From positions 11,844,464-11,908,463 of the forward strand of contig OW121743.1 of assembly GCA_933228675.1 (NCBI GenBank): a stretch of 64,000 nt of DNA, in the 5' to 3' direction. Both the position numbers and the translations under genes were made by a program. Below the pieces are notes generated by a model. That model was not told the DNA's origin, searched no databases, and saw nothing but the letters and a program-made list of their open reading frames with translations. The DNA comes from Stomorhina lunata. Lineage: Eukaryota; Arthropoda; Insecta; Diptera; Rhiniidae. This document shows positions 1-64,000 of this stretch, piece by piece. The first letter of the stretch is position 1. Each line of letters begins with the position of its first letter.

Positions 1-451
1 AGCGTATGTCAAAAAGTTCGTTAAGATGAAATATATTGCGCTAACACAATATTAAACGCAAAAGGAAACGCATCAGGTAAGTAAGCGCAAACAAATTTTT
101 ATATTTTAATGTAAATTGTCTATTTTATTTTTTAAGAAAAACGGCAATTTGAGATGTTAGTTGATTTAATGGTGCAACACAGCGATTTGGCCAAGGTTGC
201 AGTTGCAGTGCGGAAATGTAAAACAACGCGTCATCATTTTGTGGACAAAACTTGCTGATGATCCTAATTCTGGTGGGCAGAGTATTCGCTCAATCGCCAC
301 ACAAAACTCTTGTAAGAAACGCGACAAAGATTGGTGCGATAATTCTAAAAGGTGATCTTGGCCAATTTGGTGCTGGTATCCATCTTGGCCAAGCAATTTC
401 AATGCAGCGGCCACTTGGGAATGATGAGAACATAGTGAATAGCGTTTAATA

Positions 452-586
452 AGCCTTATTACGACGGTTGTCGAATATACGACTTCGAATATGACAGTAA
501 GTACTAGATTAAAGAAAACATCAGCACAATTTCATTAATCTAGTACTAACTGTCGAAGTCGTATAGTCGGCAACCGGAATAAGGCT
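452..586. repeat. Small foldback (hairpin) element
   Basis: Two arms of about 55-60 bases, starting AGCCTTATTACGAC on the left and ending GGAATAAGGCT on the right, are imperfect reverse complements around a short loop near 515-535. The whole stretch could fold into one hairpin. It has no coding capacity and resembles a miniature foldback transposon, but I saw no clear target duplication. The flanks (1-451 and 587-1150) show no other gene I can support. Confidence 0.6.
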
Positions 587-1149
587 AAATATATGTGTAC
601 ATAAACGCATCTTCATTTAGTCGAAAGTCTTGTATAAAGCTATAAAAATGGAATGGTCATTTAGAAATAATATATCTGATCTATTTCTCAGAATTCTCCT
701 CGTTAAATGCTCAGCATGTTCATTTTCATCTCCAAATCATAACGCCACCGATTCTATCAGTAATTAGTTGGTGCCAGTGTTGCTTCTTATTTAAATTATA
801 TTGTGAAAGCGTTGGCTTGAACGATACAGAGCACATTTCTGTACTTGTAACGCATTTACCTTTCGCATCGAATTTGCTTACGCATCGCAATAGTGAGTAA
901 TTCCCCTGATATCACTTGTGATCCAACGTGACGTTAACAACGAAGACATCATTTGTCTCTTCGACCACAAACATTCCACCATAACTGAAATGTTAAATGA
1001 TGTTTTGAAATTTGCGGATTACGGCAAAAACCACCAACCATTCCTTAGCCATAGGCCGAATCAACACAGTGGAGTCATTCTATATCGCTACTTTGGCATC
1101 TTCGCCACAATTACAGGCGGTTTAGCGGACGATATAAGATCTTGTACAA

Positions 1150-1765
1150 ACAAACCTTGTGAAGTTTTCAATTCACTCGAGAAAGTGTGGAGCTCAAAAC
1201 AAATTTCAAGGCAAACGAAAGAAAGAATATTCAATGCGAGCATTAATTCTGTGGTGCTAACGGCTCCGTAAGGTGGAACCCACCAAAGAAGAGGTGCAGA
1301 AACTTCAAGTTTTCATAGAAGAACTTTGCGCGTATATTGGCCCAACAAAATCTCTAACGAAATCCTATGGGTAATCACAAGGCAAGAACCTAGAAGCCAA
1401 GAAATCCGAAGTCACAAATCAAAGTTGATGGCAACCATAGATTACCACATAGACTGCGATCATATGTTCTACTAAGCAAAAAAAAAAATAAGTGAAATGA
1501 CATTTCTTATATGTACATAACGTTTCTTAAATGTACCTTGACGTCTCTAAAATGTACTTTGACAGTTCGTCCACAGTCTAGTTGTAGTTTATGATGGCAA
1601 CACACTTAGAAAGCCATCAGACGACAAAGCTCTCACTGCTCACGATTTCAACCTACAGAAAAGCCAAAGAGTAAGAGGTCGAACGACACATACATGGAGA
1701 CGCCTGGTAGAGGCAAAGATCGTGGATAAAGTATGCTCGAGGACTGAAATAAAGCATTTAGCCTT
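1150..1765 (+). pseudogene. Decayed non-LTR retrotransposon, C-terminal part of reverse transcriptase ORF
   Basis: Translated pieces in shifting frames match the region downstream of the reverse transcriptase core in fly LINEs: LEKVWSSKQISRQTKERIFN near 1170-1240, NEILWVITRQEP near 1355-1395, and RTTHTWRRLVEAK near 1683-1722. Stops and frameshifts separate the pieces, so this is a dead copy. The same family is recognisable at 11203-11510 (KLWRSQNISTTTKIKVFN) and, inverted, at 16640-16865. From 1766 to 2635 I see only AT-rich DNA without a supportable gene. Confidence 0.55.
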
Positions 1766-2635
1766 AGATAAAATTAAAGGTGTGAGGCCAATACACGCGG
1801 CTCCGGGCTGCAATCAGCTGTTTGATCTGACAAATTTCAAGCGGCAATGTAGCAAAGTAGAACAAAGTTCTAAAATTCCGCGCGACAGATTTTTTCAGTA
1901 TTGCCAGATTTAATTATATAAAACTCAGATATTTTTTATATGAATATTTTTGTAAACAAACCTACATTTTATGCATTGGTAACGACCGCCCGTAGCCGCA
2001 TGTATTGGCCTTCCATCTTAAGTGACATATGACCTTATGTTTCTCTTAGGAACTAAGGGAATATATACATATAGCCATTTTAAAATAATAGGGCCCGGCA
2101 ACTTACACTCCGAATTTCTGAAAGCAAAACGAATACTATACAAATTCTCCTAAATCTTATGTATTTAAATTTCCCGGCATTGACCCCTACTTTACCTATT
2201 TTTATGGTATAATGTTTCTTATCTAGAAACATTTTACTATTTATTAAGGTATACATTTCCCCACTTAATGTTCCACATTTTAATTTCTTCTTAGCAATTT
2301 TAATAATATTCATTAAAATATCACATTTTTGGGCTAGAACATATTTCGTGCGGAACAGACAACAAATATTTGTTCAAACCTTGATAAACAATCAATTAAA
2401 TTTTTGTGTACTCTTCACCAATTTGTAAGGAAAGAGCATATTTTGTTTATTCTAATGTTTGTAACGAATATAATTTTTTGTCTGAAACCCTTCAATTTAA
2501 ACCGATCGACTGTAAAATACTTTTTGAATGCGATATCCGACTGTTTGGTGGGCTATTTAGAATATAGATATTTCAATGAAATTTGGTTTCCGAGAGAATC
2601 GATCTTTTGTTGATCTAATCAACACATTAAGAACA

Positions 2636-2895
2636 GTATTGGAGCAATGTAATGAATTCCGCACCCCCCTAGCGTTTATCGACTTTATGAAGGCCTTCGA
2701 TAGTGTCAATGGGAGCTATCTATGAAGAATTTTAGAAACCCGTAACATGCCAACGAAAATTCTGAACTTTGTTCGGGCAATGTACTTGGACAATGGACTT
2801 GGAATACGCTGATGATGTATGTCTTCTAAGCCAAAGCTCAGCAGCTGGGCTGGAAATCAATATTTCCAAGTCAAAGATTATGCCTGGAGGCTATG
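2636..2895 (+). pseudogene. Reverse transcriptase fragment of a LINE, degraded
   Basis: The + strand encodes FIDFMKAFDSV followed about 110 bases later by EYADDVCLLS and AGLEINISKSKIM. The last two correspond to the YADD catalytic box and the segment after it in non-LTR reverse transcriptases. The distance between the two blocks is far shorter than in an intact enzyme, so an internal deletion has removed most of the palm domain. An in-frame stop also interrupts the first block. Family assignment within the LINEs is uncertain. Confidence 0.6.
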
Positions 2896-2949
2896 TCGCA
2901 AACGCGTTGACACACATCTCGCAATAGAGTTCCATATAAAAGGATGTTT

Positions 2950-2994
2950 GAGGTCCTATGCTCCACTGGGAGTCAAGGATAACAGAAGAAGAAG
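2950..2994 (-). repeat. 45-bp dispersed module, copy 1
   Basis: This stretch is the reverse complement of segments at 14612-14656 and 36272-36315. The shared core reads CTTCTGTTATCCTTGACTCC followed by a variable base pair and GGAGC. It probably marks the 3' end of one retrotransposon family, since a GAA-rich run follows in the opposite orientation, but that is inference. Confidence 0.5.
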
Positions 2995-3163
2995 AATAAA
3001 ATTTGGTACATCTATATTTATTCCCTATCAAAATTGTACTTTTATTTCGGGTGTCTCACATTGGAGTGTCATCTCGGAATAGATCTTTTGGGCTATTAAC
3101 TGGAAGCACTTCGAGGAATATAGTTTTCTATTTTTTTCAGGAAAAATTGGAACTGTCTCAAAC

Positions 3164-3259
3164 TACAGTTGAGATGAAGTATAGCTAAGATAAGTGTGGG
3201 ATTAACAAGTTAAGGCCAATCAGAACTGTTGCTTGGTATTCAACTTTCCCTACATCACA
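3164..3259 (+). repeat. Dispersed ~95-bp repeat, copy 1
   Basis: This segment (core AAGTTAAGGCCAATCAGAAC) is closely similar to 20548-20643. Both copies lie on the + strand upstream of an Obp gene, about 550 bases before the TATA box of the first and 1,000 before that of the third. It could be part of a retroelement 3' end or a relic of the duplication that produced the Obp genes. Confidence 0.5.
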
Positions 3260-3343
3260 TTTGACATCTCCTACATTACATTTGATACATTTGACCCGGA
3301 TTTATATTAAAACTATTACTACTACTACTTTAGTTATTAGGAT

Positions 3344-3344
3344 G

Positions 3345-3439
<95 letters not shown>

Positions 3440-3549
3440 CGCCGACAACATTCCAATTGGAACAAGGGGTACTTCTCTCAGAAAATGAGCTGCATCTGAT
3501 TCTATTTTTAGACTCATTGAAAGGGACCTACGTTTTAACTCCGGCTGAT
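3344..3549 (-). mobile_element. tRNA-derived SINE, copy 1 (5'-truncated), with (TA)n tail
   Basis: Bases 3440-3549 match the 3' half of the SINE seen complete at 5250-5551, 19388-19687 and 37842-38155. The tRNA-like head is missing, so the copy is 5'-truncated. The alternating TA tract 3344-3438 sits where the 3' tail of the minus-strand element belongs, so the microsatellite is best read as its tail. Any reading frame through this tract is meaningless. Confidence 0.7.
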
Positions 3550-3690
3550 TACAAAGGACGAAGCTGTTTAAAGCAATGTCTGAGTTTGTCACCCCTAAGA
3601 ACTGATACAACCTCAAGAGTTAAAATAGGTTAGAGCATATCGGAGCCGTTCATAACTAAATGAAGATTTGACCTTAGAGATGAAGGGTAT
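3550..3690 (+). pseudogene. RTE-like LINE reverse transcriptase fragment
   Basis: The segment containing GTTTAAAGCAATGTC and the following 90 bases match 16933-17040 in the longer RTE-like copy, where the sense frame reads KLFKAMSEFGIPTK. This short copy is broken and abuts the truncated end of the SINE. From 3691 to 3811 I see nothing else. Confidence 0.55.
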
Positions 3691-3811
3691 CATAAAGTCG
3701 ACTTGACCGACTACAGAACTTTTATACTTGTTTTTATTTTATCAAAAGTAATATAAAATTAATTCGATTTGTAAAAGAGAATAACAAATAAGTTATTTGT
3801 TATTTTGAACA

Positions 3812-3819
3812 TATAAATA
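3812..3819 (+). promoter_or_regulatory. TATA box of first Obp28a-like gene
   Basis: TATAAATA lies 102 bases before the ATG. About 26 bases downstream is AAGACATCA (3838-3846), which is shared with the second Obp gene at the same relative place. That suggests the transcription start is near 3840. Confidence 0.7.
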
Positions 3820-3913
3820 CGCCGGCATTTGAGATATAAGACATCAAAATCGAAAGAATAATACAATTATTGACTCAATTTATTATCATTAAAAAGAAAT
3901 ATATTTCGAAAAA

Positions 3914-4771
3914 ATGGCAAAACTTTTTCTAACTTTGGCAATTTTCTGTATTTTTGTCGTAATTTTGGTAAATGGACTCGATAAAGATGCAGCCGTGACT
4001 GAATTTATGAAAAAAGCGGATGCCTGTAGAGCAGAAGTTGGAGCCCAGGAATGTAAGTAATAGTCATATCTAATGTTATTTTATGGAAACCTTAACTTCC
4101 AAAATAAAATTTTGAATACAATAAAAATCAATTGAAATTTATAAAAAAAAACCCTTAAGGATGGATTAGTTGAACTTAGCGTGAAGCTGCCTTAACGGCC
4201 AACTTAACGTCTGACTTTAGAACAGTTATTGAACAACTTAACAACTTAAGACGTGCCATATGATTTCGACATAAACAATCAAAACAAAATATTTGCCGCT
4301 TGAATAGTCTGTTAATTTGTAGCCGGCGTCTTTATCCTCATACAATTTTGTTTAATTTACCTTTAAAAAATAAATTTCCAAATAAAAATATTTGTTTTTA
4401 CAGCTGATATTAAGGACTTAGTTGAGAAAAAGCCAGGCGCTACCATGGAAAGCAAATGTTTACGTGCATGTCTCATGAAGGTCTATGGTGCGGTAAGTTT
4501 TCCTTTATGTAAATTTTTGTTCATAAAATTTTACCCTCTTCGACATTTTTACAAATTCGTATTACAGATGGATGGCAATGGAAAATTGCTTAATAACGAA
4601 GCCTTAAAGAATATAGTCAGCATTGTTTTCGTAGCCGAATCTGTTGCGGACAAAATGAAAGCTGCCGATGAAGTGATTAATACCTGCGCTGCCAATTCGG
4701 TATCTGCTGATCATTGCGAAGCCGCCGACGAATATGTTAAATGCTTTAAGGATCAAGGAGCTGCTCATTAA
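3914..4771 (+). CDS. Obp28a-like: Odorant-binding protein, Obp28a-like (paralogue 1)
   Basis: This is a small secreted carrier of the PBP/GOBP family, expected in sensillar lymph or other extracellular fluid, where such proteins bind hydrophobic odorants or other ligands. Three exons join in frame: 3914-4052, 4404-4492 and 4568-4771, with GTAAGT donors and CAG acceptors, giving 143 residues. Residues 1-20 form a hydrophobic signal peptide. Six cysteines (38, 65, 69, 116, 126, 135) show the classic C2-x3-C3 and C5-x8-C6 spacing. KCLRACLMK, MDGNGKL and DHCEAADEY resemble Drosophila Obp28a. An AATAAA signal lies at 4877-4882. Intron 1 is 351 bases, against about 60 in the two paralogues. It is the shortest of the three proteins at the C terminus. 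Ligand and tissue cannot be read from sequence. Confidence 0.93.
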
Positions 4772-4920
4772 TAAAAAATTGTTATTGTTTTTCTTTTCAA
4801 AAATGTTTTCAATATTTTCTTTATCGTTCTTGAAATTTTATTTTAACAACAATTTGTACAAATTTTTAATTAAAACAATAAATTAAAGTATTTTATTAAA
4901 AGCTACATTAAAAAAAATGT

Positions 4921-4940
4921 TTAACCCTCTTTGTACCACA
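4921..4940 (+). other. piggyBac-like terminal motif
   Basis: TTAA followed by CCCTCTTTGTACCACA resembles the end of the piggyBac element at 5581 (TTAA then CCCTTCGTGATACACA). No partner end or transposase is attached to it, so it may be the stump of another copy or a chance match. Confidence 0.25.
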
Positions 4941-5084
4941 ATTTCGCTTTTAAAAGTGTTATTTTGGGATTAGAGAAAATGTAACATAGTTTTTTAGTTC
5001 TATTTTTAAAAATTTACTAATTTTTGGGGGAGCTACAAGTAAAAAGTTTTAAGTCAGATACATTTGATACTTATTACATGCATT

Positions 5085-5551
<467 letters not shown>

Positions 5552-5580
5552 AATTTTACACTCACTTTTAAATCTCACTT

Positions 5581-8300
5581 TTAACCCTTCGTGATACACA
5601 TATTTGGTTTTTCACATTAGCACCACATTGCGTCTGGCCAGACCCCATATTAATTTTAATATAATTTCATAAGTTAACATTGGTTTATTACGTACATAAT
5701 TTAAATAACAATTTAAGTTACATCAAATTGTAATTAAAAGAACAGGTGGTTTATCAATTCAACTTCTTATTTTATTTTTGCAAAGTTTTCAGTTCATAAA
5801 ATATGAGTTCAGAGTAAAATTAGTAAAAATGTATCATGTTATCAATCTAAGCAACTAAAACATATATATTCTACTTTGGAATGTTGCTGACATACAGGAC
5901 TTGAACATTTTGAACAGAAGAATCGAGTCTTTCGGCGAACTTTTTCACTTCCCGTTGCGCATTCTTTGCAAGACTTTTTTACTTCAAGGGTATCAGCTCC
6001 GCTTGAGGCCGTTATGACATTGTTTATCTGAAATGAAAATAGAAATTCCGAAAATCGATATCAGTTATGATTACAGTGTAAAGAATTATCTTTTTTATTC
6101 AACTTACTTTTATTGGTTTTCCAAGGATAGATTCTACTGCCGAACGGGTACTAAATTGACCCATAACATGAGGATTATCCATCCGGATTTCAATATTTGG
6201 AAGAACCAGAGAATTAGAAAGCGTGTTAAAAAAATTTCTTCTCTCGTCATTTCTTTTATTTTCATCGACTTCATTGCAGATACAGAATGCTGCCAATGCC
6301 ATTACATCTATCATATTGCAGAAAAATGCAAAAGTCCACCTCTTCGTTGTTCTCTTTGTTGTAAAATGCGAAACCATTTGGTCCATGCAATCAACACCAG
6401 CTTTATTTTTATTATAAAATAATATTGCCTCTGGTTTATTGGCTTCGCCTTCACATTTATCTGTATAATGTACAGTAGAAAGAAGATTGACGTATTTATT
6501 TTTTTTTGGAACATAACTGCAAAGTGAAACTAAATTGTCATGAAAACCAAAGACAGATGAATGAACAGGTCGTGAAGGATTTTTTCTCATTTCTATAGGA
6601 ATACATTTCTTGTTAGATCGAATGGTGCCAACAAATGCTAGTCCAATATTTGCCAGACGTTTTGCTCCTTCCAAAGATGTAAAAAAATTGTCGGTGACAA
6701 TTGTACGACCACTTTTAGCGTACGGCTTTGCAAGTTGCAGCATAACGTTTTCGCCTCGATTTACTTCACGCTGTTCTCCTTCTTGTCGGCCTGTGTACAA
6801 TTTTCCTTGAAATGGATACTTCGTTTTTGAATCACAGGCCTACCAAATTTTTATTCCGTATTTTGCAGGTTTAGAAGGTATGTATTGCGTAAATCTAGTT
6901 TTTCCCCGATATGGAAACAATTGCTCGTCAATTGTTATATTTTCATGCGGACTATAGTTCTTGGCAAGATTTTCGTTGAGAAAATTCCGTATATCACGAA
7001 TAGGTGCAGCTTTATCTTCGAGTAATCGAAACGAGCGTGTCCATCCGTCATCAAACCGAATGCATCTGGTCAAGGATATAAATCGATGAAGATACATTGC
7101 TGCCCTGAATATGGGTAAATTATCAGTACGCCACAAAACCCGTGTATTTTGCATGTTATTATGTGAAACTCCAGCTGCTATGAGAATACCAATAAAAGCG
7201 TATAATTCATCTTCCGTCAAATCTTTCCAAACTTTTGGTTTTTTATTTTCATTTGCAGCATTACATTTATTGACTGCATCTTTTCCATACCGATTTGTCT
7301 GAAATATAATGATGTCTGTAATATTTTGCGTTAAAAATTTTTTGAAAACATCAATTGGAGTAGAGATTGGTCTTTAGGCCCAGCTTGAAAACGCATCACG
7401 TTATGTTGACGAGTACGTACACCACTATTCGGTAGGTTTTTATTTTATACAGTCCCATCTTTTCCAATAAAGCAGTTATTACTCTGCTCACCCATTTCAG
7501 CATCACAGCCTTCCTCCTCTTCATCACTGTCGTTCTCTATATTTGGTTCGATTACCAAGTCATCTTCAATATCTGATGCATCATCTTCGTTTGGCAAATA
7601 ATCTTCATCACTTTCTTCAAAATCTAGATCGTCTTCTTCATGCTCTCTGGCCTCTTCATTAGCTATTTCACGCTCCAAATCATTTGCCATAGCCTCGGCA
7701 ATTCGTGTGTAAAAATCTGTATCGAAGTTTCTGGAATGTCGCGTATTGAAAATAAATTCTAATTCGTCATTCATTTTCGTAAACGTTACTATTTTTCCAC
7801 TTTTTTAGATAAAACTTCTCGCAAACACTTTGAAAGTTCGGAACAAACTAAAACAAAACACTCAAAGACTTTTTCCACGAAAAAATACAACGGTAAAAAA
7901 GTGATGGGTACTTAGCGCTTATTTGGGCGAAAAATTAGATTTTGTAAACTTACACCCGTTTTTGTCAACTGGCTAACAAATCTTGATAAGGTTCTACTTA
8001 TTTTATGCAAAAAATTAAAAAATATCAGGACTAAATACGTACGTACTGAACTTTTTCATAGAAAATATATGTGGGTCTAGCCAGACCCAATGTGGTACTA
8101 ATATGACATAGGTCTCAAAATGTCCTTCTAACTCCTTTTCTACTTACTTTTTTTATCGGATTTTTTGATCACTAAAAAGCCAAGAAAATTTTAGGAGGGT
8201 ACATGAAAATTCAAATCTCTAGCGATATTGCAAATCCATTTAAAGTAGAAAATAAACTCAAAAAGGTCTGGCCAGACCCATGACTGTGACGGAGGGTTAA
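5581..8300 (-). mobile_element. piggyBac-family DNA transposon, nearly complete
   Basis: The element is bounded by TTAA at 5581-5584 and 8297-8300, the target duplication of the piggyBac superfamily, leaving 2,712 bases inside. The termini start CCCTTCGT and, on the other strand, CCCTCCGT. Subterminal inverted repeats are better matched: 5613-5646 pairs with 8072-8105. The perfect palindrome GTCTGGCCAGAC occurs near both ends (5633-5644 and 8266-8277). Inside is one minus-strand transposase gene. The mismatched short termini suggest some decay. Confidence 0.85.
5842..7774 (-). pseudogene. piggyBac transposase, broken by stops and a frameshift
   Basis: The reading runs from an acidic N-terminal region (7774-7445, typical of piggyBac proteins) through a DDE_Tnp_1_7-type core to a cysteine-rich tail. 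All three catalytic aspartate blocks are present: ITIDEQLFPYRG, IVTDNFFTS and AGVDCMDQM. A TAG at 6840-6842 replaces a codon just before ACDSKTKYPF in the same frame. A stop and frameshift also separate the acidic part from the core at about 7445-7220. A plausible intron (donor GTAAGT at 6107, acceptor CAG ending at 6028) joins the core to the C-terminal exon 6027-5842, which has C-x2-C pairs like the piggyBac cysteine-rich domain. The breaks make it non-functional as read. Confidence 0.85.
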
Positions 8301-8979
8301 AATGGATAAATTTTTTATCAAAATTGTTGCAAAATAATTTCATATTTTTGATCATTTTTTTATCATATGTTTTTTGTTTACTTTTGCCCCATTTTTACAT
8401 ATTTCCAGTGTTGGAAAATACTTTAAAGATTGACGTTTTTAACACTAAAATATAAACTCGACTAAACTACAATCAATTTTTATCATCAGAAAAAATCGTA
8501 CGACCGAAATTATTTTTAAAGCGACATTTTTTCTATAAGGACTTCCGTAATTTGCCCCCAGACTTTTAAAAAACACATGAATCAGTTTTAAGGAATGTGT
8601 AATTGTGAATTGTGTAAGCATTGACAATTTCATTTTCTTACATTGTATCTTGACGTAAGAATGCTGTTAGAATATCTTAATAAAACTTGTGGCTCTTAAT
8701 TTCTCCTCTTTAGAAAGAGTGCGTTGGAAACGTGGATCCATATACAAACACGAAATTAGTATATTTTGGAGCGATTCTCCATGTTTTTTTATTGGTTTCT
8801 CCACGAGATTTTATAAATGAATTTCCTCGAGAGTTTAAATTTATTTGGTTAATCAGTAATTTAGATTTTAGCCCGTAAACTTAAAAATCTCTAAAAATTC
8901 TTTCAGATATTTTTACAAAATACAATTAATAGGAGCAAATATTAGTGAAAAGTCATCAATTTTCTTCCAAAAAATTTCG

Positions 8980-9590
8980 TTAATCTCAAAGAATTCGTAG
9001 TAAGTTCCTTTTGATTTTTTTTTCTTGATTATTTATAACAGTTTTTGCACTCCTTAAATTTTCCTTCAGTTTAAATTTAGATTCCCACCGCGTTGGACAA
9101 TCCATTTGGAGAATTCGAATATTGTTAATTTCGAATAAATAACGAAATCTAATTGATGGTTTTCTTAAAAACTTCGTAAACCTCCTATATTGAAGAATAA
9201 AATCTTTGATGTTATTATTTTTAATGGCATCAATAGCCACAGTATGAGCCGCACATCTACAAATTGAAATGTCTTCTATTTGAACATTGGTATCATTCCC
9301 AATTTTGTCTAATAATTGCAAATAATCCTTGTTATTTAATGAAATATCATAGTATTTGGAAAGACGCACTGCTCCAAAAACGATGTTGTCTTTAGCATAT
9401 TTGCTCCATTATCTGATGTTATAGATAACACTTGCTGTAAATTTAAACCTTTTTTTGCAGCTAAATTTTTTGATTTTGTAGCTCCTACTTCTTTTAACTC
9501 TACCATATCGATCATTCTGGAAGTAACATTACAATCGATACTGTACTTGATTCTTATTCCAAAAATAGGTCTTGCCATTCTCGTTGCACT
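8980..9590 (-). pseudogene. hAT-family transposase remnant
   Basis: Two overlapping minus-strand frames (9578-9336 and 9369-8986) carry blocks found in hAT transposases: SITSDNGANMLK, then CRCAAHTVAIDAIK and MDCPTRWESK. They belong together but are offset by a frameshift near 9350. The N-terminal zinc finger and the C-terminal dimerisation region were not found, so this is an internal fragment of a dead element. Between 8301 and 8980 and from 9591 to 9830 I see only AT-rich DNA. Confidence 0.75.
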
Positions 9591-9829
9591 GTCAATTTTT
9601 ATTCAAAATAGTTTATTTTTTAGTTCAATTTTGATTACGCTTCTTCATTTTGTTACAACATTCGACAGTAATTTTTTGCATTATCTTTATTAAATGAAAA
9701 AAAAAAAAATATATTTTTTCAAAATATTAGAAAAAGGTTTTTATTTCCGAGGTAATAAGCTTCCCAAATACGTGAACGCCTCCCTTAAATCTAATTATAT
9801 TACCAAAAAACATTTCAAGAACATCCTGA

Positions 9830-10806
9830 TTTATATGGTATAGCGTACTTAACCCCTTGACCTATCAATTAGCGCAACGAAGTTCGCTTCCAAATGTTCG
9901 TATGAGCAGAGCAATTTGATCTACTCCAAAGATCAACAGATGGAATTATGGGAAGGTTATTACAAAAAATTACTGTCCGTCAATCCGCCTAAACTCTGTA
10001 AAATATGTGAATGTGATCCTGTGCGTCACAGTAATAACACTAATAACGATTTTAACACATCACCACCAACATCTTAAGAAATAACTGCCGCAATTAAACG
10101 CCTAAAATCTGGAAAGTCTGCAGGTACTGATGGAATTCCACCTGGATTATTAAAAGCCAATACAACTCTATCCACAAAGCTTTTAAAGCCTCTGATCATA
10201 AAATACTGGTCGGACGAAAGACTGCCAAACGTCCTCAGAGAAGGCCTAATTATAAAAATTCCTAAAAAAGGGAATTTGCACGACTGTTCAAACTGGAAGG
10301 GTATCACACTTCTTGATATGGTCAATAAGGTCATAGCCCATATTCTACACAGTCGCATAGCGTCCATTGTCGAACCTCAGCTTAGACGCGAACAAGCAGG
10401 CTTTAGACCTAAATAAATCCTGTATTGATCACATTAATAGCCTAAGGGTTATTGTGGAACAATCGATTGACTGGCGATCTTCCTTTACCTATTCTGTGTT
10501 GATTTTAAACATGTATTTGACACTTTAGAGCACAGCGGTATTTGGGAAGCTTTAGGATGCAAAGGAGTCCCCGAGAAGATCATACGACTTATCAAAGAGC
10601 TCTACAATAACGCGTTCTGCTGTATTCTCCATGAAGGTTGTCAGAGCAAACCCATTAGTGTGGAGATTGGAGTCCGTCAGGGGTCTGTGTTATCCCCATT
10701 GCTATTTAATATAGTTCTTGATATTGTGTTGAGTAATTCGATGACTGGGCAATATGGTATCTCGTGGGGTCTTAACGATAGACTAGATGACATCGATTAC
10801 GCCGAT
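9830..10806 (+). pseudogene. LINE reverse transcriptase, 5' part, interrupted
   Basis: The + strand encodes a recognisable non-LTR reverse transcriptase in order: EITAAIKRLKSGKSAGTDGI, NWKGITLLDMVNKV, REQAGFRPK, GVRQGSVLSPLLFNIVLD, and a YAD box at its 3' end. Stops and small frameshifts occur (for example before 10080, at 10414 and near 10510-10520), so the copy is dead. It is cut exactly at the YAD box by a solo LTR (10811-11198) and resumes at 11203. Confidence 0.8.
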
Positions 10807-10810
10807 GTAT

Positions 10811-11198
10811 TGTTGTGAGTTACTTTGCTAACGATACCAACATTCAAACAACAATGCGGAAATGAATCAAAATAAACTACTGGGTCACCAAATAGCCAAG
10901 AATGATGACAACAAATTGTAACACTTGCTGAGACGGCAATATGCAGTACCGCAGAGCTAAAACAGCTACTGCACCCATTTTGCAATATATGCTGATTCGG
11001 CAGAAGCAACAACTACTACAACAACCATGCAGTAACTAGCAGCAGCAATTCAACTATAAAGTAGCTGGCTGCAACATAGAAAGTAGCAGTTTACTTATAG
11101 CAACCAAGAAGTAGTAAATAAAGAATGATTAAAATAAATAAACTTGTGTTCTTTATTACAAATCATACGTTAATTTCTTAAATACTCAAATCATAACA
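10811..11198 (+). mobile_element. Solo LTR with 4-bp target duplication
   Basis: This 388-base block begins TGTTGTGA and ends CATAACA, with the short inverted ends and TG...CA boundaries of retrotransposon LTRs. It is flanked by GTAT on both sides (10807-10810 and 11199-11202). It contains AATAAA signals near 11115-11150 followed by a GTGTT-rich stretch, as expected for an LTR polyadenylation region. Removing it reconnects the LINE reverse transcriptase reading across the YAD box. No internal retroelement genes remain. Orientation is inferred from the AATAAA position. Confidence 0.8.
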
Positions 11199-11202
11199 GT
11201 AT

Positions 11203-11512
11203 GTTCTCTCATCGATTCTTAAGCATGCAATCCAAAACTTAGACCAGCTGCTCTAGCTGGTCTTCAGATTAACATCAAGAAAACGAAGTCAATGCGAATT
11301 AACTCACTAAATGACGCCAAATTTTATCTTGCTGGACAATTCATTGATGAAGTTGAAACTTTCTGTTACCTAGGGAGTATAATCTCAAAAAGTGAAGGCA
11401 TCAGAGAAGAGATTCAAAATAGGTTACGCAGAGCAAAGCAAGCTTTTGGCATACTAAACAAACTCTGGAGATCTCAAAATATCTCGACCACCACTAAAAT
11501 AAAAGTTTTTAA
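11203..11512 (+). pseudogene. LINE reverse transcriptase, 3' part after the solo LTR
   Basis: The reading resumes with AGLQINIKKTKSMR, then FCYLGSIISKSEG and KQAFGILNKLWRSQNIST, the standard segment after the YADD box in LINE reverse transcriptases. It ends where an inverted endonuclease fragment of an RTE-like family begins near 11515. Confidence 0.75.
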
Positions 11513-11514
11513 CA

Positions 11515-12180
11515 TCGCGGCACTCCTCGTCATACCAAAAGTTTTTGGGAAAAAGGTTTTGTAACCCTAATAGAGAGTTAGAGAAATGTTGCAGATGCCT
11601 TTTGATATCTTTCTAAAGTTCGACGATTGTAGAGGTGCCCTGTAGGCTGCATTTTTCTTAACGGTGGCATCGGGGCACTTCTCGTCATACCAAGAGTTTT
11701 TAGATAGAAAGGTTTTGTAACCCTAATAGAGAGTTGGAGAAATTTGGCAGATGCCTTTTGAACCTGGAATATCTTTTATGAGTAATTGAGCTGTTCGTTG
11801 CGAGTAATCGTTGGCAATTTGATGAGATTGCAGCTTGGTGACGTCAAACTTTCTTCGCGCTTCTATCTATATGTTCCGCGATACACTCACACGTACTCTC
11901 ACCCTAGCTGCAACAAGGTAATGATCGGAGTCCATATTGCCTCAAATTGTACATACATCCAATATACTTGAGTGCCTTCCATCAACTACAATATCTTATT
12001 TTTTGTAATTTGATCGGGAGACTCCCACGTCGCTTCGAGGATTTCAAGGTGTCGAAACCTGGTACCGCAAAGGAGATCAACCTCAAATCATTGTCAAATG
12101 TTAAGTTGTGGAGAATTTACCAGCAGCGCGATCAAAGCAACTTACCCGCCTAATCTTTGCGTTAAAATCAACCAGTATTA
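11515..12180 (-). pseudogene. RTE-like LINE fragment (endonuclease to RT linker)
   Basis: The minus strand repeats the region found on the + strand at 15540-16000. Both contain the frame reading QNPLPKNSSYDEECRNA, and both include the CAACGAACAGCTCAA stretch. The 11520-11700 part is present twice, at 11520-11580 and again at 11673-11735, so the copy has an internal tandem duplication. It is broken by stops. Confidence 0.6.
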
Positions 12181-12229
12181 TTTTGATGTCATGATTGGGA
12201 TGTAAATGGGATGCACTTGTTGCCTGGGT

Positions 12230-13540
12230 TTCCTGCTAACAGGTTATAACTGTATTCAATTCCTACTCTCACCTCCTAGTGGAACATCCTGGAAATCTGA
12301 GCCACCTAGTTGAAGATGCGGTAAACAACCCGAGTGGGATTCTAGGTCAGGGCTAACGAGAGAGGGAGTTATCTTGGAGCCATTCCTTATAAGGGTCTAA
12401 GATAATTGTATTTGGTAAAGTACGAAACTGTAGCGTCTGTTCAACATGTTAGTTGCGGTTACAAGCGGGCGTCTGTCTCGGATCGAGCGGCTCGCTTTAC
12501 AAATGTGCTCTTTGTACTCATCATCCATCGACTTACGATGTTTTAAGCATGGAAAGAAACAACATTAAAGAATATTTATACTACTCCAAGGGGTAATCAT
12601 ACGAGAAATCCCCCTGCTACGGCAGCTGGCACAAGGATTTTGGAGGTGCCTAATCTATGCAAGAACATCCTGATGAATGAAACCAATTCTATCCCAAGAA
12701 ATCGGACTATAAAAACTAATATAGGCATGAAAGAAAGTTTAAAGCAAGATGGAGAGGACAAGGGGAGATACGGAATGAAAATACTGTGTTTCTTTACTCC
12801 GGCCGCCCGGAAGGCGATGAGCATAGTAGGGGTGTTGGATTCCTAATATCGAAAAAAATAGCTAAGCCCATGATAGCGAGGTATCCTATCAGTGAGAGGC
12901 TTATGGCAATAAAAGTTTAAACTAAAGCTCGATAAATTTGATAATTATCAATGTCTACGCTCCGACTGAAATCTAATCTGAAAATGATAAAGATTAATTT
13001 TATGATATACTTAGCAGTTGGATGAACTGCAATGTACATAACTCTTATATTACTATGATACTTGGCGACTTCAACGCCAAGGTAGTTTCAAACAATATCG
13101 GTTTGGAACGTTATATTGGTAAATACGGCATCGGAGTCAGAAACGACAATGTAGAAAGGCTGATCGAGTTATGTTGCGAAAAGAATCTTGTGGTGGATGA
13201 CACTAATTTCCCTCATAAATTAAAGCATAAAATAACCTGGATTTCGCCAAATGGCATCACTAAGAATCAAATCGACCTTATTTTAATAAACTATAAGTGG
13301 CGATCATCTTTGCTTGATGTACGCTCGAGGCGCGGAGCGAATATAGATAGCGATCATCGTTTAGTAATTCGACTAAAGGTTGCGGCTTTGAGGTCTGATA
13401 CGGCGAAAGTAGATCGGAAAATAGATGTAGGGAAACTGGAATCCGGAAGTCATTGGAATGCCTTTATTACTTCCATAAGGCATCGGCTTCCAGATATAAT
13501 AAACAACAACGGTGCCATTACTAATGGAATCTCTAGGTGT
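12230..13540 (+). pseudogene. LINE endonuclease domain (RTE/BovB-like)
   Basis: A probable 5' leader (12230-12590, GC-richer than its surroundings) precedes an apurinic-endonuclease-like domain. Visible blocks are ENTVFLYSGRPEGDEHSRGV (12778-12840), then ILGDFNAKV (13055-13085) and, after NQIDLILI (13265-13290), the DSDHRLVI block (13345-13370) that carries the catalytic D-x-H of this nuclease family. A frameshift near 12905-13020 separates the halves, and no reverse transcriptase follows. 13541-13880 is unannotated AT-rich DNA. Confidence 0.75.
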
Positions 13541-13881
13541 GTCACACTAACATACAATGAATTTCCACACCAAAAGTGTGAAAATTATATCACATGAGAG
13601 CATATTATTTCCAAAATGAAAATTTTAATATATCCCCTCCACTTTTCGATGGTGGGCATAAACAGATTGATACTTCTTTTTATATTCTATATCCGCTCTT
13701 TTAATTAGAACTGAATTTTTCGAAGTTCATTCGTAAAAATGTCATATTTTTGTTTTTCAAACAGAGATTTTGGACGTAACCTATAATTTTACAGTCGAGG
13801 GCATATAATACTAAACACTTTTAGACAAAAACATGCAATTAATTATGAATAATACAAACAAATATTTTGACATTTCTATGA

Positions 13882-13889
13882 TATAAATA
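13882..13889 (+). promoter_or_regulatory. TATA box of second Obp28a-like gene
   Basis: TATAAATA lies 107 bases before the ATG. It is followed by AAGACATCA at 13909-13917, the same block as in the first Obp promoter, and by TCAGTC at 13918-13923, which fits an insect initiator. Confidence 0.7.
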
Positions 13890-13988
13890 CAATTGTATTT
13901 CAAATTTAAGACATCATTCAGTCTCAAACGAGCATACAAATTTTGAACTTAATTTATTCCCAAAAAAAAAAATATATATATTTTAAAA

Positions 13989-14556
13989 ATGGCAAAACTT
14001 TATGTAACTTTGGCAATTTTCTGCGTTTTTGGTGCAGTTTTGGTTAGAGGATTTGACAAAAAGGCAGCCATGGAAGAATTTATGAAAAAAGCAGATAAAT
14101 GCAAAGCGGATGTTGGGGCCAAGGAATGTAAGTATTAATAAAATTTTATGAATATTTATATAATTAAAACTATAACTTACCTTTTAGCTGATATAACGGA
14201 AATAGTTGAGAAAAAGCCCGCCTCTTCAATGGAGGGCAAGTGCTTACGTTCCTGTCTAATGAAGGCATATGATGCGGTATGTTGTCATAGCTTTAAACCT
14301 ATATACAAAATTGATTTTATTCTTTCTTTAATTACAGATGGATAGCAATGGTAAATTGGTTAAAGATATTGCCCTAAAACATGCCGACAATTATGTGGGC
14401 GGAAATGCCGAGAAAATGAAAATTGCAAATGAAATAATTGATGTCTGCACTATCCTTTCGGTATCTGGTGATCATTGCGAAGCAGCTGAAGAATATGCCA
14501 AATGTTTTAAAACCCAAGCAGCCGCTCATAATGTGGAAGAGGATTTTGATTATTAA
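13989..14556 (+). CDS. Obp28a-like: Odorant-binding protein, Obp28a-like (paralogue 2)
   Basis: The second PBP/GOBP-family gene has exons 13989-14127, 14188-14276 and 14338-14556, giving 148 residues. Exons 1 and 2 are exactly the same lengths (139 and 89 bases) and phases as in the paralogues. Residues 1-20 form a signal peptide that differs little from paralogue 1. Cysteines fall at 38, 65, 69, 113, 123 and 132 with classical spacing. It is closer to paralogue 1 (FMKKAD, DHCEAAEEY) than to paralogue 3. The TAA stop overlaps an AATAAA hexamer (14556-14561); a second AATAAA occurs near 14705. The protein is expected to be secreted and to bind small hydrophobic molecules. Confidence 0.93.
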
Positions 14557-14611
14557 ATAAATTGGATTTTAAACTGGAATTGTTATGACATCTTAAAATG
14601 AGATTTTGAAT

Positions 14612-14656
14612 TTCTTCTTCTGTTATCCTTGACTCCCAGTGGAGCTTAGGGCCTCA
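14612..14656 (+). repeat. 45-bp dispersed module, copy 2
   Basis: It matches 36272-36315 in the same orientation and 2950-2994 inverted. It lies about 55 bases downstream of the second Obp coding region. Confidence 0.5.
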
Positions 14657-14794
14657 GATTTTAAATTTAGTTAATAAGTATTATAATTTTCTTTAACAAA
14701 AGTGAAATAAATTTTCTTCAAAAATATTTAAACGCGTAAAAATTATTTTAAATTTGAGTATGTCTACAAATAAAGAAGTCTATTCTATTCTTCC

Positions 14795-14910
14795 ATAAAA
14801 ACTATAAAAATTTGTGTTAAGACGTCAGTCTAGTAACCCACTCCTCTAGTAACCATAAAAACGATAAAAATATGGGTTAGAACGTCAGTCTGGTAACCCA
14901 CTCCTGCAGT
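14795..14910 (+). repeat. Tandem duplication, two ~65-base units
   Basis: The block containing ACGTCAGTCT(A/G)GTAACCCACTCCT occurs twice in a row, ending at about 14845 and 14905. It directly precedes the RTE-like LINE at 14930, so it may be the repeated 5' leader of that element. Confidence 0.5.
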
Positions 14911-14929
14911 CAATTACTTACTACTAAAA

Positions 14930-17880
14930 AGCAAAAAAGAAGAATTAAAACGGCCGAAGAAAGGATCCTGATTTCAGGATCAGCACCTAGAATATTCGAA
15001 CCCTTTGCAGAGGAGGTGCTCTGATCCAGTTGATGGATGTTCTCGAGGAATATAAATGCGATTCGACTGCTCTCCAGGAGATAATATGGAATGGTTACGG
15101 CGTCGCCCAGATACCAAAAGGAGACCTATATGAAGTAGGCGCGGTTGTGGTTTTATGGTGAACAAAAGAATGAGAAATCAGGTTTCCAGATTCACCCCAG
15201 TCAGTGAAATTTTGGCGACAATACGCGTCAAAGCTTAATACTATCAAATTTTGGCGACAATACGCGTCAAAGCTTAATACTATCACCTGAGTTTGATTTG
15301 TGTTCACGCACCCACAGAGGAAAAAGATGATGATGTTAAAGAATCCTTCTATGATCAACTTGAGGAAGTTTATGATAGATGCCACAACGTTAAAATAATA
15401 CTGGTGATTTTAATGCAAAATTTGAACGGGAAAGCTACTTTGAGCCTTCACTGTGAAACGTCTGAAAATGGCATGAGGTTGATCTGCTTTGTCGTAAAAA
15501 TATGGGTTAGGTCATCGGGCAAGTAGTTGACGGAAGGCACTGATCAAGTGTATTGGATGTGAGTACAATTCGGGAACCTAATATGGACTCGGATCATTAC
15601 CTTGTTGCAGCCAAGGTGATAACACGTCTGAGTGTGTCGCGAAGCATACAGACGGATGCGCAAAGAAAATTTAATATTACCAAGCTTTAATCCCATCAAA
15701 TTGCCACCGATTACTCGCAACGAACAGCTCAAATACTCGGAGAAAATATTTATAATACCAACGACATGTGCACTCTATGGCAACATATTGCCGACTCCAT
15801 GAAAACTGTTGCAAAATCTGTATTGGGGTTCCAAAACCCTCTTCCTAAAAACTCTTCGTATGACGAGGAGTGCCGCAATGCTACTGAAAAATGCAGCCTA
15901 AAGGGCAACTCTGCAATCAGTAGTTACTCCTCAAACTTTAGAAAGATATCGAGGGAGAAGGAGGGAAAAGAAACGCCTATTCCGAAGAAAAAAGAGAGAA
16001 ATGGAGAGACATCTGTTCGAGGAAATTGAGATGTATAAGAGTCGTAATGAAGTTCCTAAATTTTATCAAAATGTTTAACACCAATCGGATGATTTTGACA
16101 GTTGTATCCTCTCCTGTAAGGACGACCTAGGAAACCTGGTGACAGATACAGAAAGCGTTCTGAAACTAAGGAAGGAGCACTTCTGAAAATTGTTGGTATC
16201 AAATAAAAAATGACCCTCCTGAAATACATGATGACGACGTTATATGTCCACCACTGAACCAAAATAATGTTAGAATTGCAATAACTCGACTGAAAAATAA
16301 CAAAGCTGAGGGTGCCGACGGTTTGCCAGCAGAGCTTTTTAAGGCCGGAGGTGATGAGTTCATAAGTCGTGTGTCCCAGCTTATAAAAACCATATGGTAA
16401 GAAGAACGAATGCCTGACGATTTGGAGGGTCCGTGTTCTTTGTCCAGTGGAGATAAAACCGTATGTGCTATTTATAGAGGTATAACCCTCCTTTCAATTG
16501 CATATAAGATCCATCGGCCATTCTGTGTGAAAGGCTAAAGCCTAACGTTAACAAAATGATTCGGACTAAAAAATGTGGCTTTAGACCAGGTAAATTTACC
16601 ACTGACCAGATCACTTCTGTAGAAGCAGAGATTTGTCGCGTTAAGTAGATCTTCATTTCTTATGCGGTTCGGTCACCATACATTAAGGATTCGCCCTAAG
16701 CATTTACTTGCAAAGGTTTGCAGAAGCTTATCAATGGCATTTGTGGGTTTCCACGTTTGGCAGCCGTAATACTGGATAAACATGACATTCGAGTTGTATA
16801 GTCGTAACTTAATTGTTGTTGATATTTGCCGAGATCATCACATTGCGTCAAACACTGAAGAAGACCTTAGAGAAACAAATAGTCACATATCATCTCTTCG
16901 TTGACTCCAAAGGTGCTTTTGACAGCCCGATAAGAAGGAAGTTGTTTAAAGCAATGTCAGAGTTTGGCATTCCTACGAAGCTATGACAATCAATAATCAA
17001 TACAACCTCATCAGTTCAAATAGCTAAGAGCTTCTCGGAGTCCATCATATCTGAACGGGAATTCAGGCAAGGCGATAGTTTATCATGCAATCTCTTTAAT
17101 ATTGTATTGGAGAAAATCTTCCGGGATGCTGAAGGTAACACAACTGGAACAATTTTCAACAGAAAACACAAGCTACTCGCGTTTGCCGATGATATTGATA
17201 TCCAGGGACGCACATTGCGCGGGGTGACTGCCGTCTTTTCAAGTATTGAGAAGAAATCAATTAAAATGGGTCTAGTTGTCAATGAATCAAAAACAAAACT
17301 GATATAAGTTTCTACAAGCAGACAGTCCACTAGAATCGTACCACATGTGATCGTTGAGAACTATAGCTTCGAGGTTTCGAAAGAATTTGTTTACCTTACT
17401 ATCTCCACCAACATAGATAACGACACAAGTTTCGAAATCAAAAGTAGAATCATATTTGTCAACCGATCCAATTTGGCCTAAGCAGGCAGATAAGAAATAA
17501 AGGCTTATCTGTAAGAACTAAAATTACGATCTATAAAACGCTTATACTACCCGTGTTATTATATGGTGCTGAATCATGGGCACTTGATGAAGCTATTCTT
17601 GGAGTTTTTGAGAGGAAGACTATATGAATCTTTGGAGCAGTCTGCTTTAACAATGAATGTCGAAATCGAATGAACCATGAGCTTTATGAGCTACACGCTG
17701 ACATCGACATAGTAAAACGCATCAAACAGCAGAGGCTGCGTTGGCTAGGACATGTTGTGCGAAAGGATGAAAATACTCCAGCAAGAAAAGTGTTCAAAAA
17801 CTATTCTAGGGGAACTCGTGAAAGAGGACCTCAGAAACTTCATTCTAAAGACTAGATCGCTTTTAAAACTTCATTGTAAA
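14930..17880 (+). pseudogene. RTE-like LINE, long but inactive copy
   Basis: In order the + strand shows an endonuclease start (LDVLEEY-like region near 15030, TALQEI near 15078-15095), FYDQLEEVYDRCHNVKIIL (15340-15405), a linker, and reverse transcriptase blocks ITRLKNNKAEGADGLPAELF (16283-16345), RGITLLSIAYKI (16475-16510), KLFKAMSEFGIP (16935-16975), EFRQGDSLSCNLFNIVLE (17060-17115) and LLAFADDIDIQG (17170-17208). The C-terminal QQRLRWLGHVVRKDENTPAR follows at 17728-17790. Many stops and frameshifts show that it is dead. A 39-base tandem duplication sits in the endonuclease (15208-15285), and a foreign LINE piece is inserted at 16640-16865. Confidence 0.8.
16640..16865 (-). pseudogene. Fragment of another LINE nested in the RTE-like copy
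   Basis: The minus strand reads YYGCQTWKPTNAIDKLLQTF and then GRILNVW, the typical LINE segment downstream of the reverse transcriptase core. It belongs to the family seen at 1150-1765. It interrupts the RTE-like reading on the opposite strand, so it inserted later or by rearrangement. Confidence 0.55.
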
Positions 17881-18484
17881 GATCAGATCGCTTTAAAAAT
17901 CTCCTAAGTCGGTTTCTTGGGCTAATCTTTTTTAAATTCTTCTTAGCTTTCGATTTTTATTACCTGATCGAGTGAAAATTTACCCACTCTAATATACATC
18001 CATAGGTAATTATATTAGTTGTGTTCCTGTACAAAAATGAAACTACCCAAACCAGTCCGAATTTACCCAAAACTCAGCCAATTGCATTCCCATACTCAAC
18101 AATGTTTGGAGTCTTTGCTAAATTTCCCTTCTTACTCAATACCTCAAAAACTGTACATAAGTTACACGCATTTGTCCGAACTCACCCAGAAAGTAATGAA
18201 ACAGTCCAATAAATTACACTTTAGTTCGAACTAGTTTTATTTCAATCGTTAATTAAAATTAAACATCAGTTTAAATAGACAAATTAAATATCTGATACAA
18301 TGTTTATAAATAATACAAATTCATTACAGGAAATTAACTATTTTGTTAAAAATTTCAAAAACAAAAATATTCAATTGTATTTTATTTTGTTGATTTATTT
18401 GCTCATGTTGATGAAGTGATAATTGTTATCACAATATCGGCACGATACTTAGGGTTCAGTGAATATCGATCGGGATTTTACATG
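17881..18484. other. Stretch with no supportable gene
   Basis: The DNA is AT-rich. Two overlapping short + strand frames near 18020-18230 read the same low-complexity stretch in different frames and carry no family motif. I see no RNA gene or repeat that I can name. Confidence 0.5.
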
Positions 18485-18662
18485 GTTGAATTGTTGTAAT
18501 AAATCAACTTGGGCTTTCCATAGAATTTTCGGACAACCTCTGCTCCTTGGGATCGTTTTTGAATACTTTTCTTGCTGGAGTATTTTCATTCGTTCGCACA
18601 GCATGTCGCAGCTAACGCAGCCGATGCTGTTTAATGCGTTTTACTACGAGGGCGGTTCGGAA
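18485..18662 (-). pseudogene. RTE-like LINE 3' fragment, inverted
   Basis: The minus strand reads RMKILQQEKYSKTIPRSRGC followed by PKILWKAQVD, corresponding to the C-terminal region seen on the + strand near 17760-17850 and 20850-20945. Confidence 0.55.
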
Positions 18663-18826
18663 ACTCCTTAGCCTAGCACAAAAAGCGTGGAACAAACAGA
18701 AAAAAGTTAAGTGTTTTGGAAACTTCCATCTCTGCTATAAACACATGTTAAATTTTGTTTCGATCTGGTAACACCTTCATATAGAAACAGGTGTTCACAA
18801 AAAACGCATACGCTATTTTTTTTACA

Positions 18827-19240
18827 ATGGAAAAATTAGAAATACATGGTGTCATTAAATATTTACATAAAAGGTTTATCGGGACAAGAAATTCATTATG
18901 ATATGGTGAATGTGTTAGGTGAAAGTGCTTCTTCTTATGCAACAGTAAAAAATTGTGTTGCTGAATTTAAATATGGTCGTACAAGCTTTGAAGATGAGCC
19001 ACGTAGTGGACGTCCAAAAACAGCAATACTACAGATGAAAAAGCTTTCTGCAAGATGGGTGCCGCATTTGCTAACAGTCGACCAAAAACGCATAAGAATG
19101 AACATTTCTCAAGCTTGTTTGGATCGTTTTAAGCGAAATAAAATGGATTTTAAGCGTCGTTCCATAACTGTTGATGAGACATGGATCCACCACTATACTC
19201 CAGAGACAATACAATGGACTGAAGCTGGAGGAAAATTTGG
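18827..19240 (+). pseudogene. mariner transposase, truncated and frameshifted
   Basis: The ATG at 18827 begins MEKLEIHGVIKYLH. The reading must then shift by one base near 18870 to continue GLSGQEIHYDMVNVLGESAS, YATVKNCVAEF and EDEPRSGRPKTA. KLSARWVPHLLTVDQKRIRM and SITVDETWIHHYTPET follow; the last block holds the first catalytic aspartate of the DD34D family. A deletion removes the segment between RPKTA and KLSARW, and everything after about 19240, including the remaining catalytic residues, is lost. Confidence 0.85.
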
Positions 19241-20375
19241 TATATAGAATTTTAATATAAGTACTAGACAGCACATAAAAGTTCATCCAAATCGGTTCAC
19301 ATTTAACCATAGCTCCCATACAAAAAACTTACGGAAACAGCCTAAAATCCACCTAAAATAGACTTATAATAATAATAAAAATAATAATTTCCACGACAAC
19401 ATTCCAATTGGAACAAGTGGTACTTCTCTCAGACAATGAGCTGCATCCGATTCTATTTTTAGACTCATTGAAAGGGACCTACGTTTTAACTCCGGCTCCG
19501 AACGGTAAATGCATTAGTTAGAGAAGTTTTTCATAGCTTAATACTCAATAACCAGTGGCTAGCTGAGCTATGAGGTAAACCGCCGCTTTTTTGAAAATTT
19601 ATTTTTCAAGTGGGTCTGGCCAGGGATCGGACTTGGGACCTCTGGTATGCTAGGCGGATGATTAACCTGCTATACCACGGCGGTTCCACTGAAATACACT
19701 TAAATGCCAATAAATGATAAACTGTAACAGCGTTGGCCACTAAATTTAGCAAAAGGAAGTTTAATGTCAGTGCCAACCAGTATGCAAAATTGACACAATC
19801 GGTCACCATTTGGCCATAGCTCCCATATAAAAAACTTACGAAAACACAAAAATACAAAAAGAAAAGGGGGTTTATGTCCGTCTGTCCGCCAGATAAAAGC
19901 GCGATAGCGAATTAACGAAAAAAGCTAGAGGAACAAAATTTTACAAAAGCATTTTCGATATCTTGAAAAAGTTGTGTATTGAAAATGAACGAAATCGGTT
20001 CACATTTAGTTAGAGCTCCCATATAACCCCGATCCGGGAAACACATGATTGCTGATAAATTGAATACAATTGTAATAGCTATGATGACTAAATTTAGAAT
20101 AGAGAAGTTTTATGCAACTATTGGTCAGTATATCAAATTTTATAGGAATCGGTCCATATTTGACTATAGCTTTCATATAAAAAACACTCCCGGAAACAAA
20201 AAGAAAATGTAACAAAGGCCCGTTGAAAGCTAATAAATTAGAAACTATGACAGCTATGGCCACTAAATTTTGTAAGAACAAGCTCTATATAAAAACCAGC
20301 CAGTGTGTACAATTTTGTTACAATCGGTCAACATTTGGCCATAGCTCCCATATAAAAAACTGGCGTTTCAATTCT
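19225..20375. repeat. Degenerate ~150-190-bp repeat units (CATAGCTCCCATA type)
   Basis: The phrase ATAGCTCCCATA followed by AAAAAACT recurs near 19310, 19815, 20165 (altered to TAGCTTTCATATAAA) and 20340. Each is preceded by an AAATCGGT(C/T) block and a CACTAAATTTTG-like block, giving repeated diverged units. A SINE (19388-19687) is inserted between them. Related words occur at 34590-34640 and 63470-63485, so the family is dispersed. Confidence 0.55.
19388..19687 (-). mobile_element. tRNA-derived SINE, copy 3
   Basis: This is a full-length minus-strand copy. It has the tRNA-like head at 19610-19687 (B-box-like GTCCGATCC, A-box-like TGGTATAGCAGG) and the family body ending at GTTGTCGTGGAAA. 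Its tail, on the + strand side at 19360-19388, is an AAT-rich run instead of (TA)n. Confidence 0.8.
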
Positions 20376-20547
20376 TCTTGTTTGCTTTTTCATAGTAAGT
20401 TTTTTTTTTCAGGAGTTGGTTACTAGCCTAACTTCCTAGACCCATGTTTTTATCGTCGTTATGGGGGAACGCCCGGCTCATATTGGCTCGCTACTTTAAG
20501 GGGTGTTAATGTAGCTAACCGGGTGATACCACGAGGATGTCAGTGTC

Positions 20548-20643
20548 CACAGTTGAGTTGAAGAATAGACCAAGATAAGTCTGGGCTTACCAAGTTAAAC
20601 CAATCAGAACCGCTGCTTGGTATCCAACATCCCCTACATCACC
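20548..20643 (+). repeat. Dispersed ~95-bp repeat, copy 2
   Basis: It is similar over its length to 3164-3259. It lies directly before the RTE-like 3' piece that begins near 20650. Confidence 0.5.
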
Positions 20644-20649
20644 CTTACT

Positions 20650-21192
20650 AAAATTATGCTCTATAAAACGCTTATACTGCTGAACCATGGACACTTGCAC
20701 AGGCAGATGAATCAATTCTTGTTGTTCTTGAGATGAAGATTCCACGAAAAATCTTTGGACCAGCTGATGTCAACAATAAATATCGACATCGATAAACCAT
20801 GAGCTGTATGATCTATATGCTGACATGGTTGGGTTAGGACATGTCGTGTGTATGAAGGAAAATACTTCAGCAAGAAAAGTGTTTGAAGATAATCCCGACA
20901 GAACTCGTAGAAGAGGACGTCCGAAACTTCGATGGAAAGACTACGAAATTGGAGAATATGCGCACAAGATCGAAGTGCATGGAATTCTAAAATATGCTCG
21001 ACCTTTGACCTTATCAGGTGCGTATGGATGAAAATATTTAGCAAGAAAAGTGTTTGAAGATGATCCCGAACTCGTAGAACAGGATGGCCGAAACTTCGAT
21101 GGAAAGACTACGAAATTGGAGAATAAAGCGTACAAGATCGAAAGCATGAAATTATAAAATATGCTCGACCTTTGACCTTAACAGGTTGTAAA
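20650..21192 (+). pseudogene. RTE-like LINE 3' end with tandemly duplicated terminus
   Basis: The segment matches the 3' portion of the RTE-like copy (LLYKTLIL-like start near 20660, then GLGHVVCMKENTSARKVFED near 20828-20890). The last ~140 bases, which include GGAAAGACTACGAAATTGGA and ATATGCTCGACCTTTGACC, occur twice in tandem (ending near 21015 and 21185). The copy lies about 450 bases upstream of the third Obp promoter. Confidence 0.65.
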
Positions 21193-21645
21193 TATAGGCC
21201 AATTAAGTAAGAATTTGTACACTATATTAATTTATTTTCGTATTTTGAACTTACTTACATCCAATTACAAATAAAATTGGGTGCATCCTGTAGAAAATAA
21301 AAATTTAATCAATAGAAAAAGTGTTTAATAACAAATTAATAACTAATTGGTCTAAATTTGAAATTATCTAATGCGATAATTTAATATTTGAAATTTTAAC
21401 TTTGCTTTTGCAGGGGCAATTCACAAATTTTATTTAGATTTAGGTTCCAATTTTAATAAATATTCTAAAATTCCAATTAAAATTGCAAAATAGTAGATAA
21501 AATCAATATTTCGTTTGAAAACTGTATCGCGTTTTTTTACATAACATTTTAATTTATTCAATTAATTGCCTATTCAATAGAAAGTGTTCGAATACTTACA
21601 AATATTTAAACAATTAGAATTAAATTTTTAAAAATGTAATTAACA

Positions 21646-21653
21646 TATAAATA
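21646..21653 (+). promoter_or_regulatory. TATA box of third Obp28a-like gene
   Basis: TATAAATA lies 96 bases before the ATG. TCAGTA at 21678-21683, 32 bases downstream, fits an insect initiator at the expected distance. The AAGACATCA block of the other two promoters is absent. Confidence 0.7.
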
Positions 21654-21741
21654 CATGAACTGTTAAGTTAAAAATTGTCAGTATTAATTTGAAATTTCAC
21701 TAAATTTAAATTTGTTAAAATTCGCAAAAAACAACTGGAAA

Positions 21742-22329
21742 ATGGCAAAACTTTTTATAACTTTGGCAATTTTTTGCGTTTTGGGAGCTGTCTTTGCGCA
21801 GGAATTTAATAAGGAGGAAATTTTAGCAGCGATTGTGGGCAAAGTGGAGGAATGTAAAGCAAACGAAGGAGCCAGTGACTGTGAGTTATAAAAAAATACA
21901 CATTAAAATTTAAAGAAATATTTGACATTTTAAATTTTAAGCTGACATCCAGGACATGATTGAGAAGAAACCCGCCTCTACCACGGAAGGAAAATGTTTA
22001 AGGGCTTGTCTTATGGAGAAATTCGAACTCGTAAGTTCGAACTCATGATAATGAAATTTTCTGTTAGAAAACTTTTGGTCAATACTATTATTTATTTCTT
22101 TGCTTTTCAGATGGACAATGGTAAATTCCTTAAGGAAAAAGCTTTAGAAAATACTGAGAAATTCAAGCATCATTCCGAGGAAAAAGCCCAAGTGGCTAAA
22201 GAAATTTTTGAAGCATGTGCTTATGTTGAACTCTCCGAAGATCGCTGTGAGGCAGCTGAAGATTTAGGAAACTGTTTCAATAAAGAGGCTATGTCCCGTA
22301 ACATCAAAGACGATTTTGTGTTTAATTAA
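21742..22329 (+). CDS. Obp28a-like: Odorant-binding protein, Obp28a-like (paralogue 3, divergent)
   Basis: The third PBP/GOBP-family gene has exons 21742-21880, 21942-22030 and 22111-22329, giving 148 residues with the same exon lengths and phases as paralogue 2. The signal peptide (residues 1-19, ending near VFAQ) keeps the MAKLF-ITLAIFC start. Cysteines fall at 38, 65, 69, 112, 122 and 131. The middle of exon 3 is more acidic and lysine-rich than in the paralogues, and DHCEAA has become DRCEAA, so the binding pocket may differ. AATAAA hexamers lie near 22365-22385. RTE-like 3' ends lie on both sides in opposite orientation (20650-21192 and 22555-23085). Confidence 0.92.
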
Positions 22330-22554
22330 GTACTATTTTTTTCAATTTACAAGATCGGTTCCAATATGAATAAATAAATATGAATAAATCCGCGACAAGT
22401 TTATTGCTTTGAGAAATTATTCAAAATGTTAGGTTAGTGTGTATCTAAAAATTAGACTCACTTGGACTATCGGGACTGCTTTAAAAGCTCTTAGGAAGGC
22501 AAGATCACCCAGGTTTCCAAAGTAATAAGAGCCCATACTTATTTAAAATGGCCC

Positions 22555-23085
22555 ATATTTACAACCTGTTAAGATCAAAAGCCGAGCATATTTTAGAATT
22601 TCATGCTCGTCAATCTTGTGCTCATAATCTCCAATTTCGTAGGCCAAGATTTTTTTAAATTGGTCTTTTCATCGAATTTTTAGACTTACTTAAATGGCCT
22701 GTATTTACAACCTGTTAAGATCAAAAGCCGAGCATATTTTAGAATTCTATGCTCGTCGATCTTGTGCACATATTCTCCAATTTTGTAGGCCAAGCTATAA
22801 TAGATTTTTCTCCACTTGATCTTTCCATCGAATTTTCGGACGTCCTCTTTTACGAGTATTTTGGGATCGAACTTTTCTTGCTAGAGTATTTTCATCCACG
22901 TCCCAGCCAACGCAGCCGCTGCTGTTAAATGCGTTTGACTATGTCGATGTCAGCGTATAACTCATACAGCCAATGGTTCATTCGATGTTGATGCAGACAG
23001 GTCCAAAGATTTTTCGGAGAATCTTTATCTAAACAACTCCAAGAATAGCTTCATCCGCCTGTGCAAGTGCCCATGATTCATAGTA
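22555..23085 (-). pseudogene. RTE-like LINE 3' end, inverted, with duplicated terminus
   Basis: The minus strand matches 20650-21192: WLYELYADIDIVKRI and QQRLRWLG are readable near 22890-22980. The terminal ~120-base block containing GATCAAAAGCCGAGCATATT appears twice, near 22565-22650 and 22697-22790. Together with 20650-21192 it makes an inverted pair around the third Obp gene. Confidence 0.6.
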
Positions 23086-24090
23086 AAGGGTTTTTCAATA
23101 GAGCGTCCAAAATTAATGTTCATAACACAAAAACAGTTTTGGATATCAATGAAAATCTTTATTCCTGTAAAAGCACGTTTAATGCTATTATATATGGAAC
23201 TTGATTTCTTTTGCATGGCCACCACGGGCACGTTTGCAGAAATCCAGACGCTGAACCCAATTTTCGACGGTTTTCAAGCATAAATTAACCGATACTGCTG
23301 GAATTTCAGAGGCCAAATTACAGCATTCGATATCGATAAAAAAAATCAGACTTTTAAGCGAATATTGTGAAGTATACTTTAGGGGCGTTAAAAGTAACTT
23401 CGATGCAAAAAGTTTATTGAAATTTGGTATCCATTTTGATTCGTTTTTAAAAACATATAATTCAATTAAAACTCTTTTACTATTGTTCATCTTTTCAGCA
23501 AATAACTTCAAAAAAATATAGTAAACTGTGCATCTTTTAAATAATTTTCATTAGCCTTAAAGTATGCTATACAAATGTTTTGAAAATATCTAAGATTTCG
23601 ATCGATATCGAATGCCGTAATTTGGCCCCAGGTTCGATATTTGTACGAAGTTCATCAATCGTCACTGGCTTGCTAGCATAGACCATAGACTTATCGTAGC
23701 CCGACAGGAAATTGTCTAACGGCGTCAAATAGCACGACCGATGCGGCCAATCGACTGGACCATTTCTTGATATAACACGTTCTGTAAACTGGTTTTCAAT
23801 AAATGGTTTTCAATAAATGTTGTCCCCCACAAGTCCATCATCCAATTGGAGCCAAATATTTTCGGTTATCATTGAACGTTAGCGATTCCCATTCACAGTA
23901 ACGTGACGGTCTTGATTATCACGGAAGAAGTACGGCCCAATGACGCCGCCAGCCCATAAACCACACCAAACCCTAATTTTTCCGGGATGCAATGATGATG
24001 AATGAAATAGGTGTAGATTGGTGCCTGACCAGTAACGCATATTATGTTTATTGATGAAGCCATTCAGCCATGATTAGTGCATCCTAGTTC
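23085..24090 (-). pseudogene. mariner/Tc-type transposase remnant split by a MITE
   Basis: Reading the minus strand, blocks appear in family order: HPGKIRVWCGLWAGGVIGPY (about 23975-23920), VTVNGNR, then WPHRSC and LTPLDNFLSGY (about 23745-23705), VYASKPVTIDELRTNIEP (about 23685-23632), and after an insertion IPAVSVNLCLKTVENWVQRL and RARGGHAKEIKFH (about 23305-23190). The cysteine-aspartate of the usual SCDLTPLD box is changed to SCYLTPLD, and stops occur, so the gene is dead. The interruption at 23311-23627 is a separate inverted-repeat element. Confidence 0.7.
23311..23627. mobile_element. MITE with ~30-bp terminal inverted repeats, copy 1
   Basis: The ends read GGCCAAATTACAGCATTCGA on the left and, on the other strand, GGCCAAATTACGGCATTCGA on the right, continuing into TATCGAT. 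The inside is AT-rich with no coding frame. Removing it rejoins the transposase reading of the host copy. A second copy lies at 33205-33513. Confidence 0.75.
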
Positions 24091-24180
24091 TTCTGGGATT
24101 TGTAAGGAAATCTCAAGTCCTGTTTTCTCGTCTTGTCTACATCCCCCTTCTATGTACTACAACTGGAAATAAAACAGAGC

Positions 24181-26104
24181 TAGAGCTGAACTAGAACTGA
24201 ACTAGAACTGAACTAGAACTGAACTAGAACTGAACTAGAACTGAACTAGAACTGAACTAGAACTGAACTAGAACTGAACTAGAACTGAACTAGAACTGAA
24301 CTAGAACTGAACTAGAACTGAACTAGAACTGAACTAGAACTGAACTAGAACTGAACTAGAACTGAACTAGAACTGAACTAGAACTGAACTAGAACTGAAC
24401 TAGAACTGAACTAGAACTGAACTAGAACTGAACTAGAACTGAACTAGAACTGAACTAGAACTGAACTAGAACTGAACTAGAACTGAACTAGAACTGAACT
24501 AGAACTGAACTAGAACTGAACTAGAACTGAACTAGAACTGAACTAGAACTGAACTAGAACTGAACTAGAACTGAACTAGAACTGAACTAGAACTGAACTA
24601 GAACTGAACTAGAACTGAACTAGAACTGAACTAGAACTGAACTAGAACTGAACTAGAACTGAACTAGAACTGAACTAGAACTGAACTAGAACTGAACTAG
24701 AACTGAACTAGAACTGAACTAGAACTGAACTAGAACTGAACTAGAACTGAACTAGAACTGAACTAGAACTGAACTAGAACTGAACTAGAACTGAACTAGA
24801 ACTGAACTAGAACTGAACTAGAACTGAACTAGAACTGGAAATAAAACAGAGCTAGAACTGAACTAGAACTGAACTAGAACTGAACTAGAACTGAACTAGA
24901 ACTGAACTAGAACTGAACTAGAACTGAACTAGAACTGAACTAGAACTGAACTAGAACTGAACTAGAACTGAACTAGAACTGAACTAGAACTGAACTAGAA
25001 CTGAACTTGAACTGAACTAGAACTGAACTAGAACTGAACTAGAACTGAACTAGAACTGAACTAGAACTGAACTAGAACTGAACTAGAACTGAACTAGAAC
25101 TGAACTAGAACTGAACTAGAACTGAACTAGAACTGAACTAGAACTGAACTAGAACTGAACTAGAACTGAACTAGAACTGAACTAGAACTGAACTAGAACT
25201 GAACTAGAACTGAACTAGAACTGAACTAGAACTGAACTAGAACTGAACTAGAACTGAACTAGAACTGAACTAGAACTGAACTAGAACTGAACTAGAACTG
25301 AACTAGAACTGAACTAGAACTGAACTAGAACTGAACTAGAACTGAACTAGAACTGAACTAGAACTGAACTAGAACTGAACTAGAACTGAACTAGAACTGA
25401 ACTAGAACTGAACTAGAACTGAACTAGAACTGAACTAGAACTGAACTAGAACTGAACTAGAACTGAACTAGAACTGAACTAGAACTGAACTAGAACTGAA
25501 CTAGAACTGAACTAGAACTGAACTAGAACTGAACTAGAACTGAACTAGAACTGAACTAGAACTGAACTAGAACTGAACTAGAACTGAACTAGAACTGAAC
25601 TAGAACTGAACTAGAACTGAACTAGAACTGAACTAGAACTGAACTAGAACTGAACTAGAACTGAACTAGAACTGAACTAGAACTGAACTAGAACTGAACT
25701 AGAACTGAACTAGAACTGAACTAGAACTGAACTAGAACTGAACTAGAACTGAACTAGAACTGAACTAGAACTGAACTAGAACTGAACTAGAACTGAACTA
25801 GAACTGAACTAGAACTGAACTAGAACTGAACTAGAACTGAACTAGAACTGAACTAGAACTGAACTAGAACTGAACTAGAACTGAACTAGAACTGAACTAG
25901 AACTGAACTAGAACTGAACTAGAACTGAACTAGAACTGAACTAGAACTGAACTAGAACTGAACTAGAACTGAACTAGAACTGAACTAGAACTGAACTATA
26001 ACTGAACTAGAACTGAACTAGAACTGAACTAGAACTGAACTAGAACTGAACTAGAACTGAACTAGAACTGTAGTAGAACTGAACTAGAACTGAACTAGAA
26101 CTGA
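24181..26104. repeat. 11-bp tandem satellite (GAACTGAACTA)n
   Basis: About 175 head-to-tail copies of an 11-base unit fill about 1.92 kb with very few variants (for example near 25007, 25998 and 26070). At 24833-24858 the block AACTGGAAATAAAACAGAGC that forms the left boundary at 24161-24180 reappears inside the array, so the array has been duplicated together with its flank. No gene is encoded. True length may differ, since such arrays are often collapsed in assemblies. Confidence 0.95.
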
Positions 26105-26844
26105 GTTTTGGATAAACAACCGACTTTCAGTAAAATTTTGTAAAAAATATAGAGTAAACAAACGAAACTATTTCTTATTGATAACCATCAACATTTTCCG
26201 TTATTACAACATGAGTACTTTACTCTTCAACATTGAACACACTATTACCGACATTAACAGTATTGGTATACATTATGCAGTAAATACCATGTTATCAATG
26301 TTTTTCTTGTTATTCATATGTTAATTTCATTATGTTATGTTTACTTAACATTCAATGTCATAATTGGGATAATGTAGTGCAGACTGTTAATGATTTAGTT
26401 TACCAACATCTTTTGCATACTTTTAGGATGTAAATAAACAAGAACATTTTCCAATAACTTAACATAATGAATTCTTTAACTAAAAAATAATTTTTACTTA
26501 TGCTTTTAGAAGTTGCGATCTTATTTCCATTCAATTTTTTTCCGATCCCATTGTGCCTTCTCACTTCGATTTATTAGTTAATAAAACGCATTATTTAATT
26601 ATTCAGGGTATTACATATATGTACATATTTATTCAAAAAATTGTTTTGTTATATACTTTTTTTTTGTTTATATAAATTTGTTTCTTAGTTTTAATTCATA
26701 TCAATAACAAAATTGATACGATTACATTTAATAATGTCATGATATTGGATTTTAGATATTCATATAAGAAAAATAAATATAATATAGGTATAAGTTGTTT
26801 GTTTAATCAACTTATCTAAAGGAAATAAACTATACAATTGTAAC

Positions 26845-26881
<37 letters not shown>

Positions 26882-27233
26882 GTAATTAATTGTATATATA
26901 TAACTAAAAGTGATTGCAATAAATCACAATTTCCTTAGATTTTTAATAACTAATCAAATATTTCAATATACAGGATCAAGAAATTTAAAGCTTACCAAAT
27001 ATTTACGTATTTGAATATTTAAAACTCAAAAATAATTATTAGAAATTAATTAAAAATTATAGTCATTTTGTTTTAACTTAATATAAAAAAGAATTTTAAA
27101 TTATTTTTTAGTTAAATTACTTTTTACGAAGGTTGTCTTTTGTGTTTCAAGTTTGGTCATTTTCAGTGCTGTCATCTGAAAAGTCACATCCTATTACTAA
27201 AGTTTACTAAAAGTTTCTGACAATCCGGTATGT
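26105..27233. other. AT-rich stretch with one AAT microsatellite
   Basis: I see no gene. A run of AAT repeats lies at 26848-26880. The rest is AT-rich DNA without recognisable motifs. Confidence 0.6.
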
Positions 27234-27445
27234 GCTAGAAATCGAGCCTTTTCAAATCGTTTGATTTCTGATATATTTTTGAGATAATTATCGGTTATTT
27301 CCCTAAACAAATGAAAATTTGGACTTTAATCCTTTTAATTGATATCTCATCTTTCATTTGGTTTGATTTTTTTTTGTGGAAATAGGAGAAATTATCTCAA
27401 AAATATAACAGAAATCGAACGATTTGAAAAAGCTCGATTTCCAGC
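27234..27445. repeat. Foldback element with ~60-base arms
   Basis: The left arm (GCTAGAAATCGAGCCTTTTC, then AAATCGTTTGATTTCTG) is the imperfect reverse complement of the right arm (27386-27445), around a 95-base spacer. Non-coding and MITE-like. Confidence 0.6.
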
Positions 27446-27719
27446 CGGTATATACGTACTGAAACCATTTTGACCTCAAAAACGCTATTTCTATTGTTTA
27501 GGGTATTTTGAACAAATAATTAAGGCCAGAATAGTACAATAATGAACTCATTTCGATTCTTGGCGATGAAGCTTTGTAAAGTACCAGTGTTTATCAATGG
27601 TTTACTAAATTAAGTCATGGCCGTAATTCAGTTTTATTCGGACGATTTTAAAGTCCTCCAATATCGGTTTGTCTGAAAAACAAAGATGCTTTTTTTAAAC
27701 TGATTAAATCAAAAATACA

Positions 27720-30110
27720 TGAGATAACCTGAAATCGCTGCCAGGTACTATGTTCGATCTTTGTATACTATCCTCGTACATGGGAGATCTGTCCTGACTT
27801 GGCTTGTGGTGCTTCAAAACATGTGTATGATACGTGACAGGTGACGAATCGTGAATTTTCGAGCACGAAAGCAAATTGCGGCTTATGTGTTATTGTAGCT
27901 ATTCTAAAATTTTCAATTTTATCAATATGGTTTTTTACGAGGGATCTGTTAGGAAGAATAGTGCAACTTGTACTGGATGAATCCACAAATCCTCAGGACT
28001 AAGTCAATCGTGGATCTACGAGCATGAAAGTAACAGCAGTCGGCCTATGCGATGTTGTAGCACCTCCAACCTTTACGATTTTGGCAATATGTTGTTTACG
28101 GGAGCTCTGTTTGCAGATCAATTCCAATAAATCTGAAAAGTTAGGTTGGAGTTACAGTTGAAATTGTAGGAATTATCATGAGGACCCTGACCACATGTTA
28201 GGTATACAACGGCCCGGTCTAGGCGAGACTAAAAGATATTAAATCTGTTGCTTTATCTCGATCTTAGTTGAGTCAGAACGACTTTTGTTTTCTGATTTAG
28301 CCTATTGGTAGCCCAATAGCCTATTGGTAGCCCAATACAAAATTCATGCGATAACCTGAAATGGCCAATTTGATGGCCTCTTTATGAATATTACTCAATG
28401 CTGCCAAGTACGGTGTTCGATCTTTGTATGCTATCCTAGTACATTGGAAGATCTTTTCTTACATGACTTAGGGAGATCTCGAACTGTGTGATGTTAAAGT
28501 TTGGTTAATCTCTTCGATGACATTCCAAAAGGAGCTGTTGTGTTATCATAATGTTGTGCTTCTTTACTGGAAGGATCTCGTGAAACGACATTAATGCGAT
28601 AACCTGAAATGGCGGAATTGATGGCCTCCCTATGAATTTTGCTCAATGCTACCAAGTACGAGGTTCAATCAAAAGCATCTTGTAGGTTTGGATGACCTCT
28701 CCATCTTGTAGGTTTGGATGACCTCTTAGTTCTCAAGCCCGAAAGTAAACAGCAGTTGGCGAAAATTAAATAAATTGGGATCTTAGTGCAATACACTACA
28801 GTAAAACTTCTTAAGAACATTTTGTTGTTCTAGCAGCTCTTACATTTACAATTTTGTTATATGGTGTATACTGGATAAGTCCACAAATCCTCAGGGTTGG
28901 CGTAACAGTTGAAATTGTAGGAAGTATCATGAGGACCCTGACCACATGTTGGGTAAACGTTGGAGACGGCACGGTCTATGCGAGACCAAAAGAGGTTAAA
29001 CCTGTTGCTTCTTCTTGATCTCTATTGAGTCGTGAGATAACCTGAAATCATGGAGTTGGTGGCTTTCATACGAATGTTGCTCAATGCTGCCAAGTACTAT
29101 GTATATTCGATCTTTGTGTGCTATCCTCGAACATGGGAGATATTTTCTGACATGCCTTGTGGATGTCTCCAACTGTGTCATGATAATGTTTGGATGATCT
29201 CGTCGATGACATCCCAAAAGGAGCTGCTGTGTTAGCATAATGTTGTGCTTCTTTACTGAAAGGATCTCCTGAAACGACATTAATGCGATAACCTAAAATC
29301 GCGCAGTTGGTGGCTTCCATATGAAAATTGCTAAGTACGAGTTTCAATCTAAAGGATCTTGTAGGTCTCCAAATGTGTGATGTAAAAGATTGGATGATCT
29401 CTCCAACGACATCCACAAAGGAGTTAGCTTAATGCTGTGCCCTTTTACTGGAAAGGCAAGATTCGCTGTCATAAAAATAATGCGTTGAGGTAATTTGCTG
29501 GCAGAATTGTTCCTAAGTCCAAATTTTAGCAACTTTGGGTATCTCTCCGAGCATCAACACACTGGAGCAACATAATTTGCCACTGAACGGCCAACTGTTT
29601 CATAGGTAGACAACAGAGTTTCTTGTTCTTTAAGGATTTTATTTTTACATCGAAATTTATGCACGATCTTTAGGATCATTTTCATGTCTGTTGTATGCTA
29701 TACTCATATATGCAAAGATCTTTCCAGACATGCCTTGGGGAGTGCTCGAACTGTGTGATGTTGAAGTTGGGTTGATTTCTTTGATGACAAAAGAAGCTGC
29801 TCTGTTAGCATAAACAACATTTATGCCATAACCAGAAATCGCGGAGTTGATATACCAATAAATGTTGCTCAACGCTGCGAGGTTCGATCTAATGAATCAA
29901 CTTGGTATGCTTACCTCATAAATGCGAACATCTTTCCTGACATGCATTGAGTGAGATCTCCAACCGTGTGATGTTAAAGTTTGTATGATTTCTCCTACGG
30001 CATCCGAAATAGGAACTGCTGAATTGACATAATGTTGGGCTCCTTTTCGGAAGGTCTTCTCATAAAGATAATGTTGTTAGGTAATATGAAGGCAGTCTGA
30101 GATTTTTCTT
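27720..30110 (-). pseudogene. Jockey-like LINE C-terminal region, tandemly duplicated about six times
   Basis: The minus strand of the best-preserved unit (29160-29280) reads ILSVKKHNIMLTQQLLLGCH and RRDHPNIIMTQLE, the segment after the reverse transcriptase core in Jockey-clade elements. Diverged units begin with the same GATAACCTGAAAT-like phrase near 27723, 28350, 28598, 29035, 29287 and 29826. A CCACATGT(G/T)GGT-type block recurs near 28190 and 28940. No unit has an intact frame. The region continues into 30110-32410, where the upstream parts of the same element lie in the right order. Confidence 0.65.
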
Positions 30111-31500
30111 AAGGCTGAGTATCATTTAACGACACTGACCCCACTGGAGGTGTGTTGACGTCGTGCTGAAGAGTAATGAGGCTGTTCAGCATGACCTCTA
30201 GGATTTTCGAGGTGTTCACGGTCGGAATTGGTACACCATCGACCTCGACGCCAATTTGTATTCTTACTTCTTTTATTCAGGTGCTAAATAGGGTTCTTGA
30301 GAATTGATTTGGTTGTATCTTTAGGTTACGTTCTGTGAAGAAATTGTGAACGATATTGAAATAACGATTCCCCTTACCGCATAGGTCTGTCTGTGTGCAA
30401 TCTCAGGCATGTGATATCATTCGAAGGCTTGCGGTGGAGAAAGGAGATTAACAAATTTTAAGCTCAACAGGAGGGGTGAACTTCGCCTATGAATGCGGTG
30501 CTTCGCCTACGATTGCGGCGTCCTAAGAAACTCACCGTTTATATATAGTGTCTCGAGCTTGGTTTTCATATCGGATGTCATGAGATACATTAAGGGCAAC
30601 TGTCAGAAACTCGACTTCCCTCTAGCCTAGATGTTTTAACATCGTTATGGATATTTCGTCTCTGGAGACGTGAGCTTATGTTATTACGTAAGGCTTTAAG
30701 GAACTCTGTGTTTAATTTTCGAGGGGTTCACGATCGGAACTGGTACACCATCGACCTCGACGCCTCGAAGCTGTATTTTTACTTCTTTTGTTCAGGTGGT
30801 AAATAGGGTTCTTGAGGATTGATTTGGTTGTAAATTTATGTTGATTTGGTTGTAAATTTATGTTACGTTTATGTTACGGAGCCCTAAGAAACTCACAGTT
30901 TAATTCTATATTGCTTCGAGCGTGGTTTCCACATTGGATATCATGAGATACATTAAGGAAAACTGTCAGGAACTCGACTTCCCTCTAGCCTAGATGTTTT
31001 AACATCATTATGGATATTTCGTCTCTGGAGACGTGCGCTTATGTTATTACGTAAGGCCTTAAGGAACTCTCTGTTTAACTTTACGGTGTTTTGAGCTTGG
31101 TTTCCAGACATCGGATATCACGAGGCACACATAGATTAAGGACAACTGTCTGGAGTTCGACTCCCCCTCGCCTTGGTGTTTTAACATCAACATGGATACT
31201 CTATCGAGGTCAAATGCCTTGGTCAAATGGCTTTGTTCTGCAACTTTAGAGGGCGTTACAAGTTAAGATGTGTCCGAGACTTTGAAAATATGTAAATAGT
31301 TTGCGAGAAATCTTATTCTAGTCTTTCTCGGGATGCTTAATAAATAATCGGCTTAAAGCTCGAGATCATGCTTTCGAGTCAGGACTAAAGTTGGCGGCGA
31401 ACTGTATCGCGACCCGCTCATTATTTCTTCCACGATTCAAGAGAATTCAAACTGTGGACTATAATTTACCAATTTCTGTGCTTATATAGCAGTTTTTCCG
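30110..31500 (-). pseudogene. Jockey-like LINE reverse transcriptase, degraded, with internal duplications
   Basis: Minus-strand readings include LTKAFDLDRV (about 31240-31205), the start of the catalytic palm, and EVDGVPIPTVNTSKIL (about 30255-30195), the conserved stretch downstream of the YADD box. The latter block occurs twice, at 30180-30320 and 30715-30850, and the 30530-30720 stretch is repeated at 30880-31085. The element is therefore built of repeated pieces in sense order. It is inactive. Confidence 0.65.
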
Positions 31501-32410
31501 ATGATGTAGCGAACGGTTTCGCTGGCCATCATTGACCAAACCTACTAGTAATATTACGGCTGAACAATCCTTGGATGTTTAATACTGCGGATCGCATCAG
31601 GCTCACTTGCAGATCCTACGGCTTTTGGTGGAAGATGTACCCTTACTTTGGGTATACTACCAGCTGGGATGAAACAGGTGGGTTTTGTATTAATATTTTC
31701 GCGAAACTTTGTCTCTGCGTCGTATATATAAGAGGGAAATTGCAGATTGGCTGAAGGCATTCCTGTCTGCTTTCTTCTGATCTTTCTGCGTCGTGCATAT
31801 TAGAGGAAAATTGCAGATCGACTGAAGTATATCCCGTCTGCTTTCTTTTGGTCTTTTATATGATCTGCTAATAATATTACGATTCATCTAGACAATCCTA
31901 GGATAATAAGCTTTGGTACTGCGAATCGCTTTAGGCTTTTTTGTAATACCTACAGAATCTGCTGGAAAGAGCAACCTCAATACGGGTATTCTACCAGCAG
32001 GGATGAAGCGAGTGGATGCTGCGTTGATGGCTTTGCGAAAGTTTCACTCTGCGTCGTGCATATTAGCCTTCTTCCGGTGTTTCATTTGAGCTGTTAATAA
32101 CATTACGGTTCAGTTAGACAATCTTAGTATATTCCGAGTGGATGATGCGTTGATAGTTTTGCGAAAGTTTCTGTCTGCATCGTGGATATTAGATGGAAAT
32201 TGCAGATTGGCTGAAGAAATTCCCGTCTGCCTTCTTCTGGTCTTTCATATGACGTATCGGTCGGGCTCGAAGCTCTTCGAAACAAATCGTTGCCTGTTCT
32301 CTCGGAAAAGCTAGACCTGTCTCAATTGTTACACAAAACTCAATTGTTTGTCGAAGTTCTTTAAAGAAAGAAGAAAAATCAACCGTCAAGGAAGGATCAT
32401 TTTCCATTAT
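31500..32410 (-). pseudogene. Jockey-like LINE endonuclease-RT linker, three tandem copies
   Basis: The minus strand shows KFRENINTKPTCFIPAGSIP and KVRVHLPPKAVG (about 31710-31610), a recognisable linker of Jockey-clade ORF2 proteins (the F-IPAGRI-VRP block). Diverged copies repeat at about 31980-32060 and 32150-32215. The outermost part (32407-32189) reads a longer upstream stretch. Together with 27720-31500 this makes one element in order, expanded by local duplication. Confidence 0.6.
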
Positions 32411-33204
32411 GAGAATGGGAGTTGAAATACTCTGGCTCAGACAACCGACTTCTAATTATGTGCAATTATTTCCTAATTTCAAAACATAAAAGGCAACCAT
32501 CGTTAAAGTCAATTTTTCTTTTATGAAACAAATCAAGAAAATTTAACGTTTCCATCTGAAATTTATAATATTTGTTTGGTACATTTTGTTTAATTTATTC
32601 AAAACTTATATTTAAAAATTGTTTTTTTTTAATTCTTCTTTATTTAAGGCGTTTTTAGAATTGAAGTATAATTTTCTGTTTTCAATATTTGTTAAATTTG
32701 GTATTTTTTTTTAACAGTATTTATAATTTGCATTTTTTTCTTAATAATTTTTAAGCCAAAACATAACATTTTTATTTAAAATAATTTTTGATTGATTTTT
32801 GTTTCCTCTATTTTGTTAAATTAATAGGTATTTATGAATAACAATTTTAATATTAATGGTATATTTTATACATGTACTTGGAGTTTTGTCCGAAATAAAC
32901 CTGACTTTTTTGCCTTAAAATTATTTTTATATATTTATACAAAATGTATAATTAATTATTGAAAATATGAAAAAGTTATGAAAATTGAAAAAATTCGCAA
33001 ATGAAAATTAATAAAATGAAAAGTTATAAAAAAACCAAAAACGCTGTTGTCTGATATCTCGAAACGAAAGTAGTGATGTTTTAATATCCCAAAAATACTT
33101 ATTTTTTACTATTTAAGAGCCAAGTCGACAGATTTGTAGTTGATTTGAGAAAACGACCACGACTTTTTTATTAATACGCAATAAAGGATGGCAAACACGA
33201 ACCT
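32411..33204. other. AT-rich stretch without recognisable features
   Basis: The DNA is dominated by A and T runs, and no gene, RNA or repeat can be supported. Confidence 0.6.
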
Positions 33205-33513
33205 GGGACCAAATTACCGCATTCGATATCGATCGAAAACTCAGACTTTTAAGCGAATATTGTGAAGTATACTTTAGGGATGTTCAAAGTTACTTCGATG
33301 TAAAAAGTTTTTTGAAATTTGGTATCCATTTTGATTCGTTTTTTTAAATATATAGTTCAATTAAAACTCTTTTAATTTGCCAAAACATGAACAATAGCAT
33401 GTTTTGGCAAATTACTTCAAAAAAAATAAAGTCAACTGTGCACCTTTTAAATAATTTTAATTATCCTTAAAGTATGCTATACAAAAGTTTTAAAAATATC
33501 TAAGATTTCGATG
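33205..33513. mobile_element. MITE, copy 2 (right end damaged)
   Basis: The left end, GACCAAATTACCGCATTCGA, and the internal sequence (for example TTTAAGCGAATATTGTGAAG) match 23311-23600 closely. The right inverted repeat is cut short at about 33513. A short extra palindrome, ACATGAACAATAGCATGTTT, lies inside at 33384-33403. Confidence 0.7.
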
Positions 33514-33868
33514 GCCCTTGATTAGTACCGTAGTGCTACCGCGTCCTACTTGGATTTGCAGTTCGAAGTTTTTACTATGTAGAAGCCGAAGATTTTAAAA
33601 AGGTAAACCTATGATCCACAAAAAACTTTAAAATTTATGTTTAGTTTTTTACCTTAAACTGATTATCAGAAGGGGCTAACTTTATTAAATTTCAATACTA
33701 TTGTTCCGATGTTTGTAACACATAGAAAAACTAGTCTGAGACCAACTCGCATAGCTTTACTCTTTGAGTTCATTTTAAATTCAGGGTGGAAATACTAAAG
33801 ACATTTCTATTGTAATACCGGTTCCCCGGAATTGGGATGTTGGATTTTTTTAAACATCTCTAAATGAG

Positions 33869-34429
33869 ATGGCGAGACATTGCAATATCGAACTTTTTTG
33901 GGTACCCGGGCACAACAACATACCTGGTAACTCCACTGCGGACAGACTTGCTAAATCCGGTGCTCTCCTGGGTCATGATAACATCGATCAATTTACGGGA
34001 ATACCGCTATCCGCCTGCAAATCAGAAATTAGGCAACTTCTTTATGAATCAGCGCAGAACACCTGGTCCCTTGAAACTACTTGTTCAATATCCAGGCAAA
34101 CATGGCCCACTTATGACAAGAAACGTTCAAAGTGCTTGGCTTCTCTACCTCGCCACAGACTCCGCAACCTAATCTCGACCCTAACAGGTCATTGTACTTT
34201 TGGGCTGCATGCCAGAAGGCTTAACCTTCAACACCATGACTACTGCCGTAGCTGTCACAACGTTGAAGAGGAGGAAACGGTTACTCATCTTCTCTGCCAC
34301 TGCCCCGCTCTCTCTTTTTCGAGAGCTACCTTTCTGGGAGTACTCTATCTGCATGATCTATCCGATCTAGCGAGTATTGACATTCGCAAAATAGAATCGT
34401 TTATCAGAGCTACAGGATGGCTTGAATAA
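33869..34429 (+). pseudogene. RNase H domain and C terminus of a non-LTR retrotransposon (5'-truncated)
   Basis: An open frame of 186 codons encodes ELFWVPGHNNIPGNSTADRL, the end of a retroelement RNase H with its conserved histidine and final aspartate. A cysteine/histidine cluster, CRSCHNVEEEE then THLLCHCP, follows, as in I- and R1-type elements. The frame is intact to its stop but has no upstream reverse transcriptase, so it is a 5'-truncated insertion. 3' sequence runs to a CCTAA-repeat tail at 34551-34570. Confidence 0.8.
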
Positions 34430-34550
34430 GCCTCTCATCGATGGTCTGGAATTAATTATCTTTGTTCTCTTTTCCAGTCTATCCCCTGCAGGTACCACAA
34501 AGGGACCGCTTCTAGGACCCAAGTGACGCTGACTAACCATCGGCTGCCTG

Positions 34551-34570
34551 CCTAACCTAACCTAACCTAA
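34551..34570 (+). repeat. (CCTAA)4 at the 3' end of a LINE
   Basis: Four perfect CCTAA units end the retrotransposon insertion. CCTAA is the complement of the TTAGG repeat found at telomeres in many insects but lost in Diptera. Here it is most simply a 3' tail of the element. Confidence 0.65.
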
Positions 34571-34699
34571 ACATTGAAAGTATTTAATATAAATTTATGT
34601 TTCAAATTTTGTTGGAATTGGTTCATATTTGACCATACCTCCCATTCAATATCTGTTTTTTCAAAAATCACTTTGATATCTAACATAAGATTTCAATCC

Positions 34700-35290
34700 A
34701 TGTAATACGGAGATAGTCTTAATAGTAAATTTGTTTAACACTGAGACTCCAATCGTCTGGCATACCTCCGGCTTTAAAAAGCTCTGCTGACAAACCATCG
34801 GCACCCGCAGCTTTGTTATTTTTATAAGCTGGGATATAGTCCTTATCAACTCATCACTCCCGGCCTAAAAAAGCTCTACTGACAAACCATCGTTACCCGC
34901 AGCTTTGTTATTTTTCAGTCGAGTTATTGCAATTCTAAGCTTATTTTGGTTGGGTAGTGGACATATAACGCTGTCATCATTGATTTGTTCAGGCATGTTG
35001 TTGTTGTAACTGCGATATTATTGGTAAGATCGCAGAAGTGGCAGTCCTTGGTCGGAATCCTAAGATTTCCGAGTCGTTCCGGTACGAAGAACCGACTGCC
35101 GTGGGAACGTGTCATCTTGATCGCTTTCATTTGATACCAACACTTTGCAAAAGTGCTCCTTCAATAGTTTTACCACGCTTTCTGTATCTGTCCCAGGCTT
35201 CCTTGGTCGACCTTACAGGAGAAGATACAAATGTCAAAACCATCCGATTGGTGTTTAAGTTTTTGGTAAAAATTTACGCATTTCATTACG
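34700..35290 (-). pseudogene. RTE-like LINE fragment, inverted
   Basis: The minus strand reads NKLRIAITRLKNNKAAGNDG and then LSVELF, equivalent to 16275-16345 of the longer copy, with part of this block duplicated (34740-34830 and 34855-34930). TDTESVVKLLKEHF is readable near 35200-35150 and matches 16140-16185. It is dead. Confidence 0.65.
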
Positions 35291-35343
35291 ACTCTTATGC
35301 ATCTCAATACCACTATAGAAAAATAAGAGCCAAAATATACAGG

Positions 35344-35671
35344 CATGTCACGAATTCCGTTCGGAATTGAAACCATTCCGTAGTTGAATTCCGATCGTAT
35401 AGATTCCGAAAAATTTTAAATGTCCAAAATCAGTACAAAATAAGATTTTTTCAATTGAATTTTTCAACTCTATCTTTGTTTTAACAAAAAACACTGATTA
35501 ATTGAGGAAATTGTTCAAATATTGAATAAACAACTAAAAACATATGAATTCAATTCCACTTTGAAAATAGAAAGTGGTTTCATTCCGAAAAATTTTTTCG
35601 TTTTACTTTTTCAATAGAAGCAAAGTGCGGAATTCATTCCACTTCCGAACGGAATTGAGTTCTGTGACATG
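35344..35671. mobile_element. MITE with CATGTCAC ends
   Basis: The left end CATGTCAC followed by GAATTCCGTTCGGAA is mirrored by a right end that reads CATGTCACAGAACTCAATTC then CGTTCGGAA on the other strand. The inside is AT-rich and rich in GGAATT words, with no coding frame. No clear target duplication was found. Confidence 0.6.
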
Positions 35672-37841
35672 GCTGATAGTTTTAATTCGACCCATATTCA
35701 GGTGTTGACCCTACTTATCCATTTCATAATGATGGACGCCATTATAATATCACCTATTATTTAAGATGAAGTAACGTTGTTTGTGCATGTGTTACCGACC
35801 CAATTCGAAGATTAAGAATAGGTCTAAATTTAGCAAATCATTCATGTTCCGCCTATTGATATCAACCTCTAAAGGCTTTAGCTATATCTTAACAAAAACG
35901 AATGTCAGATATTGCTGTCATATTCAAAAGAGCGATAGAATTAGAAGTTTGCCAAGGAATATAAAAAAAGTAGAGATAGAGCGAAACCTTATGGTATCCC
36001 TGAATTGATCTTGAACTCGTTGAATGATATCCCGCTTATTACAACTCTTATATAGCAATCTTTGAGGAAGCTCAATAAAAAACGAGAAAAGACATGAATA
36101 TATCGTCGTTGAAAATCCAAAACTGCGTATCATCGAAAAAATCAAAATCGACTTTTTGATTGACTATGACTCGTAAAGTTGTCTTACATGTCTCTACCAA
36201 TTTTTAGATTTTTACTACCAAAAATAACGGTTTTATATCAATAATTCAAAATTGCGTATCAACGTGTGCTTTTTCTTCTGTTATCCTTGACTCCAAATGG
36301 AGCATAGGGCCTCAAAAAATGTGCACTATTTTCAAAATTCAAATATGCGTATCATCAAACTTGGAGTAAGATATGAAAATAAAATATTTGAATTTAAAAA
36401 AAATATATATATTTGAATTTTTGCTTCTCCTGTAAAATTTGAAAGTGTTGTTACACAGTTTTGGATCTTGAACGACGAAATGTAATATTTTTAAGGATGT
36501 ATTTTCTAAGACAAACATTTAAGACAGAAGCAGATACATTGCGGCATGGGTCACAAGGTTGCGATCAAACAAAAAATTTGTGGAAGCAAAGTAATACCAA
36601 TCTAGAAAGACTAATAAACTTGGAGAAGTATTAACTTAAAATGGTAGTAGCCATTATTTCTGGTCATATGACTATGCGTCACCTGAAATGCAAAAGGGCG
36701 TAACTACACTTCTAGTTTTTTTACAGGAGAAGCAAAAAACGTTATAACTTTTAAATTACAAGGAACATTAAATCCAAATTTTGGAATTGGGTCAACAAGC
36801 CATTAGCAAAAAAAAAAAAACTCTAAAAACTAAAATGGCAAAAAACGTTTAGTTTTTGAGCAATTGCGAAATAACAAAAGGGCTTAACTACAAGTTGAAT
36901 ATTTTCAGAAACCAAAATGGCTTAACTACCATTCAAATTTTGAGTAAAAATTTAAACCTTTAAGAATGCACAAAGTTTCTTTTGTCAATAATATAGAGAC
37001 CGGTCTTAAAAAAAAGTAACGGTTTGTTTTCGAAACATAATTTAATGGAAGAAGATAAGTTTTAAATAATTTAAAATACGATATACAGAGGTTTTTTAAG
37101 AGTTATTTCAGAAATAACCCCGTAAATTTTAAACGGTTAAAGATACTTAAATGAAATTTTAATTTGAAATTTGAAATATAGTTAGAACAGAGGAGCTTTA
37201 GAGTTGATCTGTAGACAAAAAGGTCAGCACACGGTCGGAAAGCTTTTCAAAAATCTTTGTCTCGGATAAGAACTTTTTATATGATAAGCAAAAAAACAAA
37301 AACATCATAACTTTTAAACTAAATGAAATATTAATTCAAAATTTTGAAATTTTTCACCATCTTTGTCAATGTGTTGCACTGTCGCATTATCGATGATTTT
37401 TGAAGACTTACAGCGATAGTAAACGCAAAATAATAATAGAGGCGAATTGCACTAGAAATAAAATCAAACACCCCTGAGTATCACTCTGGATCAACAAATG
37501 GTCTTGTAAACTTTGCCGCAATCCTGTGGTATCCTCTTTCTAATCTAATCTATGGATAGCACTAAAATATATTTATATCATCTGCCCTGAAGGGATGAGG
37601 TTGTCTCCTCGGAAATCTATTACATCCAATTCTCTGTGATACATTACATTGAAAACTGAATTATTTTTTCTTTCCCTTTTGAGAGTCCTAATTTACGTGA
37701 AGAAACATAAAATTCGGTTCTGCATTGACGATATAAGCAAAGCTTATGTGATTTAAAGCTTGGTGAAAAGAGTAGACGTCTACCGGCGTGCTAGAGGTGG
37801 ACATTTCTCCGAAGTCATACTCCATTATTAATTCCCATTCC
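35672..37841. other. AT-rich stretch, no gene recognised
   Basis: It holds a third copy of the 45-bp dispersed module (36272-36315) and otherwise shows no coding motif. Short frames near 35781-36145 overlap on both strands and lack any family signature. Confidence 0.55.
36272..36315 (+). repeat. 45-bp dispersed module, copy 3
   Basis: It is similar to 14612-14656 in the same orientation, with a few substitutions. Confidence 0.5.
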
Positions 37842-38155
37842 TGCTATACCGCCGTGGTATAGCTGGTAAGTCATCCGCCTAGCATACCAGAGGCCCAAGT
37901 TCGATCCCTGGCCAGAGTCACTTGAAAAAATAAATTTTCAAAAAAAGCGGCGGTTCACCTCATAACTCAGCTGAGTATTAGGCTATGAAAAACTTCTCTA
38001 ACTAATGCATTTGCCGGAGTCGGAGCCGGCGTTAAAACGTAGGTCCCTTTCAATGAGTCTAAAAAATAGAATCGGATGCAGCTCATTGTCTGAGAGAAGT
38101 ACCCCTTGTTCCAATTGGAATGTTGTCGGGGAATTATATATATATAACCTCAAAA
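37842..38155 (+). mobile_element. tRNA-derived SINE, copy 4
   Basis: This is the only + strand copy. An A-box-like TGGTATAGCTGG lies at 37855-37866 and a B box GTTCGATCC at 37909-37917, inside a tRNA-like head. The family body follows, ending GTTGTCGGGGAATT and a short TATATATA tail at 38136-38147. It fixes the orientation of the family: head first, microsatellite tail last. Confidence 0.85.
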
Positions 38156-39147
38156 TTGTGAGCTTTTCAAAAGTTTTTATTTCAAAAAATTTAGATTTCG
38201 TTATAATATAAAGTTCAAATTCACTTTTAATTCAAGCATGTTTCCAGGATTTAATAGGATGTTGCGAATAAGTGAATGATGAAAACATTTAGAGGTTTAT
38301 TCCACTGGAAAAAACACTTATGGTCTTGTCAACTCTACCACAAAATCTATCCATCTAATAAAAGAAATAGCGCTAAAATGAGGTTCGAAATATCTTTAGG
38401 TTTAGCAAATTAACATAAATCATAAAGAATCTAAAGGTATCGAACTAAAAGTTTTATAATATAAATTAACTTAACTAAAATATTCTTTAAAGAAATCACA
38501 ACTTTAACTACTACAAAAATAAAACTAAAAAAAAACGAAATAAATTTTGTTTTTCAAATTTTATACAATAGATCATTTTTTGTTGGTTTTATTAACTCAC
38601 AAAGTAAATTTATGGATATTGAATTTAATTAAAGAAATATACACAAGAAGTTTAAGCAAAATATTAACAAAAATAAAATAGAAAAAAAGATTTAATGAAT
38701 CTAAAATAATAATTTTATATATATATTTTTATAAAATAATATGTATTTATTTAAAAATAAGAGTATAAATTAAAAAGAATAGCATTTGTTTGTTGTAAGA
38801 AAAAGTTAAAGGAAAACTATAAATATGAATGATGTTTAGAGTAGGTCAATTTGTGTGGAGCTAAAAAAAGCAGACTAGGCGGTTCAAAATCGTGAACTTC
38901 AAAGAATTCTAAAAAGTTTCGCTTAGGAAACCATGAGTCTAAAATCAAAGTTGAGCTATTCTTTTTCAACGTGAAAATTCTACTTTATACTGTGAAATTT
39001 TACTGTGAAAAGATCTAAGTCCCTAGAAAAATTACATTTCAAAACTAAAATTCAAAAATTTTAAAACAAAAAAGTTTGATTGTTTTTGTGTCTCTACCGA
39101 ACATTTTTAAAATATGGACTTATTGCCTCTGCATGTTAAGCCAGCGA
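38156..39147. other. AT-rich stretch, no gene recognised
   Basis: Nothing coding or structural could be supported in this interval. Confidence 0.55.
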
Positions 39148-40300
39148 AATATAGAATGGCTATCTCGAAAACGGCTCTAACGATTTTGATAAAATTTGGA
39201 CGATGAGTACGTTTTTTGCCGCATAGATTAATTAAGAACAAATTTTTGGAAATTTTGCCGCTAAAGGGGTAAAAAGGGGGAAAATAGAACACGTAATATC
39301 TCCCAAAGTAATAGGTATAAAAACAAAATTTAAATTACGTTCTGAACAGCTACAAAAATAAGTGGACAGGTGTTTGATACTTTTTTGAAACTATGTCCAT
39401 AAGGGGAAATAGGGTGAAAATTGTTTTTTGGTACTATTTTTGACAAACTCTTATCTTTTGAAGTTGTTGCCCGCGAAGGTTTCTTTGTAGGTATAACCGA
39501 TTTCCGACAGGTGGCGCCACTGAAAATTATTTAAAATAAATTTAATTATAAACTGCGCATTTGATCATGCTATTATCTTAAGCAAAGATGTTGCGTATGA
39601 GCCGACGAAGGTGTTTGATACTTTTTTGAAACTATGCCCATAAGGGGAAATAGGTTGAAAATTGTTTTTTGTTACTATTTTTGACAAACTCTTATCTCTT
39701 AAAGTTGTTTCTTAGTTGGTATAACCGATTTCCGACAGTTGGCGCCACTGAAAATTATTTAAAATAAATTAAATTATAAACTGTGCATTTGATCATGCTA
39801 TTATCTTAAGCAAAGATGTTGCGTATGAGCCGACGAAGGTTTCTTAGTTGGTATGAACAATTTCCGACAGATGGCGTGACAATTACTCAAAATAAATTAA
39901 ATCATTAACTGTGCTTTTTATTAAGCTTTGCCAAAGTTGTTGCGAATGAGTCGACGAAGGTTTCTAAATTGGTATGACAAATTTTTGGAAAGTGGCGACA
40001 CTGAAATAAATTAAATCGTAAACTGCGCATTTGATCATGCTATTATCTATAGGAAAATTGTTGCGCATGAGCCGACGAAGGTTTCTAAGTTAGTATGATC
40101 AATTACCGACAGATGACACCACTAAAAATTACATAAAATGCATTTGATCATGCTATTATATTTAGCAAAGTTTAGTTATTATCGCAGAAAGGCGCGCAAG
40201 GTACAACTTTAGAAAATAAAATACATGAAAATTTCAAAATCCTCCATGGAAATGCTGTTAAAAATCCGAGCGAGGCTCGGTCAACCAGTTACTTTTTCGT
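39148..40300 (+). mobile_element. Helentron/DINE-like non-autonomous element A
   Basis: It begins AGAATGGCTATCTCGAAAAC, contains about five diverged tandem units of about 120 bases (each with CCGACAG-TGGCGCCACTG and GAGCCGACGAAGG), and ends with the hairpin CCGAGC-GAG-GCTCGG at 40266-40280 followed by TCAACCAGTTACT. The head, minisatellite core and 3' hairpin match the layout of DINE-1/Helentron elements of flies. It also has an internal ~240-base duplication (39366 and 39608). No protein is encoded. Confidence 0.65.
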
Positions 40301-42002
40301 TATGAATTAGGGGCTGAAATTAAATTGAGTCTTCTAAAACCTTGACCAAAGTGTAAATTTACAAAGTATGAAGTATAGTTTTCACTTAAAAATAAATAGG
40401 AAGCTCGATTTTAATTTTAAAAACATGGTTTCTTGGGCAATCGTAGTTTACTATTTTGACAACCATCTGGTCTGGAAAAAATTTAACCCACTCTTATGAA
40501 AATATATGTGTGTATGTGTTGATGTATGTATGTATGTATAAACAAATAAAGTCCTCTATGTTTATGTATTTGTAAGTGAAAGTGTGGTGTTGTATGTAGT
40601 AGTATTTAATATAATAAAAATAATATTTATTAATATATTGTTTGTCTTAGGACAAATATAAAATCATTACATGATTAACATATTATGTTTATCATAAACA
40701 AATTCAATGTTTAATGCATTAAAGTATAATAAAGTTTTAAATATATTTAAATTTTTAATTTGTATTTTTTGTATTTTGTTTTTTTTTCTTTTTGTTTAAA
40801 TGTTAATTCAACTTAAAGACTAATGACTAAACTATGGAGGCCTTTAATTTTTTTTTGTTTGTAAACCTGCTAAATTTTTTCTTATTCAATTTGTTAATTT
40901 CTTTTGTTTTGTTTATATTTATTTAATATGAGTTTATAATTTAATTTGTGAACTATTTAAACCAAAATTCAATTTATTTTTTAAATAATTTCTTTTTCCA
41001 AAAAAAACTTCTTTTTCAAATTATTGTTTCCTTTTTTTCTAGTTTTTGTTTTTTTTATTTTCTTTTAATATATATTCATGTTAGGCACTGTTATTCCTTA
41101 AATATTAGTTTTCTAAAAACCTTGTTTTTGTTTATTTGTTTCATTTTTAATTTTGTTTTTTTTTTTTTCATTTTCATTTACTTTTTCTTTGTTTTGTTTG
41201 TATTACTAAAGTTTTTAAGTATTGCTTATTTGCTACAGGTTGTTTATATATGAGGTTGATTTTCTTAACATTTAATATATATTTAATATAGTATTTAGTT
41301 TTTTTTTTGCTTAACAAATTTTAATTCACTTTGGAATTGTGAATTAGAAAATTAGTTAAAAATTAAACAAGTCTTATTATATAAGTAAAATAATTAAAAA
41401 TTATAATAAAATAACCAAAATATATGTATATATGTATAATGATTTTGTATACCTTTCATTTGTATTATTTCTTTGTAACTTAACCAAAAAGTCTTTTTTC
41501 AATATTTTCTGAAAAGAAAAGAAAAATATGATAAAAATTAGTAAATTGCTAAAAATTGATTAATTTATGGTTCGATTGTCTATGGCAACTCAACTTTAAT
41601 TGTGTTGCCAAAATAATACTACGTACGGCCACTGATAAACGATAACAGAACTTCAGTTGCCTTGTCAATTAATAATCATATTGTATATGGCAACAAGAGT
41701 CGTTTCTAGTTGCAAACTTTTTTGAATGGTTGCGTTGCCAGTAGGCGAAGCAACTAAAATTCGGTTTTAACACATAATCGAGCCTTTAAATATAACTGAA
41801 CTGAATTGAATTTGGAACTGAAATGAATTTCGTATTTTGTTTTTACAAAAACGTAAAACGAAATAAATTTTCTAAATGAAACCAGTAGCAAAGATGGTGG
41901 GATAGGGTATTCAACTCTTTTAAATCTCTGTATCACCGTCGCAGTATAGGTTCAGGGAAATCGTTGCCGAAACTCAAACTTTATCTAACAGAGCTTATGC
42001 CT
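40301..42002. other. AT-rich stretch, no gene recognised
   Basis: Very T-rich on the + strand near 40750-41330. The open frame there is a composition artefact. No repeat family could be named. Confidence 0.55.
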
Positions 42003-44481
42003 TTTTTATTTATTTATTTTTATTTAATATATAGGAACCAACTGAGCCAATGAGGCCTTATATAGTTGGTGGTCTTACAAAAATTGATTTATATTTACAA
42101 CTTCTATGTACATGTGTAAAAAAATTTATCTTATATTCTTAAACGAGCAATAATTGTATATATATATATATATATATAGAATGGCTATCTCGAAAACGGC
42201 TCTAACGATTTTGATAAAATTTGGACAGTGGGTATCTTTTTTGATGTATAGGTCGAAGAAGAAGGGACTTTTGGAACTTTTACCTCTAAGAGGGTAAAAA
42301 CGGGTAAAAAGGGGAAAAAATCGAAAACGCTATGTCTCCTAAAGTAATAGGTATAGAAACAAAATTAAAATTACGTTTTAAACAGCTTTGAAAATAAGCG
42401 GACAGGTGTTTGGTACTTTTTTGAAACTATGTCCGATAGGGGGTAAAAAAGGGTGAAAATAGTTTTTTTGGCACCTTTTTAACCCACTCTTATATTTTAA
42501 ACTAAAGAATATAGAAAGAAACTTGGTACTGCAATCAATAGATGTAAAAAAACATGAAACACGTATTTGGTACTTTTTTGATTTTGGAGCCAAAATGGGT
42601 AAAAAAGGGATAAAATGATAACTTAACATCTCCAAAGTAATATGAATAGGAACATTATACATTATGTTAAATGCGTTTTAAAAAAATGTACCGAATTCAA
42701 TTGGCACCAAAAAAGTACCAAATATACATATGGAACTTTTAGAAATTAGGGAATAAAAAGGGGGAAAAATTAGTATTATTTTAAACAAATGAATGTTTGT
42801 CTGTATGTATGTTCTTTATAGAATAGTAAACTGTGAATTTGATTGTGTTATGCTCTTTAGCGAAGATGTTGCGGATAAGCCGGCGAAGGTTTTAAAGTTG
42901 ATAAGACTAATTTCCGACAGATGGCGCCACTGAAAATTACTAAAAATTAATTAAATCGTAAACTGTACATTTGATCATGCTATGATCTTTAGCAAAGTTG
43001 TAGCGCATGAGCCGACGAAGGCTTTTTAGTTGGTATGAATAATTTCCGACAGGTGGCGCTACAGAAACTTACTCAAAGTCAATTTAATCGTAATCTGTAC
43101 ATTTAATCATGCTACAATCTTTAGCAAAAATGTTGCACATGAGCCGACGAAGGTTTCTTAGTTGGTATGAAGAAATTTCGACAGGTGGCGCTACTGAAAT
43201 TTACTCAAAGTCAATTTAATCGTATGCTGTACATTTAATCATGCTATAATCTTCAGCAAAGTTGTTACGGATAAGCCGAAGAAGGTTTATGAATTGGAAT
43301 AAGCAAAGTCCGACAGGTGGCGCCACAGAAAACTACTCAAAATGAATTAAATCGTAAACTGTGCATTTGATCAGACTATAATCTTTAGCAAAGTTGTTGC
43401 GCATGAGTCGACAGAGGTTTCTGTTGAAATGAATAATTTCCAAAATTATTCAAAATGAGTTAAACTGTAAACTATGCAAACTATGTGGTGGTCGGACAAA
43501 ATAAATCAAATAATTCAAAATTAACTGAATATTTATACAATGTCTTTCCTCTAAATTTATTTTAGCACTTTATAATATAAAATATATAAAAACTTTAAAA
43601 TTTTCCTCAAAATGCTTATCATAAAGCTCCGAGCAAGGCTCGGTCTACCAGGTACTAACAATTATAAAATAAAGTTACTATACAAAAGCATAAAAGATAA
43701 CATACGTATATACATGATAACATGATATGCGTAAAATAGTTAAATAAAATTTAACGGTAATCAAAGCAGCCACAAGAAAAACAGTACTTAAATATTATTG
43801 ACAAATGCATGTTCTATAAGTTTTTTTTTTTAAATGTATGTGGGGAGAAAGTAAAATTTTTTAAGAGGTCTTGGCAAAGCGTTCCAACATTTGGCAACTC
43901 GCACATAAAAGATCGTTCATTAATTGGGTGGTGTCTCACGGGATATAAAAGCTGCGGATTTCTGTCAGTCTGCAAAAATACAAAAAGTCTCCGAACATAA
44001 TCCGGGCAATCGTTAAAAATAACTTTATAAAAAAATAAAAGACTTCTTGTATCGACAAAACTTTTAAAATTGCAACCAAGAAAATCCGAAACTTGATCGG
44101 AAACATGATCGTGCAGTTTTAATTGGTATACAAAACGGATTATTCTGTTAAAAAGTAGTATGCACTTATTGAAATTATAGTTATTACAACCAGCATAAAC
44201 TTCAATACAGTATAATAAATTAGGCATTAGAAAGGAATGAGCTATGCGTTTTTTAATAGAAAGGGGTAAGTATAAATTAAAAAAAAACTAAAACTAGTTT
44301 TGGAAATTACTGAATTAATGTGTTGATCAAATTCAAGTTTATTATCTAATACGACTCCAAGACATTTCATATGCTCAACAAATTCAATTACTTGACCTTC
44401 AATTGTTACAAATATGTCAACAACAGACGTATGCGGCTTAAAGAGCATAGCTTTCGTTTTTGCTAGTAAACTAAACAACAC
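42003..44481 (-). pseudogene. LINE (Jockey/BS-like), 5'-truncated, with Helentron in its 3' region
   Basis: Minus-strand frames 44481-44242 and 44227-43814 encode the part after the reverse transcriptase core: LAKTKAMLFKPHTS, FVEHMKCLGVVLDNKLEFDQ, then MPNLLYCIEVYAGC, HDHVSDQVSDFLGC and PVRHHPINERSFM. A frameshift separates the two frames. The 3' non-coding part continues at 43813-43656 and then, beyond a nested Helentron-like element, at 42170-42003. There a phrase reading GGCTCAGTTGGTTCC on the minus strand is followed by an A-rich (AAAT)n tail. Start and endonuclease are missing. Confidence 0.75.
42177..43655 (+). mobile_element. Helentron/DINE-like non-autonomous element B
   Basis: It has the same head (GAATGGCTATCTCGAAAACG), about five minisatellite units between 42880 and 43470, and the 3' hairpin CCGAGC-AAG-GCTCGG at 43629-43643 followed by TCTACCAGGTACT. 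It is inserted in the 3' non-coding part of a minus-strand LINE. It is longer than element A because of an extra GGTAAAAAGGG-rich stretch at 42290-42780. Confidence 0.65.
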
Positions 44482-44599
44482 ATAACAGAAGCAGTGGAAT
44501 TAATAACCTACCCCGATTACTGCAAAATAATGGCAAGTGGCAATAATATTGACGACCCATGCAACAATAACTTTTTACTGCTAAAAAAGTTGTAGATTT

Positions 44600-45430
44600 A
44601 AAATCATCGCATGGACGAAGGAAGTATCGCTGGAACTGAATGTCTTAGTCGACGATGTAAGAACACCAAAGAAAACCCACCAAAAAATATTGGAAGTGAC
44701 AGCTTATACACTTTGTCAGAACATGCCGCCGCAACTTGTGATAAATTACGCGGTAGGCATAAGGTCCTCAAGCCAGCAGCACTTAGGGAAAAGAAAAATA
44801 AGCCCTACTTGCGACCTATAAAGCAATTGGTCCGGCTGTGGCAAATTATGGTGTCATTAAGTGTGAGCGAAACGCAATGAAAAAAACTTCAGAGTTTTCA
44901 AAATGCAGCCCTTAGAAAAATAACAGACTGTCTAAAAATTTCCTCAAAAAGCCATCTACATGAGAAGACGAAGGACCTACCACTTAAGGAACATAGCCAA
45001 ATGCTAACTAGGCAATTCCTTCTGGGAGAGATCATCCGAACCATCATCTTACGGAATTAAATCCCTTTCCACGACATGTTAGGAAGGACCTTCGTTGTTA
45101 TGAATATCACCTCATACAAAGCAGCTCTGAAAGACATTCACAGAAGCGTGGTAACATGAACAATAGCTAGTTACCAATTGAATGTTGTACTTGGTGGCCG
45201 CCCCCACATATTTCATAGGAAAAAAGAAGTCTGCCAACAACTACTAGAGTATTACTGGCACAACTATTGCAGAGGAAGAGAGAAGTCTGCTAACAACTAC
45301 TAGGGTTTTACTAGCACAACTAAGATCAGGATATTGTAGTCGACTTAATTCGTACTGGTCCCGAATTAACCCTACAATACCCAACATATTTTCATCGCAG
45401 GTCACGCTTACAATACGTTGAAAATACAAG
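44600..45430 (+). pseudogene. Jockey-like LINE fragment, + strand
   Basis: In shifting frames the + strand reads CDKLRGRHKVLK (44738-44773), LQSFQNAALRKITDCLKISS (44888-44948), SKSHLHEKTKDLPLKEHSQM (44948-45005) and LLAQLRSGYCSRLNSYWSRI (45310-45370). These are the same blocks as in the minus-strand array at 27720-32410, so the family is the same. A foreign or duplicated stretch separates the last block. It is inactive. Confidence 0.7.
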
Positions 45431-46339
45431 CTTTTAATGGAATAAGACTAATAATCATCTCGCCTAGAAATTAGGTATCAGATTATAACCACGCATTTGC
45501 CCTGGGTCATCTTTGTTGACAACATCCAAAACCTCAAAACATCATTCACTTTTCTAATGTGATGAGTTTGATTGGGCCCTGGTACCAGTCTACATTGCGA
45601 CATATGGGAGTTGTACCCGGCATCTCTATAATGACTTAGGATTACACTGAAAACATTGCACTTTTAATGAAACTCCACTTATTCCTCGGAATGGTAATGT
45701 CAGCCGCCTCTTTGATTGCAATTACCAGGATATCTTTGACAACCAAAGGCCTTTTTGTTGCCAGTGAATCATTATACCATCACAATTTTTAACTTAAATC
45801 CTTAGAAGTAGAGTGTTTTCGAGAAATCTTGCCATCTTGCAAATTTCAAAGACTCTTTATTTTAAAACCTATCTTTCTCTGCTGGCAGTCAGAGATTTTA
45901 AATCAACTTTAAATCAACTTTCAAATCTCTCAATAGTTCCTTTTATTATACCTCTTCTTTAAAGGTCTTAAGTTTTTTTCTTTCAAGGTTCATGTCTCAT
46001 ATTAGGTGACAGTTTCAGAAGAAGAGGTTGAATCACTGAGCCTGAGGTCGGTTTCAGTACTCATTTTACTGTAATTATCCCGCTTGCGCAGACCTCTTTT
46101 TAGCTTATGCTTTCCCCTAACGAAAGTAAATAAACTTCTTCAAAGAGTACCTTACAATTCTATCAGAAAAGCATAGATCCAAAGCTTATGATTGGCTGAA
46201 ACAGTATAAATTTAAAAATATGTTTTAGTTTAAAACCAGACATAGGCACATTAACATTTTGAGTCTGTGTGTGTGTGAGAAAAGTTTTGCAAACGAACAT
46301 TCTCCCCTTGAATAATTTTTCAACAAGCAAACAAACAAC
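45431..46339. other. Stretch with no supportable gene
   Basis: I see no coding motif. A short GT run lies near 46264-46276. The right end (to 46344) is the left flank of the Transib insertion and contains one copy of its target duplication. Confidence 0.55.
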
Positions 46340-46344
46340 CGTCT

Positions 46345-47765
46345 CACAGTGGTTTACGGACGCTTTTTTTTGGAAATAATTCTGTAACTTTTGAACGACT
46401 GGAGATATTTGAATGAAATTTGACATGGTGGTAGTCAAGGAGTATTTGAGTTGGTTTTTAAAAGCACTGGTCCATGAGGGGTCGGGAGAGTGATTGATGG
46501 ACCTTCAAAGTTGGTCACCTCGGGTGTTCGATTTTTTTAAAAATTCGCCAAAAATCCATTTATGTATGGATTGAAAAGAAATTTTAAACTTAAGTTGTCC
46601 TTGAGAAGATCTACAAAAAATATGCTTAAATGTGTAGGTTATCTCCTTTGGATTTCGAGATATTTGGGTAAAAAGGAATTTTTAGGTTGATTTTTTACCT
46701 CTTTTTTTAAGCTTTTTTTGATCTGGTGGACGCATCTGAGGACCAAAATTTTTTTAAGAATATTCTTTAAATTTGTAATAAAATTCTGAATAATTTTTGT
46801 GCAAGTTAGTTATAGAAATCTTCTTTTGTTTAAAAGTTAAAAATATTCAAAGTTGAAACTTACAAAAAATTTCGCTTTTTTTTTTGTTTTTCCCCAAAAG
46901 ATAGCTATATTTTTTCACTAATAAAAAAATATTTTCTTAAGAAACATAAAAAGATTTTTAAAGTTTTTAAAAGAAAACATAATGAGAATGCGTATAAAGC
47001 AAATTTCTTGCTAATTGGACTTTTGGTCCTCGCACATGTCCTCTCCAAAAAATGGCAATTTGTAAAAAAAAAATTAGTTTAAACAAAAATTTCTCAAAAG
47101 GCAAAGCACCGATTTGAAAAAAATTATAATGTTCATATTTTCCAATATATCTGTTATTGATTAGAAAAGTTTTTTCTGAAACGCGCTGCAAATAGAGACA
47201 GTGTTGCCATATTTGTAAAAAAAACTCATTTTTTGAAACACCTTTTTCCCCAGTTGGGAATTGGGGAATTTTTAAGTTAAAATTGGGAATTTTTTTTAGT
47301 CTATTGCTTTTACATCTTATTGGTCTACATTACTACAAAATTTCATTGTAATATCTTTATCCATGTCATTTCCACAGAATATCAAAGATTAAAAATATTT
47401 TCCTTAAAAAAGCAGAAAAACAATTTTTTTTTTGTTTTACGATACAAAGTGTAAAAAAAGTAACGCACTTAAAAAAAACTTTTACTTAGTGCTAATCTCC
47501 TAGTCTTTCCCGATCTAATGATACTAAACATGTATATAAAGCATTAATACCGAGTCTTAAAAAACTCTGAAAAGTTTGGCCCCCGTAGCATTTTTACACT
47601 GTTTATTTAAATATAAGTGATGAATTTGTGCATATAAAGTTAATTATCATACTCAAATATTTCACTATTTTTAAGATGACAATGATCCTTCGCTAATAAA
47701 CAAATGTTTTCTTCAAAAAGATATAAATAGTTTTTTATTTTTTTAAAGAAAACATTATAAGAATG
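46345..47765. repeat. Transib left long inverted repeat
   Basis: This arm matches the reverse complement of 50484-51875 almost base for base over most of its length, with small indels near the inner end (for example around 47715-47735). It has no coding function: short frames here (such as 47191-46967) are mirrored in the other arm and lack family motifs. It may hold transposase binding sites and promoter sequence. Confidence 0.9.
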
Positions 47766-48317
47766 ACTTAAAAAAATTTTATTCGATTTTGCCTTTTGTT
47801 CCAAGCTAAAAAATAAAATTTTAGTAAAAGATTCTAAATAAGTAAGTACGAGTAAGGCACCGATTTTGATAACAGTGTAAAGGTAATATATCCATAATTT
47901 GTAGCAAAAGTTTAATTAGAAGAGTACTTTTATAGTAACAGTGTGACAATTTATTTAAAATAAGATTTAAAGGCATTTTTCCGGTATTTAAAATTGGTGT
48001 ATTTGAAAAAATTGCAAAATTATGTTAAGGTTATAAAATGTTTTTTAATGTGAAAGTTAATGCAATAGGTAAAAATTGTTACAACTTGGGTTTTTCATAA
48101 TGGTCAGAAAGGATATGGTTACTCACCTCCATACAGGTAGGTTTTACGAGACGCACATATTGGTTGAGTTATATATGCACCTATTTTTAGAGGTAAAAAA
48201 TACATTAATTCATTGATTTCTTTATTATTCTTTGGATACAGGTATATATAAAAAATGTTTTTTTTTAATATAAAAAAGAAAGTTTTAAATGTAACTGCTA
48301 TTAACAGTTAAAACATC

Positions 48318-50354
48318 ATGGCTATAACATTGGAATTTAAAGTGTTGTGCGATATTCTTTTTGAACAACCAAGCAGTTCGAGAGCAGAAAAAATTAAAAT
48401 AATCATGCGATATGCTAAAAGTCAAACTAACTCCATGATTCTCAATAGTGAGGAAGACAAAGTCGTAAAATTTGTAAAGTTATTTGAACTTAAAATTAAG
48501 TCGGTTAATTACTGTTTAAAAAGATTTGAATCTAAATTTAAAGACTGGCTGAAGGACTCAATTGAGCTTAAAACTTCTGGTGCTGGAGCCCCTCTAAAAA
48601 ACTATGATGATCTCGGAGAAAGATCTAAAAAGATGCGATTATCCGAAGTTCTTTCTACTCATTCGGATACTGAAATCAAAGATTCCTTTAAGGAAGTGCT
48701 CAAACGAAATAATCAACCAGCTGAAGCTAAACAAATAGCAGATATTCTCCCAGAGGCTTCTCCTAAACGTCTTAAGCGAATTATTAAGAGTATACCAACT
48801 CCTTCTTCTCAATCAGAATTTTCGGAGGAAGAAGCACTTGCTCTTATGCTCGAGTTGAAATTGAGTAAAAATAAATATATTAAACTCTGTAAGGCATTAC
48901 GAGACAAAGGACACTCAATTTTACCAGGATATAATGCGTTATTAAAAACCAAAAAAAACTTAATACCAACAAACGTGATAGGAGACGAAAGTGCATCTGT
49001 GGATTTATCAAAATTATTGGAAAATACGGCATCAAGGCTGATATCTACTACATTGTCTGAAGAAGAAGCCAAGAAACTTGACAACAAGGACTTAACTTTA
49101 ATATGTAAATGGGGATGTGACGGTTTATCTGGATTACCGGAATACAAACAATCAACATCTCATCAGAACACAAATGACTACAGAAGCGTTTTTATGGCAT
49201 CCCTAGTACCACTAAGATTAAGAAAGAATCGTTCTGAACCATCCACATCAAAAGAGCGTACTGAATATGTGTGGGTTAACACATCTCCAGGATCAAAGGC
49301 ATTTTGCAGACCGATCAGATTCGAATATTTAAAAGAAAATGCAGCAAGCACAAAAAATTGGGTTGATGATATCAAATATTCAATAGACAATTTGAGTCCA
49401 GTCTGCATAGACATACATGGATATTTGATTAATGTAAATTTTGAGCTTCAATTGACAATGATAGATGGAAAAGTAAGCAACGCTATAACGGAAACCCATT
49501 CAACTTGGAAATGCTCATTATGCGGAAAGAAAAAATCGGAATTTCTACAAACTTCAGAAGATGCATCAGCTAGTACTGCAATTAATCAAGAGGTTCTGGA
49601 ATTTGGTATATCGCCCCTACATGCACGTATCCGATTTTTAGAATTTATGCTACATATAGCATATGATCTGAAATATAGGAATATACCTGATAATCAGCTA
49701 AAATCCGTGAGAAATAATAAGGAACTGATTGAAATGAGATCCAGTGAAAAAAAAAGGATTCAGGAAGAATTCAAAACTATGACGGGTCTAAACATAGACA
49801 AACCACTTGTAGGATATGGCAGTACAAACGATGGTAATACGGCCAGGCGATTCTTTGAAAATTATGAAACAACTTCAAAGATTACTGGAATTGATGAGGA
49901 AGTTCTTCGTAAATGTTACGTAATATTATCGGCAATAAATAGCAAATATCAAATAAATGCTGAAAAATTTCATTGCTATGCCCTCAACGCGTTAACTCGT
50001 ATACGACATTTGTATCACTGGAAAGAAATTACACCAACAGTTCATAAAGTCCTTCAACATGGTCGTGAAATAATTGAATCAAATCTTCTCCCACTTGGTG
50101 AACTGACAGAAGAGGCCCAGGAAGCGCGGAATTCAGATTTCAAGTATATCCAACCATTTAATACCAGAAAATGCTCAAGAAAATCGCAAAATCAGGATCT
50201 AATAAATTATCTCTTGTTGTCTTCTGATCCTGCTCTATCAACGATAAGAAAGAAATGGTGGAGCAGTTATACAAAAACTTCTGAAAACGAACACCTGGAA
50301 GAGGTTCTTGATATAATAGATTGTACTGATTATTTTACTGAAAATAAAAATTAA
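48318..50354 (+). CDS. Transib transposase (RAG1-like DDE recombinase)
   Basis: This is a single uninterrupted frame of 678 residues, within the usual length of Transib transposases. The enzyme would bind the element ends and catalyse cut-and-paste transposition in the nucleus through a hairpin-forming mechanism, as RAG1 does. The first catalytic aspartate is D268 in KWGCDG, the second D383 in MIDGKV, and the glutamate E602 in EEAQEARN. Zinc ligands corresponding to the RAG1 core are C399-x2-C402 (WKCSLC) and H576-x4-H581 (VHKVLQHG). SLVPLRLRKN, STNDGNTARRFF and FNTRKCSR are further family blocks. Residues 1-250 are basic and helical and probably hold the DNA-binding part. ACATCATGG gives a fair start context, and AATAAA occurs near 50423. 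No stop, frameshift or intron is seen. Confidence 0.95.
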   Translation: MAITLEFKVLCDILFEQPSSSRAEKIKIIMRYAKSQTNSMILNSEEDKVVKFVKLFELKIKSVNYCLKRFESKFKDWLKDSIELKTSGAGAPLKNYDDLGERSKKMRLSEVLSTHSDTEIKDSFKEVLKRNNQPAEAKQIADILPEASPKRLKRIIKSIPTPSSQSEFSEEEALALMLELKLSKNKYIKLCKALRDKGHSILPGYNALLKTKKNLIPTNVIGDESASVDLSKLLENTASRLISTTLSEEEAKKLDNKDLTLICKWGCDGLSGLPEYKQSTSHQNTNDYRSVFMASLVPLRLRKNRSEPSTSKERTEYVWVNTSPGSKAFCRPIRFEYLKENAASTKNWVDDIKYSIDNLSPVCIDIHGYLINVNFELQLTMIDGKVSNAITETHSTWKCSLCGKKKSEFLQTSEDASASTAINQEVLEFGISPLHARIRFLEFMLHIAYDLKYRNIPDNQLKSVRNNKELIEMRSSEKKRIQEEFKTMTGLNIDKPLVGYGSTNDGNTARRFFENYETTSKITGIDEEVLRKCYVILSAINSKYQINAEKFHCYALNALTRIRHLYHWKEITPTVHKVLQHGREIIESNLLPLGELTEEAQEARNSDFKYIQPFNTRKCSRKSQNQDLINYLLLSSDPALSTIRKKWWSSYTKTSENEHLEEVLDIIDCTDYFTENKN

Positions 50355-50483
50355 GTAAATAACTACTTTTATATAAATATGTAATAAAAACTGTAAGTTT
50401 AAACTTTAACTACAAATACTTCAATAAAATGTATTTCACCTTTTAATATAAGTACAAATTATTTACATTTTGATATTTCATAA

Positions 50484-51875
50484 ATCCTCATGATATTTTC
50501 TTTAAAAAAATAAAAAAATATTTGTTTGTTATCGAAGGATCATTGTCATCTTATAGTGAAATATTTGAGTATGATTATTAATTTTATATGCACAAATTCA
50601 TCACTTATATTTAAATAAACAGTGTAAAAATGCTACGGGGGCCAAAGTTTTCAGAGTTTTTTAAGACTCGGTATTAATGCTTTATATACATGTTTAGTAT
50701 CATTAGATCGGGAAAGACTAGGAGATTAGCACTAAGTAAAAGTTTTTTTTAAGTGCGTTACTTTTTTTACACTTTGTATCGTAAAACAAAAAAAAATTGT
50801 TTTTCTGCTTTTTTAAGGAAAATATTTTTAATCTTTGATATTCTGTGGAAATGACATGGATAAAGATATTACAATGAAATTTTGTAGTAATGTAGACCAA
50901 TAAGATGTAAAAGCAATAGACTAAAAAAAATTCCCAATTTTAACTTAAAAATTCCCCAATTCCCAACTGGGGAAAAAGGTGTTTCAAAAAATGAGTTTTT
51001 TTACAAATATGGCAACACTGTCTCTATTTGCAGCGCGTTTCAGAAAAAACTTTTCTAATCAATAACAGATATATTGGAAAATATGAACATTATAATTTTT
51101 TTCAAATCGGTGCTTTGCCTTTTGAGAAATTTTTGTTTAAACTAATTTTTTTTTTTACAAATTGCCATTTTTTGGAGAGGACATGTGCGAGGACCAAAAG
51201 TCCAATTAGCAAGAAATTTGTTTTATACGCATTCTCATTATGTTTTCTTTTAAAAACTTTAAAAATCTTTTTATGTTTCTTAAGAAAATATTTTTTTATT
51301 AGTGAAAAAATATAGCTATCTTTTGGGGAAAAACTAAAAAAAAAGCGAAATTTTTTGTAAGTTTCAACTTTGAATATTTTTAACTTTTAAACAAAAGAAG
51401 ATTTCTATAACTAACTTGCACAAAAATTATTCAGAATTTTATTACAAATTTAAAGAATATTCTTAAAAAATTTTTGGTCCTCAGATGCGTCCACCAGATC
51501 AAAAAAAGCTTAAAAAAAGAGGTAAAAAATCAACCTAAAAATTCCTTTTTACCCAAATATCTCGAAATCCAAAGGAGATAACCTACACATTTAAGCGTAT
51601 TTTTTGTAGATCTTCTCAAGGACAACTTAAGTTTAAAATTTCTTTTCAATCCATACATAAATGGATTTTTGGCGAATTTTTAAAAAAGTCGAACACCCGA
51701 GGTGACCAACTTTGAAGGTCCATCAATCACTCTCCCGACCCCTCATGGACCAGTGCTTTTAAAAACCAACTCGAATACTCCTTGACTATCACCATGTCAA
51801 ATTTCATTCAAATATCTCCAGTCGTTCAAAAGTTAAAGAATTATTTCCAAAAAAAAGCGTCCGTAAACCACTGTG
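50484..51875. repeat. Transib right long inverted repeat
   Basis: This is the reverse complement of the left arm, ending CCACTGTG at the CGTCT duplication. It lies immediately past the transposase polyadenylation region. Its outer end is 330 bases from the stop codon of the next gene. Confidence 0.9.
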
Positions 51876-52129
51876 CGTCTTGGTTGGATGATCGTGAAAA
51901 ACTGAATTGCCTAAGATTAAATTGTTGCGTTTTTTGTGATTTAAGGGTAACTACAAATACGTGTGGCACTTATCGCGCTCACCTACAATGGCTATATCTG
52001 TTTGAAACCAAAAATATTAAAAATAATCAATTTTAAACCAAAAATATTGAATTTAATTTTTAAAACCGAAAATAATAACAATACTTACTTTGTTTTACGA
52101 CAATGCGTATTACGAGTTCCTCCTTTGTA

Positions 52130-52135
52130 TTTATT
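52130..52135 (-). terminator. Likely polyadenylation signal of the large minus-strand gene
   Basis: AATAAA on the minus strand lies 70 bases after the stop codon at 52205. If used, the 3' untranslated region is short and ends before the Transib insertion. Confidence 0.5.
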
Positions 52136-52204
52136 GATATATTTCCGACTGCTATAACGTGTTCTTCTGCGACCTTTAACTGTATAATAACAACTTAATA
52201 ATCA

Positions 52205-55200
52205 TCACTCTTTCATCATATTACCACTAGTATTGCCACTGGCTGCACCAGCGGCCGCATTGTTCATTAGCTTATGTTGGGGTATAACTGTTAAAGATTT
52301 TGGAATTTTTGATAGTAAAAATTGTTGATGCTGTTGCAGCTGCTGCTGTTGTTGTTTCAAAGCATTGTTAAAATCTGTCATGTTTGAAGGAGAATTATTA
52401 GGTTTGGCTAATAGTTGAGGGAGTTTTGGTACATTAGCTCCGGCAGTACCACCATTGAGTATGAGATTATTGGGATCGGGGAAATTATTCCAAAGCCACG
52501 ATGTTGGCTTCATGTTGTGTGAGGATGAGGCGGAGGTGGAGGAGCTGGTAGCGGCGGGATTAACATTGCCGGTATTAGCAGCATTTGTAATGGCATTTGC
52601 TAATAGCGGCATCATGGGAGCGGTAAAGTTGGCATTAGTATTAATGGGAGCTTGCAGGGGAGGCATTGTTGTGATGTTACTGGTAGCGGGTTTAGGAGCT
52701 ATATGTTGATATCGTGGTGGGTTTTGTGAATTGGCGGAATTGTTGGCTGCTTTAAAAAGAGCTTGTTGATGTTGCAACATTTGCAGTTGTAATAGTTGTT
52801 GTTGTGCTACTTGTTGCTGCTGTTGGCGTTGATTAACAGCTGTAGATGATGGTTGGAAATTTTTGTTCATATTTTGTAAATTCGTTTTTTGGAATTGTTG
52901 CTGTTGTTGATTTTGTAATTGCTGCTGTTGTTGGTGCAAATGTTGCTGTTGTCCCTGCACCTGGGCTTGATGCTGTTGCTGCTGCTGTTGTTGCTGCTGC
53001 TGCTGTTGTTGTTGCTGCTGTTGTTGCTTAGCTTCTTGACGTTTTTTGGTGTTTTTCAACATTTGGTCACGCATTAGTTTTTCACGACGTAAAATACACA
53101 TACGATTATAGTCGAATATTGAAATGAGGAAGGGCTTACCTCCAGATTGTACTTGCACCAAAGCTGGCAATCTACGGCCATCTGCCGTCTGATAAAGTGG
53201 TCCATTTTTATCGATAGAAATAGGATTTTGTTCCAATGGTATAAGTGTGGGACGCCATGTTTTACTTTGCAAACGTTCTTGCGGCGTTAAAGTGTCTGGC
53301 AAAATAATAACATTTGGAGGAGGTCTTGATATTCCTGGTTTTCCTATTACCTGAGGACGTTTCACCAGGTTACTGGGAGGTTGATTATTATTGTTATTAA
53401 TATTAATATTGGGCGCAGTCACCGGGTTTACTTGACCTGTCGATCTTCTCTGTAAACTCACCAACTCTGGCGGGGAACTAAGAAGCGAAGGTTGATTTTT
53501 ATTTTGATTTGCTGCAGCAGCTGTTGCTTCCAAATGATTGCCCAATAATTTATTGGCAACATCAAGTATTTTTTGTTGCTTAGTTTCTGGTACTGGTGGA
53601 ATGGGAGCAGGAGGGGGAGGAGGCGGTGGAGGGGCATTAGGATTACTGGAGGATTTTGCGACAGTAGTAGGTGTTGTATTGTTAATGGGTAATATCTCCA
53701 CAGATTTATTAATGCCCAATAAGTTGCATTTCAAAATACTGCGACTATTGCTGGGACCACCTCCGGTACTGGCCGAGGCAGTAGAAGCGGCTAAAGCCAC
53801 AGCAGCAGCAGCATTAGCCGCTGCCAAGTTTGCAGAAGACGAAGTGCTGGGCAAATTTTGAACGGAGGAAATAAGGTTGTCTTTAAGTAAAGATTTCTGT
53901 GGTGAGGGTGTGGCTCTTCTGCTATTTGATAATGATGATGATGTGTCTTTTGGTCGTGCTGTAATTGTTACAGCATTCGTGCTTAGTTGTTTGGTTAGTT
54001 TATCGACAGATAGACTGCGTGACCGTTGTAATGTCTGTTTGCTCTGGTTACTGGCATTGGAGTTCTTAGACTGAGCTGAAGAAGATTTTGATAATTTGTC
54101 TACGTCAGTCATTTCAACATCTGCATCCTCCGAATCTTCTTCATCGTCATCTTCATTTATAACGAATGTTGGTATTTGAGGATCAATTTCCTTGCCTTTA
54201 GTATTGCCACTAGTTCCGCAAGTAGCACTACTACTAGCTTCCTTCGGCGTGCCTGTACCTATATATAAACCTCCACAATGGCCTTTATCATATGAAGTCA
54301 GGCGCTGTTTAACAGTTTGTGTATAAACACTGGCATTACTTGAGGCACTAGCCGATAGCACCAAATCACCATTACGAAAATATTTCTCTAGCAAGATCAA
54401 GTGGCGCAAAAACGAACTTTGATTGCCGTAGGGCTTTTGTAATTCCTCCCAGAGACGCCGTGTTGGCTCGTCGTATTGCAAAAACGTTTGAACTCTAGTC
54501 CAACCCTCAGGAGTTCTCTGGCTACCACTACCCCCAAAGGGTGCTTTGAAATGTAGACCCAAATCTTCTTCACCAGGAAATAGTTCACGCATTGATATAT
54601 TAGGATTTGCTCTTAAGACATTTGATATATCAGCAGATGGTTGCTTTTCAGCTGAGGCATTACTTTGCAAAATAGCTTTTAGTTTAGACATTTCGTTTGG
54701 TGAATTCGATGCCGTGTGCGAAGCAGACGAATTGGAAGAATCCGTTGATATGCCAGCTGTTTCAAAGTCAGGTTCTAGAGTATTTTTCGTTGTACTTTCT
54801 CCATCCATTGCATTGGTATTTATGTTTGAATTCTCTGTTAGGGTATCTTCCAAGTTAACTGAAGTATTCTTTTGCTCAGATGATGTATCGTTTTCTTGCG
54901 GCAAAGAATCGCTTTTCTGTTGTAAATCATTGTTATCATGATTTGAAGCGCTATTACTATTGCTATCATCTTCGTCAGCTTCAGAAGCATCATTGCTGCC
55001 ATCGTGAATATTGTGGAACTGTAAAAGACTATAAAGAAAAAAATTAAAATGTTAAACTACAACATTTTCAATTGTAATTAAGAAATTTTCAATTGAAATT
55101 GAGACTTTTCAATTGAAATTGAGAAATATTTAATTAAAATTGATATTTATCAGTTGAATATGAGAAATTTTCAATTGAAATTGAAATTAAGAATTTTTCA

Positions 55201-58200
55201 ATTGAAAATGAGAATTTGCAAATTGAAATTGAGAAAATCCCAATAGAAAATGAGAAATTTTCAATTAAGAATTTTTAAATTGTAATTGAGAAAAGCCCAA
55301 TTGAAAATGAGATTGAATTTTTTAATTGAAATTGAGAAATTTTCAATTGAAAATAAGAAATATTCAATTGAAAATAAGAAATTTTCAATTGAAATTGAGA
55401 ATTTTAGAATTGAAATTGAGAAAAGCCCAATGGAAAATGAGATTGAATTTTTTAATTGAAATTTTCAATTGAAAATGAGAAATATTCAATTGAAAATGAG
55501 AAATTTTCAATTGAAAATGAGAAATTTTCAATTGAAAATGAGAAATTTTCAATTGAAATTGAGAATTTTAGAACTGAAATTGAGAAAAACCAATTGAAAT
55601 TAAGGTTAAATTTTTTAATTGAAATTGAGAAATTTTTTATTGGAAATGAGAAATTTTCAATTGAAAATGAGAAATTTTTAATTGAAAATGAGAAATTTTC
55701 AATTGAAATTGAGAATTTTAGAATTGAAATTGATAAAACCCCATATCAATTTCAATTCAAAAATTCTCATTTTCAATTGAAAATTTCTCAAATTCAATTG
55801 AATGTTTCTCATTTTCAATTACGGTTTTCTCAATTTTAATTGAAATTTTCTCATTTTTAATTGAACATTCTCAATTTCAATTGAAAAATTCTCAATTTTA
55901 ATTGAAAATTTCTCAATTTCAATTGAAAATTTCTCATTTTCAACTGAAAATTCTCAATTTCAATTGAATATCTCTCAATTTCAATTGAAAAGTCTCAATT
56001 TCAATTGAAAATTTCTCAATTTCAATCGAAAATTTCTCAATTTCAATTGAAAATTCTCAATTCCAATTGAATATTTCTCAATTTCAATTAAAATTTCTCA
56101 GTTTCAATTGAAAATTTCTCAATTAAAATTGAAAATGGTGTAGACAAATTAATTAATGAAATATGTTTTTTCTTAGTCTATGTTCTTAGTTATATTAAAT
56201 AAAGGAACTGGTAGCAAATATTAATCAAAATTTTGGCGGTAATTTAAATGAATATTAATCCATTTGTTTTTTTATTACGTGAAGGTCTAAAAATATTCCT
56301 TTTGGTATTAAAAGAACACACTCTACTTGTATCACGAAGTTTAACCTGTGCCATATACGAAATTAATTAAGTGAACCCTTTTACAAGGCTACAGCTTTTA
56401 ATAATGTAATATCTAAAGAAAAGTTAATGGAATCCAAATGAGAACTTGCCAACAAGATATAAAAACCCAAAATCAATCAGAAATTAATCAATTGATTGTA
56501 ATCTTGCCTTTAAAAAGGTTTTTTAAAGACAAAATATTAAAGACCAGCAAGTTCTACATTTCTTAATACCAAGGATAGTCCTAAAGCTACCCAATTTGTA
56601 AAAATTTAAGTTTAATTTATTACACTTACCGTTTTCTATAGTTTTTAACAAATTCTGCCTTTTGAGATTTGGTACTATCTGGCGGTTTCATTAACAAATT
56701 AGCAAAATACCGACAGAGCTTACAAACAGCTGTGCCAATACCCAATTGTACGGGTATACCCATTTCGCATAAAGCCTTTTCTAAGCGATCGGTGTCCTAG
56801 AAAATAAGAAAAATATAAGTATAACGTAAAAATATAACTTGAATTTAGGTTTAAAAGCCAAATCTTACCGATGTTATATGATACATATGATTTTTACCCA
56901 AACGTCTTTTACACAAAACACAGCCAGAACATTGGATCACTGTATCGTAATGTGATTGACAGAGCCAGACACATGAAGCTCCCGCAGGTATTTCAAATTT
57001 AAGCAAGAATTTCTTAACACTTTTGCGTATACATTTACGTCTAAGTGAATGAGCAGCAGGATGTACACAATCGGGTACTAAGCATTTACGGGATGTCGCA
57101 TTGGCATTAAAACCATCGCCACCCTCCGTTTCGTTACGATTATCATCAAACTGAGAATTTTCTGCTGATTTTAGAGAAGTAGAAGCCATTGATTCTAGAT
57201 TGCCGGGAGCCGAAAGACGTTTTTTATACGAAGGTACATTGGCTCGACGGTCCACATGACGAAAACAGGCATCACATAAACAGTTATCGACTGTTAGTTT
57301 TTCTTCATCTTTTTTGTTTTGGAAAAAGATATTAACATAATATTTTCAAGTCACAAAAACTTTAGACAAAAGTTAACTTACTGGCTAGAATTTTTTGTTG
57401 TCTTTCCATGGATTTTATTTGGCCCACATGACATGGTGTATCGTAGAGTCCAAATTTGCCACTACAATAGAAACATTGATCTTCACACAAACGTCCGGGA
57501 TGAAACTTGAATGATGATGCCTTTTCTGGTATAAGAATTTCTTCTTTTTCGTCTTTTTTATTGTGATCATGAGATTCTGAATTGGAAGAATCTAAATTGA
57601 GAATTGTATAGCAGACAACACACACACACATACATAAGAAAATTATATGTACACAAGAAGAAATAAAAGAACAAAGGATTATTTACAATAAAAATTTTGT
57701 GCCAAAAGTAAATTTCTCAAAAAAAAAAAAGGAATAAATAGTTTGGCTTTTGAAAAATTAGGATTAGGAGGAAAGTATTAAAAAATTTGGTAAAGTATAA
57801 TTAGATAACAACATAAAAAACTACTAAAAAGGTTAAAATCTGTTAATATTACTCTTTACACCATGTTAATTGTTTTACTATAAATACACACCCATTTCAT
57901 AAATATGGGCAGTGCTGTTTGAGGAGGCACTATGCGTATGATGATATTGATGATGATTATAACGATAATTATATGATTTTCTAGCATACGTAGTGGTTAG
58001 ATTTTTAACGATATTGTTATTATTATTGTTAGTATGTGTTAAAGCTAATCTAGTTACAGAGGTAGTAGAGGTTGTAGGAAAAGAATTAAATTTTTGAAGC
58101 GCACCTTCAGTCTGAAAATGGGTAAAAAGAAAAACAAAAAATTCATTAAAAACTTTCAAGTACTTGAAATTAACTGTATAGACAAACATACCTCATTTTG

Positions 58201-61200
58201 TATAGTATAATAATTGTCCTCACCATGACCTTCACGATCCTGCTGAGAACGATCACTATTGCCAGTACCATGGGCACGAGCACGTCCTTTTTGGAATGTC
58301 ATTTTTAAGGATTGACGCCTTTGTTGCTGTTCTTTGGACGTTGAAGAACCAGTTTGGGATTTGCGTAGATTGCCAGCAATGTTGGAACCACCTGTTGAAT
58401 TACGATTAATTTTGATGATTGTTTTCAATGTACCAGTATACTCGTGATGTGTGGATGCAGCATGAGATGAATTTTTACCATTTCTTTTGTTCTGATGATG
58501 TTGTGTGGCTGCCTTTGAGGCCTCCACATTAGCCGCTGAGCTTTGTATGACTTCTAAACGTCGCTTTTCGGCCGCCTTGTGTGTTACTAAGCCCAAATTT
58601 TGAAGATGTAATTCTTTTTTCCTCAATGATTCCTCATCGTCATTTTCCAGATCAAGTGTCACCCAAGATGTAGCTGATTGTCCCGATTTCATTGATGTTG
58701 TATCGTCATCTTTGATTAGTGTTAGACTCGATTTAATGGGTGAATTTCCTAAAGACGAGGATGGTGTAGGTTTGCCATTTAAAACTTCAATTTCGGAATC
58801 TGATACAGTTGTCTAAGAGAATAAAATATGATTAGTTAGAACAATTTCTTAAGAATACAAAAAATATGTACAGTCCATTTTACTTATACAGACCTACCCA
58901 AACCGCTTATATAAAATTACTAAATTAAGGAATCGACTTAAGCAAATTCTAAGCAACATGAACTTTTTAAAAATCCGTGGTAATAGTAATACCAAAGACT
59001 GTATAAAGGTGTTGCACTTCCATACATTGATTTGTCGTATGGTCTTTTCGATAAGTCGCATTAAAAATAGAGTATACCGCTTTCAATCCACTTTGAAAAC
59101 AACTAATGGAGGCGATTTCAGGTTATCGCATGAATGCTGTACTAGAAGGTCGCCCATAGCAGAAGAAGAAAAGAACCTGCCGTGCAGAAAACAATAGTCG
59201 TTCTGGTTTAACTGAGATCGATATGAAGCAACAGATTAAACATCTTTTGGTCCGGCATAGACCGTGCCGTCCCCAACATACGCCCAGCTTGTGGTCAGGG
59301 TCCTCATGATACCCCCACATTTTCAACTGTACCGCCAACCCTACTTCACTTAGTCCTGAGGATTTGTGGACTCATCCAGTAGAAGTAGCACAAATTATTA
59401 GCCTTGAACTCCTAACAGATTCCCATGAAAACAAAATTACAAAATTGTAAATGTGAGAGCTGTTACAACAACATTATCAAATAAGTGAAAGCTAAGGCAT
59501 ACACACGTGCTCATGAAATGTATGTTTGTTTGTGCGTTTATGTGTTTTTCATTGTTCTTTATCCACTTTAATTTCACTTTTGATAGAAAACAAATTCAAA
59601 TCAATTATTTTATTTGCATTTAATCTGAGTTGAAATGAAGAAGAAATGCCTAACAATAATTCAGAAAAAAATGGGTAAAAGCTAGAGTTTTTACCCATAG
59701 AAATCTTTAAAAATTTACCTAAATTGTTTTCCTGGAATGAGATTTAAAATATATACAAGGTTTTTTTTAAACCCCGATTATGAGGCCTTTAGCGTAGATA
59801 AACTTCAAAAATAATTAAAACATCTTAGTTTTTCCCTATTGAATTGGCATTTTATAGCTGAATTTGGGTATATATAAGTGAATCGGACTGCAAATGTATT
59901 TGAAAATCTTACTTACCTTAATAATATCATTTTTAATTTCAATTTTTTCATCCTTTAGCGCACTAACCATATCACAGTGAAGGCCAACGTGTTCCTCAAT
60001 CGCCCCTTTATCTTCTAAAAGTTTAATATCTTCAGCAATTATTAAAGGTTGTTCATCATCTAACTTTATATCCAAGACATCATCAATGATTCCATCATCT
60101 TTTATAATAATTTTACAATCTTCTGGCATTATTTTAATATCAGAGTCAATGTCCATACTTTCAGGGGGAGTAATAATATCATCTATGGATTCATTAACTG
60201 TTTCCTTTAGAGAATTTGATATTGAGTCCTTTAGGAAACCCTCACTATGGCTAGCACGTAGTTTTTCTTTGTTACGTTCATCAATTTTTTTCAACTCAGC
60301 ATCTATTTTAGCCAAAACATCGTTATCTTCATCTTCTGCCGTAGAGGGAACAATAACATCTGGATCATTTTCCTTTACATTGGGCATGAGTTCAACAACA
60401 GGTGTTTCGTTGTTATCAATCAATATTTCACAAGCTTCATTTTTATTTTCGTCATCAATTTTACAAATTTCGCTGGATTTTTCTATAGCTTCTGTTAGAT
60501 CAGTTATGTCTTCAATTTCTGTTATAACTTCTTCATTTGTTGGATCTTCGATTTCGGTTACGACTTCGTCATTAATTGATGCATTATTGTCCATCGATAT
60601 AGTTTCACTTTCTTCCAAAGTCATATCATCCTCTTGATCCTGTTCCCGTTCGGGTTCTTCATCCTCAACTTCAATTATATTAGGCTTTTCATTCTCTTTT
60701 TCCATGACATTCTCAGAAATATCATCATCTGGAATGGTGTTTTCTTGTTCTTCTTCTATTTCTAGTTTAGTTTCCTCATTATCCTCAATGTCTTTAACTT
60801 CAAGAGACTCTTCTATTTCCTCTTCCTCGTCTTCGACAATTAATAGGGGCGTTAGATTATCAACCGAACTTATGCTATTGCTATCTTCTTGGTTTGAAGT
60901 TTTCTTTTCATCTATACTTTCATCAAAACGCAAAGTGCCTTCCTTAAAGGATTCATTAGAATAAGAATTATCCATCATGACAGTGTCTTTTGCTTCTGGT
61001 ATAGAAGTTGTCACAACTGCAACTGTTTCCACAGTTGACTCTGTTGAAACCGTTGTCGTTGCAGTCTCCAAGCCAGCTACTTTTTGCACTATATTTCCTA
61101 ATTTAGGATCTTCTTCAATGCCCAGGTTATTTTCCAAAAATTTGGGTTTCTTGTAAAATTGTTTAACACTGATTTCGGATACTCCTTCACTCACCAAATC

Positions 61201-62916
61201 TGAAGGACTTAGGGAGGCAGCCTTTTCGGATCCAGAAGCCACAGATGAACAACTTGCTGCCACAGGAGTTAAAGCTGCAACTGACTCCATATTTTCCGTA
61301 TTTTCAGTGCTTAATGCTGGTGTTACATCTGTGTCCACTACTAAGGGCGGTAGGTCGTTGCTATCTTCTGCAGCTGTTAGAGTTTTAACACTCTCTTCTT
61401 TTTCCGTAGCAATTGAGAGTTCCTTTGCATCGTTTGTATTGTCATCATCCAATTCCATAGATATTTTCTCACTTTTAATTAAAGCCAAAACAATGTCATC
61501 TGTATTAGTGGAGGAGGTGGTGCTATCTTTAGAGTCTTCTTCTTCCACATTCATGGGCTGGTTTTTGGAACTATTAGCAACATTTGTTTTTAAGAGACTT
61601 CTGGTTTGAGAAGTCACTCTTTTTCTTTTAGGTTCTGCTGTGGCAGTTATTGCCGCATTGGTCTGAGCCGGCGAGGTTTGTTTGGTTTGCCGTGTAGCTC
61701 TAGTACTTGGTGAGTTATTTGTGATTGATGTGGTGGAAGTTGATGATTTTCTGCCTGCATTTCTACCCTTGCCCCGACCAGTAGTGGAGCCAGCATTAGT
61801 TGCATTTATAGCTGCGGCTGCTGCTATAGGGTTGCTGGCTTCTGTAGTAGTAGTAGTAGTGGCCAATTCATTTTCACTTTCGTCCATAATCTCTAGCTTG
61901 ATTTTAATTGCTGGCTCTTCAGTGCTTTCTGAACTGGCATTAGTATTTTGTGATGATAATAATAAGTCCTCATTTTCGAGTTCTGGATCTTTGACCTCTA
62001 TTTTAATATATTTGGGACCCGGTTCATCATTAATGCCTTTTATGGCAGTCACATTTTCTATATCTACGGAACGTTTGCGCTTTGTGACTGTTGGAGTAGG
62101 TTCAATCATTGGTACTGGCATTTTGCCACGACTTAGGGCTCGTGCACTCCTTGCTCTAGCTGGTGGTGTTTCTGAACGTCCTGAGGCTCCACTAGACTGA
62201 CGTTGTCTGGTCACACGAGTCTTGGTGGCTTCCTGATTAGCTAAAGACTTACGGGTCAAACGATTGGAGGTGGTGGTGGTGGGGGCAGGGTTAGCCGTGC
62301 TTGTCGTAGATGATGTTGATGCTGGTTCTTTTTCTTTTTGCTCAACCTGTTCTTTCTTTTCTTCCAACTTTGTTTCCTTAACAACTTCGTCTTTGTCCTT
62401 ATCCTTGGCCTCCAAGTCCTCCTCCTTGTCTTTCTCCTTTTCAATCAATTCCTTGTGTTCTTTAATAGATTTACGTCCCCTAATGTTTGTTTTCTTTGCT
62501 GTTGTTGTGTTCGTTCCTCCAACTTCTTCACTCTCGCTATTAGTTTGATGATCGTTAGGATCTTGTGGCTCTTTTTTAATGGTTATTCCAACCGGCATTG
62601 GCAGTAAAAGCGGTGAATTTCTAGTAATTCTTTGTTGAAATGGTTTAGTGTCTTGATTTGTTTTTTGGTTTTGTTCTGTGTTTGTGTTTATTTTTGTTGT
62701 GTCATTTGTGTTTACTACTGTGTTTGCATTGGAAGAGCTATTTGCTCCCATTTCAGCTTTATCCGTAGTTCCAGCATTTGCCTTCTCTAATGTTTTGTTT
62801 GCAGTGTGTGTAGTTTGTGATGATGATGATGCAGAAGATGATTGTGTAGAAGCAGCATTTTCCACCTTCATTCCTTGAGCTGTTGGAGAAGCTAGTGTTG
62901 ATTTTCGTGTTGACAT
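52205..62916 (-). CDS. Large low-complexity nuclear-type protein with Cys/His-rich centre (unrecognised)
   Basis: Seven coding exons join with consistent phases: 62916-59917, 58812-58192, 58111-57892, 57591-57382, 57308-56869, 56796-56630 and 55028-52205. All introns have GT and AG ends, and the product is 2,493 residues. Residues 1-1000 are Ser/Thr/Glu-rich with basic patches (RGRKSIK, KRKRS) and several psi-K-x-E motifs (IKKE, IKIE, IKLE, IKSE). Residues 1316-1490 form a cysteine/histidine cluster: C1316-x3-C1320-x2-C1323, CH at 1334-1335, CLCDAC at 1360-1365, then KCLVPDC, SCVWLCQSHY and CSGCVLC, with CKLC in exon 6. In exon 7, LGLHFKAPFGGSGSQ to LLEKYFRNGDLVLS and WRPTLIPLEQNPI to IFDYNRMC look conserved. 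Alanine, proline and about 19-residue polyglutamine runs follow. Composition suggests a chromatin or transcription regulator. I cannot name it. Confidence 0.9.
55060..56140. repeat. Inverted minisatellite in intron 6 (AATTGAAAATGAGAAATTTTC units)
   Basis: Units of about 20-22 bases with the core TTTTCAATTGAAAA fill the intron. From 55060 to about 55740 they read ATTGAAA(A/T)TGAGAAATTTTC. From about 55745 to 56140 they read the reverse complement, so the array is a large inverted repeat as well as being built of palindromic words. The apparent 127-codon frame at 55456-55839 (ENEKFSIENEKFSIE) is an artefact. The rest of the intron (56141-56629) is AT-rich and plain. Confidence 0.9.
59105..59455 (+). 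pseudogene. Jockey-like LINE 3' remnant in intron 1, antisense to the host gene
   Basis: The + strand reads, across frameshifts, AEEEKNLP, NICPACG-like and HDT(P)HIFNCTANPT-like stretches, ending with LWTHPVEVAQIISLEL (about 59354-59402). This is the C-terminal end of Jockey-clade ORF2. The middle part matches the minus strand of 28150-28270. It lies within the 1,104-base intron 58813-59916. Confidence 0.7.
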
Positions 62917-63040
62917 GGTACAATGTGTTCATGAAGTTTGTTGTTGTTTTAGAGTATTCGGTAAGAACCGTTAATTCTCCTAGACAAGAAGTATTTTTTC
63001 TTCGATCTTCTAAACAAAATTTGGTCCCCTTTTAAGTCAA
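62917..63040 (-). promoter_or_regulatory. 5' untranslated part of the large gene, with a splice acceptor
   Basis: Upstream of the ATG, the minus strand has TTTCCTATCTTTTCAG with the AG at 63042-63041. This is a strong acceptor, so the start codon exon probably begins at 63040 and a non-coding first exon lies further upstream. I could not place that exon or the promoter. 63041-63530 is otherwise AT-rich. Confidence 0.45.
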
Positions 63041-63539
63041 CTGAAAAGATAGGAAATAAGACAGACAAATTAAAAAAGGTTTTAATATTAACAGCAAATA
63101 TTAGTATTTGTAAAAAACACTTAATTTATTGAACGAATTTGTTAATTTATCATTTACAAGAATCACAATTTATAGGGATCAAAGAAAAACTCCTAAGCCG
63201 AGACGATTTTTTGAAGGCGTTAAATATTATAGTGTTGCCAACTTTTAAAATTAGTCAGTGATGATATTTAAAATTCGCTGTCTTCAATATTAAACAGCTT
63301 GTTTACACTCAAGCGAAATATTTACCCATTGCTATTATATCTGGGAGTTTAACGATATATTACAAATTTTAAATATTGAATTTTAATTTCGTTCAAAAAT
63401 ATATAAAACATACAACCATCCAACACACCAATTTAATTTTGTAGGAGCAATTTTTTAAGGGCCTGATTCTGGATATAGCTCCCATATCTGTCATTTCTAT
63501 TTCCTTAAGGACTGGGTATAACATGGTTATCTGCAGAAC

Positions 63540-63730
63540 ATCTTGGACTTTATGGGCATTATAAACAGGTGGGATGGTAGCATTCCGGACTTCAGCGGAC
63601 TATGTATAGATGAGGACTCATTCGTATTGGTGGAACACACTTCCTGTCGCTGCCCAATGCTCAAAAATCAGAGGCCCAGACATCTAGGCAATAGTTTCCA
63701 TGATAAACTTTAGGATCTGCAGCAGTGCAA
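63540..63730 (+). pseudogene. Non-LTR retrotransposon C-terminal fragment
   Basis: The + strand reads CIDEDSFVLVEHTSCRCPML followed by KNQRPRHLGNSF, resembling the cysteine-rich end that follows RNase H in I/R1-type elements (compare CHNVEEEETVTHLLCHCP at 34253-34306). It is a short isolated relic. From 63731 to 64000 I see nothing else. Confidence 0.55.
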
Positions 63731-64000
63731 ACTGAATAATCTTATAGGTTTTATAACTAGACTCAGATGGCTCAGATAAGTCATTCGGAACTATTCTATC
63801 TTCACTATTTACTCCTTTGATTCGATCTTTTTCTAGACTTTGCTTTTCTCTCCTATTTATCTTTGAAGGAACACTATGGACCCCCATAATAATTACTTTT
63901 TGAGTTGATTTTGCCATCGGAGTCATTACTTTACGGATGAGAAAATGTGCACCCTTGCATTATCCCAATAGAAAGAATAGCCCAAAAAACGATCGCCATG

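Follow-up and report, generated by a model that had tools for sequence, protein, structure and literature searches.

The 5531-bp element at positions 46345-51875 of the window (the whole stretch of 64,000 nucleotides analysed here) is very probably one copy of a recently amplified, autonomous-type family of fly Transib DNA transposons. Judged from its sequence, it combines the features that mark the Transib superfamily: a homologous transposase, a DDE triad, terminal inverted repeats (TIRs) with CAC-type heptamers and a 5-bp GC-rich target-site duplication. The evidence, read directly from the genome and from a predicted fold, comprises ends, duplications, empty sites, open frames and catalytic residues, as well as the copy number, near-identity and mixed arm haplotypes of the copies. 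The element is thus a new member of a known superfamily, and the notable part is its amplification, which is recent, massive and largely intact. A search of the literature found no Transib family of this kind for such a fly, a result that does not amount to proof of absence.

Structure and ends of the element

The element starts with CACAGTG and ends with CACTGTG, and is flanked by a perfect duplication of CGTCT, so that the heptamers and the duplication described in the first-pass annotation are confirmed. That annotation gave the heptamer ends only; beyond these, the element carries long inverted repeats, two arms of about 1.36 kb in which 1346 of 1360 aligned bases are identical (99%), with 7 gap columns. 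The features outside the coding region are the following:

46340..46344: left target-site duplication CGTCT (direct reading of the ends)
46345..46351, + strand: left terminal heptamer CACAGTG, which equals the RSS consensus (consensus as excerpted from PMC8289069)
46345..47710, + strand: left long terminal inverted repeat, about 1366 bp (inverted-repeat alignment)
50383..50514, + strand: three AATAAA motifs (50383, 50423, 50509) after the stop codon and ahead of the right arm (motif only)
50515..51875, - strand: right long terminal inverted repeat, about 1361 bp (inverted-repeat alignment)
51869..51875, - strand: right terminal heptamer CACAGTG, which reads CACTGTG on the + strand (direct reading of the ends)
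51876..51880: right target-site duplication CGTCT (direct reading of the ends)

As a short string, CGTCTCACAGTG is by itself weak proof of the ends, since it has one exact match in the window and, when up to two mismatches are allowed, four matches against 1.62 expected by chance. We accept the ends as real on the strength of the 1.36-kb inverted repeat and of the copies found throughout the genome. An assembly artefact, which had been named as a possible source of the ends and of the duplication, is very unlikely, as 61 of the 65 best-scoring copies show perfect 5-bp duplications of many different sequences. Tandem repeats within the element amount to two weak 16-bp rows, and Galileo-like internal repetition was therefore not found in it; assignment to the P superfamily with long TIRs (Galileo/Foldback-like) was considered and rejected, as a P-type transposase was not found. 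Elsewhere in the window, further pieces of the element were limited to one 35-base match (E 6e-4). No Rfam family matched at gathering scores across the window, and a bacterial promoter scan is uninformative for a fly.

The likeness to RSS is limited to the heptamer, with no clear nonamer and no 12/23 asymmetry. When the nonamer ACAAAAACC was placed at the element ends, spacers of 12 and 23 were not among the eight best offsets; the best match (7/9) lies on the opposite strand with a spacer of 10, inside a T-run, and the best on the same strand reaches 5/9 with a spacer of 22. Both ends are identical over their first 39 bases, which excludes a 12/23 asymmetry. They are of the commoner type, since most Transib families have symmetric TIRs, as in Hztransib, where the heptamer comes with hardly any nonamer or none (according to an excerpt of PMC8289069), and a few show 12/23-like asymmetry (according to an excerpt of PMC8355894). 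Transib5 of Drosophila melanogaster and Transib2 and N1-N3 of Anopheles gambiae belong to the same superfamily and share RSS-like heptamers with the element, but they are described, in the same excerpt of PMC8355894, with nonamers and asymmetric 12/23 spacers, whereas the present ends are symmetric, with no clear nonamer.

The transposase

The central open reading frame of 678 codons (48318-50354) has no internal stop, in agreement with the first-pass annotation, and the RAG1/Transib catalytic core seen there is supported by alignment with Hztransib, a conserved DDE triad and the predicted fold. Its best PDB sequence match is Hztransib from Helicoverpa zea (306 bits), a Transib transposase and not a member of another superfamily, and structure comparison matches the predicted fold to RAG1 and to BbRAG1L, to which the sequence similarity is just distant (21 bits; PDB 6b40). 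Pfam gave no match above the cut-off for this frame, although many relatives carry a precomputed PF26100, and the identity of the transposase is therefore taken from the PDB search. The coding features are:

48318..50354, + strand: transposase ORF, 678 aa, Transib/RAG1-like (ORF list, PDB sequence search, predicted fold)
48579..48809, + strand: residues 88-164, which may correspond to the RAG1 nonamer-binding domain, with G90-K94 aligned to RAG1 GRPRQ (weak fold and profile alignments)
49119..49121, + strand: catalytic D268 (aligned with Hztransib D126; 43 of 43 rows of alignment A1)
49464..49466, + strand: catalytic D383 (aligned with Hztransib D225; 43 of 43 rows of A1)
49512..49523, + strand: C399 and C402, putative ZnC2-type zinc ligands (43 of 43 rows of A1)
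50043..50060, + strand: H576 and H581, putative ZnH2-type zinc ligands (43 of 43 rows of A1)
50121..50123, + strand: catalytic E602 (aligned with Hztransib E436; invariant in the 43 rows of A1)
50154..50156, + strand: codon 613, Pro in the window copy and Leu in 23 other aligned copies (predicted helix 599-614, just after E602)

The Hztransib residue numbers were obtained with a constant offset of 17 from the PDB chain index to the published numbering. C399/C402 (ZnC2) and H576/H581 (ZnH2) would be the zinc ligands known from the family. The nearest protein retrieved by protein search (P0001, 675 aa) is 61% identical over the whole length and is the sister of the window transposase in the tree (97/99 support); named relatives come from flies (Stomoxys, Lucilia, Eurosta), an ant, butterflies and a cockroach.

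Over model residues 165-672, the core is 38-39% identical to Hztransib (PDB 6pqn/6pqx), with the same triad and fold. Hztransib likewise makes a 5-bp GC-rich duplication and is described with long TIRs, but is 3518 bp long with an ORF of 489 aa (a 497-residue PDB chain), against 5531 bp and 678 aa here (excerpt of PMC1852546); some 160 additional N-terminal residues are present here and not in Hztransib. Transib1-4 of D. melanogaster, also fly Transib elements, measure 2167-2883 bp and have TIRs of 40-45 bp, against about 1360 bp in our element (excerpt of PMC10299278). Vertebrate RAG1 and its RSS share with the element the heptamer CACAGTG, the catalytic core and the fold, and a possible counterpart of the nonamer-binding domain is seen here. 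They differ in that no RAG2-like ORF, clear nonamer or 12/23 asymmetry was found here, and in that the element is a transposon whereas vertebrate RAG1 is the recombinase of receptor genes.

Residues 1-164, which are without counterpart in the Hztransib chain, may contain a homologue of the nonamer-binding domain. In the fold comparison, which barely tests the parts of the model outside residues 164-650, 5 of 30 RAG1 rows begin at model residues 88-92 (e.g., 91 against RAG1 391) with a high rmsd of 8.1 to 12.7, and the remaining 25 begin at 164-167. Profile alignment placed the GRPxK motif of the relatives on GGRPRQ of mouse RAG1, the stretch alone being non-significant (i-Evalue 93). The mouse GGRPR, which we take to be residues 389-393, would give the same register as the fold comparison. 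In the window copy this motif reads GAPLK.

The window protein differs from those of the 23 other aligned copies by a single residue, P613 for L613, and proline at this position is absent from all 42 relatives in the alignment. The other 64 of the best 65 copies share one protein score, which lies below the window copy's own. Given this private replacement beside the predicted catalytic helix, the window copy may be impaired, or weaker than its sister copies, despite its open frame. The element had been called apparently intact, which holds for its ends, duplication and frame and is qualified by L613P; similarly, its proposed value for comparison with RAG1 is borne out by the Transib/RAG1-like core, but the window copy is perhaps not the best choice for this purpose.

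Copy number and integrity across the genome

Copies were searched in the genome that holds the window (728 Mb, 104 contigs). There are 505 exact matches to a 36-mer from the ORF and 1759 to the 26-base terminus, against none for the reversed control words; these counts of short words do not mean a full element at each place. In a protein search, the best 65 of 2022 candidates were scored and all 65 are full-length and open. The ORF of 17 of 24 other copies that were fetched is identical to the majority base for base; these 24 long loci were drawn from the best-scoring 65, and intact and identical ORFs are thus partly selected for. The mean pairwise difference among 24 full elements is 0.24% (copy L021 was omitted from this alignment, since one substitution in its left end hid that end from the exact search). 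Divergence among copies is lower in the ORF than in the non-coding part; as protein score was what ranked the copies, we do not take this as a sign of selection.

On contig C1, the 100 ends that head the listing form 40 facing pairs and leave 20 lone ends. Thirty pairs are of full size, eight are shortened and two lengthened, and the ORF word is present in 29 of the 30 full-size pairs. Of the ORF places listed beyond the 65, the first 12 were read: six are open with one or two replacements, one has an in-frame deletion of 12 bases and five are frameshifted, with 29 substitutions in total. Three of the five frameshifts lie in the same run of nine A's. Indels in runs of a single base may partly reflect assembly error. 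Individual copies of the family are thus decaying in part, but the source sequence is nearly uniform. The expectation that intact copies are much rarer than relics does not hold in this genome, where all of the 65 best copies are open and 7 of 12 others keep the frame.

Target sites, empty sites and shortened copies

The perfect 5-bp duplications at 61 of the 65 best-scoring copies comprise 25 from the window copy and the 24 long loci, 35 of the 37 copies with both ends in short windows, and one recovered by a wider look. As for the other four, one lacks the left end, one has ends 13.4 kb apart (duplication unread), one is flanked by differing 5-mers and one has an extra base. The heptamer CACAGTG is present at 74 of the 74 ends located in the short-window set. 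The GC content of 60 counted duplications is 0.60, against 0.34 in the window, and 40 of the 60 contain CpG, against 10% of window 5-mers, with C favoured first and G last. Empty sites, whose search had been proposed, were found around copy L009, which lies in a tandem array built of units of roughly 463 bp: the neighbouring units provide four gap-free empty sites, 98.5% identical over 200 bases, with a single CGCCA. Seven of the eight shortened copies have perfect duplications (the eighth has differing flanks), and they therefore probably moved in shortened form.

On contig C1 (32263932-32274985), two full-size elements (L125-L127) lie head to tail with exactly 5 bp (CATCG) between them. CATCG also stands on the outer side of one element, and the outer flanks of the other differ.

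Proposed mechanism, rival explanations and possible present activity

In the mechanism that we propose, a transposase dimer would bind both CACAGTG ends, nick at the border between flank and heptamer, and then form a hairpin on the flank, a chemistry suggested by analogy with Hztransib and RAG. The freed element would be joined into GC- or CpG-rich DNA with a 5-bp stagger, and host repair would produce the 5-bp duplication. Copy number may have increased via repair- or replication-coupled transposition from one or few near-identical source sequences, shortened derivatives with the same ends being mobilised as well, and copies could still be moving.

The same Transib family might now be silenced, for instance through piRNA or through siRNA arising from its long inverted arms. 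Because silencing would be a variant of our preferred explanation and no rival to it, our confidence in the two overlaps, and we regard silencing as a substantial possibility that falls short of being the favoured state. Private substitutions, at about 0.65 to 1.2 per 1000 bases, indicate that many insertions are not brand new (roughly 1.3e5 to 4.2e5 generations at assumed mutation rates of 2.8e-9 to 5e-9), and the long inverted arms could yield double-stranded RNA; the identical ORFs in 17 of the 24 fetched copies, a selected set, instead fit late transposition. It is very unlikely that the element is a Transib relic or a domesticated RAG1-like host gene and a transposon no longer. The private L613P next to the catalytic helix and the frameshifts in five of the 12 copies read beyond the best 65 would agree with such a state. 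Against it stand 61 of 65 copies with intact ends and a perfect duplication, the empty sites and hundreds of near-identical dispersed copies; for the family as a whole, a relic is contradicted by these dispersed copies with their duplications. Segmental or satellite duplication of the locus, instead of transposition, is a highly improbable source of the copy number. The head-to-tail pair joined by exactly 5 bp could be read in its favour, but the copies examined have their own duplications, and comparison of the flanks of 25 copies gave 75 matching pairs, of which the 59 listed are mostly short or diverged, like other repeats; differing duplications and flanks thus speak against it as the main process. 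Finally, we give next to no credence to a RAG-like (ProtoRAG/RAGL) transposon with RAG1L and RAG2L, nearer to the direct ancestor of V(D)J recombination, which would suit the RSS-identical heptamers and the fold match to RAG1 and BbRAG1L but not the far better score of Hztransib over BbRAG1L, the symmetric ends, or the lack of a second ORF above 112 aa in the element (among unspliced ORFs, which a spliced RAG2L would escape); ProtoRAG itself carries RAG2L, a CACTATG heptamer and asymmetric TIRs (excerpt of PMC8289069).

Within a recently amplified Transib family, the arms exchange sequence. Common polymorphisms among the 24 aligned elements are mirrored between the arms (46384/51836, 46431/51789, 46447/51773, 46532/51688, 46623/51597), the four left/right combinations at 46384/51836 show no association (2, 4, 9 and 9 of the 24 elements; Fisher p 0.65), and mosaics of two arm haplotypes are found, which together point to such an exchange. 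Candidate routes are gene conversion, template switching during gap repair, and recombination of the inverted arms with each other. We suggest, tentatively and with some doubt, that the family is still transposing and that the 1.36-kb arms act as homology tracts, exchange during gap repair keeping the ends identical and symmetric. If true, this would make the fly a living system of RAG-like transposition, with an NBD-like domain and RSS-identical heptamers; V(D)J recombination needs 12/23 asymmetry, the opposite of symmetric ends kept by arm exchange. The hundreds of near-identical, largely intact CACAGTG-ended copies offer natural material for studying end recognition and CpG target choice, and the family suits study of the N-terminal region without Hztransib counterpart and of the effects of long arms on transposition and silencing. 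The element alone does not alter the account of V(D)J origins.

Neighbourhood of the insertion

The 97 bases to the left of the element (46248-46344) match a dispersed repeat at 83-84% in 40 other scored places of the genome, and the insertion in the window therefore probably hit or abuts another repeat. For a gene neighbouring the element, the closest among named proteins is from Lucilia cuprina (60%); the host of the family is probably a calyptrate fly. Two + strand ORFs (4445-4771 and 21994-22329) match odorant/pheromone-binding proteins (PBP_GOBP), the second just at the cut-off. Three adjacent ORFs on the - strand at 6099-7774 look like a broken piggyBac-like element, since 6099-6800 matches the piggyBac-type transposase domain PF13843, and a fragment at 18846-19247 (+ strand) resembles a Mos1-type mariner transposase, with HTH_48 below the cut-off. 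The window also holds a satellite-like array at 24156-26104 (11-bp unit ACTAGAACTGA, 177 copies, 98% matches) and, at 55057-56143, imperfect inverted repeats that overlap and cluster about a KFSIENE-type repeat.
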